This document shows positions 1-41,048 of a stretch of DNA of 41,048 nt, in pieces; within the stretch, counting starts at the first letter, position 1, and each line of letters opens with the position of its first letter. The translations under genes were made by a program, and so were the position numbers. Source of the DNA: Acidobacteriota bacterium (GTDB lineage Bacteria; Acidobacteriota; Terriglobia; Acidiferrales; UBA7541); contig QHYE01000076.1 of assembly GCA_003224055.1 (NCBI GenBank), positions 1 through 41,048 of the forward strand, given 5' to 3'. Under the pieces are notes generated by a model, which saw nothing but the letters and a program-made list of their open reading frames with translations, did no database searches and had not been told where the DNA came from.

Positions 1-181
1 AGATGTTTGCGGTGAATTGCGAAGCTACGATGCCTGTGCTGAGAGCACCGCCGGCGCCGATCGAACAAGCCACCGAACTGCCGCTAGCGCTGAAATTGCC
101 GCTGGATTGCGCGAAAGCGATGGGTGCGATCAACATTGGGATTGCGAATGCGAATGTACATACTAACTTTTTCATGTTCAT
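1..181 (-). CDS. Secreted protein, N-terminal part only (runs off the left edge)
   Basis: Sixty codons of a minus-strand gene are present, beginning MNMKKLVCTF and running off the window without a stop. The N-terminus is a classic Sec signal peptide: Lys-Lys, a hydrophobic core, then an AFA-Q cleavage site near residues 22-25. The mature part that can be seen is rich in Gly, Ser and Ala with one Cys. The start at 181 is chosen because a GGAGG (193-197) lies 11 bases upstream; a second ATG at 175 would be 17 bases away. It resembles the small secreted proteins of unknown role that are frequent in Acidobacteriota, but too little is visible to name a family. Probably periplasmic or extracellular. 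Confidence 0.7.
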   Translation of the reverse strand, partial: MNMKKLVCTFAFAIPMLIAPIAFAQSSGNFSASGSSVACSIGAGGALSTGIVASQFTANI

Positions 182-636
182 AAGCCTGGCTTCCTCCGTT
201 TTTTTTGTTCGAACCTCTAGTCATGAAAACCTGAGTTCCTCATTCGAGTACGACCCACCGCTGAACTGCTGCACTGAAAAACCGAAGGTCGCTGGCCAGG
301 ATGAGTGAAGAATGCGCCGCTAGTGAGTCACGGTCTACTGGTCGGAAGACCAGTTTTAGGTCAGCGGCTGCGGTGGAGACGGCCAGGCGGGAGGGGTTGA
401 AAGGCCACCACATTGATGTTGAACCAGACGGAGTCCCCGGGACGATGAAAACGGGCTTCCATAGAAGTGGCAGCGGCATTTCGATTCGAGCCGTCAGGCG
501 ATGACATTCCGGATGGTCGGCCATCCGGAATGTATGGTCCGCCGCTTTGCCGCAAGCGGATTTCTGCGGCGCCGCGGGACAACCGCAACGAACACGCCGA
601 AGCAAGCCGCTAACAAACAACGCCCCTGCGGGCGGA
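182..636. other. 455-bp intergenic stretch without a convincing gene
   Basis: Only the ribosome-binding site of the gene to the left and a perfect palindrome (504-533) stand out. Minus-strand open frames cross the region but have no signal peptide, recognisable motif or ribosome-binding site. A short minus-strand stretch around 361-470 could be a gene remnant, but I cannot assign it. Confidence 0.5.
504..533. repeat. Perfect 13-bp inverted repeat with a 4-base loop
   Basis: ACATTCCGGATGG (504-516) and its exact complement (521-533) flank TCGG. No T-run follows on either strand, so it is not a typical intrinsic terminator. It lies about 100 bases beyond the amidase stop. It could be a REP-like element, a regulator site or an RNA 3'-end stabiliser. 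Confidence 0.8.
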
Positions 637-2457
637 TCAGAAGGAGGGCGGGCGCTCGGCGGAGACGGCGAAGGCGCGCTCGAGGGCGATGCCGGCGCGG
701 CCGAGGGTGCCTTCCTCGAAAAGACGGCCGATCAGGGTGACGCCGTGGGGAACGCGGCGCGGGGGAGAAAATTTTGGCAGGGGATTTTTCGGGTCGGGGG
801 CCCAGTCGGAACGTGCTTCGGAGACTTGGACGAATCCGGCGCGTAGCGTGAGCGACGGGTGGCCTGTCTGGTTGCTGATGGTGAGCATTTCGTCGCGGAG
901 CGAGGGGACGAGGAGCAGATCCACCTGCGAGAAGATGCGCGCCATCTCCTGCGCGACTTTGCGGCGGAAGCGATCGGCCTGGACGAAATCCACGGCGGAG
1001 AGAAAACGGGACTGGCGGAAAAGATTGGGCCAGGCGTCGGGCGTCTGGACTTTGAGCTGGTCTATGCCGTGGGTGAGGGTGAGTTCCTCGAAAGCCGCGG
1101 CGCCTTCGGCGAAAAGAATCAGGTTGAGCGAGTTGTAGGGCCAATCGGGAAGAGAGACCTCCACGGGAATCATGCCGAGTTTCCTGATGGTCTCCAGAGC
1201 GGCGCGATCCACGTCGGTGGCGGGGCTTTCTTTCATCCACGCGGGGAAATAGCCGACGCGCAGACGTTTGACGCTTGCGCTGGCGTCGAAGTCCAGGTGG
1301 CTGGGGACGCTCGAAACGTCGCCAGCATCCGGGCCCGAGATGGCTTGGAGGACGAGGAGCGCGTCTTCGACGGTGCGGGTCATGGGACCGAGCTTATCGA
1401 GCGACCAGCAGAGAGTCATGGCGCCGGTGCGGGGCAGGCGGCCGTAGGTGGGACGCAGCCCGGTGATGCCGCAACGCATGCTGGGGCTGACGATGCTACC
1501 GCCGGTTTCGCTGCCGATGGAGAAACCGACGAGGCCTGCCGCAGTGGCGGCGCCGGGGCCGGCGCTGGAGCCGGATGCGCCTTCTTCCAAGAGCCATGGA
1601 TTCACGGTCTGTCCGCCGAACCAAATATCGTTGAGGGCAAGCGCGCCGAGGCTGAGCTTGGCGATGAGCACGGCGCCAGCGGCGTGCAGGCGCTTGACGA
1701 GGGCGGCGTCGTCTTTGGGAATGCGATTGCGGAACGGCTCGGCACCGTAGGTGGTGGGGATTCCGGCGGTGTCCAGAAGATCCTTGCCGCCCCAAGGAAT
1801 GCCGTGAAGCGGGCCGCGATATTTTCCCGCGGCGATTTCGCGGTCGGCCTTTTTGGCTTGGGCGAGGGCGAGATCGCGCGTAAGGGTAATGACGCAGCGC
1901 AACTTGGGATCGAATTGCTCGATGCGGTGGAGGTAGATTTGCGTGAGGCGCTCGGAGGTGAGCTTGCGCTGCTCGATCCAGCGCGAAAGTTGGGTTACCG
2001 GGGCGAAGGCGACGTCTGCATCGCTGGAGGGCAGCGGGCCGGGATCGGATTTGCTGCGAATGAATTGATCGCGTTGCGGACCGGCGGGCTGGCCGGGCAA
2101 CACGGAGTGGTAGCGCGACCACGGCGCGAGAGTTGGCTCGAGCGCTATGGTGCGAGGACCAGTGCGGCGTTCGTAGACGGAAGCGAGGTTGACGCGCCAG
2201 GTTTGGGCGGCCATGGCGCGATCCGCGCTGGAGAGTTGCACCTGCACGAGTTTTTCAGCTTCGGCGAAGGTCGCGGGCGAGACTTCGGGGCCGACGGCGG
2301 GGCCGGTGCCGAAAGCGGGCGGCGCGCCGGGCGGGAGTTGCGTGGGATCTTGCTCGATTTCGTTGGGATGGTCCTGTGCGTTCGAACGAACTGCGACGGC
2401 TGCGCCGAGGAGACCGAGCGAAGCCTGAGTCAAGAAGTGCCTGCGCGATTTGGACAT
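637..2457 (-). CDS. Tat-exported amidase (amidase signature family)
   Basis: A 606-residue enzyme of the amidase signature family, which hydrolyses carboxamides with a Ser-cisSer-Lys triad. The triad is visible: Lys225 in GGKDLL, the cis-Ser at 297 in GASGSSAG, and the nucleophile Ser321 in GSETGGS. The 24-residue spacing between the two serines matches well-studied members. The N-terminus SRRHFLT plus a hydrophobic stretch and a SNA-Q site near 27 is a twin-arginine signal, so the enzyme should act outside the cytoplasm. The first 150 residues are longer than in cytosolic amidases. The start at 2457 has a GGAGG five bases upstream; an in-frame start at 2523 has no such site and would bury the Tat motif. 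The LysE-type exporter gene ends 79 bases upstream on the same strand, so the two may be co-transcribed. The substrate is unknown. Confidence 0.93.
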   Translation of the reverse strand: MSKSRRHFLTQASLGLLGAAVAVRSNAQDHPNEIEQDPTQLPPGAPPAFGTGPAVGPEVSPATFAEAEKLVQVQLSSADRAMAAQTWRVNLASVYERRTGPRTIALEPTLAPWSRYHSVLPGQPAGPQRDQFIRSKSDPGPLPSSDADVAFAPVTQLSRWIEQRKLTSERLTQIYLHRIEQFDPKLRCVITLTRDLALAQAKKADREIAAGKYRGPLHGIPWGGKDLLDTAGIPTTYGAEPFRNRIPKDDAALVKRLHAAGAVLIAKLSLGALALNDIWFGGQTVNPWLLEEGASGSSAGPGAATAAGLVGFSIGSETGGSIVSPSMRCGITGLRPTYGRLPRTGAMTLCWSLDKLGPMTRTVEDALLVLQAISGPDAGDVSSVPSHLDFDASASVKRLRVGYFPAWMKESPATDVDRAALETIRKLGMIPVEVSLPDWPYNSLNLILFAEGAAAFEELTLTHGIDQLKVQTPDAWPNLFRQSRFLSAVDFVQADRFRRKVAQEMARIFSQVDLLLVPSLRDEMLTISNQTGHPSLTLRAGFVQVSEARSDWAPDPKNPLPKFSPPRRVPHGVTLIGRLFEEGTLGRAGIALERAFAVSAERPPSF

Positions 2458-2536
2458 GGGGTCCTCCGGCAGCATTGTAGCCGAGTCCCACCGTGCGAGA
2501 GAGCTCTGGATAAACTGTCGCACGCCAAAGGGAGGT

Positions 2537-3160
2537 TTACTTGGTGTCGGCGAGGGCGACGTAAGCGCCGAGGCCGATCATGCCGAGGCCGGAAGCAACG
2601 CGCTGGCCGCGGCGAAAGCGCACGCTGCTCTTGAGTTTGCGCTCGAGAGGAGCGGCGAGGACAACCACAAGAAGATCGGCGGCCGTATTGAGGATCACAG
2701 AGAAAGCCCCGAGAACCAGGAATTGCAGAAAAACATGGCCGCGTTCGGGGGCGATGAATTGCGGGATGAAGGACAGGAAAAACAGAGCCGTCTTTGGGTT
2801 GAGAACCTCGGTGAGAATTCCCTGCCGAAACGCGCCCTGCGAGGGTTGCAATACGCTGACAGTCATTTCCGAATTTCGCGTGCGGATCATGCGGATGCCG
2901 AGCCAAACCAGATACGCAGCGCCTGCAAACTTGACGGTGTGAAATGCCACGGCGGAAGCGGCAAGGATCGCGGAGACGCCGAGCGCGGCGGCCAAGACAT
3001 GGAAGAGTCCACCAACAAGGGTACCGAAAGAAGAATGGATGCCTTCACGGCGGCCTCCGGCGAGGCTGCGCGCCAAAACGTAAAAAATTCCCGGCCCCGG
3101 GGTGATGGCCAGCACCAAAGCAGCAGCAAAGAAAAGCAAGAAACGGTGGGTGTCGAACAT
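2537..3160 (-). CDS. LysE/RhtB-family amino-acid exporter
   Basis: A 207-residue inner-membrane protein with about six hydrophobic segments. It has the LysE/RhtB hallmark near the N-terminus (ITPGPG, residues 19-24) and the mid-protein NPKT motif (about 121-124) followed by FFLSFIPQF. Family members export amino acids or homoserine lactones by proton antiport. Length is normal for the family. It lies upstream of the amidase on the same strand with a 79-base gap, so a two-gene unit is possible, for example release of an amidase product or export of an excess amino acid. That link is inference. The ribosome-binding site before the ATG is weak. Confidence 0.92.
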   Translation of the reverse strand: MFDTHRFLLFFAAALVLAITPGPGIFYVLARSLAGGRREGIHSSFGTLVGGLFHVLAAALGVSAILAASAVAFHTVKFAGAAYLVWLGIRMIRTRNSEMTVSVLQPSQGAFRQGILTEVLNPKTALFFLSFIPQFIAPERGHVFLQFLVLGAFSVILNTAADLLVVVLAAPLERKLKSSVRFRRGQRVASGLGMIGLGAYVALADTK

Positions 3161-3218
3161 CCTGGAATTGTAAGGGGCCGACTTCTGGCTTGCAAGATGC
3201 TCTCTGAATCGTAAAGTG

Positions 3219-3248
3219 TCGACGGGTAACTGCGCTTTGGCTTATGAT
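3219..3248 (+). promoter_or_regulatory. Candidate promoter of glpX
   Basis: TCGACG (3219-3224), an 18-base spacer and TATGAT (3243-3248) give a reasonable sigma70-like promoter about 75 bases before the glpX ATG. Judged by eye. Confidence 0.4.
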
Positions 3249-3324
3249 GACGCCCGCGTTGGACCGCCGGGGCAAATCTTAAACGGGACAAGCCCCCGGC
3301 GGAGTAATCCGGAGAAGCAAGCTA

Positions 3325-4311
3325 ATGGAAGAACAACTGAGCCTGGATTTTTTGCGCGTGGTGGAAAACGCCGCGATTGCGGCGGCGCGCACGATGGGAT
3401 ACGGCGACCGGCACCATGCGGATGAAGTGGCCGTGGAAGCGATGCGCAAGACGATGGACTCGGTGGAGATCGACGGGACGATTGTAATCGGTGAAGGCGA
3501 GCGGGACGAAGCGCCGATGCTGTACATCGGAGAAAAAGTGGGACTGGCGACGCACGCGCCGAAGGCTTTGTTTCCGCAAGTGGACATCGCCGTGGATCCG
3601 CTGGAAGGAACGAACCTCTGCGCGACGGGGGCCGCGAATGCGATCGCGGTGCTGGCCGCCAGCGACCGCGGCGGCTTGCTGCATGCGCCGGATTTGTACA
3701 TGGAGAAGCTGGTGGTGGGGCCGTCGTGCAAGGGCGCCGTGGACCTGGATGCGCCGGTGGCCGACAATTTGAAGTCGATCGCGAAGCGGCTGGAGCGAGA
3801 TGTTGAGGATCTTGTCGTGGTGGTTTTGGACCGGCCGCGGCACGAGAAGATCATCGCGGACATTCGTGCGGCGGGGGCGCGCATCCGATTGATCGGCGAT
3901 GGCGACCTCTCGGCGGGAATTTCTTCCGCCGTGATCGGGACAGGAGTGCATGCGGTGATGGGAACGGGCGGTGCGCCGGAGGGCGTGTTGACGGCGGCGG
4001 CGCTGCGCTGCTTGAACGGGCAAATCCTAGCGCGCCTGGTGGTGAGCAAACCGGAGCACGCCGAACGGCTGGCAAAAATGGGGGTAAAGGATACGAAGCG
4101 TATTTACGACACCGAGGATCTGGCGCCCGGAAAGAAAATGATTTTTGCGTGCACCGGCGTTACGGATGGAAATTTGCTGAAGGGCGTGCGGTTCTTCGGG
4201 GAAGGCATTCGAACGAGCTCGATGATCTTGACGCTGGATGACCGGCAGGTGCGGTTCATTGATTCGGTGCACCTGGAGAAGCGGCCGGATATTAAGGTGC
4301 GATTTAATTGA
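3325..4311 (+). CDS. glpX: Fructose-1,6-bisphosphatase, class II
   Basis: A 328-residue cytosolic enzyme of gluconeogenesis that removes the 1-phosphate of fructose 1,6-bisphosphate using divalent metal. Class II (GlpX) hallmarks are all present: HADE (31-34), [13 protein letters not shown] (54-66), VDPLEGT (90-96), GDGD (190-193) and GTGGAPEGV (212-220). These include the acidic metal ligands Asp33, Glu57 and the aspartates of the VD...DPLEGT stretch. Length equals the usual 320-340. The ATG is preceded by GGAGAA (3311-3316) at good spacing. No other class of fructose bisphosphatase is seen in the window. Gene order is divergent from the LysE gene and convergent with the lipoprotein gene, so it is probably monocistronic. 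Confidence 0.97.
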
Positions 4312-4335
4312 AGTGAAATGAAAAGTTTGCCGTGG

Positions 4336-4373
4336 CTGCTACGTTTCAAAGAGCCGACAATCGACGGTAGCAG
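4336..4373. terminator. Weak stem-loop between convergent genes
   Basis: CTGCTAC (4336-4342) pairs with GTAGCAG (4367-4373) in the 80-base gap between glpX and the convergent lipoprotein gene. The loop is long and the flanking A/T tracts are poor, so this is only a possible shared terminator. Confidence 0.3.
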
Positions 4374-4391
4374 AAAATCCAAACAGAATTA

Positions 4392-5909
4392 TTACGGTTG
4401 CTGATTGGCGATGGCCAAGAAGACGCGGTCATCGACGGCGACGGAACGCTTAAAGAGAGTCACTGCAGTGCCGCCTGAAATCGCGACCTGATTCGCATGG
4501 CCGCTCAACGCGGGGCCGGCGGGCTTTCCTTCGCTTCCCGTGCCGTCACCGGGCTGGAGTGAAATGCAAGTCGTCTTTGGAGTGCAGTTGGCCGCGCCCA
4601 AACATGTATCGCGAATGAATACCTGGCGGTAGCCGCTGTTGCTGGAGTTCACCGAATTCTTTGCCGGAGTGGAGGAATGGCTCGGGGTAATAGCCAGGAA
4701 GGCGACAAATCTTCCCGAGGAACTTACGGAAGGGAGAATGCTCTGCGTTCCAAGCAACGCGCCGTTCGAATCGAGAGAAATGAGTTGGGTCGAGGGCTTG
4801 CACGAGTCTCCGGCGCCTGGGCAGGTATCGCGCATATAGACTTGCCGCCCGGCGGGTGCGCTTTCGATCAGGTTTGTCGCAGCCGAGCTGAAGGCGACAT
4901 ACCGGCCATCCGCGCTCATCGAAGGCGTGTGGCTTTCTTCGTTTGCCACGCTGCCGTCGGCTGCGACCGAGAGCAATGTGGTACGCGGCTGGCAGCCAGC
5001 CGCCGCGCCTTCGCAGGTGTCGCGCAGAAAAACCTGTGCGCGGTCGTTTTGTACGGCGGTATAGGCAACATATCGGCCATCGAGACTCACCACCGGTGTT
5101 TCTTCGGCAACCAGCGATGCGGCTGTTGCACTTGCCACCGCGGGCGCGGTGCAAGGCGCTGACGCGCAAATCGTGAAGGTTTGCGGAGCACTCGAGCCAC
5201 CGCCACCGCCGCCGCTACACACGGTGGAACACCCGGCCGGAGGCGGAGATCCCGGATTGAAAACCGTAACCGTGGCAGTGCCTGCAGCCGTGAGCAACCC
5301 GGCGGGGATCGATGCCTGAATCTGAGTGGCAGTGATGGTTCCCACGGTTAAGATCGTGGTCTTGGCTCCCGAGGTCCAATTCACCTGGGAAGCCTGAGTC
5401 GCATCCGAACTGGAGAGGAAGCTGGAGCCGGTCAGTGAGAGGCTCGTCGTCGCGCCCCCGGCAACGGCAGTGTTGGGAGTGATACTGGTCAAAACCGGTA
5501 GCGGATTCGCCGGTGGATTGATGACGAACGCGACTGGGTTGGAAAGACCATTGGTGCCGGAGCGGGTGGTGGGGCTCAGCGTGATGATGGTGGCGAGCCC
5601 GGGCTTTGCCACCAAAGCCTTAGGAACTGTTGCCGTAGCGATACTCCCCAGTATGTTTCCCGCACTGTCGGTTGGAAGGGTTGTAACGAGGGTCTGCCCA
5701 TTCCACTGGACGACGGTCCCCTTCACAAAGGTGCCGCCGTTCACGGTCAGCGTAAAATCATTTACTTGGCCGGCGCTGATGACCGAGGGAGAAATCGATA
5801 GGATGGTGGCGCCGGTGTTGTTCTGAAACGTGTTGCCGTAATCGTTGCAACCCGCCACCGCGAGAACCGCCACTGCTGCGACAGCCAGCGCTGTCCAAGA
5901 CCGCTTCAT
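4392..5909 (-). CDS. Lipoprotein with two TIG domains and beta-propeller (PD40-like) repeats
   Basis: A 505-residue exported lipoprotein. The signal peptide ends in the lipobox LAVAGC with the acylated Cys at 21. Two Ig-like TIG/IPT domains follow, at about 36-130 (SISPSVISAG) and 137-218 (SITPNTAVAG). A Gly/Ser linker (about 232-240) leads to a C-terminal propeller-like region. Three copies of a DGRYVA(Y/F)-type strand (for example 277-283 and 334-340) alternate with three RDTC-containing strands, as in WD40-like PD40 repeats. The regularly spaced Cys pairs in the propeller suggest disulfides outside the cytoplasm. No catalytic motif is seen; a binding or scaffolding role at the cell surface is inferred. 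AAGGAG lies just upstream of the ATG. Confidence 0.85.
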   Translation of the reverse strand: MKRSWTALAVAAVAVLAVAGCNDYGNTFQNNTGATILSISPSVISAGQVNDFTLTVNGGTFVKGTVVQWNGQTLVTTLPTDSAGNILGSIATATVPKALVAKPGLATIITLSPTTRSGTNGLSNPVAFVINPPANPLPVLTSITPNTAVAGGATTSLSLTGSSFLSSSDATQASQVNWTSGAKTTILTVGTITATQIQASIPAGLLTAAGTATVTVFNPGSPPPAGCSTVCSGGGGGGSSAPQTFTICASAPCTAPAVASATAASLVAEETPVVSLDGRYVAYTAVQNDRAQVFLRDTCEGAAAGCQPRTTLLSVAADGSVANEESHTPSMSADGRYVAFSSAATNLIESAPAGRQVYMRDTCPGAGDSCKPSTQLISLDSNGALLGTQSILPSVSSSGRFVAFLAITPSHSSTPAKNSVNSSNSGYRQVFIRDTCLGAANCTPKTTCISLQPGDGTGSEGKPAGPALSGHANQVAISGGTAVTLFKRSVAVDDRVFLAIANQQP

Positions 5910-6228
5910 TGATACTCCTTGATCTTTTTCTGGCGACCCCGACCGCGTCGGGGCTGGCCTGCTTCGGCGAACGGCGGGGAACGCGCGGCGCCAGCGTGCT
6001 TTGGGGGTGTGATGCCGAAATCGCGCTGCGCGTTGACCGTCTGGCGGTCACTCAGAACCTTCGCCGGCCCATCCGCACCCCTGCTTCAGGCCGCACGTTA
6101 CACGGAATCTCGGAGGCCCGAATTTCAGGGCCCACGCAACCCTACATGCTTACCATTCCGGTGGGGATTAGGTCAATGTTCATGTCGAGAGCGCTGCAGG
6201 ATGTCTGAGGGAGCTGCCGGAGGATGGG
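5910..6228 (-). other. 319-bp leader/intergenic region with a hairpin
   Basis: No coding potential is convincing. CCCCGAC (5937-5943) and GTCGGGG (5947-5953) form a tight seven-pair hairpin with a three-base loop, about 20 bases upstream of the ribosome-binding site of the lipoprotein gene. A weaker GGCCC/GGGCC stem lies further upstream. It may be a structured 5' leader, but I recognise no known riboswitch. Confidence 0.4.
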
Positions 6229-7188
6229 TCAGCGACCTTTGGTTGCGCTGAGAGCCTCGATCGAGAGGCGGACCAATTCACGGACGCGGACCTGGCACTC
6301 TGCATCGGGCACTGCCAAAGCCCCTGCAGCGCGATAGCAGGCCAGCGCCAGTTCCTTCCGGCCAAGTTTTGCGTAAAGATCGCCGCGGGCCAGTTGAAAC
6401 AGCGGATTCGCCGGGTATTTTTCGGCTAGAGGACTGATCACACGCAGCGCTTTTTCATATTGCAGATCGTAGCGATGCAGATTCAGGGCGAGGTAAAAGC
6501 GAGCAAGATTGGGAGTCAGAACACCCTCCGCGATGGCGTGCTCGAGCAGGCGCACGCCTTCCTGCTTGGAGCCTCCGGGGATGCCCATGAAAAATCGCAG
6601 GACTCTGGCCATGGCGCTAAGGGTGTCCACGTAATAGTTGTAAAGGCCGAGGCCCATGTCGGCATCGGCGAGGCTGACATCCAAAGTCTTGGCGCGGAGA
6701 AAATGCTCGCGGGCACGGACTCCGGCACGCGCGGCGTTGCGATTCTCGCCGCGAAGAGCATAGAGCCGGGCCGCCGCGGCATCGGCCATTCCCGCATAGA
6801 ACTGCATTCCCGCGGTTTCGTGCTGCTTGTTTTGCGCTTCGGCCAAAGAGGAGGCCTTGGCGGCCGACTCAAAATAATGCTGATCCGCGCCGTACTTTGC
6901 GCGCCGGCGCGCGTCGGTCATTCCATATTTGAATTCCGCCGAGGCGCACCAAATGCGCCACCACAGCGCTTCGGCTTCGAGAAGGTAGCCCAAAGGATGA
7001 TCGGGGTGTTCTTGTTCCATGCGCTTCGCGGCTTCCACAGCCTCGGTGATGTCGAAGGAATAGATTTTGTCGAGAACGGCGGGCGTCTCGGGTGGCAGAG
7101 TGAGTTTGGCGAAGCCGGCAGGCGCGGCAAACGAAGAGAGCAAAAGAAAAATGAGCGCGGCGCGGTGGAGTGTTGGCATCGAAGGCAT
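6229..7188 (-). CDS. Secreted TPR-like helical repeat protein of unknown role
   Basis: A 319-residue protein with a Sec signal peptide (hydrophobic residues about 9-22, then a PAGFA-K site near 27). The mature part is almost entirely alpha-helical. It contains repeated Ala/Leu-rich segments of TPR character, for example around 130-165, 200-225 and 255-300 (YPANPLFQLARGDLY, ELALACYRAAGAL). Such proteins usually act as scaffolds in the periplasm. No enzymatic motif is seen. A second in-frame ATG lies three codons downstream at 7179; neither start has a strong ribosome-binding site. The next gene upstream (APC permease) is divergent, so this gene is transcribed alone. Confidence 0.8.
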   Translation of the reverse strand: MPSMPTLHRAALIFLLLSSFAAPAGFAKLTLPPETPAVLDKIYSFDITEAVEAAKRMEQEHPDHPLGYLLEAEALWWRIWCASAEFKYGMTDARRRAKYGADQHYFESAAKASSLAEAQNKQHETAGMQFYAGMADAAAARLYALRGENRNAARAGVRAREHFLRAKTLDVSLADADMGLGLYNYYVDTLSAMARVLRFFMGIPGGSKQEGVRLLEHAIAEGVLTPNLARFYLALNLHRYDLQYEKALRVISPLAEKYPANPLFQLARGDLYAKLGRKELALACYRAAGALAVPDAECQVRVRELVRLSIEALSATKGR

Positions 7189-7288
7189 AATGCGTCTGTA
7201 CTTCCAATGAGTCTAAGCGGTTCGCGTAAAGTTGCAAACGGAAATGGCTGGCACAGAAGAATCTGCGTTAGGCGGCACGATGAGCATT

Positions 7289-7297
7289 TGCTATTCT
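7289..7297 (+). promoter_or_regulatory. Extended -10 element before the APC permease gene
   Basis: TGCTATTCT is an extended -10 box (TGn plus TATTCT) about 10 bases before the first ATG. The same nine bases recur before two other genes in the window. No clear -35 is seen, as is usual for extended -10 promoters. Confidence 0.4.
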
Positions 7298-7307
7298 CGG
7301 CGGACCG

Positions 7308-8681
7308 ATGATGACGGGCAATAAAGCCGAAAAAAATGCTCTCGAGCGCGGGCTGGGCCTGAAAGAGGCCGTCGCGCTGAACATGATCGAGATGGTGGGA
7401 ATCGGCCCGTTTGTCGTGATTCCCTTGGTCATCAAGGCCATGGGCGGGCCGCAAGCGCTGCTGGCGTGGGTTGCGGGAGCAGTACTGGCGCTTCTCGACG
7501 GTTTTGTGTGGTCGGAACTCGGCGCGGCGATGCCACTTGCCGGCGGCACCTACGTATTCCTGCGGGAAGCTTATGGTCCGGGCCGTTTCGGCCGGATGAT
7601 GTCGTTCCTGTTCGTCTGGCAAACTCTGATACAAGCGCCGCTCAGCCTGGCCTCGGGCGCGATCGGTTTTTCTCAGTATGCGTCCTACCTCCATCCGCTC
7701 GGCAAGTACGGAGAGAAAGCGGTTTCCGGCGCGCTGGTGATTGTTCTCGTCGCGCTGCTCTACCGGCGGATCACTTCGATCGGGAAAATTTCGATGCTCC
7801 TTTGGGTAGGGGTCATCGGGACGATCCTTTGGCTTATCTGGGGCGGGGCCACGCATTTCAATCCGCGGCTGGTCTTCACCTACGCTCCCGGGACCTGGAA
7901 TTTTTCGTGGCTATTCTTTGCCGGGCTGGGCTCGGCCACGGTCAACACGATTTACACCTACTGGGGCTATTACAACATCTGTCACCTCGGCGGCGAGATT
8001 CGCGAGCCGGAGAAAAACATTCCACGCGGCATTTTCATTTCGATTGCGGGAATTGCTGTGCTCTATCTCGTTATGCAGACGTGCATTCTCGGTGTTTTGC
8101 CGTGGCAGCAGGCGCAGGATTCGCCTTTCATCGTAAGCGCCTTCGTCGAGAAACTTTACGGCCCGTTTGCGGCGTGGTTCGCGACGCTGATGATCCTGTG
8201 GATCGCGTTTGCGTCGCTTTTTTCCTCGATGCTGGGGTATTCGCGCGTGCCGTATTCGGCGGCGCTGGACGGAAATTTCTTCCGGGTTTTTGCGCGCGTG
8301 CATCCCAAGGAAAAATTCCCTCACATTTCGCTGTTGTTCCTGGGTGCGCTGACGTTTGCCTTCAGCTTGCTCTTCAAGCTGAAGACGGTGATCACCGCGG
8401 TGCTGGCGATGCGCCTGATCATCCAGTTCATAGGCCAGGCCGTGGGTGTCATGTTGCTGCGGCGGCGCTGGCCCCCGGAGCGGCTGCCCTTTAAGATGTG
8501 GTTGTACCCGCTGCCGGCGCTGTTGACCATCGTGGGCTGGCTGTGGCTTTTTTCGCATACGGGAAAGGCCATTTGGTGGGGGTTACTGGTGATTATCATG
8601 GGACTGATTGTGTTTTTCGTGCAGGCGCGCATTCGAGAGGAATGGCCTTTCGGCTCGCCAGACTCTGAGGTCGTCGAATGA
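7308..8681 (+). CDS. APC-superfamily amino-acid permease
   Basis: A 457-residue inner-membrane transporter with about twelve hydrophobic segments. The N-terminal region has the APC signature GLKEAVALNMIEMVGIGPFV (residues 17-36), in which the GIGPF stretch is the substrate-contacting break in helix 1. Helix 3 and the WSELGAAMPLAGGTYVF region (about 68-84) are also typical. Such permeases import amino acids or related amines with protons or by exchange. The specificity cannot be read from sequence. The stop overlaps the start of the downstream PIG-L gene (ATGA, 8678-8681), so the two are translationally coupled. Two adjacent ATG codons (7308, 7311) are possible starts. Confidence 0.93.
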   Translation: MMTGNKAEKNALERGLGLKEAVALNMIEMVGIGPFVVIPLVIKAMGGPQALLAWVAGAVLALLDGFVWSELGAAMPLAGGTYVFLREAYGPGRFGRMMSFLFVWQTLIQAPLSLASGAIGFSQYASYLHPLGKYGEKAVSGALVIVLVALLYRRITSIGKISMLLWVGVIGTILWLIWGGATHFNPRLVFTYAPGTWNFSWLFFAGLGSATVNTIYTYWGYYNICHLGGEIREPEKNIPRGIFISIAGIAVLYLVMQTCILGVLPWQQAQDSPFIVSAFVEKLYGPFAAWFATLMILWIAFASLFSSMLGYSRVPYSAALDGNFFRVFARVHPKEKFPHISLLFLGALTFAFSLLFKLKTVITAVLAMRLIIQFIGQAVGVMLLRRRWPPERLPFKMWLYPLPALLTIVGWLWLFSHTGKAIWWGLLVIIMGLIVFFVQARIREEWPFGSPDSEVVE

Positions 8682-11290
8682 AAATATCCGGGTCCGTGTT
8701 TCAGCGCGTCTTATTGTCCGTGGGCGCGGCGCTGCTAATGTTCATGCCGCAGCGCGCGGCCGGACAATTTCCCGCCGCTCCGGGCACCGGCGCGGGATTA
8801 GCCGAGACTATTGATGCTATCGATTGCGCGCGAGTCACGACTCGTATCCTTTATGTGACCGCGCATCCCGATGACGAATCCGGGGCGGTCCTCACGTATC
8901 TCGCGCGCGGCTTGCGCGCCGACGTGGCGCTGCTTTCCTTGACGCGTGGTGAAGGCGGCCAAAATGACCTCGGCCCGGAACAAGCGCCGCAATTGGGGCT
9001 GATTCGAACGCAGGAGCTTCTGGCTGCCACGCGCGGGTACGGCGTGAAACTCTATTTCACGCGCGCGAAGGATTTTGGATTTTCGAAAACCCCGGAGGAG
9101 ACCGAAAAAGTCTGGGGCGAAGAGGTTCTTGAGGACATGGTCCGCGTTATTCGCAGCTTCCGCCCGAACGTGGTTATCAATGGATGGGGCGGAGTGCACG
9201 GCGGACATGGCCACCATCAAGCCGCAGGTTTGCTCACACCAAAGGCTGTACAACTGGCCGCCGATCCGACTTTTAGACTGCAAGGAGCGGCATCCGAACA
9301 GCAGGATTTAGCACCGTGGGGCGATCGCAAGCCCGTGCTCGTGCTGGACCTGGATCGAAGCGAGAAACCGCAGGGCTATTTCTTGCCGCTGGATGACATT
9401 TCGCCGCTTTATGGCAAGTCCTGGAGAGAAATCGGCCTCGATGGGTTTGCAAATCATCGCACGCAGGGAATCACCGGATTTCTGGGCTCGCCTTTCCTGC
9501 GGCGGCCGATTGCGCTCAGACGCGAAGATGGCGGCGAGCTGGACCCTGCAGTGCTGGCGCAACCGCTCGGCGCACTCGATGAAGACTATGAAGTGGGGAA
9601 TATGGGCGTGGATCCGCTCATGCGCGCGGTCAGCACGGCCCTCGCGACAGCGCGTGATGCGGCTTTGCGGCTTGATTGGAAAGCCGCAGCCGATTCACTC
9701 GTAATAGCGGGGAAGAAGATCGATGAAGTGCCGCGGCCTTCTGTTTCTTCGCAGACGCCCGCTCCGGTGGTGTCCCTCGCACGAAGCCTGCAACGGAAGC
9801 GGGAAAAGATTGACAGAGCGCTGGCCCTCGTTGCGGGCGTGCGGCTGGAGGCGAGCGCCGATCGAAGCGAAATCGTCGTCGGAGAAACATTTTCGGTTCG
9901 AGTGGACGCGCGTCATCGCGAAGGAATTGCGGGAGATTTTGGGAAGTCATCGTTGTTGCTTCCGGCGGAGTGGAGCGTCACAAAGGAAGAACCAGAAGCC
10001 GGCGGGGCCTTTCGCTCTACGATTTCGGCAGCGAAAAATCCGCAAGGCACCGCGCGCGTTTCCGACGCGGCTCTGCCGGAACCGCCGCCACTCGTAACCG
10101 CAACTCAGGAAGCGGTCATCAACGGTTACACGTTCATGGTTTCTTCGCCCGTGACCAGCGTGCACGCGAGTTCCACACGAGCGGATCGGATGGCACTGCG
10201 TGTCGTGACGGCGTATGCGCTGGAGGTCGAGCCGAAGCAGGCGATTGATATCGTGGCAAGGCCAAGAAGACCGTTTGAAGTGTTGCTCCACGTGCATTCG
10301 TATGCGACGCAGCCGGGTCAGGTGCGCATCGGGCTTACCGTGCCGAAAGGATGGAGGACGGGCGCTGCCGTCGCATTGAAATTTGACGGGGCGGGCGACC
10401 GGTATGCGCGAGTGACAGTGACACCGCCGCTGAAACTCGCCGCGGGGAAGTACAAGATTTCCGCGTACGCCGAACGCGCCGCCGATCGATCTCGAAACAT
10501 AAAGTCGGAGAGATTCACGACATCTCTGGAGCCCCTGCCCACTTTGCCCACTCAGCTCTGGAGTGAGCCGGCGCAGTGCATGGTTCATGCATTCGCGGTG
10601 ACGGTGCCGCAGAATTTGCGCGTCGGCTACGTCAATGCGGAGAGCGAGCGCGTGTCGGACGCGCTGAGGATGCTGGGCATCCACGTGGAACAACTGGACG
10701 CGGCGGCGCTGAACTTCGGCGATTTGTCAAAGTACAACACCATTGTCGTTGGCGTTCGGGCGTATGAGCTGCGGCCCGAACTTGCGGGCGCGAACCAGCG
10801 GCTGCTGGATTACGTTTCGAAGGGCGGCACTCTGGTAGTGCAATACCAGCGCGAATTTGCGTGGGACAAATTCAAGTATGCGCCGTACCCGGCGCTGATT
10901 TCGCCACCGGTGCCGCCTGCGAAAGCGGGGGAGCCGCCGGCGGCTCCCCGGCCGCTGCCGCGCATCACCGACGAGAATTCTCCGGTCAAATTTCTGAAGC
11001 CGCCTGATCCGCTACTGAATCGTCCCAACAAAATTACGCAGGATGATTTCAAGGGCTGGGTGCAGGAGCGCGGACTCTATTTCTGGACGCAGTTCGATTC
11101 GAAATATACGCCGCTGCTGGCCATGAACGATCCGGGCGAGCCCGAGCTGAACGGCGGGCTCGTCTACACGCGCTACGGAAAAGGGAGTTACATTTACACA
11201 GGGCTGGCCTTCTTCCGCCAATTGCCTGAAGGAGTTCCCGGAGCGTACCGCCTGTTCGTCAATCTGCTCGGTGCTTCCCGGGCAAAGTAA
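8678..11290 (+). CDS. Large secreted PIG-L family deacetylase with C-terminal accessory domains
   Basis: An 870-residue exported protein. After a signal peptide (about 1-30, ending AAGQ) comes a PIG-L/LmbE deacetylase domain with the zinc motif AHPDDE (62-67) and the second metal site HGHHQ (177-181). Enzymes of this fold remove N-acetyl groups from GlcNAc-containing compounds. Residues about 390-630 are beta-rich Ig-like segments, similar in feel to NEW3-type domains. Residues about 650-865 form an alpha/beta domain (VGYVNAESERVSDALRMLGI, YNTIVVGVRAY, GGTLVVQYQ) resembling class I glutamine-amidotransferase-like or ThuA-like folds. Plain PIG-L enzymes are 220-300 residues, so this is a multidomain version. 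It overlaps the APC permease by four bases, suggesting linked release and uptake of an amino compound (inference). Confidence 0.92.
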   Translation: MKISGSVFQRVLLSVGAALLMFMPQRAAGQFPAAPGTGAGLAETIDAIDCARVTTRILYVTAHPDDESGAVLTYLARGLRADVALLSLTRGEGGQNDLGPEQAPQLGLIRTQELLAATRGYGVKLYFTRAKDFGFSKTPEETEKVWGEEVLEDMVRVIRSFRPNVVINGWGGVHGGHGHHQAAGLLTPKAVQLAADPTFRLQGAASEQQDLAPWGDRKPVLVLDLDRSEKPQGYFLPLDDISPLYGKSWREIGLDGFANHRTQGITGFLGSPFLRRPIALRREDGGELDPAVLAQPLGALDEDYEVGNMGVDPLMRAVSTALATARDAALRLDWKAAADSLVIAGKKIDEVPRPSVSSQTPAPVVSLARSLQRKREKIDRALALVAGVRLEASADRSEIVVGETFSVRVDARHREGIAGDFGKSSLLLPAEWSVTKEEPEAGGAFRSTISAAKNPQGTARVSDAALPEPPPLVTATQEAVINGYTFMVSSPVTSVHASSTRADRMALRVVTAYALEVEPKQAIDIVARPRRPFEVLLHVHSYATQPGQVRIGLTVPKGWRTGAAVALKFDGAGDRYARVTVTPPLKLAAGKYKISAYAERAADRSRNIKSERFTTSLEPLPTLPTQLWSEPAQCMVHAFAVTVPQNLRVGYVNAESERVSDALRMLGIHVEQLDAAALNFGDLSKYNTIVVGVRAYELRPELAGANQRLLDYVSKGGTLVVQYQREFAWDKFKYAPYPALISPPVPPAKAGEPPAAPRPLPRITDENSPVKFLKPPDPLLNRPNKITQDDFKGWVQERGLYFWTQFDSKYTPLLAMNDPGEPELNGGLVYTRYGKGSYIYTGLAFFRQLPEGVPGAYRLFVNLLGASRAK

Positions 11291-11327
11291 ACCAACTGGG
11301 CACATCGCTGCCGCGTTCGAATCGCCG

Positions 11328-11336
11328 TGCTATTCT
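11328..11336 (+). promoter_or_regulatory. Extended -10 element before the SnoaL-like gene
   Basis: TGCTATTCT lies 26 bases upstream of the ATG at 11362. It is identical to the motif at 7289 and 20338. Confidence 0.4.
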
Positions 11337-11361
11337 CTTCTGCCAGAGGAGTCGCACGCGA

Positions 11362-11979
11362 ATGAAGAAATATTTTTTAGTTTGTCCCGCCGCCCGCATC
11401 TTCCAGAATACGGTTCTGTTCCTCTTTGCCGTCGCGCTCTTTCTGACTTGTGCGTCGCCAGCCGCAGGACAGAAGGAAAAGAAAAAGAAGAAGGACACCT
11501 CTCCTCCTGCGGATGCTTCCAATATGATGATTCCCCTGCCCGATGAGCAGCAGATTGATTACATGCTTTCCGACATGCTGGGCGCCTGGCAGATTGGGGA
11601 TATCGAGAAGCTGCACAAGGATTATGCGGATGATGTCTCGATCGTGAATGGCTCCTGGGCGCCCCCCATCCTTGGCTGGACCAACTATCTCGCTGTCTAC
11701 CAGGAGCAGCGAGCACGCATGAAACAGGTGCGGATGGACCGCTCGAATACGTACATCAAGGTGAGCGGAACGGTGGCGTGGGCGTGTTACCAGTGGGATT
11801 TTGCCGGTGTTGTGGATGGCCAGCCGAGTGCATCGCAGGGCCACACGACAGTGGTCTTAGAGAAGCGCAGCAACCGCTGGGTTATCGTGCACAACCACAC
11901 TTCGCTCGCATCAGCCCCGCCACCAGCAACTCCTCCGGCGAAGCCTGCGGAAGCTCCTGCAAAACCAGCGGCGCCCTGA
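11362..11979 (+). CDS. Secreted SnoaL/NTF2-like (DUF4440-type) protein
   Basis: A 205-residue exported protein. The signal peptide covers about residues 1-36 (…ASPAAGQ) and is followed by a very basic Lys cluster (KEKKKKKD). The core, about 60-180, fits the NTF2/SnoaL cone fold: a helix with MLGAWQIGDIEKLHKDYADDVSIVNGS near the start and WVIVHNHTS as the last strand. DUF4440-like members are enzymes or binding proteins with diverse small ligands. The C-terminus is a Pro/Ala tail (APPPATPPAKP…), which may be a flexible linker. AGAGGAG (11346-11352) upstream supports the start. The next gene is convergent only 31 bases away. Confidence 0.85.
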   Translation: MKKYFLVCPAARIFQNTVLFLFAVALFLTCASPAAGQKEKKKKKDTSPPADASNMMIPLPDEQQIDYMLSDMLGAWQIGDIEKLHKDYADDVSIVNGSWAPPILGWTNYLAVYQEQRARMKQVRMDRSNTYIKVSGTVAWACYQWDFAGVVDGQPSASQGHTTVVLEKRSNRWVIVHNHTSLASAPPPATPPAKPAEAPAKPAAP

Positions 11980-12010
11980 CGCTTCGCGGCAGCGGGGCCT
12001 TCCCGAGGAA

Positions 12011-12298
12011 CTAGAAGTTCTTCAGCCCACCGTAGAGCCACATCCCCGCAATGACCAGCAGCAGAACGCCTGCCAGGATGCCCGTGCCCATAAGGGGCTT
12101 GGAGAGGGCGTCGATCTTTGCCACCAACTCGCGCTGTTCCCTGGCCATGTGCTCTTCTGCGGCATCGAGAAAGATCTGGTCGTCTTCATGGCTGGCGAGC
12201 AGACTCCGCCGAAGCAAGAGGAACAGGAATATGGCGGTTACGACTCCCCAGGTGATCAGCAGGTAGAGAAGTGGCCCCGTTAGCGTCGTTGATTCCAT
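12011..12298 (-). CDS. Small two-helix membrane protein of unknown function
   Basis: A 95-residue protein with two transmembrane segments (about 7-28 and 73-90) separated by an acidic, helical stretch (SHEDDQIFLDAAEEHMAREQRELVAKIDAL) that looks like a short coiled coil. The start at 12298 is chosen because GGGAGGT lies directly upstream. A longer reading from 12394 would add 32 residues with no ribosome-binding site and would contain the promoter. I recognise no family. It could be a small scaffold or regulator at the membrane. Confidence 0.75.
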   Translation of the reverse strand: MESTTLTGPLLYLLITWGVVTAIFLFLLLRRSLLASHEDDQIFLDAAEEHMAREQRELVAKIDALSKPLMGTGILAGVLLLVIAGMWLYGGLKNF

Positions 12299-12373
12299 GG
12301 TGACCTCCCGTTGGAACCGTTCCGCGGTGTCCGCCCCAGGGGGGCCGACAGGGGTACTAGGGTTTCTAGGCGG

Positions 12374-12382
12374 AGTATAGCA
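12374..12382 (-). promoter_or_regulatory. Extended -10 promoter of the small membrane protein gene
   Basis: On the minus strand TGC-TATACT (12382 to 12374) is a good extended -10 about 75 bases upstream of the chosen ATG. Confidence 0.4.
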
Positions 12383-12507
12383 CCCTGTATTCAAATTTCC
12401 AGTCCTCTGTATTCATGGAGCCTATACAAAAAACTTAAGTACGCTGCTTCTTGTCCGCTGCCGGCGGGATGCTTTCGCGGCCCAAAAAGCAGCCTTTCCG
12501 GCCCGCG

Positions 12508-12536
12508 TTGACAAAGCCCGGAGCGGCGGGCACAAT
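12508..12536 (+). promoter_or_regulatory. Promoter of tRNA-Leu
   Basis: TTGACA (12508-12513), 17 bases and CACAAT (12531-12536) sit 27 bases before the tRNA 5' end. The -35 is consensus, and the spacing to the gene fits a short 5' leader removed by RNase P. Confidence 0.55.
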
Positions 12537-12563
12537 GAAAAAGCCTCGCAATCCAGCACTTGT

Positions 12564-12650
12564 GCCCGAATGGCGGAATTGGCAGACGCGCTAGCTTCAG
12601 GAGCTAGTTCTCGCAAGGGAGTGGAGGTTCGAGTCCTCTTTCGGGCACCA
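12564..12650 (+). tRNA. tRNA-Leu, anticodon CAG
   Basis: An 87-base cloverleaf ending in encoded ACCA. The acceptor stem GCCCGAA pairs perfectly with TTCGGGC. The anticodon stem CTAGC/GCTAG (12591-12595, 12603-12607) encloses loop TTCAGGA with anticodon CAG at 12598-12600, reading CUG codons. The long variable arm (TTCTCGCAAGGGAG) is typical of leucine tRNAs, and the T loop is TTCGAGT. Both flanks are single-copy sequence and no integrase or attachment-site duplication is seen nearby, so nothing here suggests an inserted element at this tRNA. Confidence 0.97.
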
Positions 12651-12734
12651 CTTTTCCCCGCCTTCAAGTTTGGAAGACAGCAGGAAGACAAGAAGACTTT
12701 TGCCGTGCACTCGTGATAACCGGAACAGCCTCCG

Positions 12735-14069
12735 TCATGCAGCCGCGAGATAGATGTAGCGCAGGATGAATAAGACGGTGAGGATCCAAAGCAGCAGGCT
12801 CACCTCGCGGAATTTTCCCGCCGCAACTTTGACGACCGTAAAGGAAATCAGCCCGAGGCTCAACCCAGTGGCAATGCTAAAGGTCAGCGGCGTCGCCACC
12901 ATTGTGACGAAGGCAGGAAATGCATCGGTGTATTCCTCCCATTTCACCTTGGCGATGGATTGCGTCATCTGCGCGCCAACTAGAATCAGCACTGGCGCGG
13001 TTGAGAAGGCGGGAATCACCGCCACCACCGGGGAGAAAAATACCGCGGCGAGAAACAAGGCAGCCACGATCACGTTGCTCATCCCGGTGCGCGCGCCAAC
13101 AGCAACACCGGCGGCGCTTTCAATATAACTCGTTACCGTGGAAGTTCCCGTCAACGAGCCGAAGACGGTTCCGACGGCATCGGCGAGCAACGCCCGGCCT
13201 ACCCCCGGTATTTTTCCGTCTTTGACGAAGCCGGCTTGTTCGCAAACGCCCACGAGCGTACCGACGTTGTCAAAGAGGTCCACAAAGAGAAACGCAAAAG
13301 TAATCTCAAGCAGCCCCAAATGCGCGGCGCCGCGCAGGTCTAATTGCAACAGCGTGCTGGAAGGATGCGGCATGGCAACCAGAGACACGGGCCAGTGCGC
13401 CATTCCGCGAAAAATTCCGTACAGCGTCGTGCCAAGAATGCCGAGCAGAATCGCCCCGTTCACTTTTCTGACCATCAAGACCAGCGTGAGCACCAGGCCG
13501 AGGCAAGCGGCCTGCACTTCCGGATCGGAGAGATTTCCTATGCCGACGAACGTCGCGGGATTCGCCACCACCAGCTTCGCGCCGCGCATTCCCACGAAAG
13601 CAATGAACATGCCAATCCCCGCCGCAGTCGAATGCTTTAAGCAATCGGGGATGCCGTTGACAATCTGCTCGCGGACGCGCGTGATGGTCAGCAGGATGAA
13701 CAGCACGCCGGAAAAAAATACAACGCCGAGCGCCGTTTGCCAAGGGATGTGCATTCCCAGGCAAACGGAATACGTGAAGTACGCGTTCAGAGACATTCCC
13801 GGCGCCAGCGCGATGGGGTAATTCGCATACAGGCCCATGACGAGCGACGCGGCCGCCGAGGAAATGCAGGTGGCGAACAGCACGCCGTCGGCGGGCATAC
13901 CGGCTTGCGCGAGGATTTGCGGATTGACGACGATGATGTAAGCCATCGTCATGAACGTGGTCAGCCCGCCGAGGAGCTCCCGCCGCACGGTCGTCTGGTT
14001 TTCCGCCAGCTTGAAAAAGCGCTCGATCAATTCTTCGCTCCGCGATCGGTCGAGTGGCTGTTGATGCAT
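12735..14069 (-). CDS. NCS2-family purine permease (AzgA/PbuG type)
   Basis: A 444-residue inner-membrane transporter with about 12-14 hydrophobic segments. It matches the hypoxanthine/guanine branch of NCS2 from end to end: RRELLGGLTTFMTMAYII (29-46), the first half-helix with NPQILAQAG, ALAPGMSLNAYFTY (about 88-101), and LFVDLFDNVGTLVG (about 263-276), where the acidic residues bind substrate. Family members import hypoxanthine, guanine or adenine with protons. Length is normal. The start has only a weak ribosome-binding site. A PuuD-like membrane protein lies 1.4 kb away, which hints at purine catabolism in this neighbourhood, but it is on the other strand. Confidence 0.93.
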   Translation of the reverse strand: MHQQPLDRSRSEELIERFFKLAENQTTVRRELLGGLTTFMTMAYIIVVNPQILAQAGMPADGVLFATCISSAAASLVMGLYANYPIALAPGMSLNAYFTYSVCLGMHIPWQTALGVVFFSGVLFILLTITRVREQIVNGIPDCLKHSTAAGIGMFIAFVGMRGAKLVVANPATFVGIGNLSDPEVQAACLGLVLTLVLMVRKVNGAILLGILGTTLYGIFRGMAHWPVSLVAMPHPSSTLLQLDLRGAAHLGLLEITFAFLFVDLFDNVGTLVGVCEQAGFVKDGKIPGVGRALLADAVGTVFGSLTGTSTVTSYIESAAGVAVGARTGMSNVIVAALFLAAVFFSPVVAVIPAFSTAPVLILVGAQMTQSIAKVKWEEYTDAFPAFVTMVATPLTFSIATGLSLGLISFTVVKVAAGKFREVSLLLWILTVLFILRYIYLAAA

Positions 14070-14244
14070 GCATCTTGCGGTACAAAAGAAGCTGACACTT
14101 TAGGTTGCGCGTGAAGTTCAGTCAATCCAGGTCGCAAATTCAGGGGACAAATGCGAATTGCTGGACGGAAAGAAGGCACAGGGCATGCGAGGTGGCGAGG
14201 ATCGGGCCCATGCCGAATGCACTGGCCAGAACGAAGCCCAGCGG

Positions 14245-14253
14245 TGTTAGAAT
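14245..14253 (+). promoter_or_regulatory. Extended -10 element before the sugar-binding lipoprotein gene
   Basis: TGT-TAGAAT fits an extended -10 box, 115 bases upstream of the ATG at 14369. The 14070-14368 gap between the divergent purine permease and lipoprotein genes otherwise holds no gene I can support. Confidence 0.35.
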
Positions 14254-14368
14254 CCCCCCGAGAGTCAGCCTCCGGAAGAGACGGCACGGAACGTTCCTTT
14301 TCAACAAGAGAGCCATCGGAGCAAGGCACGCCCCCGAAGGTCAGACTGGATGCGAGAGGAGAATTTCA

Positions 14369-15364
14369 ATGAGGAAATATGGGATTACGCTGGCATGTTT
14401 TCTTATTCTCTTGGTGGCGACGATCATTGTGGCGTGCGCGAAACCGTACCATGAGGAAAACGAACGATACGTCTTCGTTGCGACCAATATTAATTTGCCG
14501 TACTGGCAGGAAGCGCAGGCTGGTTTTCTGGACGCGGCCAGGGCGCTCGGCGTAAAGGCCGAGATGACCGGCCCGGTGACGTATGACCCCAGCGCAGAGG
14601 TGGGCATCTTCCGGCAGGTCGTGGAACAGCACCCGGCGGGAATCTGCCTTTCCGCGGCGCGACCGGAGATTTTCCAGGCGGATATTGACAAAGCCGTGGC
14701 GCAAGGCATCCCGGTAATCTGCGTGGATGCCGATGTGCCGAATTCGAAGCGTATCCTGTACATCGGGACGGATAACTTCAAGGCGGGCAGAGAGAGCATG
14801 AAGAGGATGGCGGCGCTCATTTCCGGCCGGGGAAATATTGTGGTCGTCACCATCCCGGGACAGGGCAATCTGGACGATCGGCTGGCCGGAGTGGCCGACG
14901 CGTTGAAAAACTTTCCCTCGCTGAAGCTGTCGAAGATACTGGATGACAAGGGCGATTTGCGGAACGCTTATGACCAAATCTCTGAGCTGCTACAGAAGAA
15001 AGAAAAAATAGACGGAATTATTTGCCTGGAAGCGACGGGGGGGCCCGGCGCCGCCAGCGCCCTGCACCGATTGGATCTGGAGGGCAAGGTACCGATCGTG
15101 GCGTTCGACAAAGATCCAGATACATTGGGATTGATCGAGAAGGGCGCCATTGCATCGACGATTGCGCAGAAACCTTATGTGATGAGCTACTACGGGCTGA
15201 AATTTCTGGACGACCTGCACCACAACGCGGTGAGGGAATTCAAGGACTGGCACACCGCTCCGGCGGCCCCGTTGCCAACCTGGGTGGATACCGGCACGGC
15301 CGTTGTGGACAAGAGCAATCTGGCGGCATTTCGCGAGGCGCTGTCTGCGCTCCCCAAGCCCTAG
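14369..15364 (+). CDS. Sugar-binding lipoprotein (LacI-like periplasmic fold)
   Basis: A 331-residue solute-binding protein of the ribose/galactose type. The N-terminus MRKYGITLACFLILLVATIIVAC is a lipoprotein signal with lipobox IVAC. Motifs of the type I periplasmic fold are clear: FVATNINLPYWQEAQAGFLDAA near the start, GICLSAARPE, GIPVICVDADVP, YIGTDNFKAG, and IVAFDKDPDTLGLIEKGAIASTIAQKPYVMSYYGL. Such proteins deliver sugars to an ABC importer. No ATPase or permease gene is adjacent, so it is an orphan binding protein here and might instead serve as a sensor. AGGAG (14357-14361) supports this start; an 88-codon in-frame extension upstream to 14105 has no export signal and is rejected. Confidence 0.92.
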   Translation: MRKYGITLACFLILLVATIIVACAKPYHEENERYVFVATNINLPYWQEAQAGFLDAARALGVKAEMTGPVTYDPSAEVGIFRQVVEQHPAGICLSAARPEIFQADIDKAVAQGIPVICVDADVPNSKRILYIGTDNFKAGRESMKRMAALISGRGNIVVVTIPGQGNLDDRLAGVADALKNFPSLKLSKILDDKGDLRNAYDQISELLQKKEKIDGIICLEATGGPGAASALHRLDLEGKVPIVAFDKDPDTLGLIEKGAIASTIAQKPYVMSYYGLKFLDDLHHNAVREFKDWHTAPAAPLPTWVDTGTAVVDKSNLAAFREALSALPKP

Positions 15365-15508
15365 TGAGCGAAAGCGGCGACCAGACCGATTTGAGTGGTA
15401 GCAAACTACGCCGGGGGCGGAGGCCAGGGGCCCCCCATTTGACGACGCGTTGCACGATTCGCTACGGTGTTTCCGCGAGCCGATCCAAGACAGTTGCGAG
15501 GTACACGC

Positions 15509-16291
15509 ATGCTTTTCTATCTCTTCGCGATTTCGTTCCCTGAATGGCGGCCGCATTTTGTTTTTCTGGACACGCCGCACGCCAACGAAATGATGGCCCT
15601 GCGCTGGCTGCACCTCGTCTTCGGGATCATCTGGATTGGTTTGCTCTATTTTTTCAACTTGGTGTTGACGCCGGCCATGAAGCAGTGCGATCCCAAGCTG
15701 CGAATCAAAATCTATCCTGAGCTGATGCCGGGTGCGATGGGCTGGTTCCGTTCGTCCGCGCTGGTGACGGTAATCGTAGGCTTGCGCTATTTCACGATTC
15801 ATCTGGCCTCGGATGCGAGGGCTGCCGGAGATCGCTCGCTCATCGGCAAGTGGTTCGGCTGGTGGCTGGTGGTGTGGCTCGTCGCGTATGTCTTCATTTA
15901 CGCGCTGCAGCTCCCCGCGAAGGGAATCCTCAACAACACGTGGTTGCGGGTCATCGGAGTTTCCCTTGTTGTGATTGCCGCCTCGTGGCTGGTCCTCGTT
16001 CTGAACGGCGGCCCCAATGTATCGAATGCACATCTGGCGATCAGCGTCGGCGGCGGACTCGGCCTGATCATGCTGCTGAATACCTGGGGAGTGGTGTGGC
16101 GGGCGCAAAAGCGGCTGATCACATGGTCGCGCCTGAGCATCAAAGAGGGCGTACCGATGCCGCCCGAAGCGGAAAGATTGATGCGCTGGAATTATCTTAC
16201 GGCGCGAACTTCGTTTTGGCTGTCGTTCCCGATGTTGTTCTTCATGGGCGCGGCCAGTCACTACCCGTTCCTCAGTACCATCGCGCGATAA
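15509..16291 (+). CDS. PuuD-like (urate hydroxylase N-terminal domain) membrane protein
   Basis: A 260-residue inner-membrane protein with about seven to eight hydrophobic segments. RWLHLVFGIIWIGLLYFFNLVLTPAM (about residues 32-57) is the typical first-helix signature of the PuuD/DUF989 membrane domain, with its conserved His. Full-length PuuD enzymes add a C-terminal cytochrome c domain; that is absent here (no CxxCH, and the frame stops at 16291). The family name rests on PuuD genes linked to urate breakdown, but short acidobacterial members may have another role. GAGG upstream supports the ATG at 15509 over the earlier in-frame start at 15467. It is followed after 18 bases by rtcB and may be co-transcribed with it. 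Confidence 0.75.
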   Translation: MLFYLFAISFPEWRPHFVFLDTPHANEMMALRWLHLVFGIIWIGLLYFFNLVLTPAMKQCDPKLRIKIYPELMPGAMGWFRSSALVTVIVGLRYFTIHLASDARAAGDRSLIGKWFGWWLVVWLVAYVFIYALQLPAKGILNNTWLRVIGVSLVVIAASWLVLVLNGGPNVSNAHLAISVGGGLGLIMLLNTWGVVWRAQKRLITWSRLSIKEGVPMPPEAERLMRWNYLTARTSFWLSFPMLFFMGAASHYPFLSTIAR

Positions 16292-16309
16292 ATCGGGCGA
16301 AGGGCCTCC

Positions 16310-17542
16310 ATGTCTGATGAAAAAAACTACAACGTCTTCGCGCCGGCAACCGGCGTGCCGATCAAAACATGGACCAAAGGCGTCCCATTGGAAGAACAGG
16401 CGCGCAAGCAACTTCTAAACGTCGCGCAGCTTCCCTTTATCTTCAAGTGGGTTGCGGCCATGCCGGACGTTCACTGGGGCATCGGAGCAACGGTTGGCAG
16501 CGTCATTCCCACGAAAGGCGCCGTCATCCCTGCCGCCGTTGGTGTGGACATTGGTTGCGGCATGATGGCCGTACAAACGGATTTGAACGCGCGCGATCTG
16601 CCGGACCATTTGAAGGGCATTCGCAGCGCGATCGAAAAGGCGGTCCCACACGGGCGCACCAACCACGGGGGCCGCGGCGATGCGGGCGCTTGGCGGGAGA
16701 TTCCTTTGCGCAACAATGAAGTCTGGCAAACGCTCAAGCCGCGCTACGACGCTATTCTCGAAAAGCATCCAAAGCTCGATCGAGGCAATCACTCGAATCA
16801 TCTCGGCACGCTCGGCACCGGCAATCACTTCATCGAAGTTTGCCTGGATGAATCTGAAAATGTTTGGTTCATGCTGCACAGCGGGTCGCGTGGAGTCGGG
16901 AACCGCATGGGCAGCTATTTCATCGAAGTGGCGCGCAGAGACATTGAGAAATTTTTCATCCATTTGCCGGACAAGGACCTCGCCTATTTTTCGGAGGGCT
17001 CAGAGCACTTCGACGATTACGTCGAAGCCGTCGAATGGGCGCAGGATTTTGCACGCTGGAACCGCCACCTCATGATGGAGCAGATTGTTGGCGCGGTCCG
17101 TGATTCCGGCGAAGTGCGGCCCTTCGTCGCCGAGTTGAAGGCCATCAATTGCCACCACAACTACGTGGCGCGGGAACACCACTATGGCCAAGACATTCTG
17201 GTGACACGCAAGGGCGCAGTCCGCGCGCGCGAAGGCGATATGGGCATTATTCCCGGCAGCATGGGAGCACGTTCCTATATCGTGCGCGGCAAAGGCAACA
17301 TGGAAAGTTTCATGAGCTGCAGCCACGGGGCCGGCCGCGCGATGTCCCGCACGGAAGCGAAGCGGCGGTTCACCGTGGAAGACCACAAGCGCATGACGTC
17401 GGGCGTCGAATGCCGTAAGGATGCCGAGGTCATCGACGAAACGCCCGCGGCCTACAAGTCCATCGAAGCGGTCATGGCGGCGCAGAGCGATTTGGTGGAG
17501 GTCGTCCACACTCTGCACCAGGTGGTTTGTGTCAAGGGATAG
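16310..17542 (+). CDS. rtcB: RNA-splicing ligase RtcB
   Basis: A 410-residue cytosolic RNA ligase that joins 2',3'-cyclic phosphate (or 3'-phosphate) and 5'-OH RNA ends using GTP and manganese; it serves in tRNA or RNA repair. All active-site motifs are present: MPDVHWG (51-57), GVDIGCGM (78-85) with metal ligands Asp80 and Cys83, GTGNHFIE (169-176), HSGSRG (190-195), CHHNY (281-285), and SHGAGR (338-343), whose His339 should carry the GMP. Length matches the family (about 400-410). No archease, RtcA or RtcR gene is adjacent. An intrinsic terminator follows, separating it from rnr, another RNA-processing gene. Confidence 0.97.
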   Translation: MSDEKNYNVFAPATGVPIKTWTKGVPLEEQARKQLLNVAQLPFIFKWVAAMPDVHWGIGATVGSVIPTKGAVIPAAVGVDIGCGMMAVQTDLNARDLPDHLKGIRSAIEKAVPHGRTNHGGRGDAGAWREIPLRNNEVWQTLKPRYDAILEKHPKLDRGNHSNHLGTLGTGNHFIEVCLDESENVWFMLHSGSRGVGNRMGSYFIEVARRDIEKFFIHLPDKDLAYFSEGSEHFDDYVEAVEWAQDFARWNRHLMMEQIVGAVRDSGEVRPFVAELKAINCHHNYVAREHHYGQDILVTRKGAVRAREGDMGIIPGSMGARSYIVRGKGNMESFMSCSHGAGRAMSRTEAKRRFTVEDHKRMTSGVECRKDAEVIDETPAAYKSIEAVMAAQSDLVEVVHTLHQVVCVKG

Positions 17543-17559
17543 AACTAAAATGAAAGAAG

Positions 17560-17592
17560 GAGGCGGGCCAGGTCTTCCCGCCTCTTTTATTT
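17560..17592 (+). terminator. Intrinsic terminator of rtcB
   Basis: GAGGCGGG (17560-17567) pairs perfectly with CCCGCCTC (17577-17584) around a nine-base loop. TTTTATTT follows. It begins 17 bases after the rtcB stop. Confidence 0.85.
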
Positions 17593-17606
17593 TCCCCTCT
17601 CGGGGA

Positions 17607-17663
17607 ACCGGCCACTCTGACGGAGGGCGAATGGCCGGTCGTGTGTTGGCCTGCCTATATAAT
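17607..17663 (+). promoter_or_regulatory. Candidate rnr promoter with an upstream inverted repeat
   Basis: TATAAT (17658-17663) is a consensus -10 box about 90 bases before rnr, without a good -35. ACCGGCCA (17607-17614) and TGGCCGGT (17632-17639) form an eight-base inverted repeat across the expected -35 region, as an operator might. A small GTTCC/GGAAC hairpin (17682-17694) lies in the leader. Confidence 0.4.
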
Positions 17664-17754
17664 CCCGGAATCTTGAAAAAAGTTCCTGAGGAACCAAGAA
17701 AAGTGACTAAAATCACGGTGGAAAAATAGCACCTGCGCACTGGCGCGATACTCC

Positions 17755-20220
17755 ATGCCACGTCCTTCACACCTCAGCCCCGATAACATCTTGCGTTTTC
17801 TGCAAATTAGAAGCGAACCTGCCTCTACCAACGAGATCGCCCAGGGTCTGCACCTAAAGAAAGCCGATACTCGCCCGCTGTTCAAGATTTTGGCGAAACT
17901 CAAGAAACGCCATGCCATCGAGGAACTGCCCGGCGGGCGGTACCGCCTCCCGGGCCGCAAGTCGGATGGGGAATCCTCCCGTCTGGAGCAGCGTCCCGCC
18001 CGGCCGCAGCAAATCCAACGCCCCATGCTAGCGCGGCACGACGAAGTAAAAGGACGCCTGGTCCTCCATCACGATGGCTACGGTTTTGTCGTTCCCGATT
18101 CACCGATCCCGCAGCTCGATGGGGACATCTTCATACCGCCGGACGCCATCGAAGACGCGATGCACGGGGACCACGTGCTGGCAAGAATCCAGCGCCGCGG
18201 CGGCGGCGCCTCCGGTGCGCAACGAGCCGAAGGACGCATCGTTCGAATCCTCGATCGTGCGCACCCCAGCATCGTCGGTTTATTTCGCTACGGCCCACAT
18301 GGGAATACCGTCCTGCCGTATGACGTTCGAATCCAGCACGAGGTGGAAATACCACGCGGCCAGGAACTGACACCAGGTCTTTGGAAGAAACTGGGCTTCA
18401 GCGGCTCCGATGAAACAAGCATCCGGGGAAGACGCATCCCGCGCCTGGACGAGCTTGATGGGGCCGTGGTAAACGTCGAGCTGCTGCGATACCCGCGCGG
18501 AGGTGCACCCCCCACGGGCCGCGTCATTGAAATCCTCGGCCGTCCGGGTGAACTCGGCGTTGACATCGAGATCATCATTCGCAAACACCACCTGCCGCAT
18601 ACCTTTTCCGCTGAAGTCCTGGAGGAGGCGAAGCTTCGCGCGCAACCTGTGAGCGATGCGGATCGAGAGGGACGCGAGGATTTTCGCCATCTTCCCATCG
18701 TCACCATTGACGGGGAGACCGCACGCGATTTTGACGATGCCGTATACGTCGAGCACCGCGCCGATGGCGGCTGGCATCTGCAGGTCCATATCGCGGACGT
18801 CGCGCATTACGTTCGAACCGCGACGGCACTCGACCAGGAAGCGCGCCTTCGCGGGACTTCCGTCTATTTTCCGGATCGCGCCGTGCCCATGCTTCCCGAA
18901 GCTCTTTCGAACGGCATGTGCTCGCTAAAACCCCGCGAGGACCGCCTGGTGATGAGCGCGCTGATGGAATTCGATGCGGCCGGCCGCATGAAATCTTCGC
19001 GCATGGCGTCCGGTGTCATCCGCTCCGCCGAGCGCATGACCTACACCAACGTCAACAAAGTGCTCGAAGGCGACGCCGAGATGACCGGGCGCTATGCGGC
19101 CCTCGCGCCTCATTTCCGCGACATGAAGGAACTCGCCCTGCTCCTCAACATCCGCCGCAACGAGCATGGCTCGATCGACTTCGATCTCCCCGAGCGGGTC
19201 ATTGAATTCGACGACCAGCAGCGCATGACCAACATCTCGCGCAGCGAGCGCAACATCGCGCATCGCCTGATTGAAGAGTTCATGCTCGCCGCCAACCGCG
19301 CCGTCGCGGGCTATCTCCTCAAACGCGGCATCGAATCTCTGCACCGCGTCCACGAGAAACCCGACCCGCGTAAAGTCCTGGAATTCGAAGAGCTGGCGCG
19401 CGCGTTTGGCTATTCACTCGGCGTCGAAAATCTGCATCAGCTGGAAGTCACCGTGCGTCACGGGCGGGTCCCCGCGCCCGCAAAAGCAGGCCGCCCCGAG
19501 TCCTACGGCCACGGCCGGGAGCGTGGCATGAAGGTCGCACTCCCCGGTGCGGAATTGCGGATTACGCCGCAGCATTACCAGCGGCTCATTCGAAAGGTCG
19601 TCGGCAAACCCGAAGAACGCATCGTCTCCTACTTGATGCTCCGTTCACTCAAGCAAGCTCGCTATGCCGCCGAACCTCTTGGACATTTCGCGCTCGGCTT
19701 TGACGAATACACCCACTTTACTTCACCCATCCGCCGCTATCCGGACCTTATCGTCCATCGAATCTTGAAATGGACGCTCGATCATCCGAAAGATACTTCA
19801 CCCTCTTCAAGCGCCCGCGTTGCCGCGCCTCCGGGATCTGAGGCCACGCTGTACTCACACCGGATCTTGGAGGAAATGGCCACCGAAACTTCCGAAGCGG
19901 AGCGCCGCGCCACTGGCGCCGAGCGCGAATTGATGGATTGGAAGACCGCGCAGTTTATGGAAGCGCATCTGGGCGAGGAGTACGATGCGTTGATCATCTC
20001 GATACAAAAATTCGGATGCTTTGTCGAACTGTTCGAAGTTTTTGTGGAAGGGCTTCTTCCCGTCAAGGAAGGCCGCCGGGGCGGGCCTGGCGTCCGACAT
20101 GGCCGAGGCTCCAAGGCAAAACCGATGGAATGGCATCTCGGCGACCGCGTTCGTGTCCGCACCGAACGCATCGATCCCATGCGAAAACGGGTCGAATTCG
20201 CGCTGGTCAGCGGAAATTAA
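17755..20220 (+). CDS. rnr: Ribonuclease R (3'-5' exoribonuclease)
   Basis: An 821-residue processive 3'-5' exonuclease that degrades structured RNA and helps in rRNA and tmRNA quality control. Domains in order: N-terminal winged helix (about 5-65), cold-shock OB domains (about 95-260), the RNB catalytic domain (about 305-640) and a C-terminal S1 domain (about 725-817). The RNB metal site is visible as TIDGETARDFDD (317-328), with Asp319, Asp325, Asp327 and Asp328. The conserved YTHFTSPIRRYPDLIVHR stretch lies near the end of RNB. Length is typical. It is preceded by a 200-base gap with its own putative promoter, and the serC gene follows 197 bases downstream. The ATG has no strong Shine-Dalgarno sequence. 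Confidence 0.97.
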   Translation: MPRPSHLSPDNILRFLQIRSEPASTNEIAQGLHLKKADTRPLFKILAKLKKRHAIEELPGGRYRLPGRKSDGESSRLEQRPARPQQIQRPMLARHDEVKGRLVLHHDGYGFVVPDSPIPQLDGDIFIPPDAIEDAMHGDHVLARIQRRGGGASGAQRAEGRIVRILDRAHPSIVGLFRYGPHGNTVLPYDVRIQHEVEIPRGQELTPGLWKKLGFSGSDETSIRGRRIPRLDELDGAVVNVELLRYPRGGAPPTGRVIEILGRPGELGVDIEIIIRKHHLPHTFSAEVLEEAKLRAQPVSDADREGREDFRHLPIVTIDGETARDFDDAVYVEHRADGGWHLQVHIADVAHYVRTATALDQEARLRGTSVYFPDRAVPMLPEALSNGMCSLKPREDRLVMSALMEFDAAGRMKSSRMASGVIRSAERMTYTNVNKVLEGDAEMTGRYAALAPHFRDMKELALLLNIRRNEHGSIDFDLPERVIEFDDQQRMTNISRSERNIAHRLIEEFMLAANRAVAGYLLKRGIESLHRVHEKPDPRKVLEFEELARAFGYSLGVENLHQLEVTVRHGRVPAPAKAGRPESYGHGRERGMKVALPGAELRITPQHYQRLIRKVVGKPEERIVSYLMLRSLKQARYAAEPLGHFALGFDEYTHFTSPIRRYPDLIVHRILKWTLDHPKDTSPSSSARVAAPPGSEATLYSHRILEEMATETSEAERRATGAERELMDWKTAQFMEAHLGEEYDALIISIQKFGCFVELFEVFVEGLLPVKEGRRGGPGVRHGRGSKAKPMEWHLGDRVRVRTERIDPMRKRVEFALVSGN

Positions 20221-20337
20221 GGAGGAATTCCTAATTTCAGCGAACCGACGCGACCGAAACGTGAAGCGCCTGGTGATCTTCTATGCGTCTGGCGCGGCCA
20301 CGGCGTCGGACTGTATCTCGGACGCCCCAGCGAATTC

Positions 20338-20346
20338 TGCTATTCT
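20338..20346 (+). promoter_or_regulatory. Extended -10 element before serC
   Basis: TGCTATTCT, identical to the motifs at 7289 and 11328, lies about 70 bases before the serC start. Confidence 0.4.
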
Positions 20347-20417
20347 GAAATGTCCCGTAGCAACGGAGCCGCCCGGGCTGCGCGGCAAGATTCCAGAACA
20401 GAGAGGTTTCAACCCTC

Positions 20418-21539
20418 GTGACGCCATCCACGTTTTCCCCGCAAGCCACTAAGCGCGTTGCCAACTTCAACGCGGGTCCGGGTGCGCTTCCCCTCCCCGT
20501 CCTTGAGCGCATCCGAGAAGAGCTGCTCGACTGGCGCGGCAGCGGCATGTCCGTGATGGAAATGAGCCATCGCTCACCTGAATTCGAAAGCATCATGGAC
20601 GCGGCCGAACAAAAGCTACGAAGCCTCCTCGGAATATCAGACGACTATGCGGTGATTTTCCTGCAGGGCGGCGGGAGCATGCAGTTCACGATGGCTCCGA
20701 TGAACCTCTGCTTGCCCGGGAAGCCCGTGGACGTCCTGCACACGGGAATGTGGACCGCGAAGGCGATTGGCGAGCTCAAGAAAGGCATACCTTACAATCT
20801 CGCCGCCTCCATGGAGGCCGAAAAACTCACGCGCCTTCCCCGCAAGGAAGAAATCCAGTTTTCAGCGGATGCTTCCTACGTGCATATCTGCACGAATAAC
20901 ACCATCGAGGGGACGCAGTGGAACGCCCCGCCGGAAACAGGTGGCGTTCCACTCGTCGCCGATATGTCCTCGGACATCGCCTCGCGCGCGATCGATGTTG
21001 ATAAGTACGGAGTGATTTTTGCCGGCGCGCAGAAGAATCTCGGCCCTTCCGGTGTCACCGTCGTGATCATTCGAAAAGATCTTGCCGAGCGCGCCGATAA
21101 GAATCTCCCCACAGTCCTGCAATACCGCACCCACATTAGGGAGAAGTCTCTGTATCACACGCCCCCGACCTTCGCGGTCTATATCGTCGGACTGGTTTTG
21201 GAGTGGATTGAATCCGCAGGCGGGGTCGCCGCAATCGAAAAACGCAACGACGCCAAAGCCAAGCACCTGTATGACACCCTGGAAGCCAGCAGCGGCTTTT
21301 ACCGCTGCCCCGTGGAAAATAGCTCGCGTTCGAAGATGAACGTGGTCTTCCGCGTGGCCGGAGGAGACGAATCCATCGAGAAGCAATTCGCGGCGGAAGC
21401 GGCCGCGGCGGGGCTGGCCGGCACGCCCGGCCACCGCTCCGTCGGCGGCCTGCGCGTCTCTCTCTACAACGCGGTGACGCTCGAAGCCGTCCAAGCCCTC
21501 ACCAGCTTCATGGGCGAATTTCATCGCACCCGCGGCTGA
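20418..21539 (+). CDS. serC: Phosphoserine aminotransferase
   Basis: A 373-residue PLP enzyme that converts 3-phosphohydroxypyruvate and glutamate into phosphoserine in serine synthesis (and acts in pyridoxine synthesis in many bacteria). Hallmarks: NFNAGPGALP (17-26), EMSHRSPEF (48-56), LQGGGSMQF (82-90), the substrate-contacting CTNNTIEGTQ (158-167), and the PLP-binding Lys206 in FAGAQKNLGPSG. The C-terminal GLRVSLYNAV region is also canonical. The start is GTG at 20418, supported by GAGAGG (20401-20406); the first recognisable motif begins 17 residues later. A terminator-like hairpin follows. Confidence 0.97.
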   Translation: MTPSTFSPQATKRVANFNAGPGALPLPVLERIREELLDWRGSGMSVMEMSHRSPEFESIMDAAEQKLRSLLGISDDYAVIFLQGGGSMQFTMAPMNLCLPGKPVDVLHTGMWTAKAIGELKKGIPYNLAASMEAEKLTRLPRKEEIQFSADASYVHICTNNTIEGTQWNAPPETGGVPLVADMSSDIASRAIDVDKYGVIFAGAQKNLGPSGVTVVIIRKDLAERADKNLPTVLQYRTHIREKSLYHTPPTFAVYIVGLVLEWIESAGGVAAIEKRNDAKAKHLYDTLEASSGFYRCPVENSSRSKMNVVFRVAGGDESIEKQFAAEAAAAGLAGTPGHRSVGGLRVSLYNAVTLEAVQALTSFMGEFHRTRG

Positions 21540-21557
21540 AATTCGCGCCGCAAAAGA

Positions 21558-21600
21558 AAAGTGCGCGGAAGGGTCGTCCCTCCGGCGCACTTTCACTTTT
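21558..21600. terminator. Bidirectional terminator between serC and the pirin gene
   Basis: AAAGTGCGC at 21558-21566 pairs with GCGCACTTT at 21585-21593, extended inwards with two mismatches around a short TCGT loop. A-rich sequence lies on the left and CACTTTTT on the right, so it can end transcription from both convergent genes. Confidence 0.8.
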
Positions 21601-21610
21601 TCACTATCGT

Positions 21611-22309
21611 TTACGCCAGGTCGAAAAGCAGCACTTCGGCATTTTCCACGCCGGTGAGCTCCAAGGATTTTTCAGCGGAGATGGCCGCGCCATCGCCCAC
21701 CTCCAGCTTCGTCCCATTCAGCTTCACGCTGCCCCGCGCCACTTGCACGTAAGCATGCCTGTCTTTTTTCAGCACATGCTTCACCGTATCCCCGGAGCCA
21801 AGGACCGTGGCGTAAAGCTCATTGTTCTGACGGATTTTCACCGAGCCTTCGCGTCCATCCGGCGAAGCCACCAGCCGTAGCTTCCCGCGCTTTTCGGTTT
21901 CGCTGAAGTTTTTCTGGTCGTAGACCGGCTTCAGCCCCTGCTTCTCCGGCAATATCCAGATCTGATACAGATGCACCGGCTCCGTCTTCGACGCGTTGAA
22001 CTCGCTGTGCGCCACGCCGGTCCCCGCGCTCATGTACTGCACGTCCCCGGGCTTGATGACCGACCCGTTGCCCATGCTGTCCTTGTGTTCGAGCGCGCCT
22101 TCCAGCACGTACGTCACGATTTCCATGTCGCGGTGCGGGTGCGTCGGAAAACCGCCGCCGCCGGCAACACGGTCATCGTTCATCACGCGCAGCGTCCGGA
22201 ATTGCACATGCTCCGGATCGAAGTAATCCGCGAACGAAAATGTGAAATGCGAATCGAGCCAGCCGTGGTTTGCGCGGCCGCGCTCGCTGCTTTTTCGAAT
22301 GTCAATCAT
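21611..22309 (-). CDS. Pirin-family bicupin protein (YhaK/YhhW type)
   Basis: A 232-residue cupin. The metal-binding set of pirins is present: His57 and His59 in FPTHPHRDMEIVTYV, then His101 and Glu103 in GTGVAHSEFN. Some bacterial pirins oxidise quercetin in vitro; others act in redox sensing or bind metabolic enzymes. The second cupin half is shorter and lacks the metal ligands, as in YhaK-type members. The start at 22309 is fixed by GGAGGT just upstream; the open frame continues to 22513 but would run through the promoter. It diverges from citrate synthase, sharing a compact regulatory region. Confidence 0.93.
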   Translation of the reverse strand: MIDIRKSSERGRANHGWLDSHFTFSFADYFDPEHVQFRTLRVMNDDRVAGGGGFPTHPHRDMEIVTYVLEGALEHKDSMGNGSVIKPGDVQYMSAGTGVAHSEFNASKTEPVHLYQIWILPEKQGLKPVYDQKNFSETEKRGKLRLVASPDGREGSVKIRQNNELYATVLGSGDTVKHVLKKDRHAYVQVARGSVKLNGTKLEVGDGAAISAEKSLELTGVENAEVLLFDLA

Positions 22310-22325
22310 CGCCCACCTCCGGGTT

Positions 22326-22365
22326 TTGACAAATGCATAATACTCGTTATAACGACAATTGTCAA
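22326..22365. promoter_or_regulatory. Face-to-face divergent promoters with nested palindromes (pirin / citrate synthase)
   Basis: Minus strand: TTGACA (22365-22360), 17-base spacer, TATTAT (22342-22337), aimed at the pirin gene. Plus strand: TTGACA (22326-22331), 16-base spacer, TATAAC (22348-22353), aimed at citrate synthase. The two overlap completely within 40 bases. The outer ends form an inverted repeat (TTGACAA/TTGTCAA). CGTTATAACG (22345-22354) and GACAATTGTC (22354-22363) are perfect palindromes inside, suited to dimeric regulators. Confidence 0.7.
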
Positions 22366-22530
22366 GAGGCACATTGAACCTGCGCCCGGGCGCCCCGGCG
22401 GCCCCCATAACTGTCTCAGTTTGTGGACTTTGCCCGCCCTTCCGCCCAGTTTCCGGGGCCGCCCCCTTTGGTGTACAGTGGTATTGCAAGGCAGCGTTTG
22501 TTTTTTGCCTCATCCCCAGAGGAACGCTTA

Positions 22531-23871
22531 ATGGACTCCCCTTTGTCCGCGACGCAGACGAAAAAACCGGAAGGCTCCGTCACGCCCCGCGAGACTTTGA
22601 CCGTCACCGACAACCGCACCGGCCAATCCTACGAACTTCCGATTACCCATGGCACCATCCGCGCTGCCGACCTCCGCCAGATCAAGGTGGATCCCAAAGA
22701 ATTCGGCATGATGAGCTATGACCCCTCCTTCAACAACACCGCCTCCTGTATCAGTAGAATCACATTCATCGACGGCGACGCCGGCATTCTGCGTCATCGC
22801 GGCTATTCGATCGAAGATCTCGCGGAAAAGAGCACTTACCTCGAAACCGCCTACCTACTTTTGAATGGTGAACTGCCCACCTCCCCGCAGCTCAAGGACT
22901 GGGCCTACAACGTCACGCATCACACCTTCATCCACGAAAGCATCAAGAAATTTCTGGACGGCTTTCATTACGATGCTCATCCGATGGGCATGATGATGTC
23001 CACGATCGCGGCTCTTTCCACTTTCTATCACGACGCGAAAGACATCTTCAGTGTTGAATCGCGCAAGAAGCAGACTTATCGCCTCATCGGGAAGATGCCG
23101 ACGATTGCGGCATTCTCTTACCGTCACACCCTGGGAATGCCCTTCGTTTATCCGGACAACGACCTCAGCTACACGGGCAATTTCCTGAACATGCTTTTTC
23201 GCACCACGGAACCGAAGTACCGGCCGAATCCGACCCTCGAACGGGCGCTCGACGTTCTTTTCATTCTGCACGCGGACCACGAACAAAATTGTTCCACCAA
23301 TACGATTCGCGGCGTAGGGAGCTCACACGTCGATCCGTACTCCGCCACCGCCGCGGCCATCGCCGCGCTCTATGGCCCGCTGCACGGCGGCGCCAACGAA
23401 GAAGTTCTCCGCATGTTGATGGAAATCGGCTCGATTCAGAAAGTTCCGGAGTTTATTAAGCGCGTGAAAACCGGCGAAGTGAAGCTCATGGGCTTTGGCC
23501 ACCGCGTTTACAAGAATTACGATCCTCGCGCCCGCATCATCAAGCACATCGCCTACGAGGTGTTCGACCTCATGGGCAAGAATCCGCTCCTCGAAATCGC
23601 TCTGGAGTGCGAGCGCATCGCCCTCGAAGACGAGTATTTCGTGAAGCGCAAGCTCTATCCCAACGTGGACTTCTATACCGGCCTCATCTACCAGTCCATG
23701 GGGTTTCCCATGACTATGTTCCCCGTTTTGTTCGCGATTCCGCGCACCTCAGGGTGGATCTCCCAGTGGGAAGAGATGCTCCTCGACCCCGAACAGAAAA
23801 TCGCGCGGCCTCGCCAGATCTATCTCGGCCGCGACACGCGCCATTACGTTCCCATCGATCAGCGCGGTTAG
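22531..23871 (+). CDS. gltA: Citrate synthase
   Basis: A 446-residue enzyme that condenses oxaloacetate and acetyl-CoA in the first step of the TCA cycle. The catalytic residues are His285 in GPLHGGANEEVL, His324 in GFGHRVYKNYDPRA and Asp380 in YPNVDFYTG. The N-terminal region (LTVTDNRTGQSYELPI, then SCISRITFIDGDAGILRHRGYSIEDL) is that of the hexameric Gram-negative type. The ATG at 22531 has AGAGGA upstream; the frame is open back to 22423, but that part has no conservation. It lacks a close promoter; the divergent promoter at 22326-22353 would give a leader of about 170 bases. Confidence 0.97.
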   Translation: MDSPLSATQTKKPEGSVTPRETLTVTDNRTGQSYELPITHGTIRAADLRQIKVDPKEFGMMSYDPSFNNTASCISRITFIDGDAGILRHRGYSIEDLAEKSTYLETAYLLLNGELPTSPQLKDWAYNVTHHTFIHESIKKFLDGFHYDAHPMGMMMSTIAALSTFYHDAKDIFSVESRKKQTYRLIGKMPTIAAFSYRHTLGMPFVYPDNDLSYTGNFLNMLFRTTEPKYRPNPTLERALDVLFILHADHEQNCSTNTIRGVGSSHVDPYSATAAAIAALYGPLHGGANEEVLRMLMEIGSIQKVPEFIKRVKTGEVKLMGFGHRVYKNYDPRARIIKHIAYEVFDLMGKNPLLEIALECERIALEDEYFVKRKLYPNVDFYTGLIYQSMGFPMTMFPVLFAIPRTSGWISQWEEMLLDPEQKIARPRQIYLGRDTRHYVPIDQRG

Positions 23872-23915
23872 CAAGTCCCTATATCCGTTTTGAATACCCC
23901 TGGCCGGGAAGTCTC

Positions 23916-23943
23916 TCGACAATCCCTTCGCCCCGCGTATAGT
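23916..23943 (+). promoter_or_regulatory. Promoter of the first PilZ gene
   Basis: TCGACA (23916-23921), a 16-base spacer and TATAGT (23938-23943) lie 18 bases before the ATG at 23961. Confidence 0.45.
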
Positions 23944-23960
23944 TGTTGGAGAGAGGTTGT

Positions 23961-24359
23961 ATGGCTCAAAATCCGGTCACAACTTCGAATTCGGGGGCGC
24001 GGCGCCGCAGCCAGCGCGTGCTGATGCAAGTCCCCCTGCGACTTCGAGGGGTGGACGCCCAGGGCCAGAACTTCGAGGAATTCACGGAAACTCTCGCTAT
24101 TAACGCACACGGCGCACTGGTCTTACTTGCTGCACGCGTCACCAGCGGCAGCGTCATCCAGATGCGGCACAACAAAACGGAAGAGGAACAGGACTGTCAT
24201 GTCGCGTTTCTCGGTCCAGTGCGTACCGGCAAGAGCGAGGTAGGCCTGGAGTTTTCCGCACCGCGCCCCACTTTCTGGCGCGTGGCGTTTCCTCCCGAAG
24301 ACTGGTCACCCAAGCATCCCGAAGCCCGCACCGTCTCCAGCGCCCGCGGGGACAAGTAG
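23961..24359 (+). CDS. PilZ-domain protein
   Basis: A 132-residue cytosolic protein consisting of one PilZ domain. The c-di-GMP-binding arginine motif appears as RRRSQR (about 13-18). The second motif, normally (D/N)xSxxG, reads NAHGA, so the Ser position is altered. PilZ proteins bind c-di-GMP and change the activity of pili, flagella or polysaccharide enzymes. With the second motif degenerate, binding is uncertain. GAGAGG (23950-23955) supports the ATG. A second PilZ gene lies just downstream in convergent orientation. Confidence 0.75.
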   Translation: MAQNPVTTSNSGARRRSQRVLMQVPLRLRGVDAQGQNFEEFTETLAINAHGALVLLAARVTSGSVIQMRHNKTEEEQDCHVAFLGPVRTGKSEVGLEFSAPRPTFWRVAFPPEDWSPKHPEARTVSSARGDK

Positions 24360-24548
24360 AAAGCTTTCCTCGGTTCTCGTCGCTTCTTCCCTCTCCGTGA
24401 ACTCCGCGGTCAAGGTGTGCCTCGCGCGATCTACTTGTTTTTCTCATTCCGCGCCAGCGCCGTGGGCGCGCCGAACCCGGCCCGTAAAGGTTTGTATGGC
24501 AACTCTGTTTTCACCACGCGGCACGGCGCTGGCTGGAAATGGAACGCA

Positions 24549-24884
24549 TTAGCCGGCCGGCCCTTTTTTCCCCATCATCGCCGACAACAGCCACTTCCTC
24601 AAAACAGCAATGAAATACGGCTTCGTCTCGCGAAACATCAGCCCCATACCCTCGTTTTCATCCACAAAGACGACGCTGGCTTGCGCTTCAAAAAACTCCG
24701 TCGCCGTGAAAACTTTTACTCCCAGCGCTGTCCCCACCGGATAGGGACTTACCGTTTCCACGTAGCAGCCATTCAAGCTGAGTTCCCGGACCTTCGCCGT
24801 GATCTTGTCTTCCGACGTTCCGTGGCGCATTTCGATGGCCCCGGCGAATGTATATCGGGGAGTGCGGCGGCGCTCTTGTTCCAT
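24549..24884 (-). CDS. PilZ-domain protein
   Basis: A 111-residue single-domain PilZ protein. The arginine motif is RRRTPRY (5-11) and the second motif is LSLNGCYVE (about 35-43), close to the consensus NxSxxG region. It probably binds c-di-GMP in the cytosol. The start at 24884 has GGAGG just upstream; a longer frame to 24944 lacks one. It is convergent with the other PilZ gene and divergent from the metal-handling cluster that starts at 25028. No partner gene is recognisable nearby. Confidence 0.8.
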   Translation of the reverse strand: MEQERRRTPRYTFAGAIEMRHGTSEDKITAKVRELSLNGCYVETVSPYPVGTALGVKVFTATEFFEAQASVVFVDENEGMGLMFRETKPYFIAVLRKWLLSAMMGKKGPAG

Positions 24885-24990
24885 GGTCCTCCGGGGAAGA
24901 GGAAATGCCACGATTCTATCCCTCTCTCCCCAATTCTCCTCCAAAAATCTCTCTCCTTTTGCTTGAGAAATTGGAATGTTCCATCCGCCC

Positions 24991-25019
24991 TTGACTTCAA
25001 TCTAGGACACGCCTAACGT
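24991..25019 (+). promoter_or_regulatory. Candidate promoter of the metal-handling cluster
   Basis: TTGACT (24991-24996), 17 bases and TAACGT (25014-25019) lie just before the first gene. Transcription would begin almost at its ATG (25028), implying a leaderless or nearly leaderless message. A GGAATGTTCC palindrome (24973-24982) lies immediately upstream of the -35. Confidence 0.4.
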
Positions 25020-25027
25020 GGTTACAG

Positions 25028-25384
25028 ATGCGTTTTACCAAGCCAATGCTGCTGGCGGTGGTAGCGATTGCCCTCGCTGTGTATGCGTTCGATTGCCTTG
25101 CCATGTCGACGCCCGAGCAGGCGATGCAATGTTGCGATTCGATGCCCTGCTCATCGCACGGCCACCAGCACAGCCAGGAATGCTGCAAGACGATGCCGTC
25201 CATGCACGCGCCTTTTGTACAGCCGGCTTCGACGCATGGTTCATCCTTCACACTCGTTTTCGTCGCCGCGCTCCCGGCGTTTAGTGCATCGCACGGCTTA
25301 TATTCCCCAGCAGGCGTCCTTACCGCGCATTGCCACGCGCCGCCAATTTCCCAAATAGCGACTTCCTCACCTCTTCGCATCTAG
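25028..25384 (+). CDS. Small exported Cys/His-rich protein, possible metal binder
   Basis: A 118-residue protein whose first 26 residues form a signal peptide or anchor (MLLAVVAIALAVYAFDCLA). A cluster of cysteines, histidines and methionines follows at about 35-65: CCDSMPC, HGHQH, CCKTM, MH. This resembles soft-metal-binding sequences (copper, mercury, zinc). A second hydrophobic stretch lies at about 74-86. I do not recognise a family. It opens a co-directional run of five genes that includes an outer-membrane protein, the HMA protein, a TlpA-like thioredoxin and a cation-efflux-like protein, which supports a metal role. No ribosome-binding site precedes the ATG. The C-terminal third has little character. 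Confidence 0.6.
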   Translation: MRFTKPMLLAVVAIALAVYAFDCLAMSTPEQAMQCCDSMPCSSHGHQHSQECCKTMPSMHAPFVQPASTHGSSFTLVFVAALPAFSASHGLYSPAGVLTAHCHAPPISQIATSSPLRI

Positions 25385-25458
25385 TCAGCCTTCCAGTCGT
25401 CTCCCGGCTTCGCGGGTGGGTGTGCCTCGGCACATTACTTTCTGCTGGAAGGAAAATA

Positions 25459-26421
25459 ATGGGATATCGAAACGCAAGAGGTCGTGGGCGATCTTTGGTG
25501 TTCGCTCTGGTTCTGTTGTCGCTTTTGGCTTCCGTGGCAAGTGCGCAAGGCCCTGCCCCCGAGACGGCGCCTCCGCTCTTCCCTGGCGGGGGACTCATTT
25601 CTTACAACTCCATTTTCACCACACGTGGACTGATCTCCAACCTGCCCGGGAATATTCCCTTGACCGCCCGCCCTACGTTTTCGCACGAAGGTGACTTCCA
25701 TTTCACTTGGGGCTTCCGCCGCGATTTTGATTTGACGGTGCTGGTACCTGTGATCACCAATCATTTCGAAATATCGAAACCGATTCGAATGCCTATGAGC
25801 GGCGGTACAGGCCTGGGCGATGCGATGGTACTCGTGAAATACCGCTTCTACCGCCGGGATTCCAAACGAGGCACTACGCAAGCTTCTGTAACGCTAGGCC
25901 CCAAGGTTCCGACGGGCCGAACCAATCTAGCTGACAGGAACGGAAAACGGCTCCCTGCAAGTTTGCAGCCCGGTTCGGGCTCCACCGATTTCTTCGTGGT
26001 GGTGAATTGGACGTACACCGGCCTCTTCAATGTCAGGCGGCTTGTTGCCGACGAAGAGTTCCATTCCCTGTTGCGCTCTCAAGGCACGCAACAGACGCAC
26101 CTCGGCAGCGACCTCGAATCACGCTTCTGGCTCTCCTACCGGCCTTACGAATCGAAGAACGGGGCCCGTGAATGGTTCATTGGACCTGTTGTGACTTGGC
26201 TGCACTCTCAGGATGACCGCATCGCGGAAGTCAACCAGACCGGGAGCGGTGGCGACGTATTGCTGGCCGGAGTCACAACGTATGTGGGCGTGTGCCCCGG
26301 GGTGCACCTGTGGCTCGGCATGGACTGGGACGTTGCGCATTCCGCGGGTGCCATGTTCATGCCGGTCCGTCGTCACATCAGTTTCGGAGTCACTCGTCAG
26401 TTTCGGCTTCACTTCCAATGA
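25459..26421 (+). CDS. Outer-membrane beta-barrel-like protein (MetA-pathway/phenol-degradation type)
   Basis: A 320-residue exported protein with a signal peptide (about 1-29, ending SVASAQ). The rest is made of alternating amphipathic strands rich in Tyr, Phe and Gly, such as FHFTWGFRRDFDLTVLVPVITN, GDAMVLVKYRFYRR, ASVTLGPKVPTGRTN and FFVVVNWTY. It ends in a strand with terminal Phe-x-x-x-Phe (FRLHFQ), as in outer-membrane proteins. The PTGRTN and GLGDAMVLVKYR segments fit the 'transporter' family annotated as MetA-pathway of phenol degradation, often found beside metal-efflux genes. GGAAGGAA upstream supports the start. It lies 11 bases before the HMA gene, so they are co-transcribed. Confidence 0.75.
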   Translation: MGYRNARGRGRSLVFALVLLSLLASVASAQGPAPETAPPLFPGGGLISYNSIFTTRGLISNLPGNIPLTARPTFSHEGDFHFTWGFRRDFDLTVLVPVITNHFEISKPIRMPMSGGTGLGDAMVLVKYRFYRRDSKRGTTQASVTLGPKVPTGRTNLADRNGKRLPASLQPGSGSTDFFVVVNWTYTGLFNVRRLVADEEFHSLLRSQGTQQTHLGSDLESRFWLSYRPYESKNGAREWFIGPVVTWLHSQDDRIAEVNQTGSGGDVLLAGVTTYVGVCPGVHLWLGMDWDVAHSAGAMFMPVRRHISFGVTRQFRLHFQ

Positions 26422-26432
26422 AAGGAGGGACG

Positions 26433-26957
26433 ATGAACACAAGAAAACTAGCGTTGCTGTTTTTGCTGGCCTCTTCATTTGTGCCGGTATCGCAGGCGCA
26501 GATCAAGCACATCGAAATGCGCGTCGAAGGCATGACCTGAAACTTTTGAGCCTACGGGGTGAAACAACACCTCGGACGCCAGTCTGGCGTTCAAAGAGTG
26601 GATGTTAGCTTGATCGATGGGAAGGTCGATGTTACGCCGAAAGAAGACGGTCAGATCGATCCTGCGCAACTTCTCAGAGCGGTTTACGACAGTGGTGTGA
26701 CCGTTGCGGAAATGGACGTAATTGCACGCGGAAAAATAGTGAAGGATGCTGCAGGCAATTTCGCGTTGCTGGTTTCGCCCAATCAGTCCTTTGCGATCGC
26801 ATCGAATGATTTACTCAAAGCCGTTGAACCGCTTGCCGATTCACCTGCGGTCGTCACCATTCGTGGCGAATTGTACCGCAAGCCTGCAGGCAAGAAAAAA
26901 GCAGCCGCTTCGGCGCCCCTGAAGCTGCTGATTCTCGAAGTGCAGAAGAAGGAATAG
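26433..26957 (+). CDS. Probable selenoprotein: exported heavy-metal-associated (HMA, MerP-like) protein with a Sec-x-x-Sec metal site
   Basis: Read through two in-frame TGA codons (26538-26540 and 26547-26549), this is a 174-residue protein. Residues 1-23 are a signal peptide (LALLFLLASSFVPVSQAQ). Residues 24-90 are an HMA domain: IEMRVEGMT-U36-N-F-U39-AYGVKQHL, then SGVQRVDVSLIDGKVDV. In homologous families both U positions are cysteines (GMTCxxC), the ligands for Hg, Cu or Zn. The frame stays open for 135 codons after the second TGA and ends in TAG directly abutting the next ATG. AGGAGGG precedes the start. Hairpins that could serve as SECIS follow at once. Residues 91-174 form a second small domain ending in a Lys-rich segment. 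The cell would need selA, selB, selC and selD, which are not in this window. Alternative: a pseudogene with two stops, but both falling exactly on the metal cysteines makes that unlikely. Confidence 0.85.
26555..26592 (+). promoter_or_regulatory. Candidate bacterial SECIS hairpins
   Basis: Hairpin 1: CGGGGTG (26555-26561) pairs with CACCTCG (26568-26574) around AAACAA, one G-U pair, 21 bases after the first TGA. Hairpin 2: GGACGCCA (26574-26581) pairs with TGGCGTTC (26585-26592) around GTC, one G-U pair, 32 bases after the second TGA. Hairpin 2 fits the usual bacterial SECIS rules of a G at the loop start and a 16-37-base distance. Hairpin 1 fits only if its closing G-C pair opens. Both lie within the coding frame, as bacterial SECIS elements must. 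Confidence 0.55.
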
Positions 26958-27488
26958 ATGCTAAAACCATGTCTGTTTTTTTTGAGCCTCGCTGGAGTTA
27001 GTCTCGCCGGAGGCAGTCCGCATCCGGCGAGTTCTCCTCCGCCCAAACAACCTGAAATCGCGGCAGGTGAAATTGGTTCACACCTGCCCGAATTCTCCGT
27101 GAAAGACTTGCAGGGCCGCGAAATCTCATCGGCCGATCTTCGCGGCAAAGTCGTGCTCGTTGATTTTTGGGCCACGTGGTGTCAGCCGTGCAAAAAAGAG
27201 ATGCCCGGCTATCAGAAACTCCTCGACCTCTACGGCTCACGCGGATTTGCCGTCATCGGATTCAAGTTCGATACCATGATGGACATGGAGGACCCCGTTC
27301 AATTCGCAAAGAAAATTGGAGTGCGCTATCCGCTGGCCGTCGCCCCAGACGATTTGAAGCAGAAGTTTGGCGGCATCGAGGGGTTGCCAACAACAATGCT
27401 CTTTGACCGCCAAGGAATTCTTCGGAAGAAAGTCGTCGGATTCGAGTACACGGATGCCCTCGAATCCGCCCTAAAGCCGCTTCTCTGA
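26958..27488 (+). CDS. TlpA/ResA-like periplasmic thioredoxin
   Basis: A 176-residue exported thioredoxin-fold protein. After a signal peptide (about 1-19) comes the AhpC/TSA-redoxin type fold with active site WATWCQPC (71-78, Cys75 and Cys78), preceded by LRGKVVLVDF and followed by the cis-Pro motif GLPTT. TlpA-type proteins reduce disulfides in exported proteins. Its ATG follows the stop of the selenoprotein-like HMA gene with no gap, so the two are translationally coupled. An attractive inference is that it keeps the Sec-x-x-Sec pair reduced. The active site here has normal cysteines, not TGA. The family identification is secure; the partner is inferred. Confidence 0.93.
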   Translation: MLKPCLFFLSLAGVSLAGGSPHPASSPPPKQPEIAAGEIGSHLPEFSVKDLQGREISSADLRGKVVLVDFWATWCQPCKKEMPGYQKLLDLYGSRGFAVIGFKFDTMMDMEDPVQFAKKIGVRYPLAVAPDDLKQKFGGIEGLPTTMLFDRQGILRKKVVGFEYTDALESALKPLL

Positions 27489-27557
27489 ACTAACAGCAAC
27501 AAGGGTCAGGCAACTCGATACCGAAGGCCTAGGTCGGCGTCATTATATGCTGCCCAT

Positions 27558-28181
27558 ATGACGGAAAGTGCAGTTTTGGAACGTAGAACCATGGTGCAGC
27601 GCGGGCGAAGGCTCGAATACTTCACCATCGCGTGGAACACCCTCGAAGGTCTGGTAGCGATCGCCGCAGGTGCAATCGCTGGGAGCGTTTCGCTCGTAGG
27701 TTTTGGCATTGATAGCTTCATCGAAGTCACGTCAGGGGCCGCGCTCCTCTGGAGGATGTCCGCTGATGCAGACGAACGCGGGCGAGAGCGAATCGAGCGG
27801 ATAACACTTAGAATCGTCGGCGCTTGTTTTCTCGCTCTGGCAGTTTATGTCGGCTACGAAGCTACAAGCGACCTGTTCCGGAAGAAAGCACCCGAACATA
27901 GCCTTCCGGGAATCATCCTGGCCTGCGTTTCGCTCGTAGTCATGCCCTTGCTCTCCCGTGCCAAGCGGGGCGTTGCGTCAAATTTGAAGAGTGCCGCAAT
28001 GCGCGCAGATGCGAAACAGACGCAGTTTTGCACGTATCTATCAGCCATTTTGCTTGGTGGGTTAGTTCTAAATGCGGCGTTTAATCTCTGGTGGGCGGAT
28101 CCTATAGCTGGCCTCCTCATGGTGCCAATCATTGCTCAAGAGGGCGTGGAAGGGCTGCGCGGTGACACCTGCTGTGACTGA
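27558..28181 (+). CDS. Short cation-diffusion-facilitator-like membrane protein
   Basis: A 207-residue protein with five to six hydrophobic segments. The N-terminal LEYFTIAWNTLEGLVAIAAGAIAGSVSLVGFGIDSFIEV and the ADAKQTQFCTYLSAILLGGL...WWADPIAGLLMVP region follow the pattern of the CDF membrane domain, with Asp and Gln/Thr residues at metal-site positions. The C-terminal cytoplasmic domain of full CDF proteins is missing; instead it ends in Gly-Asp-Thr-Cys-Cys-Asp. Such short CDF-like proteins occur beside mercury and other metal-resistance genes. The TGA at 28179 looks like a true stop, since the frame beyond it has no family character. It is the last gene of the metal cluster, 69 bases after the thioredoxin gene. 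Confidence 0.8.
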   Translation: MTESAVLERRTMVQRGRRLEYFTIAWNTLEGLVAIAAGAIAGSVSLVGFGIDSFIEVTSGAALLWRMSADADERGRERIERITLRIVGACFLALAVYVGYEATSDLFRKKAPEHSLPGIILACVSLVVMPLLSRAKRGVASNLKSAAMRADAKQTQFCTYLSAILLGGLVLNAAFNLWWADPIAGLLMVPIIAQEGVEGLRGDTCCD

Positions 28182-28362
28182 ATGGCCGGCGGGTCGCCCC
28201 ATTCGCGGCTGGTGTTTATCCCGGCCAAGTCAGTGCGTGAAGGCCTTTTCACTTTTCAACACCTTTCCACAATACATTCCCGCAAGTCCTTTCAATTCCC
28301 TAACTTGAACCCCACTGTGTCCCGGATGCCACATTCCATTCGAATCACTAAGTAGTTAGTAG

Positions 28363-28391
28363 TTGACAGTCGGTATATCTCGTGCTACCAT
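28363..28391 (+). promoter_or_regulatory. Strong sigma70-like promoter reading into the repeat region
   Basis: TTGACA (28363-28368), exactly 17 bases and TACCAT (28386-28391), with TGC just before it as an extended -10. An ATG at 28397 would coincide with the transcript start. Confidence 0.55.
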
Positions 28392-28531
28392 TCCCCATGA
28401 ACTCGGCACTACAACCCGGATCTATCCCCAAGCCTCAGACCGTCCTCTTTCCACGGGTCTTTGCGCAAGAATCGCCTCGATTTTCGACCTTTGTTTTCAA
28501 TCGCTTCCGCACTCTTCCAAGTTCTGTAGGC

Positions 28532-28737
28532 TGTAAGTCCTTTGCTTGCCACTCTTACGAAAACTGCCGGGTGTGTACCAACAATTCCCATTCTGAAACT
28601 CAAACGCCCTCAGCTCACGGCGATCCTGTCGTCACGTGATGAAAAACGCGTCACCGCAAGTCCTTTAGAATCCGTATTTACAAACTGTGATGCGTGTAAG
28701 TCCTTTAGAATCCGCTTTTACGAAAACTGCCGGGTGT
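28532..28737. repeat. Degenerate 42-bp repeat units (AAGTCCTTT ... TTACGAAAACTG)
   Basis: Units at 28532-28573, about 28656-28690 and 28696-28737 share G(C/T)AAGTCCTTT at the front and TTACGAAAACTG-type sequence exactly 22 bases later. The first and third share TTACGAAAACTGCCGGGTGT (20 of 20). The second and third share AAGTCCTTTAGAATCCG. A fourth front half lies at 28282-28292. Spacing between units is irregular (124 and 40 bases), unlike CRISPR. Confidence 0.75.
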
Positions 28738-28882
28738 CGTTGGGAGTTACACCGGCATTTGTAAAGAAGAACTTTAGCTATGCTGACGTCTCTACAGGAA
28801 GGAACAACTTGTCGCACCGGCTCGGTCCAAAATCTTCGCGAGCATACTGGATGCCGGACACCGGCTGCAGGTCACTGCTCTT

Positions 28883-29611
28883 TCAATCCCCGCACGCGCA
28901 TTCGGCGAACGCGCCGAGCGGTATTCTCGGCTCGCGCTTTCGGCCCGCTTCGGGCGCACGGATTTGCGCCACGGATGCATGGGCTTGCCGTTCTTTTTTC
29001 GGCTGCAGTGCTACGCTCAATCTCTCACGGAGTCTCCGGTGCGCGCGGAACAGCCGCAGCCGCACCGCCATCGCCGAGATTCCCACGCGCTCCGCTGTTT
29101 CTTGCGTCGAATATTGCAAAACGTCCCGCAGCAGGCAGACCTGCCGCAGCTCGGGGGCAAGTTGCTTGATGGCATCCGCCAGATGCTGGCGCATCTCGCG
29201 CCGTGCAAAGCGCTCTTCGGGGTTTTTCTCCGGTGCCGCTACGTTGCTTCCCAGCGTCTCTTCGCCCGGGCCGTTCGGCTCTTCCAGCGAAAGCACTTTT
29301 CCATCGCGCCGCTTCCGGATTACATCGATGGATGCGTTCGCCGCGATGCGAGACACCCAGGCGTGCAAATCGTCCCGAGTCTCGTCTTGGCTCCCGTTAA
29401 ATTGCTCCAGCCTGGAGATGGCTTTCAGGAACGCTTCCTGCCGGACGTCTTCGGCTTCCGCGGGATTGCGTGTCAGCCGCAGCGCGCCCAGGTACAGCGC
29501 GGGCCCGTACGGGAGGATCAATTTGGCCAGCGATTCGCGGTCGCCCTTTCGAGCCTGCAGGAGGAGCCCTGCGCGGGTGGCACTGTCGAATGCTATGTAG
29601 GTGCCGCACAT
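28883..29611 (-). CDS. ECF-type RNA polymerase sigma factor
   Basis: A 242-residue sigma70-family regulator. Region 2 is clear at about 35-100 (EAEDVRQEAFLKAISRL, then WVSRIAANASIDVIRKRR), and region 4 at about 145-200 (LAPELRQVCLLRDVLQYSTQETAERVGISAMAVRLRLFRAHRRLRERL), a helix-turn-helix that reads the -35 element. Region 3 is absent, as in ECF factors. The last 40 residues are a basic, low-complexity tail with a final Cys pair that other ECF factors lack. No anti-sigma gene is adjacent. The next gene upstream on the same strand is a binding-protein-like gene ending about 210 bases away. Confidence 0.93.
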   Translation of the reverse strand: MCGTYIAFDSATRAGLLLQARKGDRESLAKLILPYGPALYLGALRLTRNPAEAEDVRQEAFLKAISRLEQFNGSQDETRDDLHAWVSRIAANASIDVIRKRRDGKVLSLEEPNGPGEETLGSNVAAPEKNPEERFARREMRQHLADAIKQLAPELRQVCLLRDVLQYSTQETAERVGISAMAVRLRLFRAHRRLRERLSVALQPKKERQAHASVAQIRAPEAGRKREPRIPLGAFAECACGD

Positions 29612-29727
29612 GGCACCGTTAAGAATGGCAGTCTGAGCGCCACGGCCTGACGATGTGTAATTTATAGAAAAGAAAGAACTAATGGCCTTCGATGAGAGTT
29701 ATCACACCCGAAAAAGTGACCGCTTCT

Positions 29728-29769
29728 GGGACGCAACGGTGCGTTTCCGGTCATTCCCCGTTGCATCCC
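29728..29769. terminator. Inverted repeat downstream of the substrate-binding-like gene
   Basis: GGGACGCAACGG (29728-29739) and CCGTTGCATCCC (29758-29769) are complementary apart from one G-T position, around an 18-base loop. On the minus strand a CACTTTTT run follows about 10 bases after the stem, so it may end transcription of the gene whose stop is at 29824. Confidence 0.5.
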
Positions 29770-29823
29770 AAATTGGCTCTTCAGGCAAGAGGCACACGGC
29801 TTGTCTTCAAATTGTCGGGACAT

Positions 29824-30726
29824 CTAGTAGCGCGCCAGCTTTTCCAGTGCAGGAAACGAAGACGGAACTGTATAGGAACGCTCGGAAACACTCGACCCGG
29901 CCTTGATCGCGTCAGCGATCATCGAGATGGCTTGCCCCGCGTTGGGCGGCACGAGCACTGTGGCCTTGAGCTTTCCGGTGCGCACCCACGTCTGCCCGGT
30001 CTTCGGCAACCCGTCCACACCGGTGTAAGGGAGGCGCAGCCATTGTTCCCGCTCCTCCGCTCTACCGCTGTCCTCAAAAGCTTTTCGCGCGCCGATGGCC
30101 ATCGCGTCATTCTGCGCACCGATCAAATCGATGCCGCCCTTGCGGGCAAGATTCAATCGCAGCCACGAGGAAATACTTTTGTGAGCGCTCTCCTCCGTCC
30201 ACTGCCCGCGCAGCGCGGTGACTTGTATCTTCGAGGGCAGCGCACTGTGCATCCCCTCCGTCCGATCCCTCGCTGCGGAGTTTTCCGAAGGCCCCTGGAT
30301 GTAAAGGATGGAGCCGCCACGGGGAAGCAGCGCGGCAAACTGCTGGCCCTGAATCTTGCCGATCTCCTTGTGATCGGAGCTGATGGAGAAAATGGGAACG
30401 CGCGAAGTTTTGCGCAATTCCGAGAGATATTCCGCTTCGCGGTTCAGCACAGCCCAACAGATTCCTGCGCCTACCGCCGTGCGCGCCACCTGCGGCAGCG
30501 CAGTCGCTCCTACCGGTTCGAACACAATCGCATCGGGACGCAATTCCGGAGCAGCTTGAACGGCCTTCAGAATCTGTGTGCTTTGTGTAATCGCGTCGTT
30601 CTCCGCGTAGAGAATCTCGAGGTCGGCTCCGAGGCGCCGCGAAGCATCCTGCGCGGCGGCGGCTTGCTCCAGCTGGTAATCGTTCTCGCGCGTGGTCAGC
30701 GAAACGAGGAAGCGAAGCTTCTTCAT
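29824..30726 (-). CDS. Periplasmic-binding-protein-like (LacI/ribose-type) protein without signal peptide
   Basis: A 300-residue protein with the two-domain sugar-binding fold: LRFLVSLTTRENDYQLEQAAAAQDASRRLG at the N-terminus, PDAIVFEPVGATALPQVARTAVGAGICWAVLN in the middle, and IDLIGAQNDAMAIGARKAFEDSG near the C-terminal third. It starts directly with the first strand (MKKLRFLV) and has no signal peptide or DNA-binding domain. It is therefore neither a standard exported binding protein nor a LacI regulator. It may be a cytosolic sensor. AAAGGAA just upstream supports the ATG. Its neighbour upstream is a secreted aspartic protease-like gene. Confidence 0.85.
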   Translation of the reverse strand: MKKLRFLVSLTTRENDYQLEQAAAAQDASRRLGADLEILYAENDAITQSTQILKAVQAAPELRPDAIVFEPVGATALPQVARTAVGAGICWAVLNREAEYLSELRKTSRVPIFSISSDHKEIGKIQGQQFAALLPRGGSILYIQGPSENSAARDRTEGMHSALPSKIQVTALRGQWTEESAHKSISSWLRLNLARKGGIDLIGAQNDAMAIGARKAFEDSGRAEEREQWLRLPYTGVDGLPKTGQTWVRTGKLKATVLVPPNAGQAISMIADAIKAGSSVSERSYTVPSSFPALEKLARY

Positions 30727-30966
30727 CCGGTTCCTTTCTCTTGTAAAGTGGGAGGCACCTTTGTCCCATCATCGCACCGGGGCAAAAAAGTAGAGCGGAA
30801 TCGTTTTAATGCTGTGCTCTTTCAAGAAAGTTCCGGCGCCGTCAAGTTCTCAACATCTGAACGCGAAGAGCTTCATTCCGATGCGGCCTGCGGCGTACAA
30901 CAGGATGGAAGGCGCACGCGCGAGGAAGCGCCGCGCCAAGCCAGTGAAACAACAGAATTGGAATCC

Positions 30967-31866
30967 TCATCCGCCGCGCCGGTCAGCGTTCTTTCGTGCC
31001 GGAGAATCCGCCTGGGGCGGTGATTCGAGAAAAGAATTGTGCAAGTTGAGGATGAGCCAGTGGCCGTTATGCCTGCGGCACATGGACATTCCGTGGCCGG
31101 CGATATGCTCTTTTGGGGAATCGATCGAGTAATCGTAGGAGTACCAGAGGGCGTCGCCAAACATTTTTACATCGTGCAGATTCATTTTGTAGTGCAAGTC
31201 CGGCGCGAATTTCAGGCAGCGCTCTTGCAGGTATTCCATGACCTGCTTGCGGCCACGAAATTCTCCCTGAGGCGTGTAGAAAACGATTTCCGGATCAAAA
31301 CAATCCTGCAGTTCGGCAACCTTGCCCGTCTCAAACGCCGTCATGCAATGGTGCATGCCCAATTCCATCTGATCATAGAGAGTCTTGGCATCCGGCGTTT
31401 GCGCGCCGGCCGATGCGACTTGGCGCTTGAGGTCGATGGTTACGCCCATTTTGTCGAGCAGGTCCACGCCAAGAATCCCGTCAATCTGGCCGCCGCACGC
31501 CTTGCCGATGGGACTGAGATCGATGGCCGGCAGTTTCAAATCTTTGAGGCGGTGAGCTCCGAGTGTGAATTCAGGAAGAGTTACTTCGCGGGCGCTAGTG
31601 GCGGCGGTTCCGCTCCAGGAGGTCACTTGAATTTTTTGGGAACGGCCGGAGGAAAACGATTTGAGGTTGAGCATGGTGGTCGCGCCGGTGTCCAGGAGGA
31701 AGCGCATGTCCGCACCGTCAATCCGGACTTTCACGACGGGCAGGAGATCGCAACGCTCAATGGGGATCTCGTTGGAGGAAGGGAGTTCTTGTGCGCGCGG
31801 AATTGCGGGAGAAAAAGGTGAGAAAGACGCAAGAAGGATTGCGAACACACCCGGTCGTACAAACAT
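30967..31866 (-). CDS. Secreted retropepsin-like aspartic protease fused to a SnoaL-like domain
   Basis: A 299-residue exported protein. Signal peptide about 1-25 (AILLASFSPFSPAIPRAQ). Residues 35-150 are a retropepsin-like domain: the catalytic motif LLDTGA (57-62, Asp59) and the second-half motif GILGVDLLDKMGVTIDLKR (130-148). Retropepsins act as dimers. Residues about 163-285 form a SnoaL/NTF2-like domain (HHCMTAFETGKVAELQDCFDPEIVFYTPQGEFRG, then HWLILNLHNS), a fold used for small-ligand binding. The fusion is unusual. The start at 31866 is inferred from the signal peptide; the open frame extends to 32154, but that part overlaps the next gene. The ribosome-binding site is weak. Confidence 0.85.
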   Translation of the reverse strand: MFVRPGVFAILLASFSPFSPAIPRAQELPSSNEIPIERCDLLPVVKVRIDGADMRFLLDTGATTMLNLKSFSSGRSQKIQVTSWSGTAATSAREVTLPEFTLGAHRLKDLKLPAIDLSPIGKACGGQIDGILGVDLLDKMGVTIDLKRQVASAGAQTPDAKTLYDQMELGMHHCMTAFETGKVAELQDCFDPEIVFYTPQGEFRGRKQVMEYLQERCLKFAPDLHYKMNLHDVKMFGDALWYSYDYSIDSPKEHIAGHGMSMCRRHNGHWLILNLHNSFLESPPQADSPARKNADRRGG

Positions 31867-31939
31867 GCTTCTAGGATGCAAGCAAACGAAAAAGGTTATA
31901 GCGAAAGCGTCTGCGGAACCAGTCAGAACGCACCTTGTT

Positions 31940-32203
31940 TTAGTCGGCGGGTTGAAGTTTGTCTCCCTGCATTTCCCACTCGATGCGCACAAGAAAATCG
32001 AAATGCATGCCTTCGGTCTTGAGCCAGCCTTCGAGGGCTTCTCGCGAGTCGGCGCGGAATTCGACGAACATTTTCCCTTCGAGCATGTTGACGAGAACGC
32101 GCTCGGCGCGAGCCGTGCCGCCGGCCTGCATTCTCTGTGCAAGGGCTTCAGCACCCTGACGGGTGAGGCAAGCCAGCGTGTGCTGAGTAAAGTAGCGTGG
32201 CAT
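31940..32203 (-). CDS. Small conserved-looking cytosolic protein (possible ferredoxin-like fold)
   Basis: An 87-residue protein: MPRYFTQHTLACLTRQGAEALAQRM, then RAERVLVNMLEGKMFVEFRADSREALEGWLKTEGMHFDFLVRIEWEM. The strand-helix-strand pattern suggests a dimeric alpha/beta barrel or DUF4242-like ferredoxin fold. I cannot name a function. AGGAG sits correctly before the ATG at 32203; a longer frame to 32383 lacks a ribosome-binding site. It precedes the aspartic protease gene by 73 bases on the same strand and may share its transcript. Confidence 0.7.
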   Translation of the reverse strand: MPRYFTQHTLACLTRQGAEALAQRMQAGGTARAERVLVNMLEGKMFVEFRADSREALEGWLKTEGMHFDFLVRIEWEMQGDKLQPAD

Positions 32204-32381
32204 CGGAACTCCTAGAAGAGAATTGGTGTCTAAGTATTCCACAGGAGGCAACGCTTCTGCATGAGCACGTGGGTGAAGTGGACTGAAGATTTCCATATGG
32301 ACTTTGTGCATCAGACAACGCGGATGATGTGATTCGCATCGCGATGGGCAAGCCGGCATTTCGCATCGGCGGGGGTGCAGC

Positions 32382-34478
32382 ATGAAATGGGTCCTGCCAG
32401 TACTGTGTCTCTCCTTACTTTGTTGCAGTTCGATTCCAGCGCAAGAAAGAGCAGTTCCAGCCGCAAAGCAAAAAACTGTGGCGGCCGCGGGCGAGGCGAA
32501 TGGAAGCGCAAATCGAGAGGCCGGGAAACTACCAGTGCGGCGCGTCGTGCTCTACAAAAATGGCGTGGGGTACTTCGAGCACTTGGGACGCGTGCGCGGA
32601 AGCCAGGATGTTCACGTGGACTTCACGAGTGCGCAGCTGAATGACGTGCTGAAGTCGCTGACCGTACTCGATCTCTCCGGGGGGAAAATTACAGGTGTCG
32701 ATTACAACTCCGAAGCTCCGCTTGCTCGGAGATTGGCGACGCTGCGATTGGCGCTGGGCGAGAATCCAAGCATGGCGGATTTTCTTGGCGCATTGCGCGG
32801 GGCGAGACTGGAAGTGCGCGGCGGCAGCGGGACGGCGGTTACAGGAAAATTGCTGAGCGTCGAGCAGAAATCGCGCGTGAAGGACAATGGAACGACAGAG
32901 TGGACGGAGATTTCTTTGGTGAGTGACAGCGGTGAAGTACGCACCGCAGAGGTGACACCCTCCACCAGCGTTCGGATTGCCGAAAAGGACTTGCAGGTGG
33001 AAGTGGGGCGATACCTTGGCCTGATCGCTTCTTCGCGGGACCAGGATTTGCGGCGAATGACTATTTCGACGGCGGGGACAGGCGAACGCAATTTGTACGT
33101 GAGCTACATCAGCGAGGTGCCGATCTGGAAGACGACTTACCGGATCGTCCTGCCATCGAAGGCAGAAAAAAGGCCGTTGCTTCAGGGCTGGGCTATTGTG
33201 GATAACACGATTGGCGAAGACTGGAACGATGTGGAGGTCTCGCTGGTAGCAGGCGCACCGCATTCGTTTATCCAACAGCTTTCGCAGCCGTATTACGGAA
33301 GGAGACCAGTCGTTCCGCTGCCGGAGAGCGTGCAATTGACGCCGCAAACGCACGCGGCAGCGCTGGAGCCTTCAGCCCATTTGATGGCAGGTGGCGTACC
33401 AGGTGGAGTTATGGGTGGCGTGCTGGGTGGCGTTGCCGGTGGCGTGGGAATGGGAAGTGGTAGCGCGCGCGGGCTTATGGCCCCTATGGTAGCTCCGGGA
33501 CCACCAACTGCACCCATGCCAGAGGAAGAGGCAGTCGAGGAAGCACGTGAGGAGAGCGAGCCCGTCGCGGAAGGCAACGCTCTTGGCGATCTCTTCGAGT
33601 ACAAACTGAAGGAACACGTAACGATCCGAAAAAACCAGTCAGCTCTGGTGCCGATCTTGCAGACGGACATCGCGGCGGAAAGAGTTTCGCTGTGGAGCGA
33701 ATTGCTGGGTGTGGCGCGCCCTCTGCGTGCGTTGTGGGTGAATAACGCCAGTTCGCTCACGCTGGATGGAGGCAGTTTTAGCGTACTGGACAGCAACACG
33801 TTTGCAGGCGAGGGCCTCGTCGAGGCCATCAAACCCGGGGAACGAAGACTGCTCTCCTACGCAACGGACTTGGGTCTGTTGGTGGACACAAAGCAGGACA
33901 GCGGGCGGGAACGCGTGACGCGCGTGCGGATTTATCGCGGCACATTGACCACCACGAGCGAGGAACGCGAGAAAAAAACGTACATCGTGCGAAATGAAGA
34001 TACAACGCCACGGACACTCGTGATCGAGCATCCGGCACGCCCGGAATGGAAACTTGCCGAAGATGGACCGAAGCCGGAGGAAAAAGCTTCGGGGCTGTAT
34101 CGCTTTCGTCTAAGCGTAGAACCGAAAAAGACAGAAAGACTGGTGGTTAACGAAGCCAAGCCACTTTACACGCAATACGCGGTGAATGGTGTGACGGACG
34201 ACCAGATCGAGCTTTTTCTGCGGCAGAAATCCATAAATTCTGACATCGCGAAGGCGCTGCGAGGCATCGTCGCGCAGAAAAATGTCGTTGCAGACTTTGA
34301 TGAGAAGATCAGAGCGCAGCAAAAATTGATCGACCAGATTTTCGGCGACCAGGGACGGCTACGGGAAAACATGAAAGCGCTGAAAGGAAGCGCGGAAGAG
34401 AAAACATTGCTGCAACGCTACACCAAGCAACTCGATGAGGAAGAAACAGAGCTCGATACGCTGCGAAAAGGAAAGTAG
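32382..34478 (+). CDS. Secreted DUF4139-domain protein with a GGVx tandem repeat
   Basis: A 698-residue exported protein. Signal peptide about 1-20. The N-terminal part (VRRVVLYKNGVGYFEHLGRVRG, residues about 52-73) and the core (YVSYISEVPIWKTTYRIVL...LLQGWAIVDNTIGEDWNDVEVSLVAGAPHSF) match DUF4139/MuiA-like beta-sheet proteins of unknown function. A Gly/Val tandem repeat lies at 337-356, followed by an acidic segment (EEEAVEEAREESEP). The C-terminal 100 residues are a likely coiled coil (FDEKIRAQQKLIDQIFGDQGRLRENMKAL...). It is divergent from the small gene at 31940. Envelope-associated structure is inferred; no enzyme motif is seen. Confidence 0.88.
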   Translation: MKWVLPVLCLSLLCCSSIPAQERAVPAAKQKTVAAAGEANGSANREAGKLPVRRVVLYKNGVGYFEHLGRVRGSQDVHVDFTSAQLNDVLKSLTVLDLSGGKITGVDYNSEAPLARRLATLRLALGENPSMADFLGALRGARLEVRGGSGTAVTGKLLSVEQKSRVKDNGTTEWTEISLVSDSGEVRTAEVTPSTSVRIAEKDLQVEVGRYLGLIASSRDQDLRRMTISTAGTGERNLYVSYISEVPIWKTTYRIVLPSKAEKRPLLQGWAIVDNTIGEDWNDVEVSLVAGAPHSFIQQLSQPYYGRRPVVPLPESVQLTPQTHAAALEPSAHLMAGGVPGGVMGGVLGGVAGGVGMGSGSARGLMAPMVAPGPPTAPMPEEEAVEEAREESEPVAEGNALGDLFEYKLKEHVTIRKNQSALVPILQTDIAAERVSLWSELLGVARPLRALWVNNASSLTLDGGSFSVLDSNTFAGEGLVEAIKPGERRLLSYATDLGLLVDTKQDSGRERVTRVRIYRGTLTTTSEEREKKTYIVRNEDTTPRTLVIEHPARPEWKLAEDGPKPEEKASGLYRFRLSVEPKKTERLVVNEAKPLYTQYAVNGVTDDQIELFLRQKSINSDIAKALRGIVAQKNVVADFDEKIRAQQKLIDQIFGDQGRLRENMKALKGSAEEKTLLQRYTKQLDEEETELDTLRKGK
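33390..33449 (+). repeat. Five 12-bp tandem units coding GGVx
   Basis: GGTGGCGTnnnn-type units repeat five times in frame inside the DUF4139 gene, giving GGVP-GGVM-GGVL-GGVA-GGVG. Copy number could vary between strains. Confidence 0.8.
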
Positions 34479-34583
34479 GCGAGAGAAAAAGAACAGCAAC
34501 TGGCAAGTGCGGTGCTCCAGCATATGATTCAGGAATTGCAGCTGGATGTGATTTTGTGAAGAGACTCTTGGCGGCCAGACCGA

Positions 34584-34997
34584 TCAGATGTATTTCAACG
34601 CACAGAAACCGGCGAAGCCGGCGCGGGTGAGGGCGATGAGTTCGTGGAAGAGGACGGGATCGATCTCGGTGAAGTTAAAACAGGACTTGCCTTGCATGCG
34701 CTTCCGGAGTTCCGGCGAGATGCGCTTTTGCAGATCTGGACTCATGTAGACAGGCATAAGGTAGTAGCTCACGTAGTTCTTGCCCAGGCGGATGGCGCCG
34801 AAGTGAAGCGGCTTCCCCTTGTAGCAGGGCAGGACTGTTTCCAGGTAGTAGAATTCCGGCTTATAGCGGACGACGCTGAGACGTTTTTCATAAGGAGTCA
34901 GGATTTTCTTCAGCGCGGCGAAGACGGCGGGAAAATCTTTTGCGGGCTTCGCGGGTGCCGTCTTTCTTCGCGAGAGTAGTGGTTTTTTCTTCTTCAC
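34584..34997 (-). CDS. Small DUF1801-like protein of unknown function
   Basis: A 137-residue cytosolic protein. A Lys/Arg-rich N-terminus leads into a fold with EKRLSVVRYKPEFYYLETVLPCYKGKPLHFGAIRLGKNYVSYYLMPVYM and MQGKSCFNFTEIDPVLFHELIALTRAGF. This arrangement recalls the YdhG/DUF1801 group, some members of which act in iron handling, but I am not sure of the family. The start is probably GTG at 34997, with AGAGGA just upstream; TTG at 35033 would add 12 residues and has poorer spacing. It is divergent from the ADOP permease gene. Confidence 0.7.
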   Translation of the reverse strand: MKKKKPLLSRRKTAPAKPAKDFPAVFAALKKILTPYEKRLSVVRYKPEFYYLETVLPCYKGKPLHFGAIRLGKNYVSYYLMPVYMSPDLQKRISPELRKRMQGKSCFNFTEIDPVLFHELIALTRAGFAGFCALKYI

Positions 34998-35251
34998 CAG
35001 AATCCTCTGGGACGTCTTTCCAAACGTAGGCAAGTATACGGTGCAGCCTCAGCACTGAAAAGAGGCGATCCCCCTTGAGGTCTCCGGCGCAAAAAGGCAG
35101 GCGCTCCGCCGCAACTCCGGGAGAGAGCCGCCGCTCCCCGCCCTTGAATCGGTGCTGGGGCGGCTTCCGTGCGCGTAATACGGAAGGCTGGCTCGAGTCA
35201 AAAAGGCCGAAATTGGAAGAAACATTTGGTGTCATTCATCGTCTCTAAGGC

Positions 35252-37675
35252 ATGAACCTCCTTGCAAACCTGCGGTACACGTTGCGGCAAATCACCAAGA
35301 ATCCAGGGTTTTTCATCGTCGCGGTAGCGGCACTAGCGCTGGGGATCGGCGCCAACACGGCTATTTTCAGCGCGGTAGAAGCGGTGCTATTGCGGCCGTT
35401 GCCGTATGCCAACCCGGACCGGCTGGTGATGGTGTGGGAGGACGCTTCGTTTATCGGCTTTGCATTGAATACGCCGGCGCCGGCGAACTATTTGGACTGG
35501 AAGGCACAGAACCAGGTGTTCACGGACATGACGGCTACGCGATATACGACGGCCAGCCTGACAGGGGACGGGCAGCCGGAGCAGCTTTCCGGGCGAAAGG
35601 TGACACCGAACTTTTTTGACGTTCTGGGCGTTCAGCCGGCGGTGGGAAGACCGTTCACAGAGGAAGAGGACAGAGCACAGAGCCCAGTGGTTGTGCTCAG
35701 CCATAATCTCTGGCAGAGGCGATATGGCGGGGATGTGTCCCTGGTTGGCCGGTCGATCCTTCTGGACGGAATCCAAACCAAGGTTGTCGGAGTCATGCCG
35801 CGCGGGTTTTTCTTCCTGGACCGGAAGAACAGCGACTACTGGGTGCCGACGGCATTCACGCCGGAGCAGTGGGCGCGGCGGCAATCCCATTTTCTGAGTG
35901 TGGTGGCGCGGTTAAGGCCAGGGGTGACGCGCGAGAGAGCTCAGAAGGACATGGAGACCATCGCTGCCCGGCTGCAGCAACAATATCCGGTTTCGAACGC
36001 AAAACTAGGCGCCGTAGTGGTGCCCATCAAGGAGGATTTCGCGGGAGACGCCCGAAACGGTCTGCTGGTGCTGCAGTTGGCGTCCGTTTTCGTGTTGCTG
36101 ATTGCATGTTCCAACCTTGCGAATCTATTGCTGGCGAGATCGACGGGGCGGAAGCGGGAAATCGCGGTTCGAATTGCATTGGGTGCAAGCCGCGGACAAA
36201 TTGCAAGTCAGATGCTGACGGAGAGCCTTTTGCTAGCAGTGGTGGGAGGAGCACTCGGTCTGGCCATTGGGCAGGCGGGCTGGAGCCTGTTTGCAGGCCT
36301 GGTGCCCTCCCAGGTGGGCGACGGCGGATTTCAATTGAATTGGCAGGTGCTTTTGTTCGCGGCAACCATTTCAGTGGTATCGGGCGTGTTGTTTGGGTGT
36401 GCGCCTGCGCTGCGGGCCACGGATTTGTCGTTGCAGGACACTTTGAAAGAGGGCGCGCGGGCTGGGGAATCGCGGGGAGGTTTGCGCCTGCGCGATGGAC
36501 TGGTGGTGGGGCAATTTGCGCTGGCCTTTGCACTGGTCGTGGGCGCGGGACTGATGATTCAAACGATCTGGAATCTCCGGAAGCAGCCGTTAGGTTTTCG
36601 CGCCGATCATCTGCTGACGATGGCGGTTCCGATCCCGAGAACAAAATACGATACCAGCGAAAAGACGCGGGCGTTTTTCCGGAACGTTGCGGAAGAAGCG
36701 CGCGCGTTGCCCGGAGTGAAGGGCGCGGGATTCGCGTCCGACGCACCGTTCATGACGTACGGAGACACGGAAGGGTACGTCGTGGAAGGAGAGCCAAAGC
36801 TTCAGCCGGGCCATATGAACGATGCGCTGTATCGAGAGGTGAGCACGGAATATCTGGAAACGGTGGGAGCCGAGGTGCTGGAAGGGAGATTGCTGGCGGC
36901 CGGGGATCGCCCGGGCGGAGCGCGTGTGATCGTCATCAACGAGTTTTTTGCCAAACGGCATTGGCCCGGCAAAAGCGCCGTAGGCAAACGTATAAAATTT
37001 GGTGACAGCAACGACGAGACCAAGAATCCGTGGTGGGCGATTGCCGACGTGGTGCGCGACATCCGCGAGCGCGGGTTGCTCTACGACATGAAGCCCGCCG
37101 TGTACGTGCCGCTGACGCAAGTGGCGAATCCAGAGAGATATTCGTTCCTAGTGGTGCGGACGTCGAGCGATCCTGCGAGCACGATCAAGATGGTCGAAGG
37201 CGCGGTGTGGTCGGTGGATCCGCAGCAGCCGGTATCGTACGTGCGCACCATGGATCAACTGATGGAGGCGGACGTTGCGGACCGGACGCGGCCGATGGTG
37301 TTGCTGGGAGTGTTCGCGGGGCTGGCCCTGGTGCTCGCATGCCTGGGCGTCTACGGCGTGCTGGCGTACGCCGTGGCACAGCGGACCCGGGAGATTGGCG
37401 TGCGCATGGCGATGGGGGCAAAGCCCGGAGACGTGACAAGAATGATCCTGGGGCGCGGGATGAAGTTGAGCGCCATCGGATTGCTGGCGGGGGGAGCGCT
37501 GGCAGCGGGACTCGGATTGCTGCTGCGAACGCTTCTGTACGGGGTAACGGCGGCGGCGGCGGGAATTTATGCGGGGACGGCGGGGTTGCTCGTTCTAGTG
37601 GCCGTGATGGCTTGCGTGATTCCGGCGTTACGCGCGGCACGCGTGGACCCGGCAGTCGCGTTGCGGAACGAATAA
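35252..37675 (+). CDS. MacB/FtsX-type ABC permease of the ADOP family
   Basis: An 807-residue inner-membrane protein with the duplicated layout of acidobacterial permeases: an N-terminal helix (NPGFFIVAVAALALGIGANTAIFSAVEAVLLRPLPY), a large periplasmic MacB core (about 55-240), three helices of an FtsX domain (about 275-395), a second helix and core (about 410-680), and a final FtsX triplet (about 685-800, with REIGVRMAMGAKPGDVTRMIL). MacB-like permeases drive export or signalling across the envelope by mechanotransmission with a separate ATPase. No ATPase gene is next to it, matching the 'orphan' label of the family. Length is typical (about 800). AAGG precedes the ATG. Confidence 0.93.
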   Translation: MNLLANLRYTLRQITKNPGFFIVAVAALALGIGANTAIFSAVEAVLLRPLPYANPDRLVMVWEDASFIGFALNTPAPANYLDWKAQNQVFTDMTATRYTTASLTGDGQPEQLSGRKVTPNFFDVLGVQPAVGRPFTEEEDRAQSPVVVLSHNLWQRRYGGDVSLVGRSILLDGIQTKVVGVMPRGFFFLDRKNSDYWVPTAFTPEQWARRQSHFLSVVARLRPGVTRERAQKDMETIAARLQQQYPVSNAKLGAVVVPIKEDFAGDARNGLLVLQLASVFVLLIACSNLANLLLARSTGRKREIAVRIALGASRGQIASQMLTESLLLAVVGGALGLAIGQAGWSLFAGLVPSQVGDGGFQLNWQVLLFAATISVVSGVLFGCAPALRATDLSLQDTLKEGARAGESRGGLRLRDGLVVGQFALAFALVVGAGLMIQTIWNLRKQPLGFRADHLLTMAVPIPRTKYDTSEKTRAFFRNVAEEARALPGVKGAGFASDAPFMTYGDTEGYVVEGEPKLQPGHMNDALYREVSTEYLETVGAEVLEGRLLAAGDRPGGARVIVINEFFAKRHWPGKSAVGKRIKFGDSNDETKNPWWAIADVVRDIRERGLLYDMKPAVYVPLTQVANPERYSFLVVRTSSDPASTIKMVEGAVWSVDPQQPVSYVRTMDQLMEADVADRTRPMVLLGVFAGLALVLACLGVYGVLAYAVAQRTREIGVRMAMGAKPGDVTRMILGRGMKLSAIGLLAGGALAAGLGLLLRTLLYGVTAAAAGIYAGTAGLLVLVAVMACVIPALRAARVDPAVALRNE

Positions 37676-37862
37676 ACAAACGACATTTTGAGCTTCCGGA
37701 CCTGTCCAAACCGGCAGGTTGGCGGTGAGGCACATTCTTGCCGTGCAGCGATTCCGCTTGCCGAACACGCATTACACTCAAGGTTAGTAGGAACGGATTT
37801 TGCCCCTGCAAAGATGGGACATGATCCTTCCACTGTGTTCCGCGGAGGGAACGCAGGCGAGG

Positions 37863-38261
37863 ATGAAGAGAATGAGACGCACATTGCTTCTGATTACGAT
37901 TATTCTGCTGGCGCTGGTGGCGGCACGCGGCGTAGCAGCTGCCCCGCAAAGCAAGGGTTCGGCGACGCTGACGGGCACGGTTCTGGGACCGGATGACCGG
38001 CCGGTGGCGCATGCGAGCGTGTCGTACCAATCCTCCAGCGGCAACGCGCCGCACGCAGTCCACACGGACTCGCGCGGACAATTTACGATCAGGAAGCTGC
38101 GGGCAGACAACTACGACATTCGCGCATCAGGCAAGGGAGTCTTTTCCGAATGGGAGAAGAACGTCAGCCTGCGCACCGGCCAAACGAAAGAATTGACGCT
38201 GCGCCTGATTTACGCGAGGAAAATTCCGAAGGCGTACGTGAAGAGCAAGCCGCAGCAGTAA
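37863..38261 (+). CDS. Secreted carboxypeptidase-regulatory-like (CarboxypepD_reg) domain protein
   Basis: A 132-residue exported protein: signal peptide (LLLITIILLALVAARGVAAA) followed by one beta-sandwich domain typical of the carboxypeptidase regulatory-like fold, LTGTVLGPDDRPVAHASVSY ... TDSRGQFTIRKLRADNYDIRASG ... LTLRLIYARK. Such domains mediate protein contacts at the cell surface and often lie at the N-terminus of TonB-dependent receptors; here it stands alone. The ATG at 37863 abuts a GAGG; the in-frame ATG at 37872 has better spacing (nine bases), so the true start could be three codons later. Confidence 0.78.
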   Translation: MKRMRRTLLLITIILLALVAARGVAAAPQSKGSATLTGTVLGPDDRPVAHASVSYQSSSGNAPHAVHTDSRGQFTIRKLRADNYDIRASGKGVFSEWEKNVSLRTGQTKELTLRLIYARKIPKAYVKSKPQQ

Positions 38262-38388
38262 TTCAGCTCACAAGTTGTTGCAAGGATTGCAAGAGTGACT
38301 CGTGACTGGTGCGGAGCATGGTCGTCGCACGGTGGCCGTGAATCGCGAGCAGCGTCGAAATGATTGTTGAAGCAAAGAGCCACTATTC

Positions 38389-39144
38389 CTACTGATAGAG
38401 AAGCTGGGCAAGCTCGTACAAATCGGAATCCGAGACATCCGAGACAGCGCAATACTCCATCCCCTGATGGCGCCAGTGGCGCCATTGATAGCCCTGCCGC
38501 AAGCCGGGCGGATGGATCGGTGTGTCCGGCTCCTTCGTGGGCAGGACAAAAACATTAATGATGTGCTTGCGTCGTGCATAGACGAGCGCCGCCACATTCT
38601 GCCCGCCGAGCACATCCAGACGGCCGCCAATCAAGGCGAATCCCTCATCCGCAAAATCCTTAACCGGGGGAACAAACGCAAGCTTTCCGTTGAACCAAGG
38701 CTTGACGGTGTGCTGGTCCGACGAAACGACATCCGTAAGGTGGCCGGGTTGCAAGGAGCGAACGTGGGCGTCGATTAACTCCGCAGCCGTAAAGGGGGCA
38801 GAAGAAGCGCTGTTCTGAACCCGCGGCCAGGCATACCAGGAGACGGAGGCGACGATCAGAAGCGCGGCGGCCAGGGCAAGCCAACGCCAGGCGGGAATCC
38901 GCAGCGCCACGGAAGAAGCCGTCGCGGCGTCAAGATCGGCACGAACTTTTTTACGCAGGGAAACGGGAGCGTTTTCGTAAAGACCACTGCGTTGAAGTGA
39001 CGATCGCAGCGATTCTTCCGCTCCCAGCGCGACGGCACACTCGCGGCAATTTTCGAGATGGCGCTCAAATTCCGCGGCGCGCGTGGCGTCGAGTTCGCCA
39101 TCGAGATAGCCATGAAGGACGGTACGCGTGGAATCACAGCTCAC
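38389..39144 (-). CDS. Anti-sigma factor with zinc-binding N-terminal domain
   Basis: A 251-residue membrane protein. The N-terminal ZAS-type motif is present as HLENCREC (about 26-33), His-x3-Cys-x2-Cys, which binds the sigma factor. A transmembrane helix (WLALAAALLIVASVSWYAW, about 92-110) follows, then a periplasmic part of about 140 residues ending in HWRHQGMEYCAVSDVSDSDLYELAQLL. The start is GTG at 39144, which overlaps the sigma gene by 11 bases, with AGGAGG six bases upstream. This gives translational coupling, usual for sigma/anti-sigma pairs. The periplasmic part has no motif I can name and is the likely sensing domain. Confidence 0.9.
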   Translation of the reverse strand: MSCDSTRTVLHGYLDGELDATRAAEFERHLENCRECAVALGAEESLRSSLQRSGLYENAPVSLRKKVRADLDAATASSVALRIPAWRWLALAAALLIVASVSWYAWPRVQNSASSAPFTAAELIDAHVRSLQPGHLTDVVSSDQHTVKPWFNGKLAFVPPVKDFADEGFALIGGRLDVLGGQNVAALVYARRKHIINVFVLPTKEPDTPIHPPGLRQGYQWRHWRHQGMEYCAVSDVSDSDLYELAQLLYQ

Positions 39145-39700
39145 GGGTGGCCTCCTGGGGAGAGGAGTGCGTGAGCGCGCGCTGCAGCCGCTGGCGAGCG
39201 CGGGCGAGCGCAGACATGACGGTGCCGATAGGAATGGCGGTGATGGAAGCAATCTCCTTGTAAGAGCAGCCTTCGAACTCTCGAAGGACGAGAACCTCGC
39301 GGAACCGCGGGGGCAAAGTCTCGAGAGCGCGGGTAAGGCGCTCGCGGTTGTCACCGGCGATGGCCAGGGTTTCGGGAGACACGCTAGGTTGCTGATGCAA
39401 TTCTTCGTCGAATTCGCTCATGAGCTCCACAGGGCGGTTCTTCTCCAACCAGGTATAGCAAGTATTGCGCACGATTTGCAAAAGCCAGGCTCGCGCGTCG
39501 CCGCCGTGAAACCCACGGAAAAAACGGCAAGCACGAAGCATAGCCTCCTGCGCGACATCTTCCGAATCCGCGCGGTTCCTCAGAAGCCATCTCGCGAGGT
39601 TGAAAGCAGCATCGAGGTGCGGCAAAACGAGCTGTTCAAAGCGCGCGCGGTCCTGCACTTCCAACACGTCCGGACCTCTTCCCTGGTCAGAGCCACTCAT
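39134..39700 (-). CDS. ECF-type sigma factor paired with the anti-sigma gene
   Basis: A 188-residue sigma70-family protein. Region 2 covers about 20-85 (DSEDVAQEAMLRACRFFRGF, then WLLQIVRNTCYTWLEKNR), and region 4 about 125-180 (LPPRFREVLVLREFEGCSYKEIASITAIPIGTVMSALARARQRLQRAL), with its helix-turn-helix. It should direct RNA polymerase to a small regulon when released from the anti-sigma factor encoded next to it. Its stop lies within the start of that gene. AGGCGG nine bases before the ATG supports the start. The signal it answers is unknown. Confidence 0.94.
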   Translation of the reverse strand: MSGSDQGRGPDVLEVQDRARFEQLVLPHLDAAFNLARWLLRNRADSEDVAQEAMLRACRFFRGFHGGDARAWLLQIVRNTCYTWLEKNRPVELMSEFDEELHQQPSVSPETLAIAGDNRERLTRALETLPPRFREVLVLREFEGCSYKEIASITAIPIGTVMSALARARQRLQRALTHSSPQEATREL

Positions 39701-39956
39701 TCGAAGGAACCGCCTGAGGGGGGATTTTATTCCCGAATACCCATTGGATGAGACGAATCAGGCAGGGGGTTGGTAACCATAAAAAAGCGGGAATAACCAA
39801 GGGCCCGCGGTGGTCTGCACAAACGAAACACGTCCCATACGCGGCGCGGGCTCCCTGGACTCTCTCACCCGCGCCGCCCTCCAAAGACAATTGGTGGAAA
39901 TGGGTGGTGGAAAATCCTAATGGCTACGGGTGTAGCCGAGCAAGGAGCAAGAGCCG

Positions 39957-40925
39957 ATGGGTGGCAAGCGCAAAGACGAAATTCTTCACGATCACAACCA
40001 TGACGGGATTGACCGGCGTGGATTCCTCAAGTGCATGGCCTGGGCGGGAACGGGCGCATTCTGCGTGATGCAGGGAGGCGTGCTGAAATCGTACAGCTTG
40101 AGCCGGCTGCCCGGGCTAGGCTCCAAGGAAGCCATGGGCGAGCTGAGTTTCGTGCAGATCAGCGATAGCCACATGGGCTTCAACAAGCCGGCGAACCCCG
40201 ACGTTGCAGGAACGCTGAAGGCGGCGGTGGACAAGATCAATGGCCTCTCGGCAGCGCCGGAATTCATGCTGCATACCGGAGACATCAGCCACCTTTCGAA
40301 ACCAGAAGAGTTCGACACCGTAGATCAAATTCTAAAGAGCGCCAAGCCCAAGGATGTGTTTTACGTTCCTGGGGAACACGACGTGTTGAACGACGACGGC
40401 AAACAATTCCTGGAGCGCTATGGAAAGAGCAGCAAAGGCGCGGGCTGGTACAGCTTTGACAAGAAGGGCGTGCACTTCGTCGGGCTGGTCAACGTGATCA
40501 ACCTGAAGGCCGGCGGGCTCGGGACACTGGGACATGAGCAGCTGGAATGGCTGGAAGACGACGTGAAGCATTTGAAGCACAGCACGCCGATCGTGGTTTT
40601 CGCGCACATTCCGCTGTGGTCGGTCTATCCGGAGTGGGGCTGGGGGACGGAGGACAGTGCCCAGGCCCTGGCGTACTTGAAGAAGTTTGGATCCGTGACC
40701 GTGCTGAACGGGCATATTCATCAGACGATGCAGAAAATCGAAGGCAACGTCACTTTTCATACGGCAGCTTCAACCGCGTTTCCGCAGCCACAGCCCGGCA
40801 AAGCGGATTCGCCGGGACCGATGAAAGTGCCAGCCGACCAACTCAAGAGCGTCCTGGGAATTACGGACGTCAACTACGTTCAAGGGCAACACGCGCTGGC
40901 GGTCGTGGATTCTTCGCTCGCGTGA
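39957..40925 (+). CDS. Tat-exported calcineurin-like metallophosphoesterase
   Basis: A 322-residue enzyme. The N-terminus GIDRRGFLKCMAW is a twin-arginine signal (Arg20-Arg21). Calcineurin-fold motifs follow: QISDSHMG (67-74, Asp70 and His72), HTGDIS (106-111, Asp109), VPGEHD (137-142), AHIPLW and NGHIHQ. The usual GNHD is GEHD here, so the metal-bridging Asn is replaced by Glu; such a variant may have altered activity, although the rest of the metal set is intact. AAGGAG (39943-39948) precedes the ATG. The next gene, also exported, starts 56 bases downstream and probably shares the transcript. The substrate is unknown. Confidence 0.92.
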   Translation: MGGKRKDEILHDHNHDGIDRRGFLKCMAWAGTGAFCVMQGGVLKSYSLSRLPGLGSKEAMGELSFVQISDSHMGFNKPANPDVAGTLKAAVDKINGLSAAPEFMLHTGDISHLSKPEEFDTVDQILKSAKPKDVFYVPGEHDVLNDDGKQFLERYGKSSKGAGWYSFDKKGVHFVGLVNVINLKAGGLGTLGHEQLEWLEDDVKHLKHSTPIVVFAHIPLWSVYPEWGWGTEDSAQALAYLKKFGSVTVLNGHIHQTMQKIEGNVTFHTAASTAFPQPQPGKADSPGPMKVPADQLKSVLGITDVNYVQGQHALAVVDSSLA

Positions 40926-40981
40926 GCGAGAATTTTCCCAACCAAGAAATCAAATCGAATTTGAAAAGAAGGAGAAAAAAC

Positions 40982-41048
40982 ATGCGGAGAAGTGTGTGTA
41001 TTGCGAGTCTTGCAGCGACGCTGGTGCTTGGGATGGGAGCGCTGGGCG
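40982..41048 (+). CDS. Exported protein, start only (runs off the right edge)
   Basis: Twenty-two codons are present: MRRSVCIASLAATLVLGMGALG, the first part of a Sec signal peptide. AAGGAG (40969-40974) lies at good spacing before the ATG. It follows the metallophosphoesterase on the same strand and is probably its operon partner. The mature product cannot be judged. Confidence 0.7.
   Translation, partial: MRRSVCIASLAATLVLGMGALG

Follow-up and report, generated by a model that had tools for sequence, protein, structure and literature searches.

The stretch of DNA analyzed here (the window; 41,048 nt of contig QHYE01000076.1 from an Acidobacteriota bacterium) contains a frame with two in-frame TGA codons, and raises the question of whether these codons end translation or are read as amino acids. 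Positions 26433-26957 of the + strand form a single frame of 174 codons followed by TAG. It reads MNTRKLALLFLLASSFVPVSQAQIKHIEMRVEGMT-TGA-NF-TGA-AYGVKQHL..., with IEMRVEGMT directly before the first TGA. The preliminary description of the locus, made from the letters alone, had noted two in-frame TGAs and no other internal stop, and translation places them at codons 36 and 39 and nowhere else. Judging from its sequence, the soil bacterium appears to secrete a protein for binding heavy metals in which both metal-ligand cysteines are replaced by selenocysteine (Sec). We give a probability of roughly 0.78 to the following reading: a real gene for a secreted HMA protein, with UGA 36 and UGA 39 read as Sec and an OB-like domain after the HMA domain, whose product binds soft metal in the periplasm with outer-membrane-like and TlpA-like partners, and whose mRNA carries one SECIS-like hairpin per UGA. 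The features of the gene are as follows.

26433..26957, + strand: predicted double-selenocysteine HMA protein, 174 aa, UGA codons 36 and 39, stop TAG (translation, Pfam HMA, homologues)
26433..26498, + strand: signal-peptide-like N-terminus, residues 1-22 (by eye from the sequence; model pLDDT is low there)
26499..26708, + strand: HMA domain, about residues 23-92 (Pfam HMA, AlphaFold2 model, Foldseek)
26538..26540, + strand: UGA 1, probable Sec36 (translation; column conserved in close genes)
26547..26549, + strand: UGA 2, probable Sec39 (translation; column conserved in close genes)
26697..26954, + strand: C-terminal beta domain, residues 89-174, weakly OB-fold-like (AlphaFold2 of this part alone, Foldseek, VIA)

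When U was read as C, the Pfam HMA domain (PF00403) matched residues 29-84 with 32.9 bits (gathering score 24.8), and TGA codons 36 and 39 coincide with the two Cys positions of this domain. We searched 89 family genomes (host genome counted) for the selenoprotein and found any match in 21 and a near-full-length match in 16. All 16 near-full-length homologues have exactly two TGAs, at the same two columns, and zero other stops, and the stretch MRVEGMTUNFUAYGV is invariant among them. In the 26 close genes (window's counted), TGA occurs at columns 0 and +3 in every gene and nowhere else in the frame. Median dN/dS among the 26 closest genes was 0.118 after the TGAs (285 of 325 pairs), 0.222 before them (295 pairs), 0.078 in the remainder of the HMA domain (304 pairs) and 0.139 in the C-terminal domain (235 pairs), with pairs of undefined or very low dS left out. 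The low dN/dS after the TGAs indicates that selection acts there on an encoded protein. Standard gene callers can be expected to truncate these genes at the first UGA. The final stop is mostly TAG or TAA; by script reading, TGA ends 6 of the 39 genes with a known end (L022, L023, L024, L052, L054 and L103).

The host genome (4.5 Mb, 95.6% complete) contains the machinery for selenocysteine. tRNA-Sec scored 58.2 bits (cut-off 47) and was called tRNA-SeC (tca) by ARAGORN, and SelB (356 bits against a cut-off of 242), SelD (353 against 125) and SelA (560 against 268) were all found. Among 14 control genomes, tRNA-Sec exceeded its cut-off in 5, SelB in 2, SelD in 2 and SelA in 1, so the tRNA-Sec score alone is weaker evidence than the Sec proteins. 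SelA was over its cut-off in 77 of the 89 family genomes, comprising 15 of the 16 with a near-full-length gene and 62 of the 73 others. SelA alone is thus no predictor of the gene, and co-occurrence discriminates little. The only carrier without SelA over the cut-off is G012, which has a piece beginning at base 1 of its contig. The earlier proposal that both TGAs encode selenocysteine at HMA metal-ligand positions is supported by these comparisons: the TGA columns match the Cys pair of homologues, relatives carry TGA at the same columns, selC, SelA, SelB and SelD all pass in the host genome, and random additional stops are absent from the 16 family homologues. We regard the reading of UGA 36 and UGA 39 as selenocysteine, which would create a Sec-x-x-Sec metal site, as supported.

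Two other readings of the TGAs were weighed. Both could be true stops, in a pseudogene, through an assembly error or as part of a translation leader, and an ORF from GTG 26559 to 26957 could start anew behind them. This is very improbable, given that the same two TGA columns recur in 44 different genes from many assemblies, that dN/dS is low downstream and that homologues have Cys; because 44 genes share the two TGAs, we rejected a pseudogene or sequencing error. Alternatively, UGA might be reassigned genome-wide to another amino acid. The frame would be open under such a code, which is all that speaks for it. Reassignment is scarcely credible in a genome that has the Sec machinery and in which the in-frame TGAs fall only at the two Cys columns, and we rejected it because both flanking genes end in TGA.

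We examined the extent of the family by running a DNA pattern with both TGAs on an 84,980-species collection. Of the 44 stretches that matched, 39 were family members on translation and 5 (L079, L090, L105, L108 and L116) were rejected as chance. With same-sequence copies removed, the set held 41 UxxU genes including the window's, two of which (L063 and L101) are cut by contig ends. Three more (L050, L053 and L056) came from a search of the phylum, giving 44 different UxxU genes in 44 alignment rows, 43 of them distinct; these genes are related to each other and are not independent samples. They add a well-supported family of predicted double-Sec proteins from at least eight Acidobacteriota families, with additional members in further Acidobacteriota records, a bacterial record (L103) and a Methylomirabilota record (L091). 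L078, L096 and L104, labelled Candidatus Acidiferrales, equal close family relatives.

The phylum search gave a match, with two, one or no TGA, in 137 of 396 genomes. At the same two positions, the matches that we fetched have UxxU, UxxC, CxxC or, in one remote case (L066), CxxU. The CxxC homologues in the tree are L051, L055, L057, L058, L061, L070, L072 and L074. Since UxxU, UxxC and CxxC homologues all exist, selenium and sulfur ligands can be compared within one fold. In a tree of 59 rows, the UxxU label needs 3 changes, 2 of them forced by well-supported branches, and all labels together need 5; the deep part of the tree is unsure owing to long branches. On reading two further fetched matches, L165 and L167, we did not find an HMA motif with U. 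The match in G014 (L026) is limited to selenoprotein residues 143-173, at 74% identity, and one frame read there is full of stops; it is possibly a remnant of the selenoprotein.

We compared the predicted protein with known metal-binding proteins. An AlphaFold2 model built with 40 sequences (mean pLDDT 86.8) has an HMA fold and a second beta domain. Its best PDB matches in Foldseek were MerP (1osd, the best, E 6.4e-5) and CopZ (6ff2), and the best matches in VIA were PacS, HMA7 and CopZ domains (Z 8.6-9.0). The C-terminal part modelled alone with AlphaFold2 had a mean pLDDT of 79.0. Against the PDB, this part gave a best Foldseek E of 0.016, with none at 0.001 or better, and VIA Z values of at most 7.3; with no confident match, the label OB-like is tentative. 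With its Sec-x-x-Sec pair, the protein would be a naturally occurring bis-selenolate counterpart of a heavy-metal site that is well studied.

The preliminary description had allowed that the idea of an HMA selenoprotein might not be wholly new, and rightly so. A UxxU metal-binding HMA selenoprotein is already modelled as NCBIfam NF041115 and is a table row in two reviews, in the portions of them available (PMC13188914, PMC9312934); the available portion of the former lists an NF041115-type entry as a putative mercuric reductase with UxxU and 2 Sec. NF041115 (UxxU_metal_bind, metal-binding (seleno)protein) resembles the window protein in placing Sec-x-x-Sec at the ligand positions of an HMA-type domain. 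However, the window protein scores 38.6 bits against a cut-off of 95, over model positions 1-47 of 74, carries an additional domain of about 80 aa and is encoded in a gene cluster of its own. All 40 family members scanned matched NF041115 at E 0.001 or better, and none of the 396 phylum genomes had a match over the 95-bit cut-off. NF045683 (MerT/CopZ fusion-like heavy metal transport selenoprotein) likewise models a selenoprotein, one part of which is CopZ-like (HMA), but the window protein scores 27.1 of 375 bits against it and matches only the CopZ-like end. MerP (TIGR02052; PDB 1osd and 1afi) shares the HMA fold and a periplasmic location, which is taken from the model name for MerP and from the signal-peptide-like start for the window protein. 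The latter differs in having predicted Sec for Cys and an extra C-terminal domain, and scores 28.7 of 92.55 bits. CopZ is cytosolic. The CopZ family metallochaperone model (NF047957) shares the HMA fold and gives the window protein its top NCBIfam bit score, at 50.1 of 85 bits; the window protein differs in its signal-peptide-like start. We rejected filing the protein under NF041115, MerP or CopZ because it lies below each cut-off. UxxU HMA selenoproteins themselves being known, what is new here is a distinct two-domain UxxU family with a conserved gene cluster and paired hairpins predicted after the UGAs. Among the matches listed by a literature search of titles and abstracts, none described this two-domain family or paired hairpins after two bacterial UGAs.

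Many codons from +5 to +18 past the first TGA have a single spelling, including CGC for Arg at +13, GGC for Gly at +16 and GTG for Val at +7 (each in 26/26 close genes). The region after the UGAs is predicted to fold into two adjoining RNA hairpins, which the preliminary description had not mentioned.

26555..26574, + strand: predicted RNA hairpin H1, apical loop 21 nt past UGA 1 (folding, codon-redraw and perfect-stem tests)
26574..26592, + strand: predicted RNA hairpin H2, apical loop GUC, 32 nt past UGA 2 (agrees with published bacterial SECIS constraints)

We redrew synonymous codons 300 times per gene and compared the energy of each region as z. Values below -1.5 were obtained in 44/44 UxxU genes both for H1 (median -2.36) and for H2 (median -2.29). 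The same threshold was passed in 2/12 (H1 region) and 4/12 (H2 region) CxxC HMA proteins, a small and partly remote comparison set, and in 1/5 and 0/5 UxxC homologues; the hairpin of five further UxxC genes passed it in 2/5. A perfect-stem test, identical for all groups, required -5 kcal/mol or better and allowed neighbouring stems 1-2 nt of overlap. UxxU genes had a stem in the H1 region in 43/44, in the H2 region in 44/44 and in both in 43/44. The corresponding counts were 9/11, 0/11 and 0/11 for UxxC and 2/12, 2/12 and 0/12 for CxxC. At -7.5 kcal/mol, the pair was found in 36/44 UxxU, 0/11 UxxC and 0/12 CxxC genes. With strictly separate stems, the pair counts were 17/44, 0/11 and 0/12, the first of which is low because neighbouring stems may share 1-2 nt; the perfect stems of H1 and H2 range from a 2 nt overlap to 4 nt apart.

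In the 44 alignment rows, 88.4% of the cells of the two helices are paired, compared with 81.5% in shuffled alignments (0/500 as high) and 32-52% when the helices are slid. The covariation score of the two helices is 0.185 against 0.103 when shuffled (0/500 as high). Two of the five covariation measures are not clearly above their shuffles: pairs changed on both sides (3 against 2.1; 29/500 as high) and further pair types (10 against 8.7; 49/500 as high). At the base of H2, a G-C pair is changed to C-G in 10 rows, and the four core pairs of the seven in H2 are invariant and hence uninformative on covariation. H1 pairs in two registers, with 78.3% and 64.5% of cells paired, so neither register alone fits all rows. 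RNAalifold on 26 close sequences recovered H2 and part of H1. The predicted fold of the 75 nt from UGA 1 on is only moderately more stable than those of dinucleotide-shuffled sequences (z -1.64; 12/200 as good). At Rfam gathering thresholds, the single match in the window was a tRNA (tRNA-Leu by ARAGORN), with no SECIS family.

UxxC relatives usually have a single hairpin. It is found in 9 of 11 rows at -6.5 to -9.6 kcal/mol, with 5 reaching -7.5; some of these rows come from other HMA branches found with NF041115. Nine UxxC genes of different branches (L140, L142, L154, L162, L025, L059, L060, L065 and L124) place an apical loop CGUGC exactly 17 nt past the UGA on stems that differ in sequence. 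L051 and L156 are the exceptions without the hairpin. At L051 (G465:C87), CxxC and UxxC paralogues lie side by side, and it is the UxxC copy that is without the usual hairpin.

The fdhF gene of Escherichia coli provides an example of a bacterial SECIS. The bacterial SECIS model, in the available portion of PMC13188914, has a loop of 3-9 nt, an upper stem of 4-16 bp, a G in the first two loop positions, a UGA-to-loop distance of 16-37 nt and an energy of at most -7.5 kcal/mol; the same portion states that some bacterial SECIS depart from the consensus. We compared both hairpins with this model in the 44 UxxU genes. The H2 loop lies 31-32 nt from UGA 2 and 40-41 nt from UGA 1. By region fold, H2 satisfies all of these published constraints for UGA 2 in 44/44 genes, agreeing in spacing, stem, loop, G rule and energy; by the perfect-stem test, it reaches -7.5 kcal/mol in 42/44. 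The H1 loop lies 20-22 nt from UGA 1 and 11-13 nt from UGA 2. Spacing, loop size and stem of H1 are within the model in 44/44, and its energy reaches -7.5 kcal/mol in 37/44 (region fold) or 36/44 (perfect-stem test), but it often breaks the G rule (met in 19/44, broken in 25/44). The locus also differs from the consensus in having two adjoining hairpins for UGAs 9 nt apart.

With the published spacing of 16-37 nt, each hairpin fits one UGA only, H1 fitting UGA 1 and H2 fitting UGA 2. In addition, the presence of two hairpins in UxxU genes and one in 9/11 UxxC genes means that hairpin number follows UGA number in most rows. We favour one hairpin per UGA as the probable arrangement, in which H1, at SECIS distance, would help decode UGA 1 and H2 would do likewise for UGA 2. 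A single SECIS serving both UGAs is less probable, and we consider it unlikely. H2 would then be the sole SelB-binding hairpin, and H1 would serve as a collapsible spacer, placing H2 within reach of UGA 1 and melting once the ribosome advances to UGA 2. Consistent with this, H2 by region fold obeys every constraint in all 44 genes and H1 the G rule in just 19, the two stems lie close together (2 nt overlapping to 4 nt apart), and by arithmetic the H2 loop, 40-41 nt away from UGA 1, would come to lie about 21-23 nt from it if H1 were left out. However, 9 of 11 single-Sec relatives place their one hairpin in the H1 region and none in the H2 region, and simple distance rules assign H1 to UGA 1.

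One hairpin per UGA can be extended to a more detailed proposal, for which we would offer slightly less than even odds. The two UGAs 9 nt apart would form a tandem recoding cassette in which H1 reads the first and H2 the second, in a ribosome-timed relay that melts H1 at UGA 2. The cassette would have persisted across Acidobacteriota and in one Methylomirabilota record while acquiring some compensatory changes, with most single-Sec relatives having only one hairpin, and its product would be a periplasmic bis-selenolate metal trap. With the two hairpins, the way in which two selenocysteines are inserted three codons apart on a bacterial ribosome becomes open to direct test.

The selenoprotein gene lies in a conserved cluster with the following neighbours.

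25028..25384, + strand: small Cys/His-rich ORF, 118 aa, first of the conserved cluster (blastp homologue in 17/39 loci; no Pfam match)
25330..26421, + strand: outer-membrane beta-barrel-like protein, start codon uncertain, stop TGA (blastp homologue in 28/39 loci; 30/39 by clustering)
26958..27488, + strand: TlpA/ResA-like thioredoxin with WCQPC, ATG directly after the TAG of the selenoprotein gene, stop TGA (AhpC-TSA, 79.4 bits over a cut-off of 26)

Within the window's clade, 23 of 24 loci have the outer-membrane-like gene upstream; the remaining one (L093) begins at the selenoprotein gene. The outer-membrane-like protein of the window has no Pfam or NCBIfam match; its homologue at L091 (37% identity) matches PF13557 with 30.4 bits against a cut-off of 22. 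The TlpA-like gene has a homologue in 26/39 loci overall and is directly downstream in 24/24 loci of the window's clade. The small ORF at 25028-25384 carries MQCCDSMPCSSHGHQHSQECCKTM and may encode a further metal-binding component of the cluster. A CDF-type cation efflux protein of just 207 aa is encoded at 27558-28181, on the downstream side of the TlpA-like gene.

We read the metal-gene context at picked loci, rather than as a count over all 39. MerA (over cut-off) and a CsoR-like regulator (below cut-offs) are near L085. A MerTP-like gene (119.5 of 180 bits, below cut-off) adjoins L086, and a heavy-metal P-type ATPase and an ArsP_1 permease, both over cut-off, adjoin L091. MerR-type regulators occur at L101 (below NCBIfam cut-offs) and at L087 (over the Pfam cut-off), a locus of the window's clade. 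A Pfam scan of 13 neighbours between 20418 and 34478 of the window gave no mer-type protein, and no MerA was over cut-off in the host genome (best 359.5 of 454.45). The homologue neighbours point to soft-metal handling, perhaps of mercury, and the window cluster itself names no metal.

We propose that the HMA domain, with Sec-x-x-Sec in place of Cys-x-x-Cys and followed by the OB-like domain, would be exported to the periplasm, where the site most likely binds a soft metal ion such as Hg(II) or Cu(I). The neighbouring outer-membrane-like protein may act together with the selenoprotein, and the TlpA-like thioredoxin could keep the Sec-x-x-Sec site reduced. A different function, which we judge improbable, is that the UxxU pair serves chiefly as a redox (diselenide) centre, with the TlpA-like protein as its partner, rather than as a metal carrier. 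SelL has a diselenide, and the constant position of the TlpA-like gene directly downstream in the window's clade is consistent with a redox role. UxxU is also reported in a Prx-like family in the available portion of PMC2398784. However, an HMA fold whose best structural matches include MerP and CopZ, together with the metal-resistance genes beside several homologues, argues for metal binding.

The neighbourhoods contained two further elements. An NHL-repeat-like protein is encoded near the selenoprotein gene in 8/39 loci (L082, L085, L086, L094, L100, L101, L107 and L118), all outside the window's clade; the one at L118 scores 176.8 bits with NF035926, short of the cut-off of 350. At L100:3875-4783, an outer-membrane-like ORF has an N-terminus that by eye resembles the start of MerA, and is perhaps a remnant of a lost merA.
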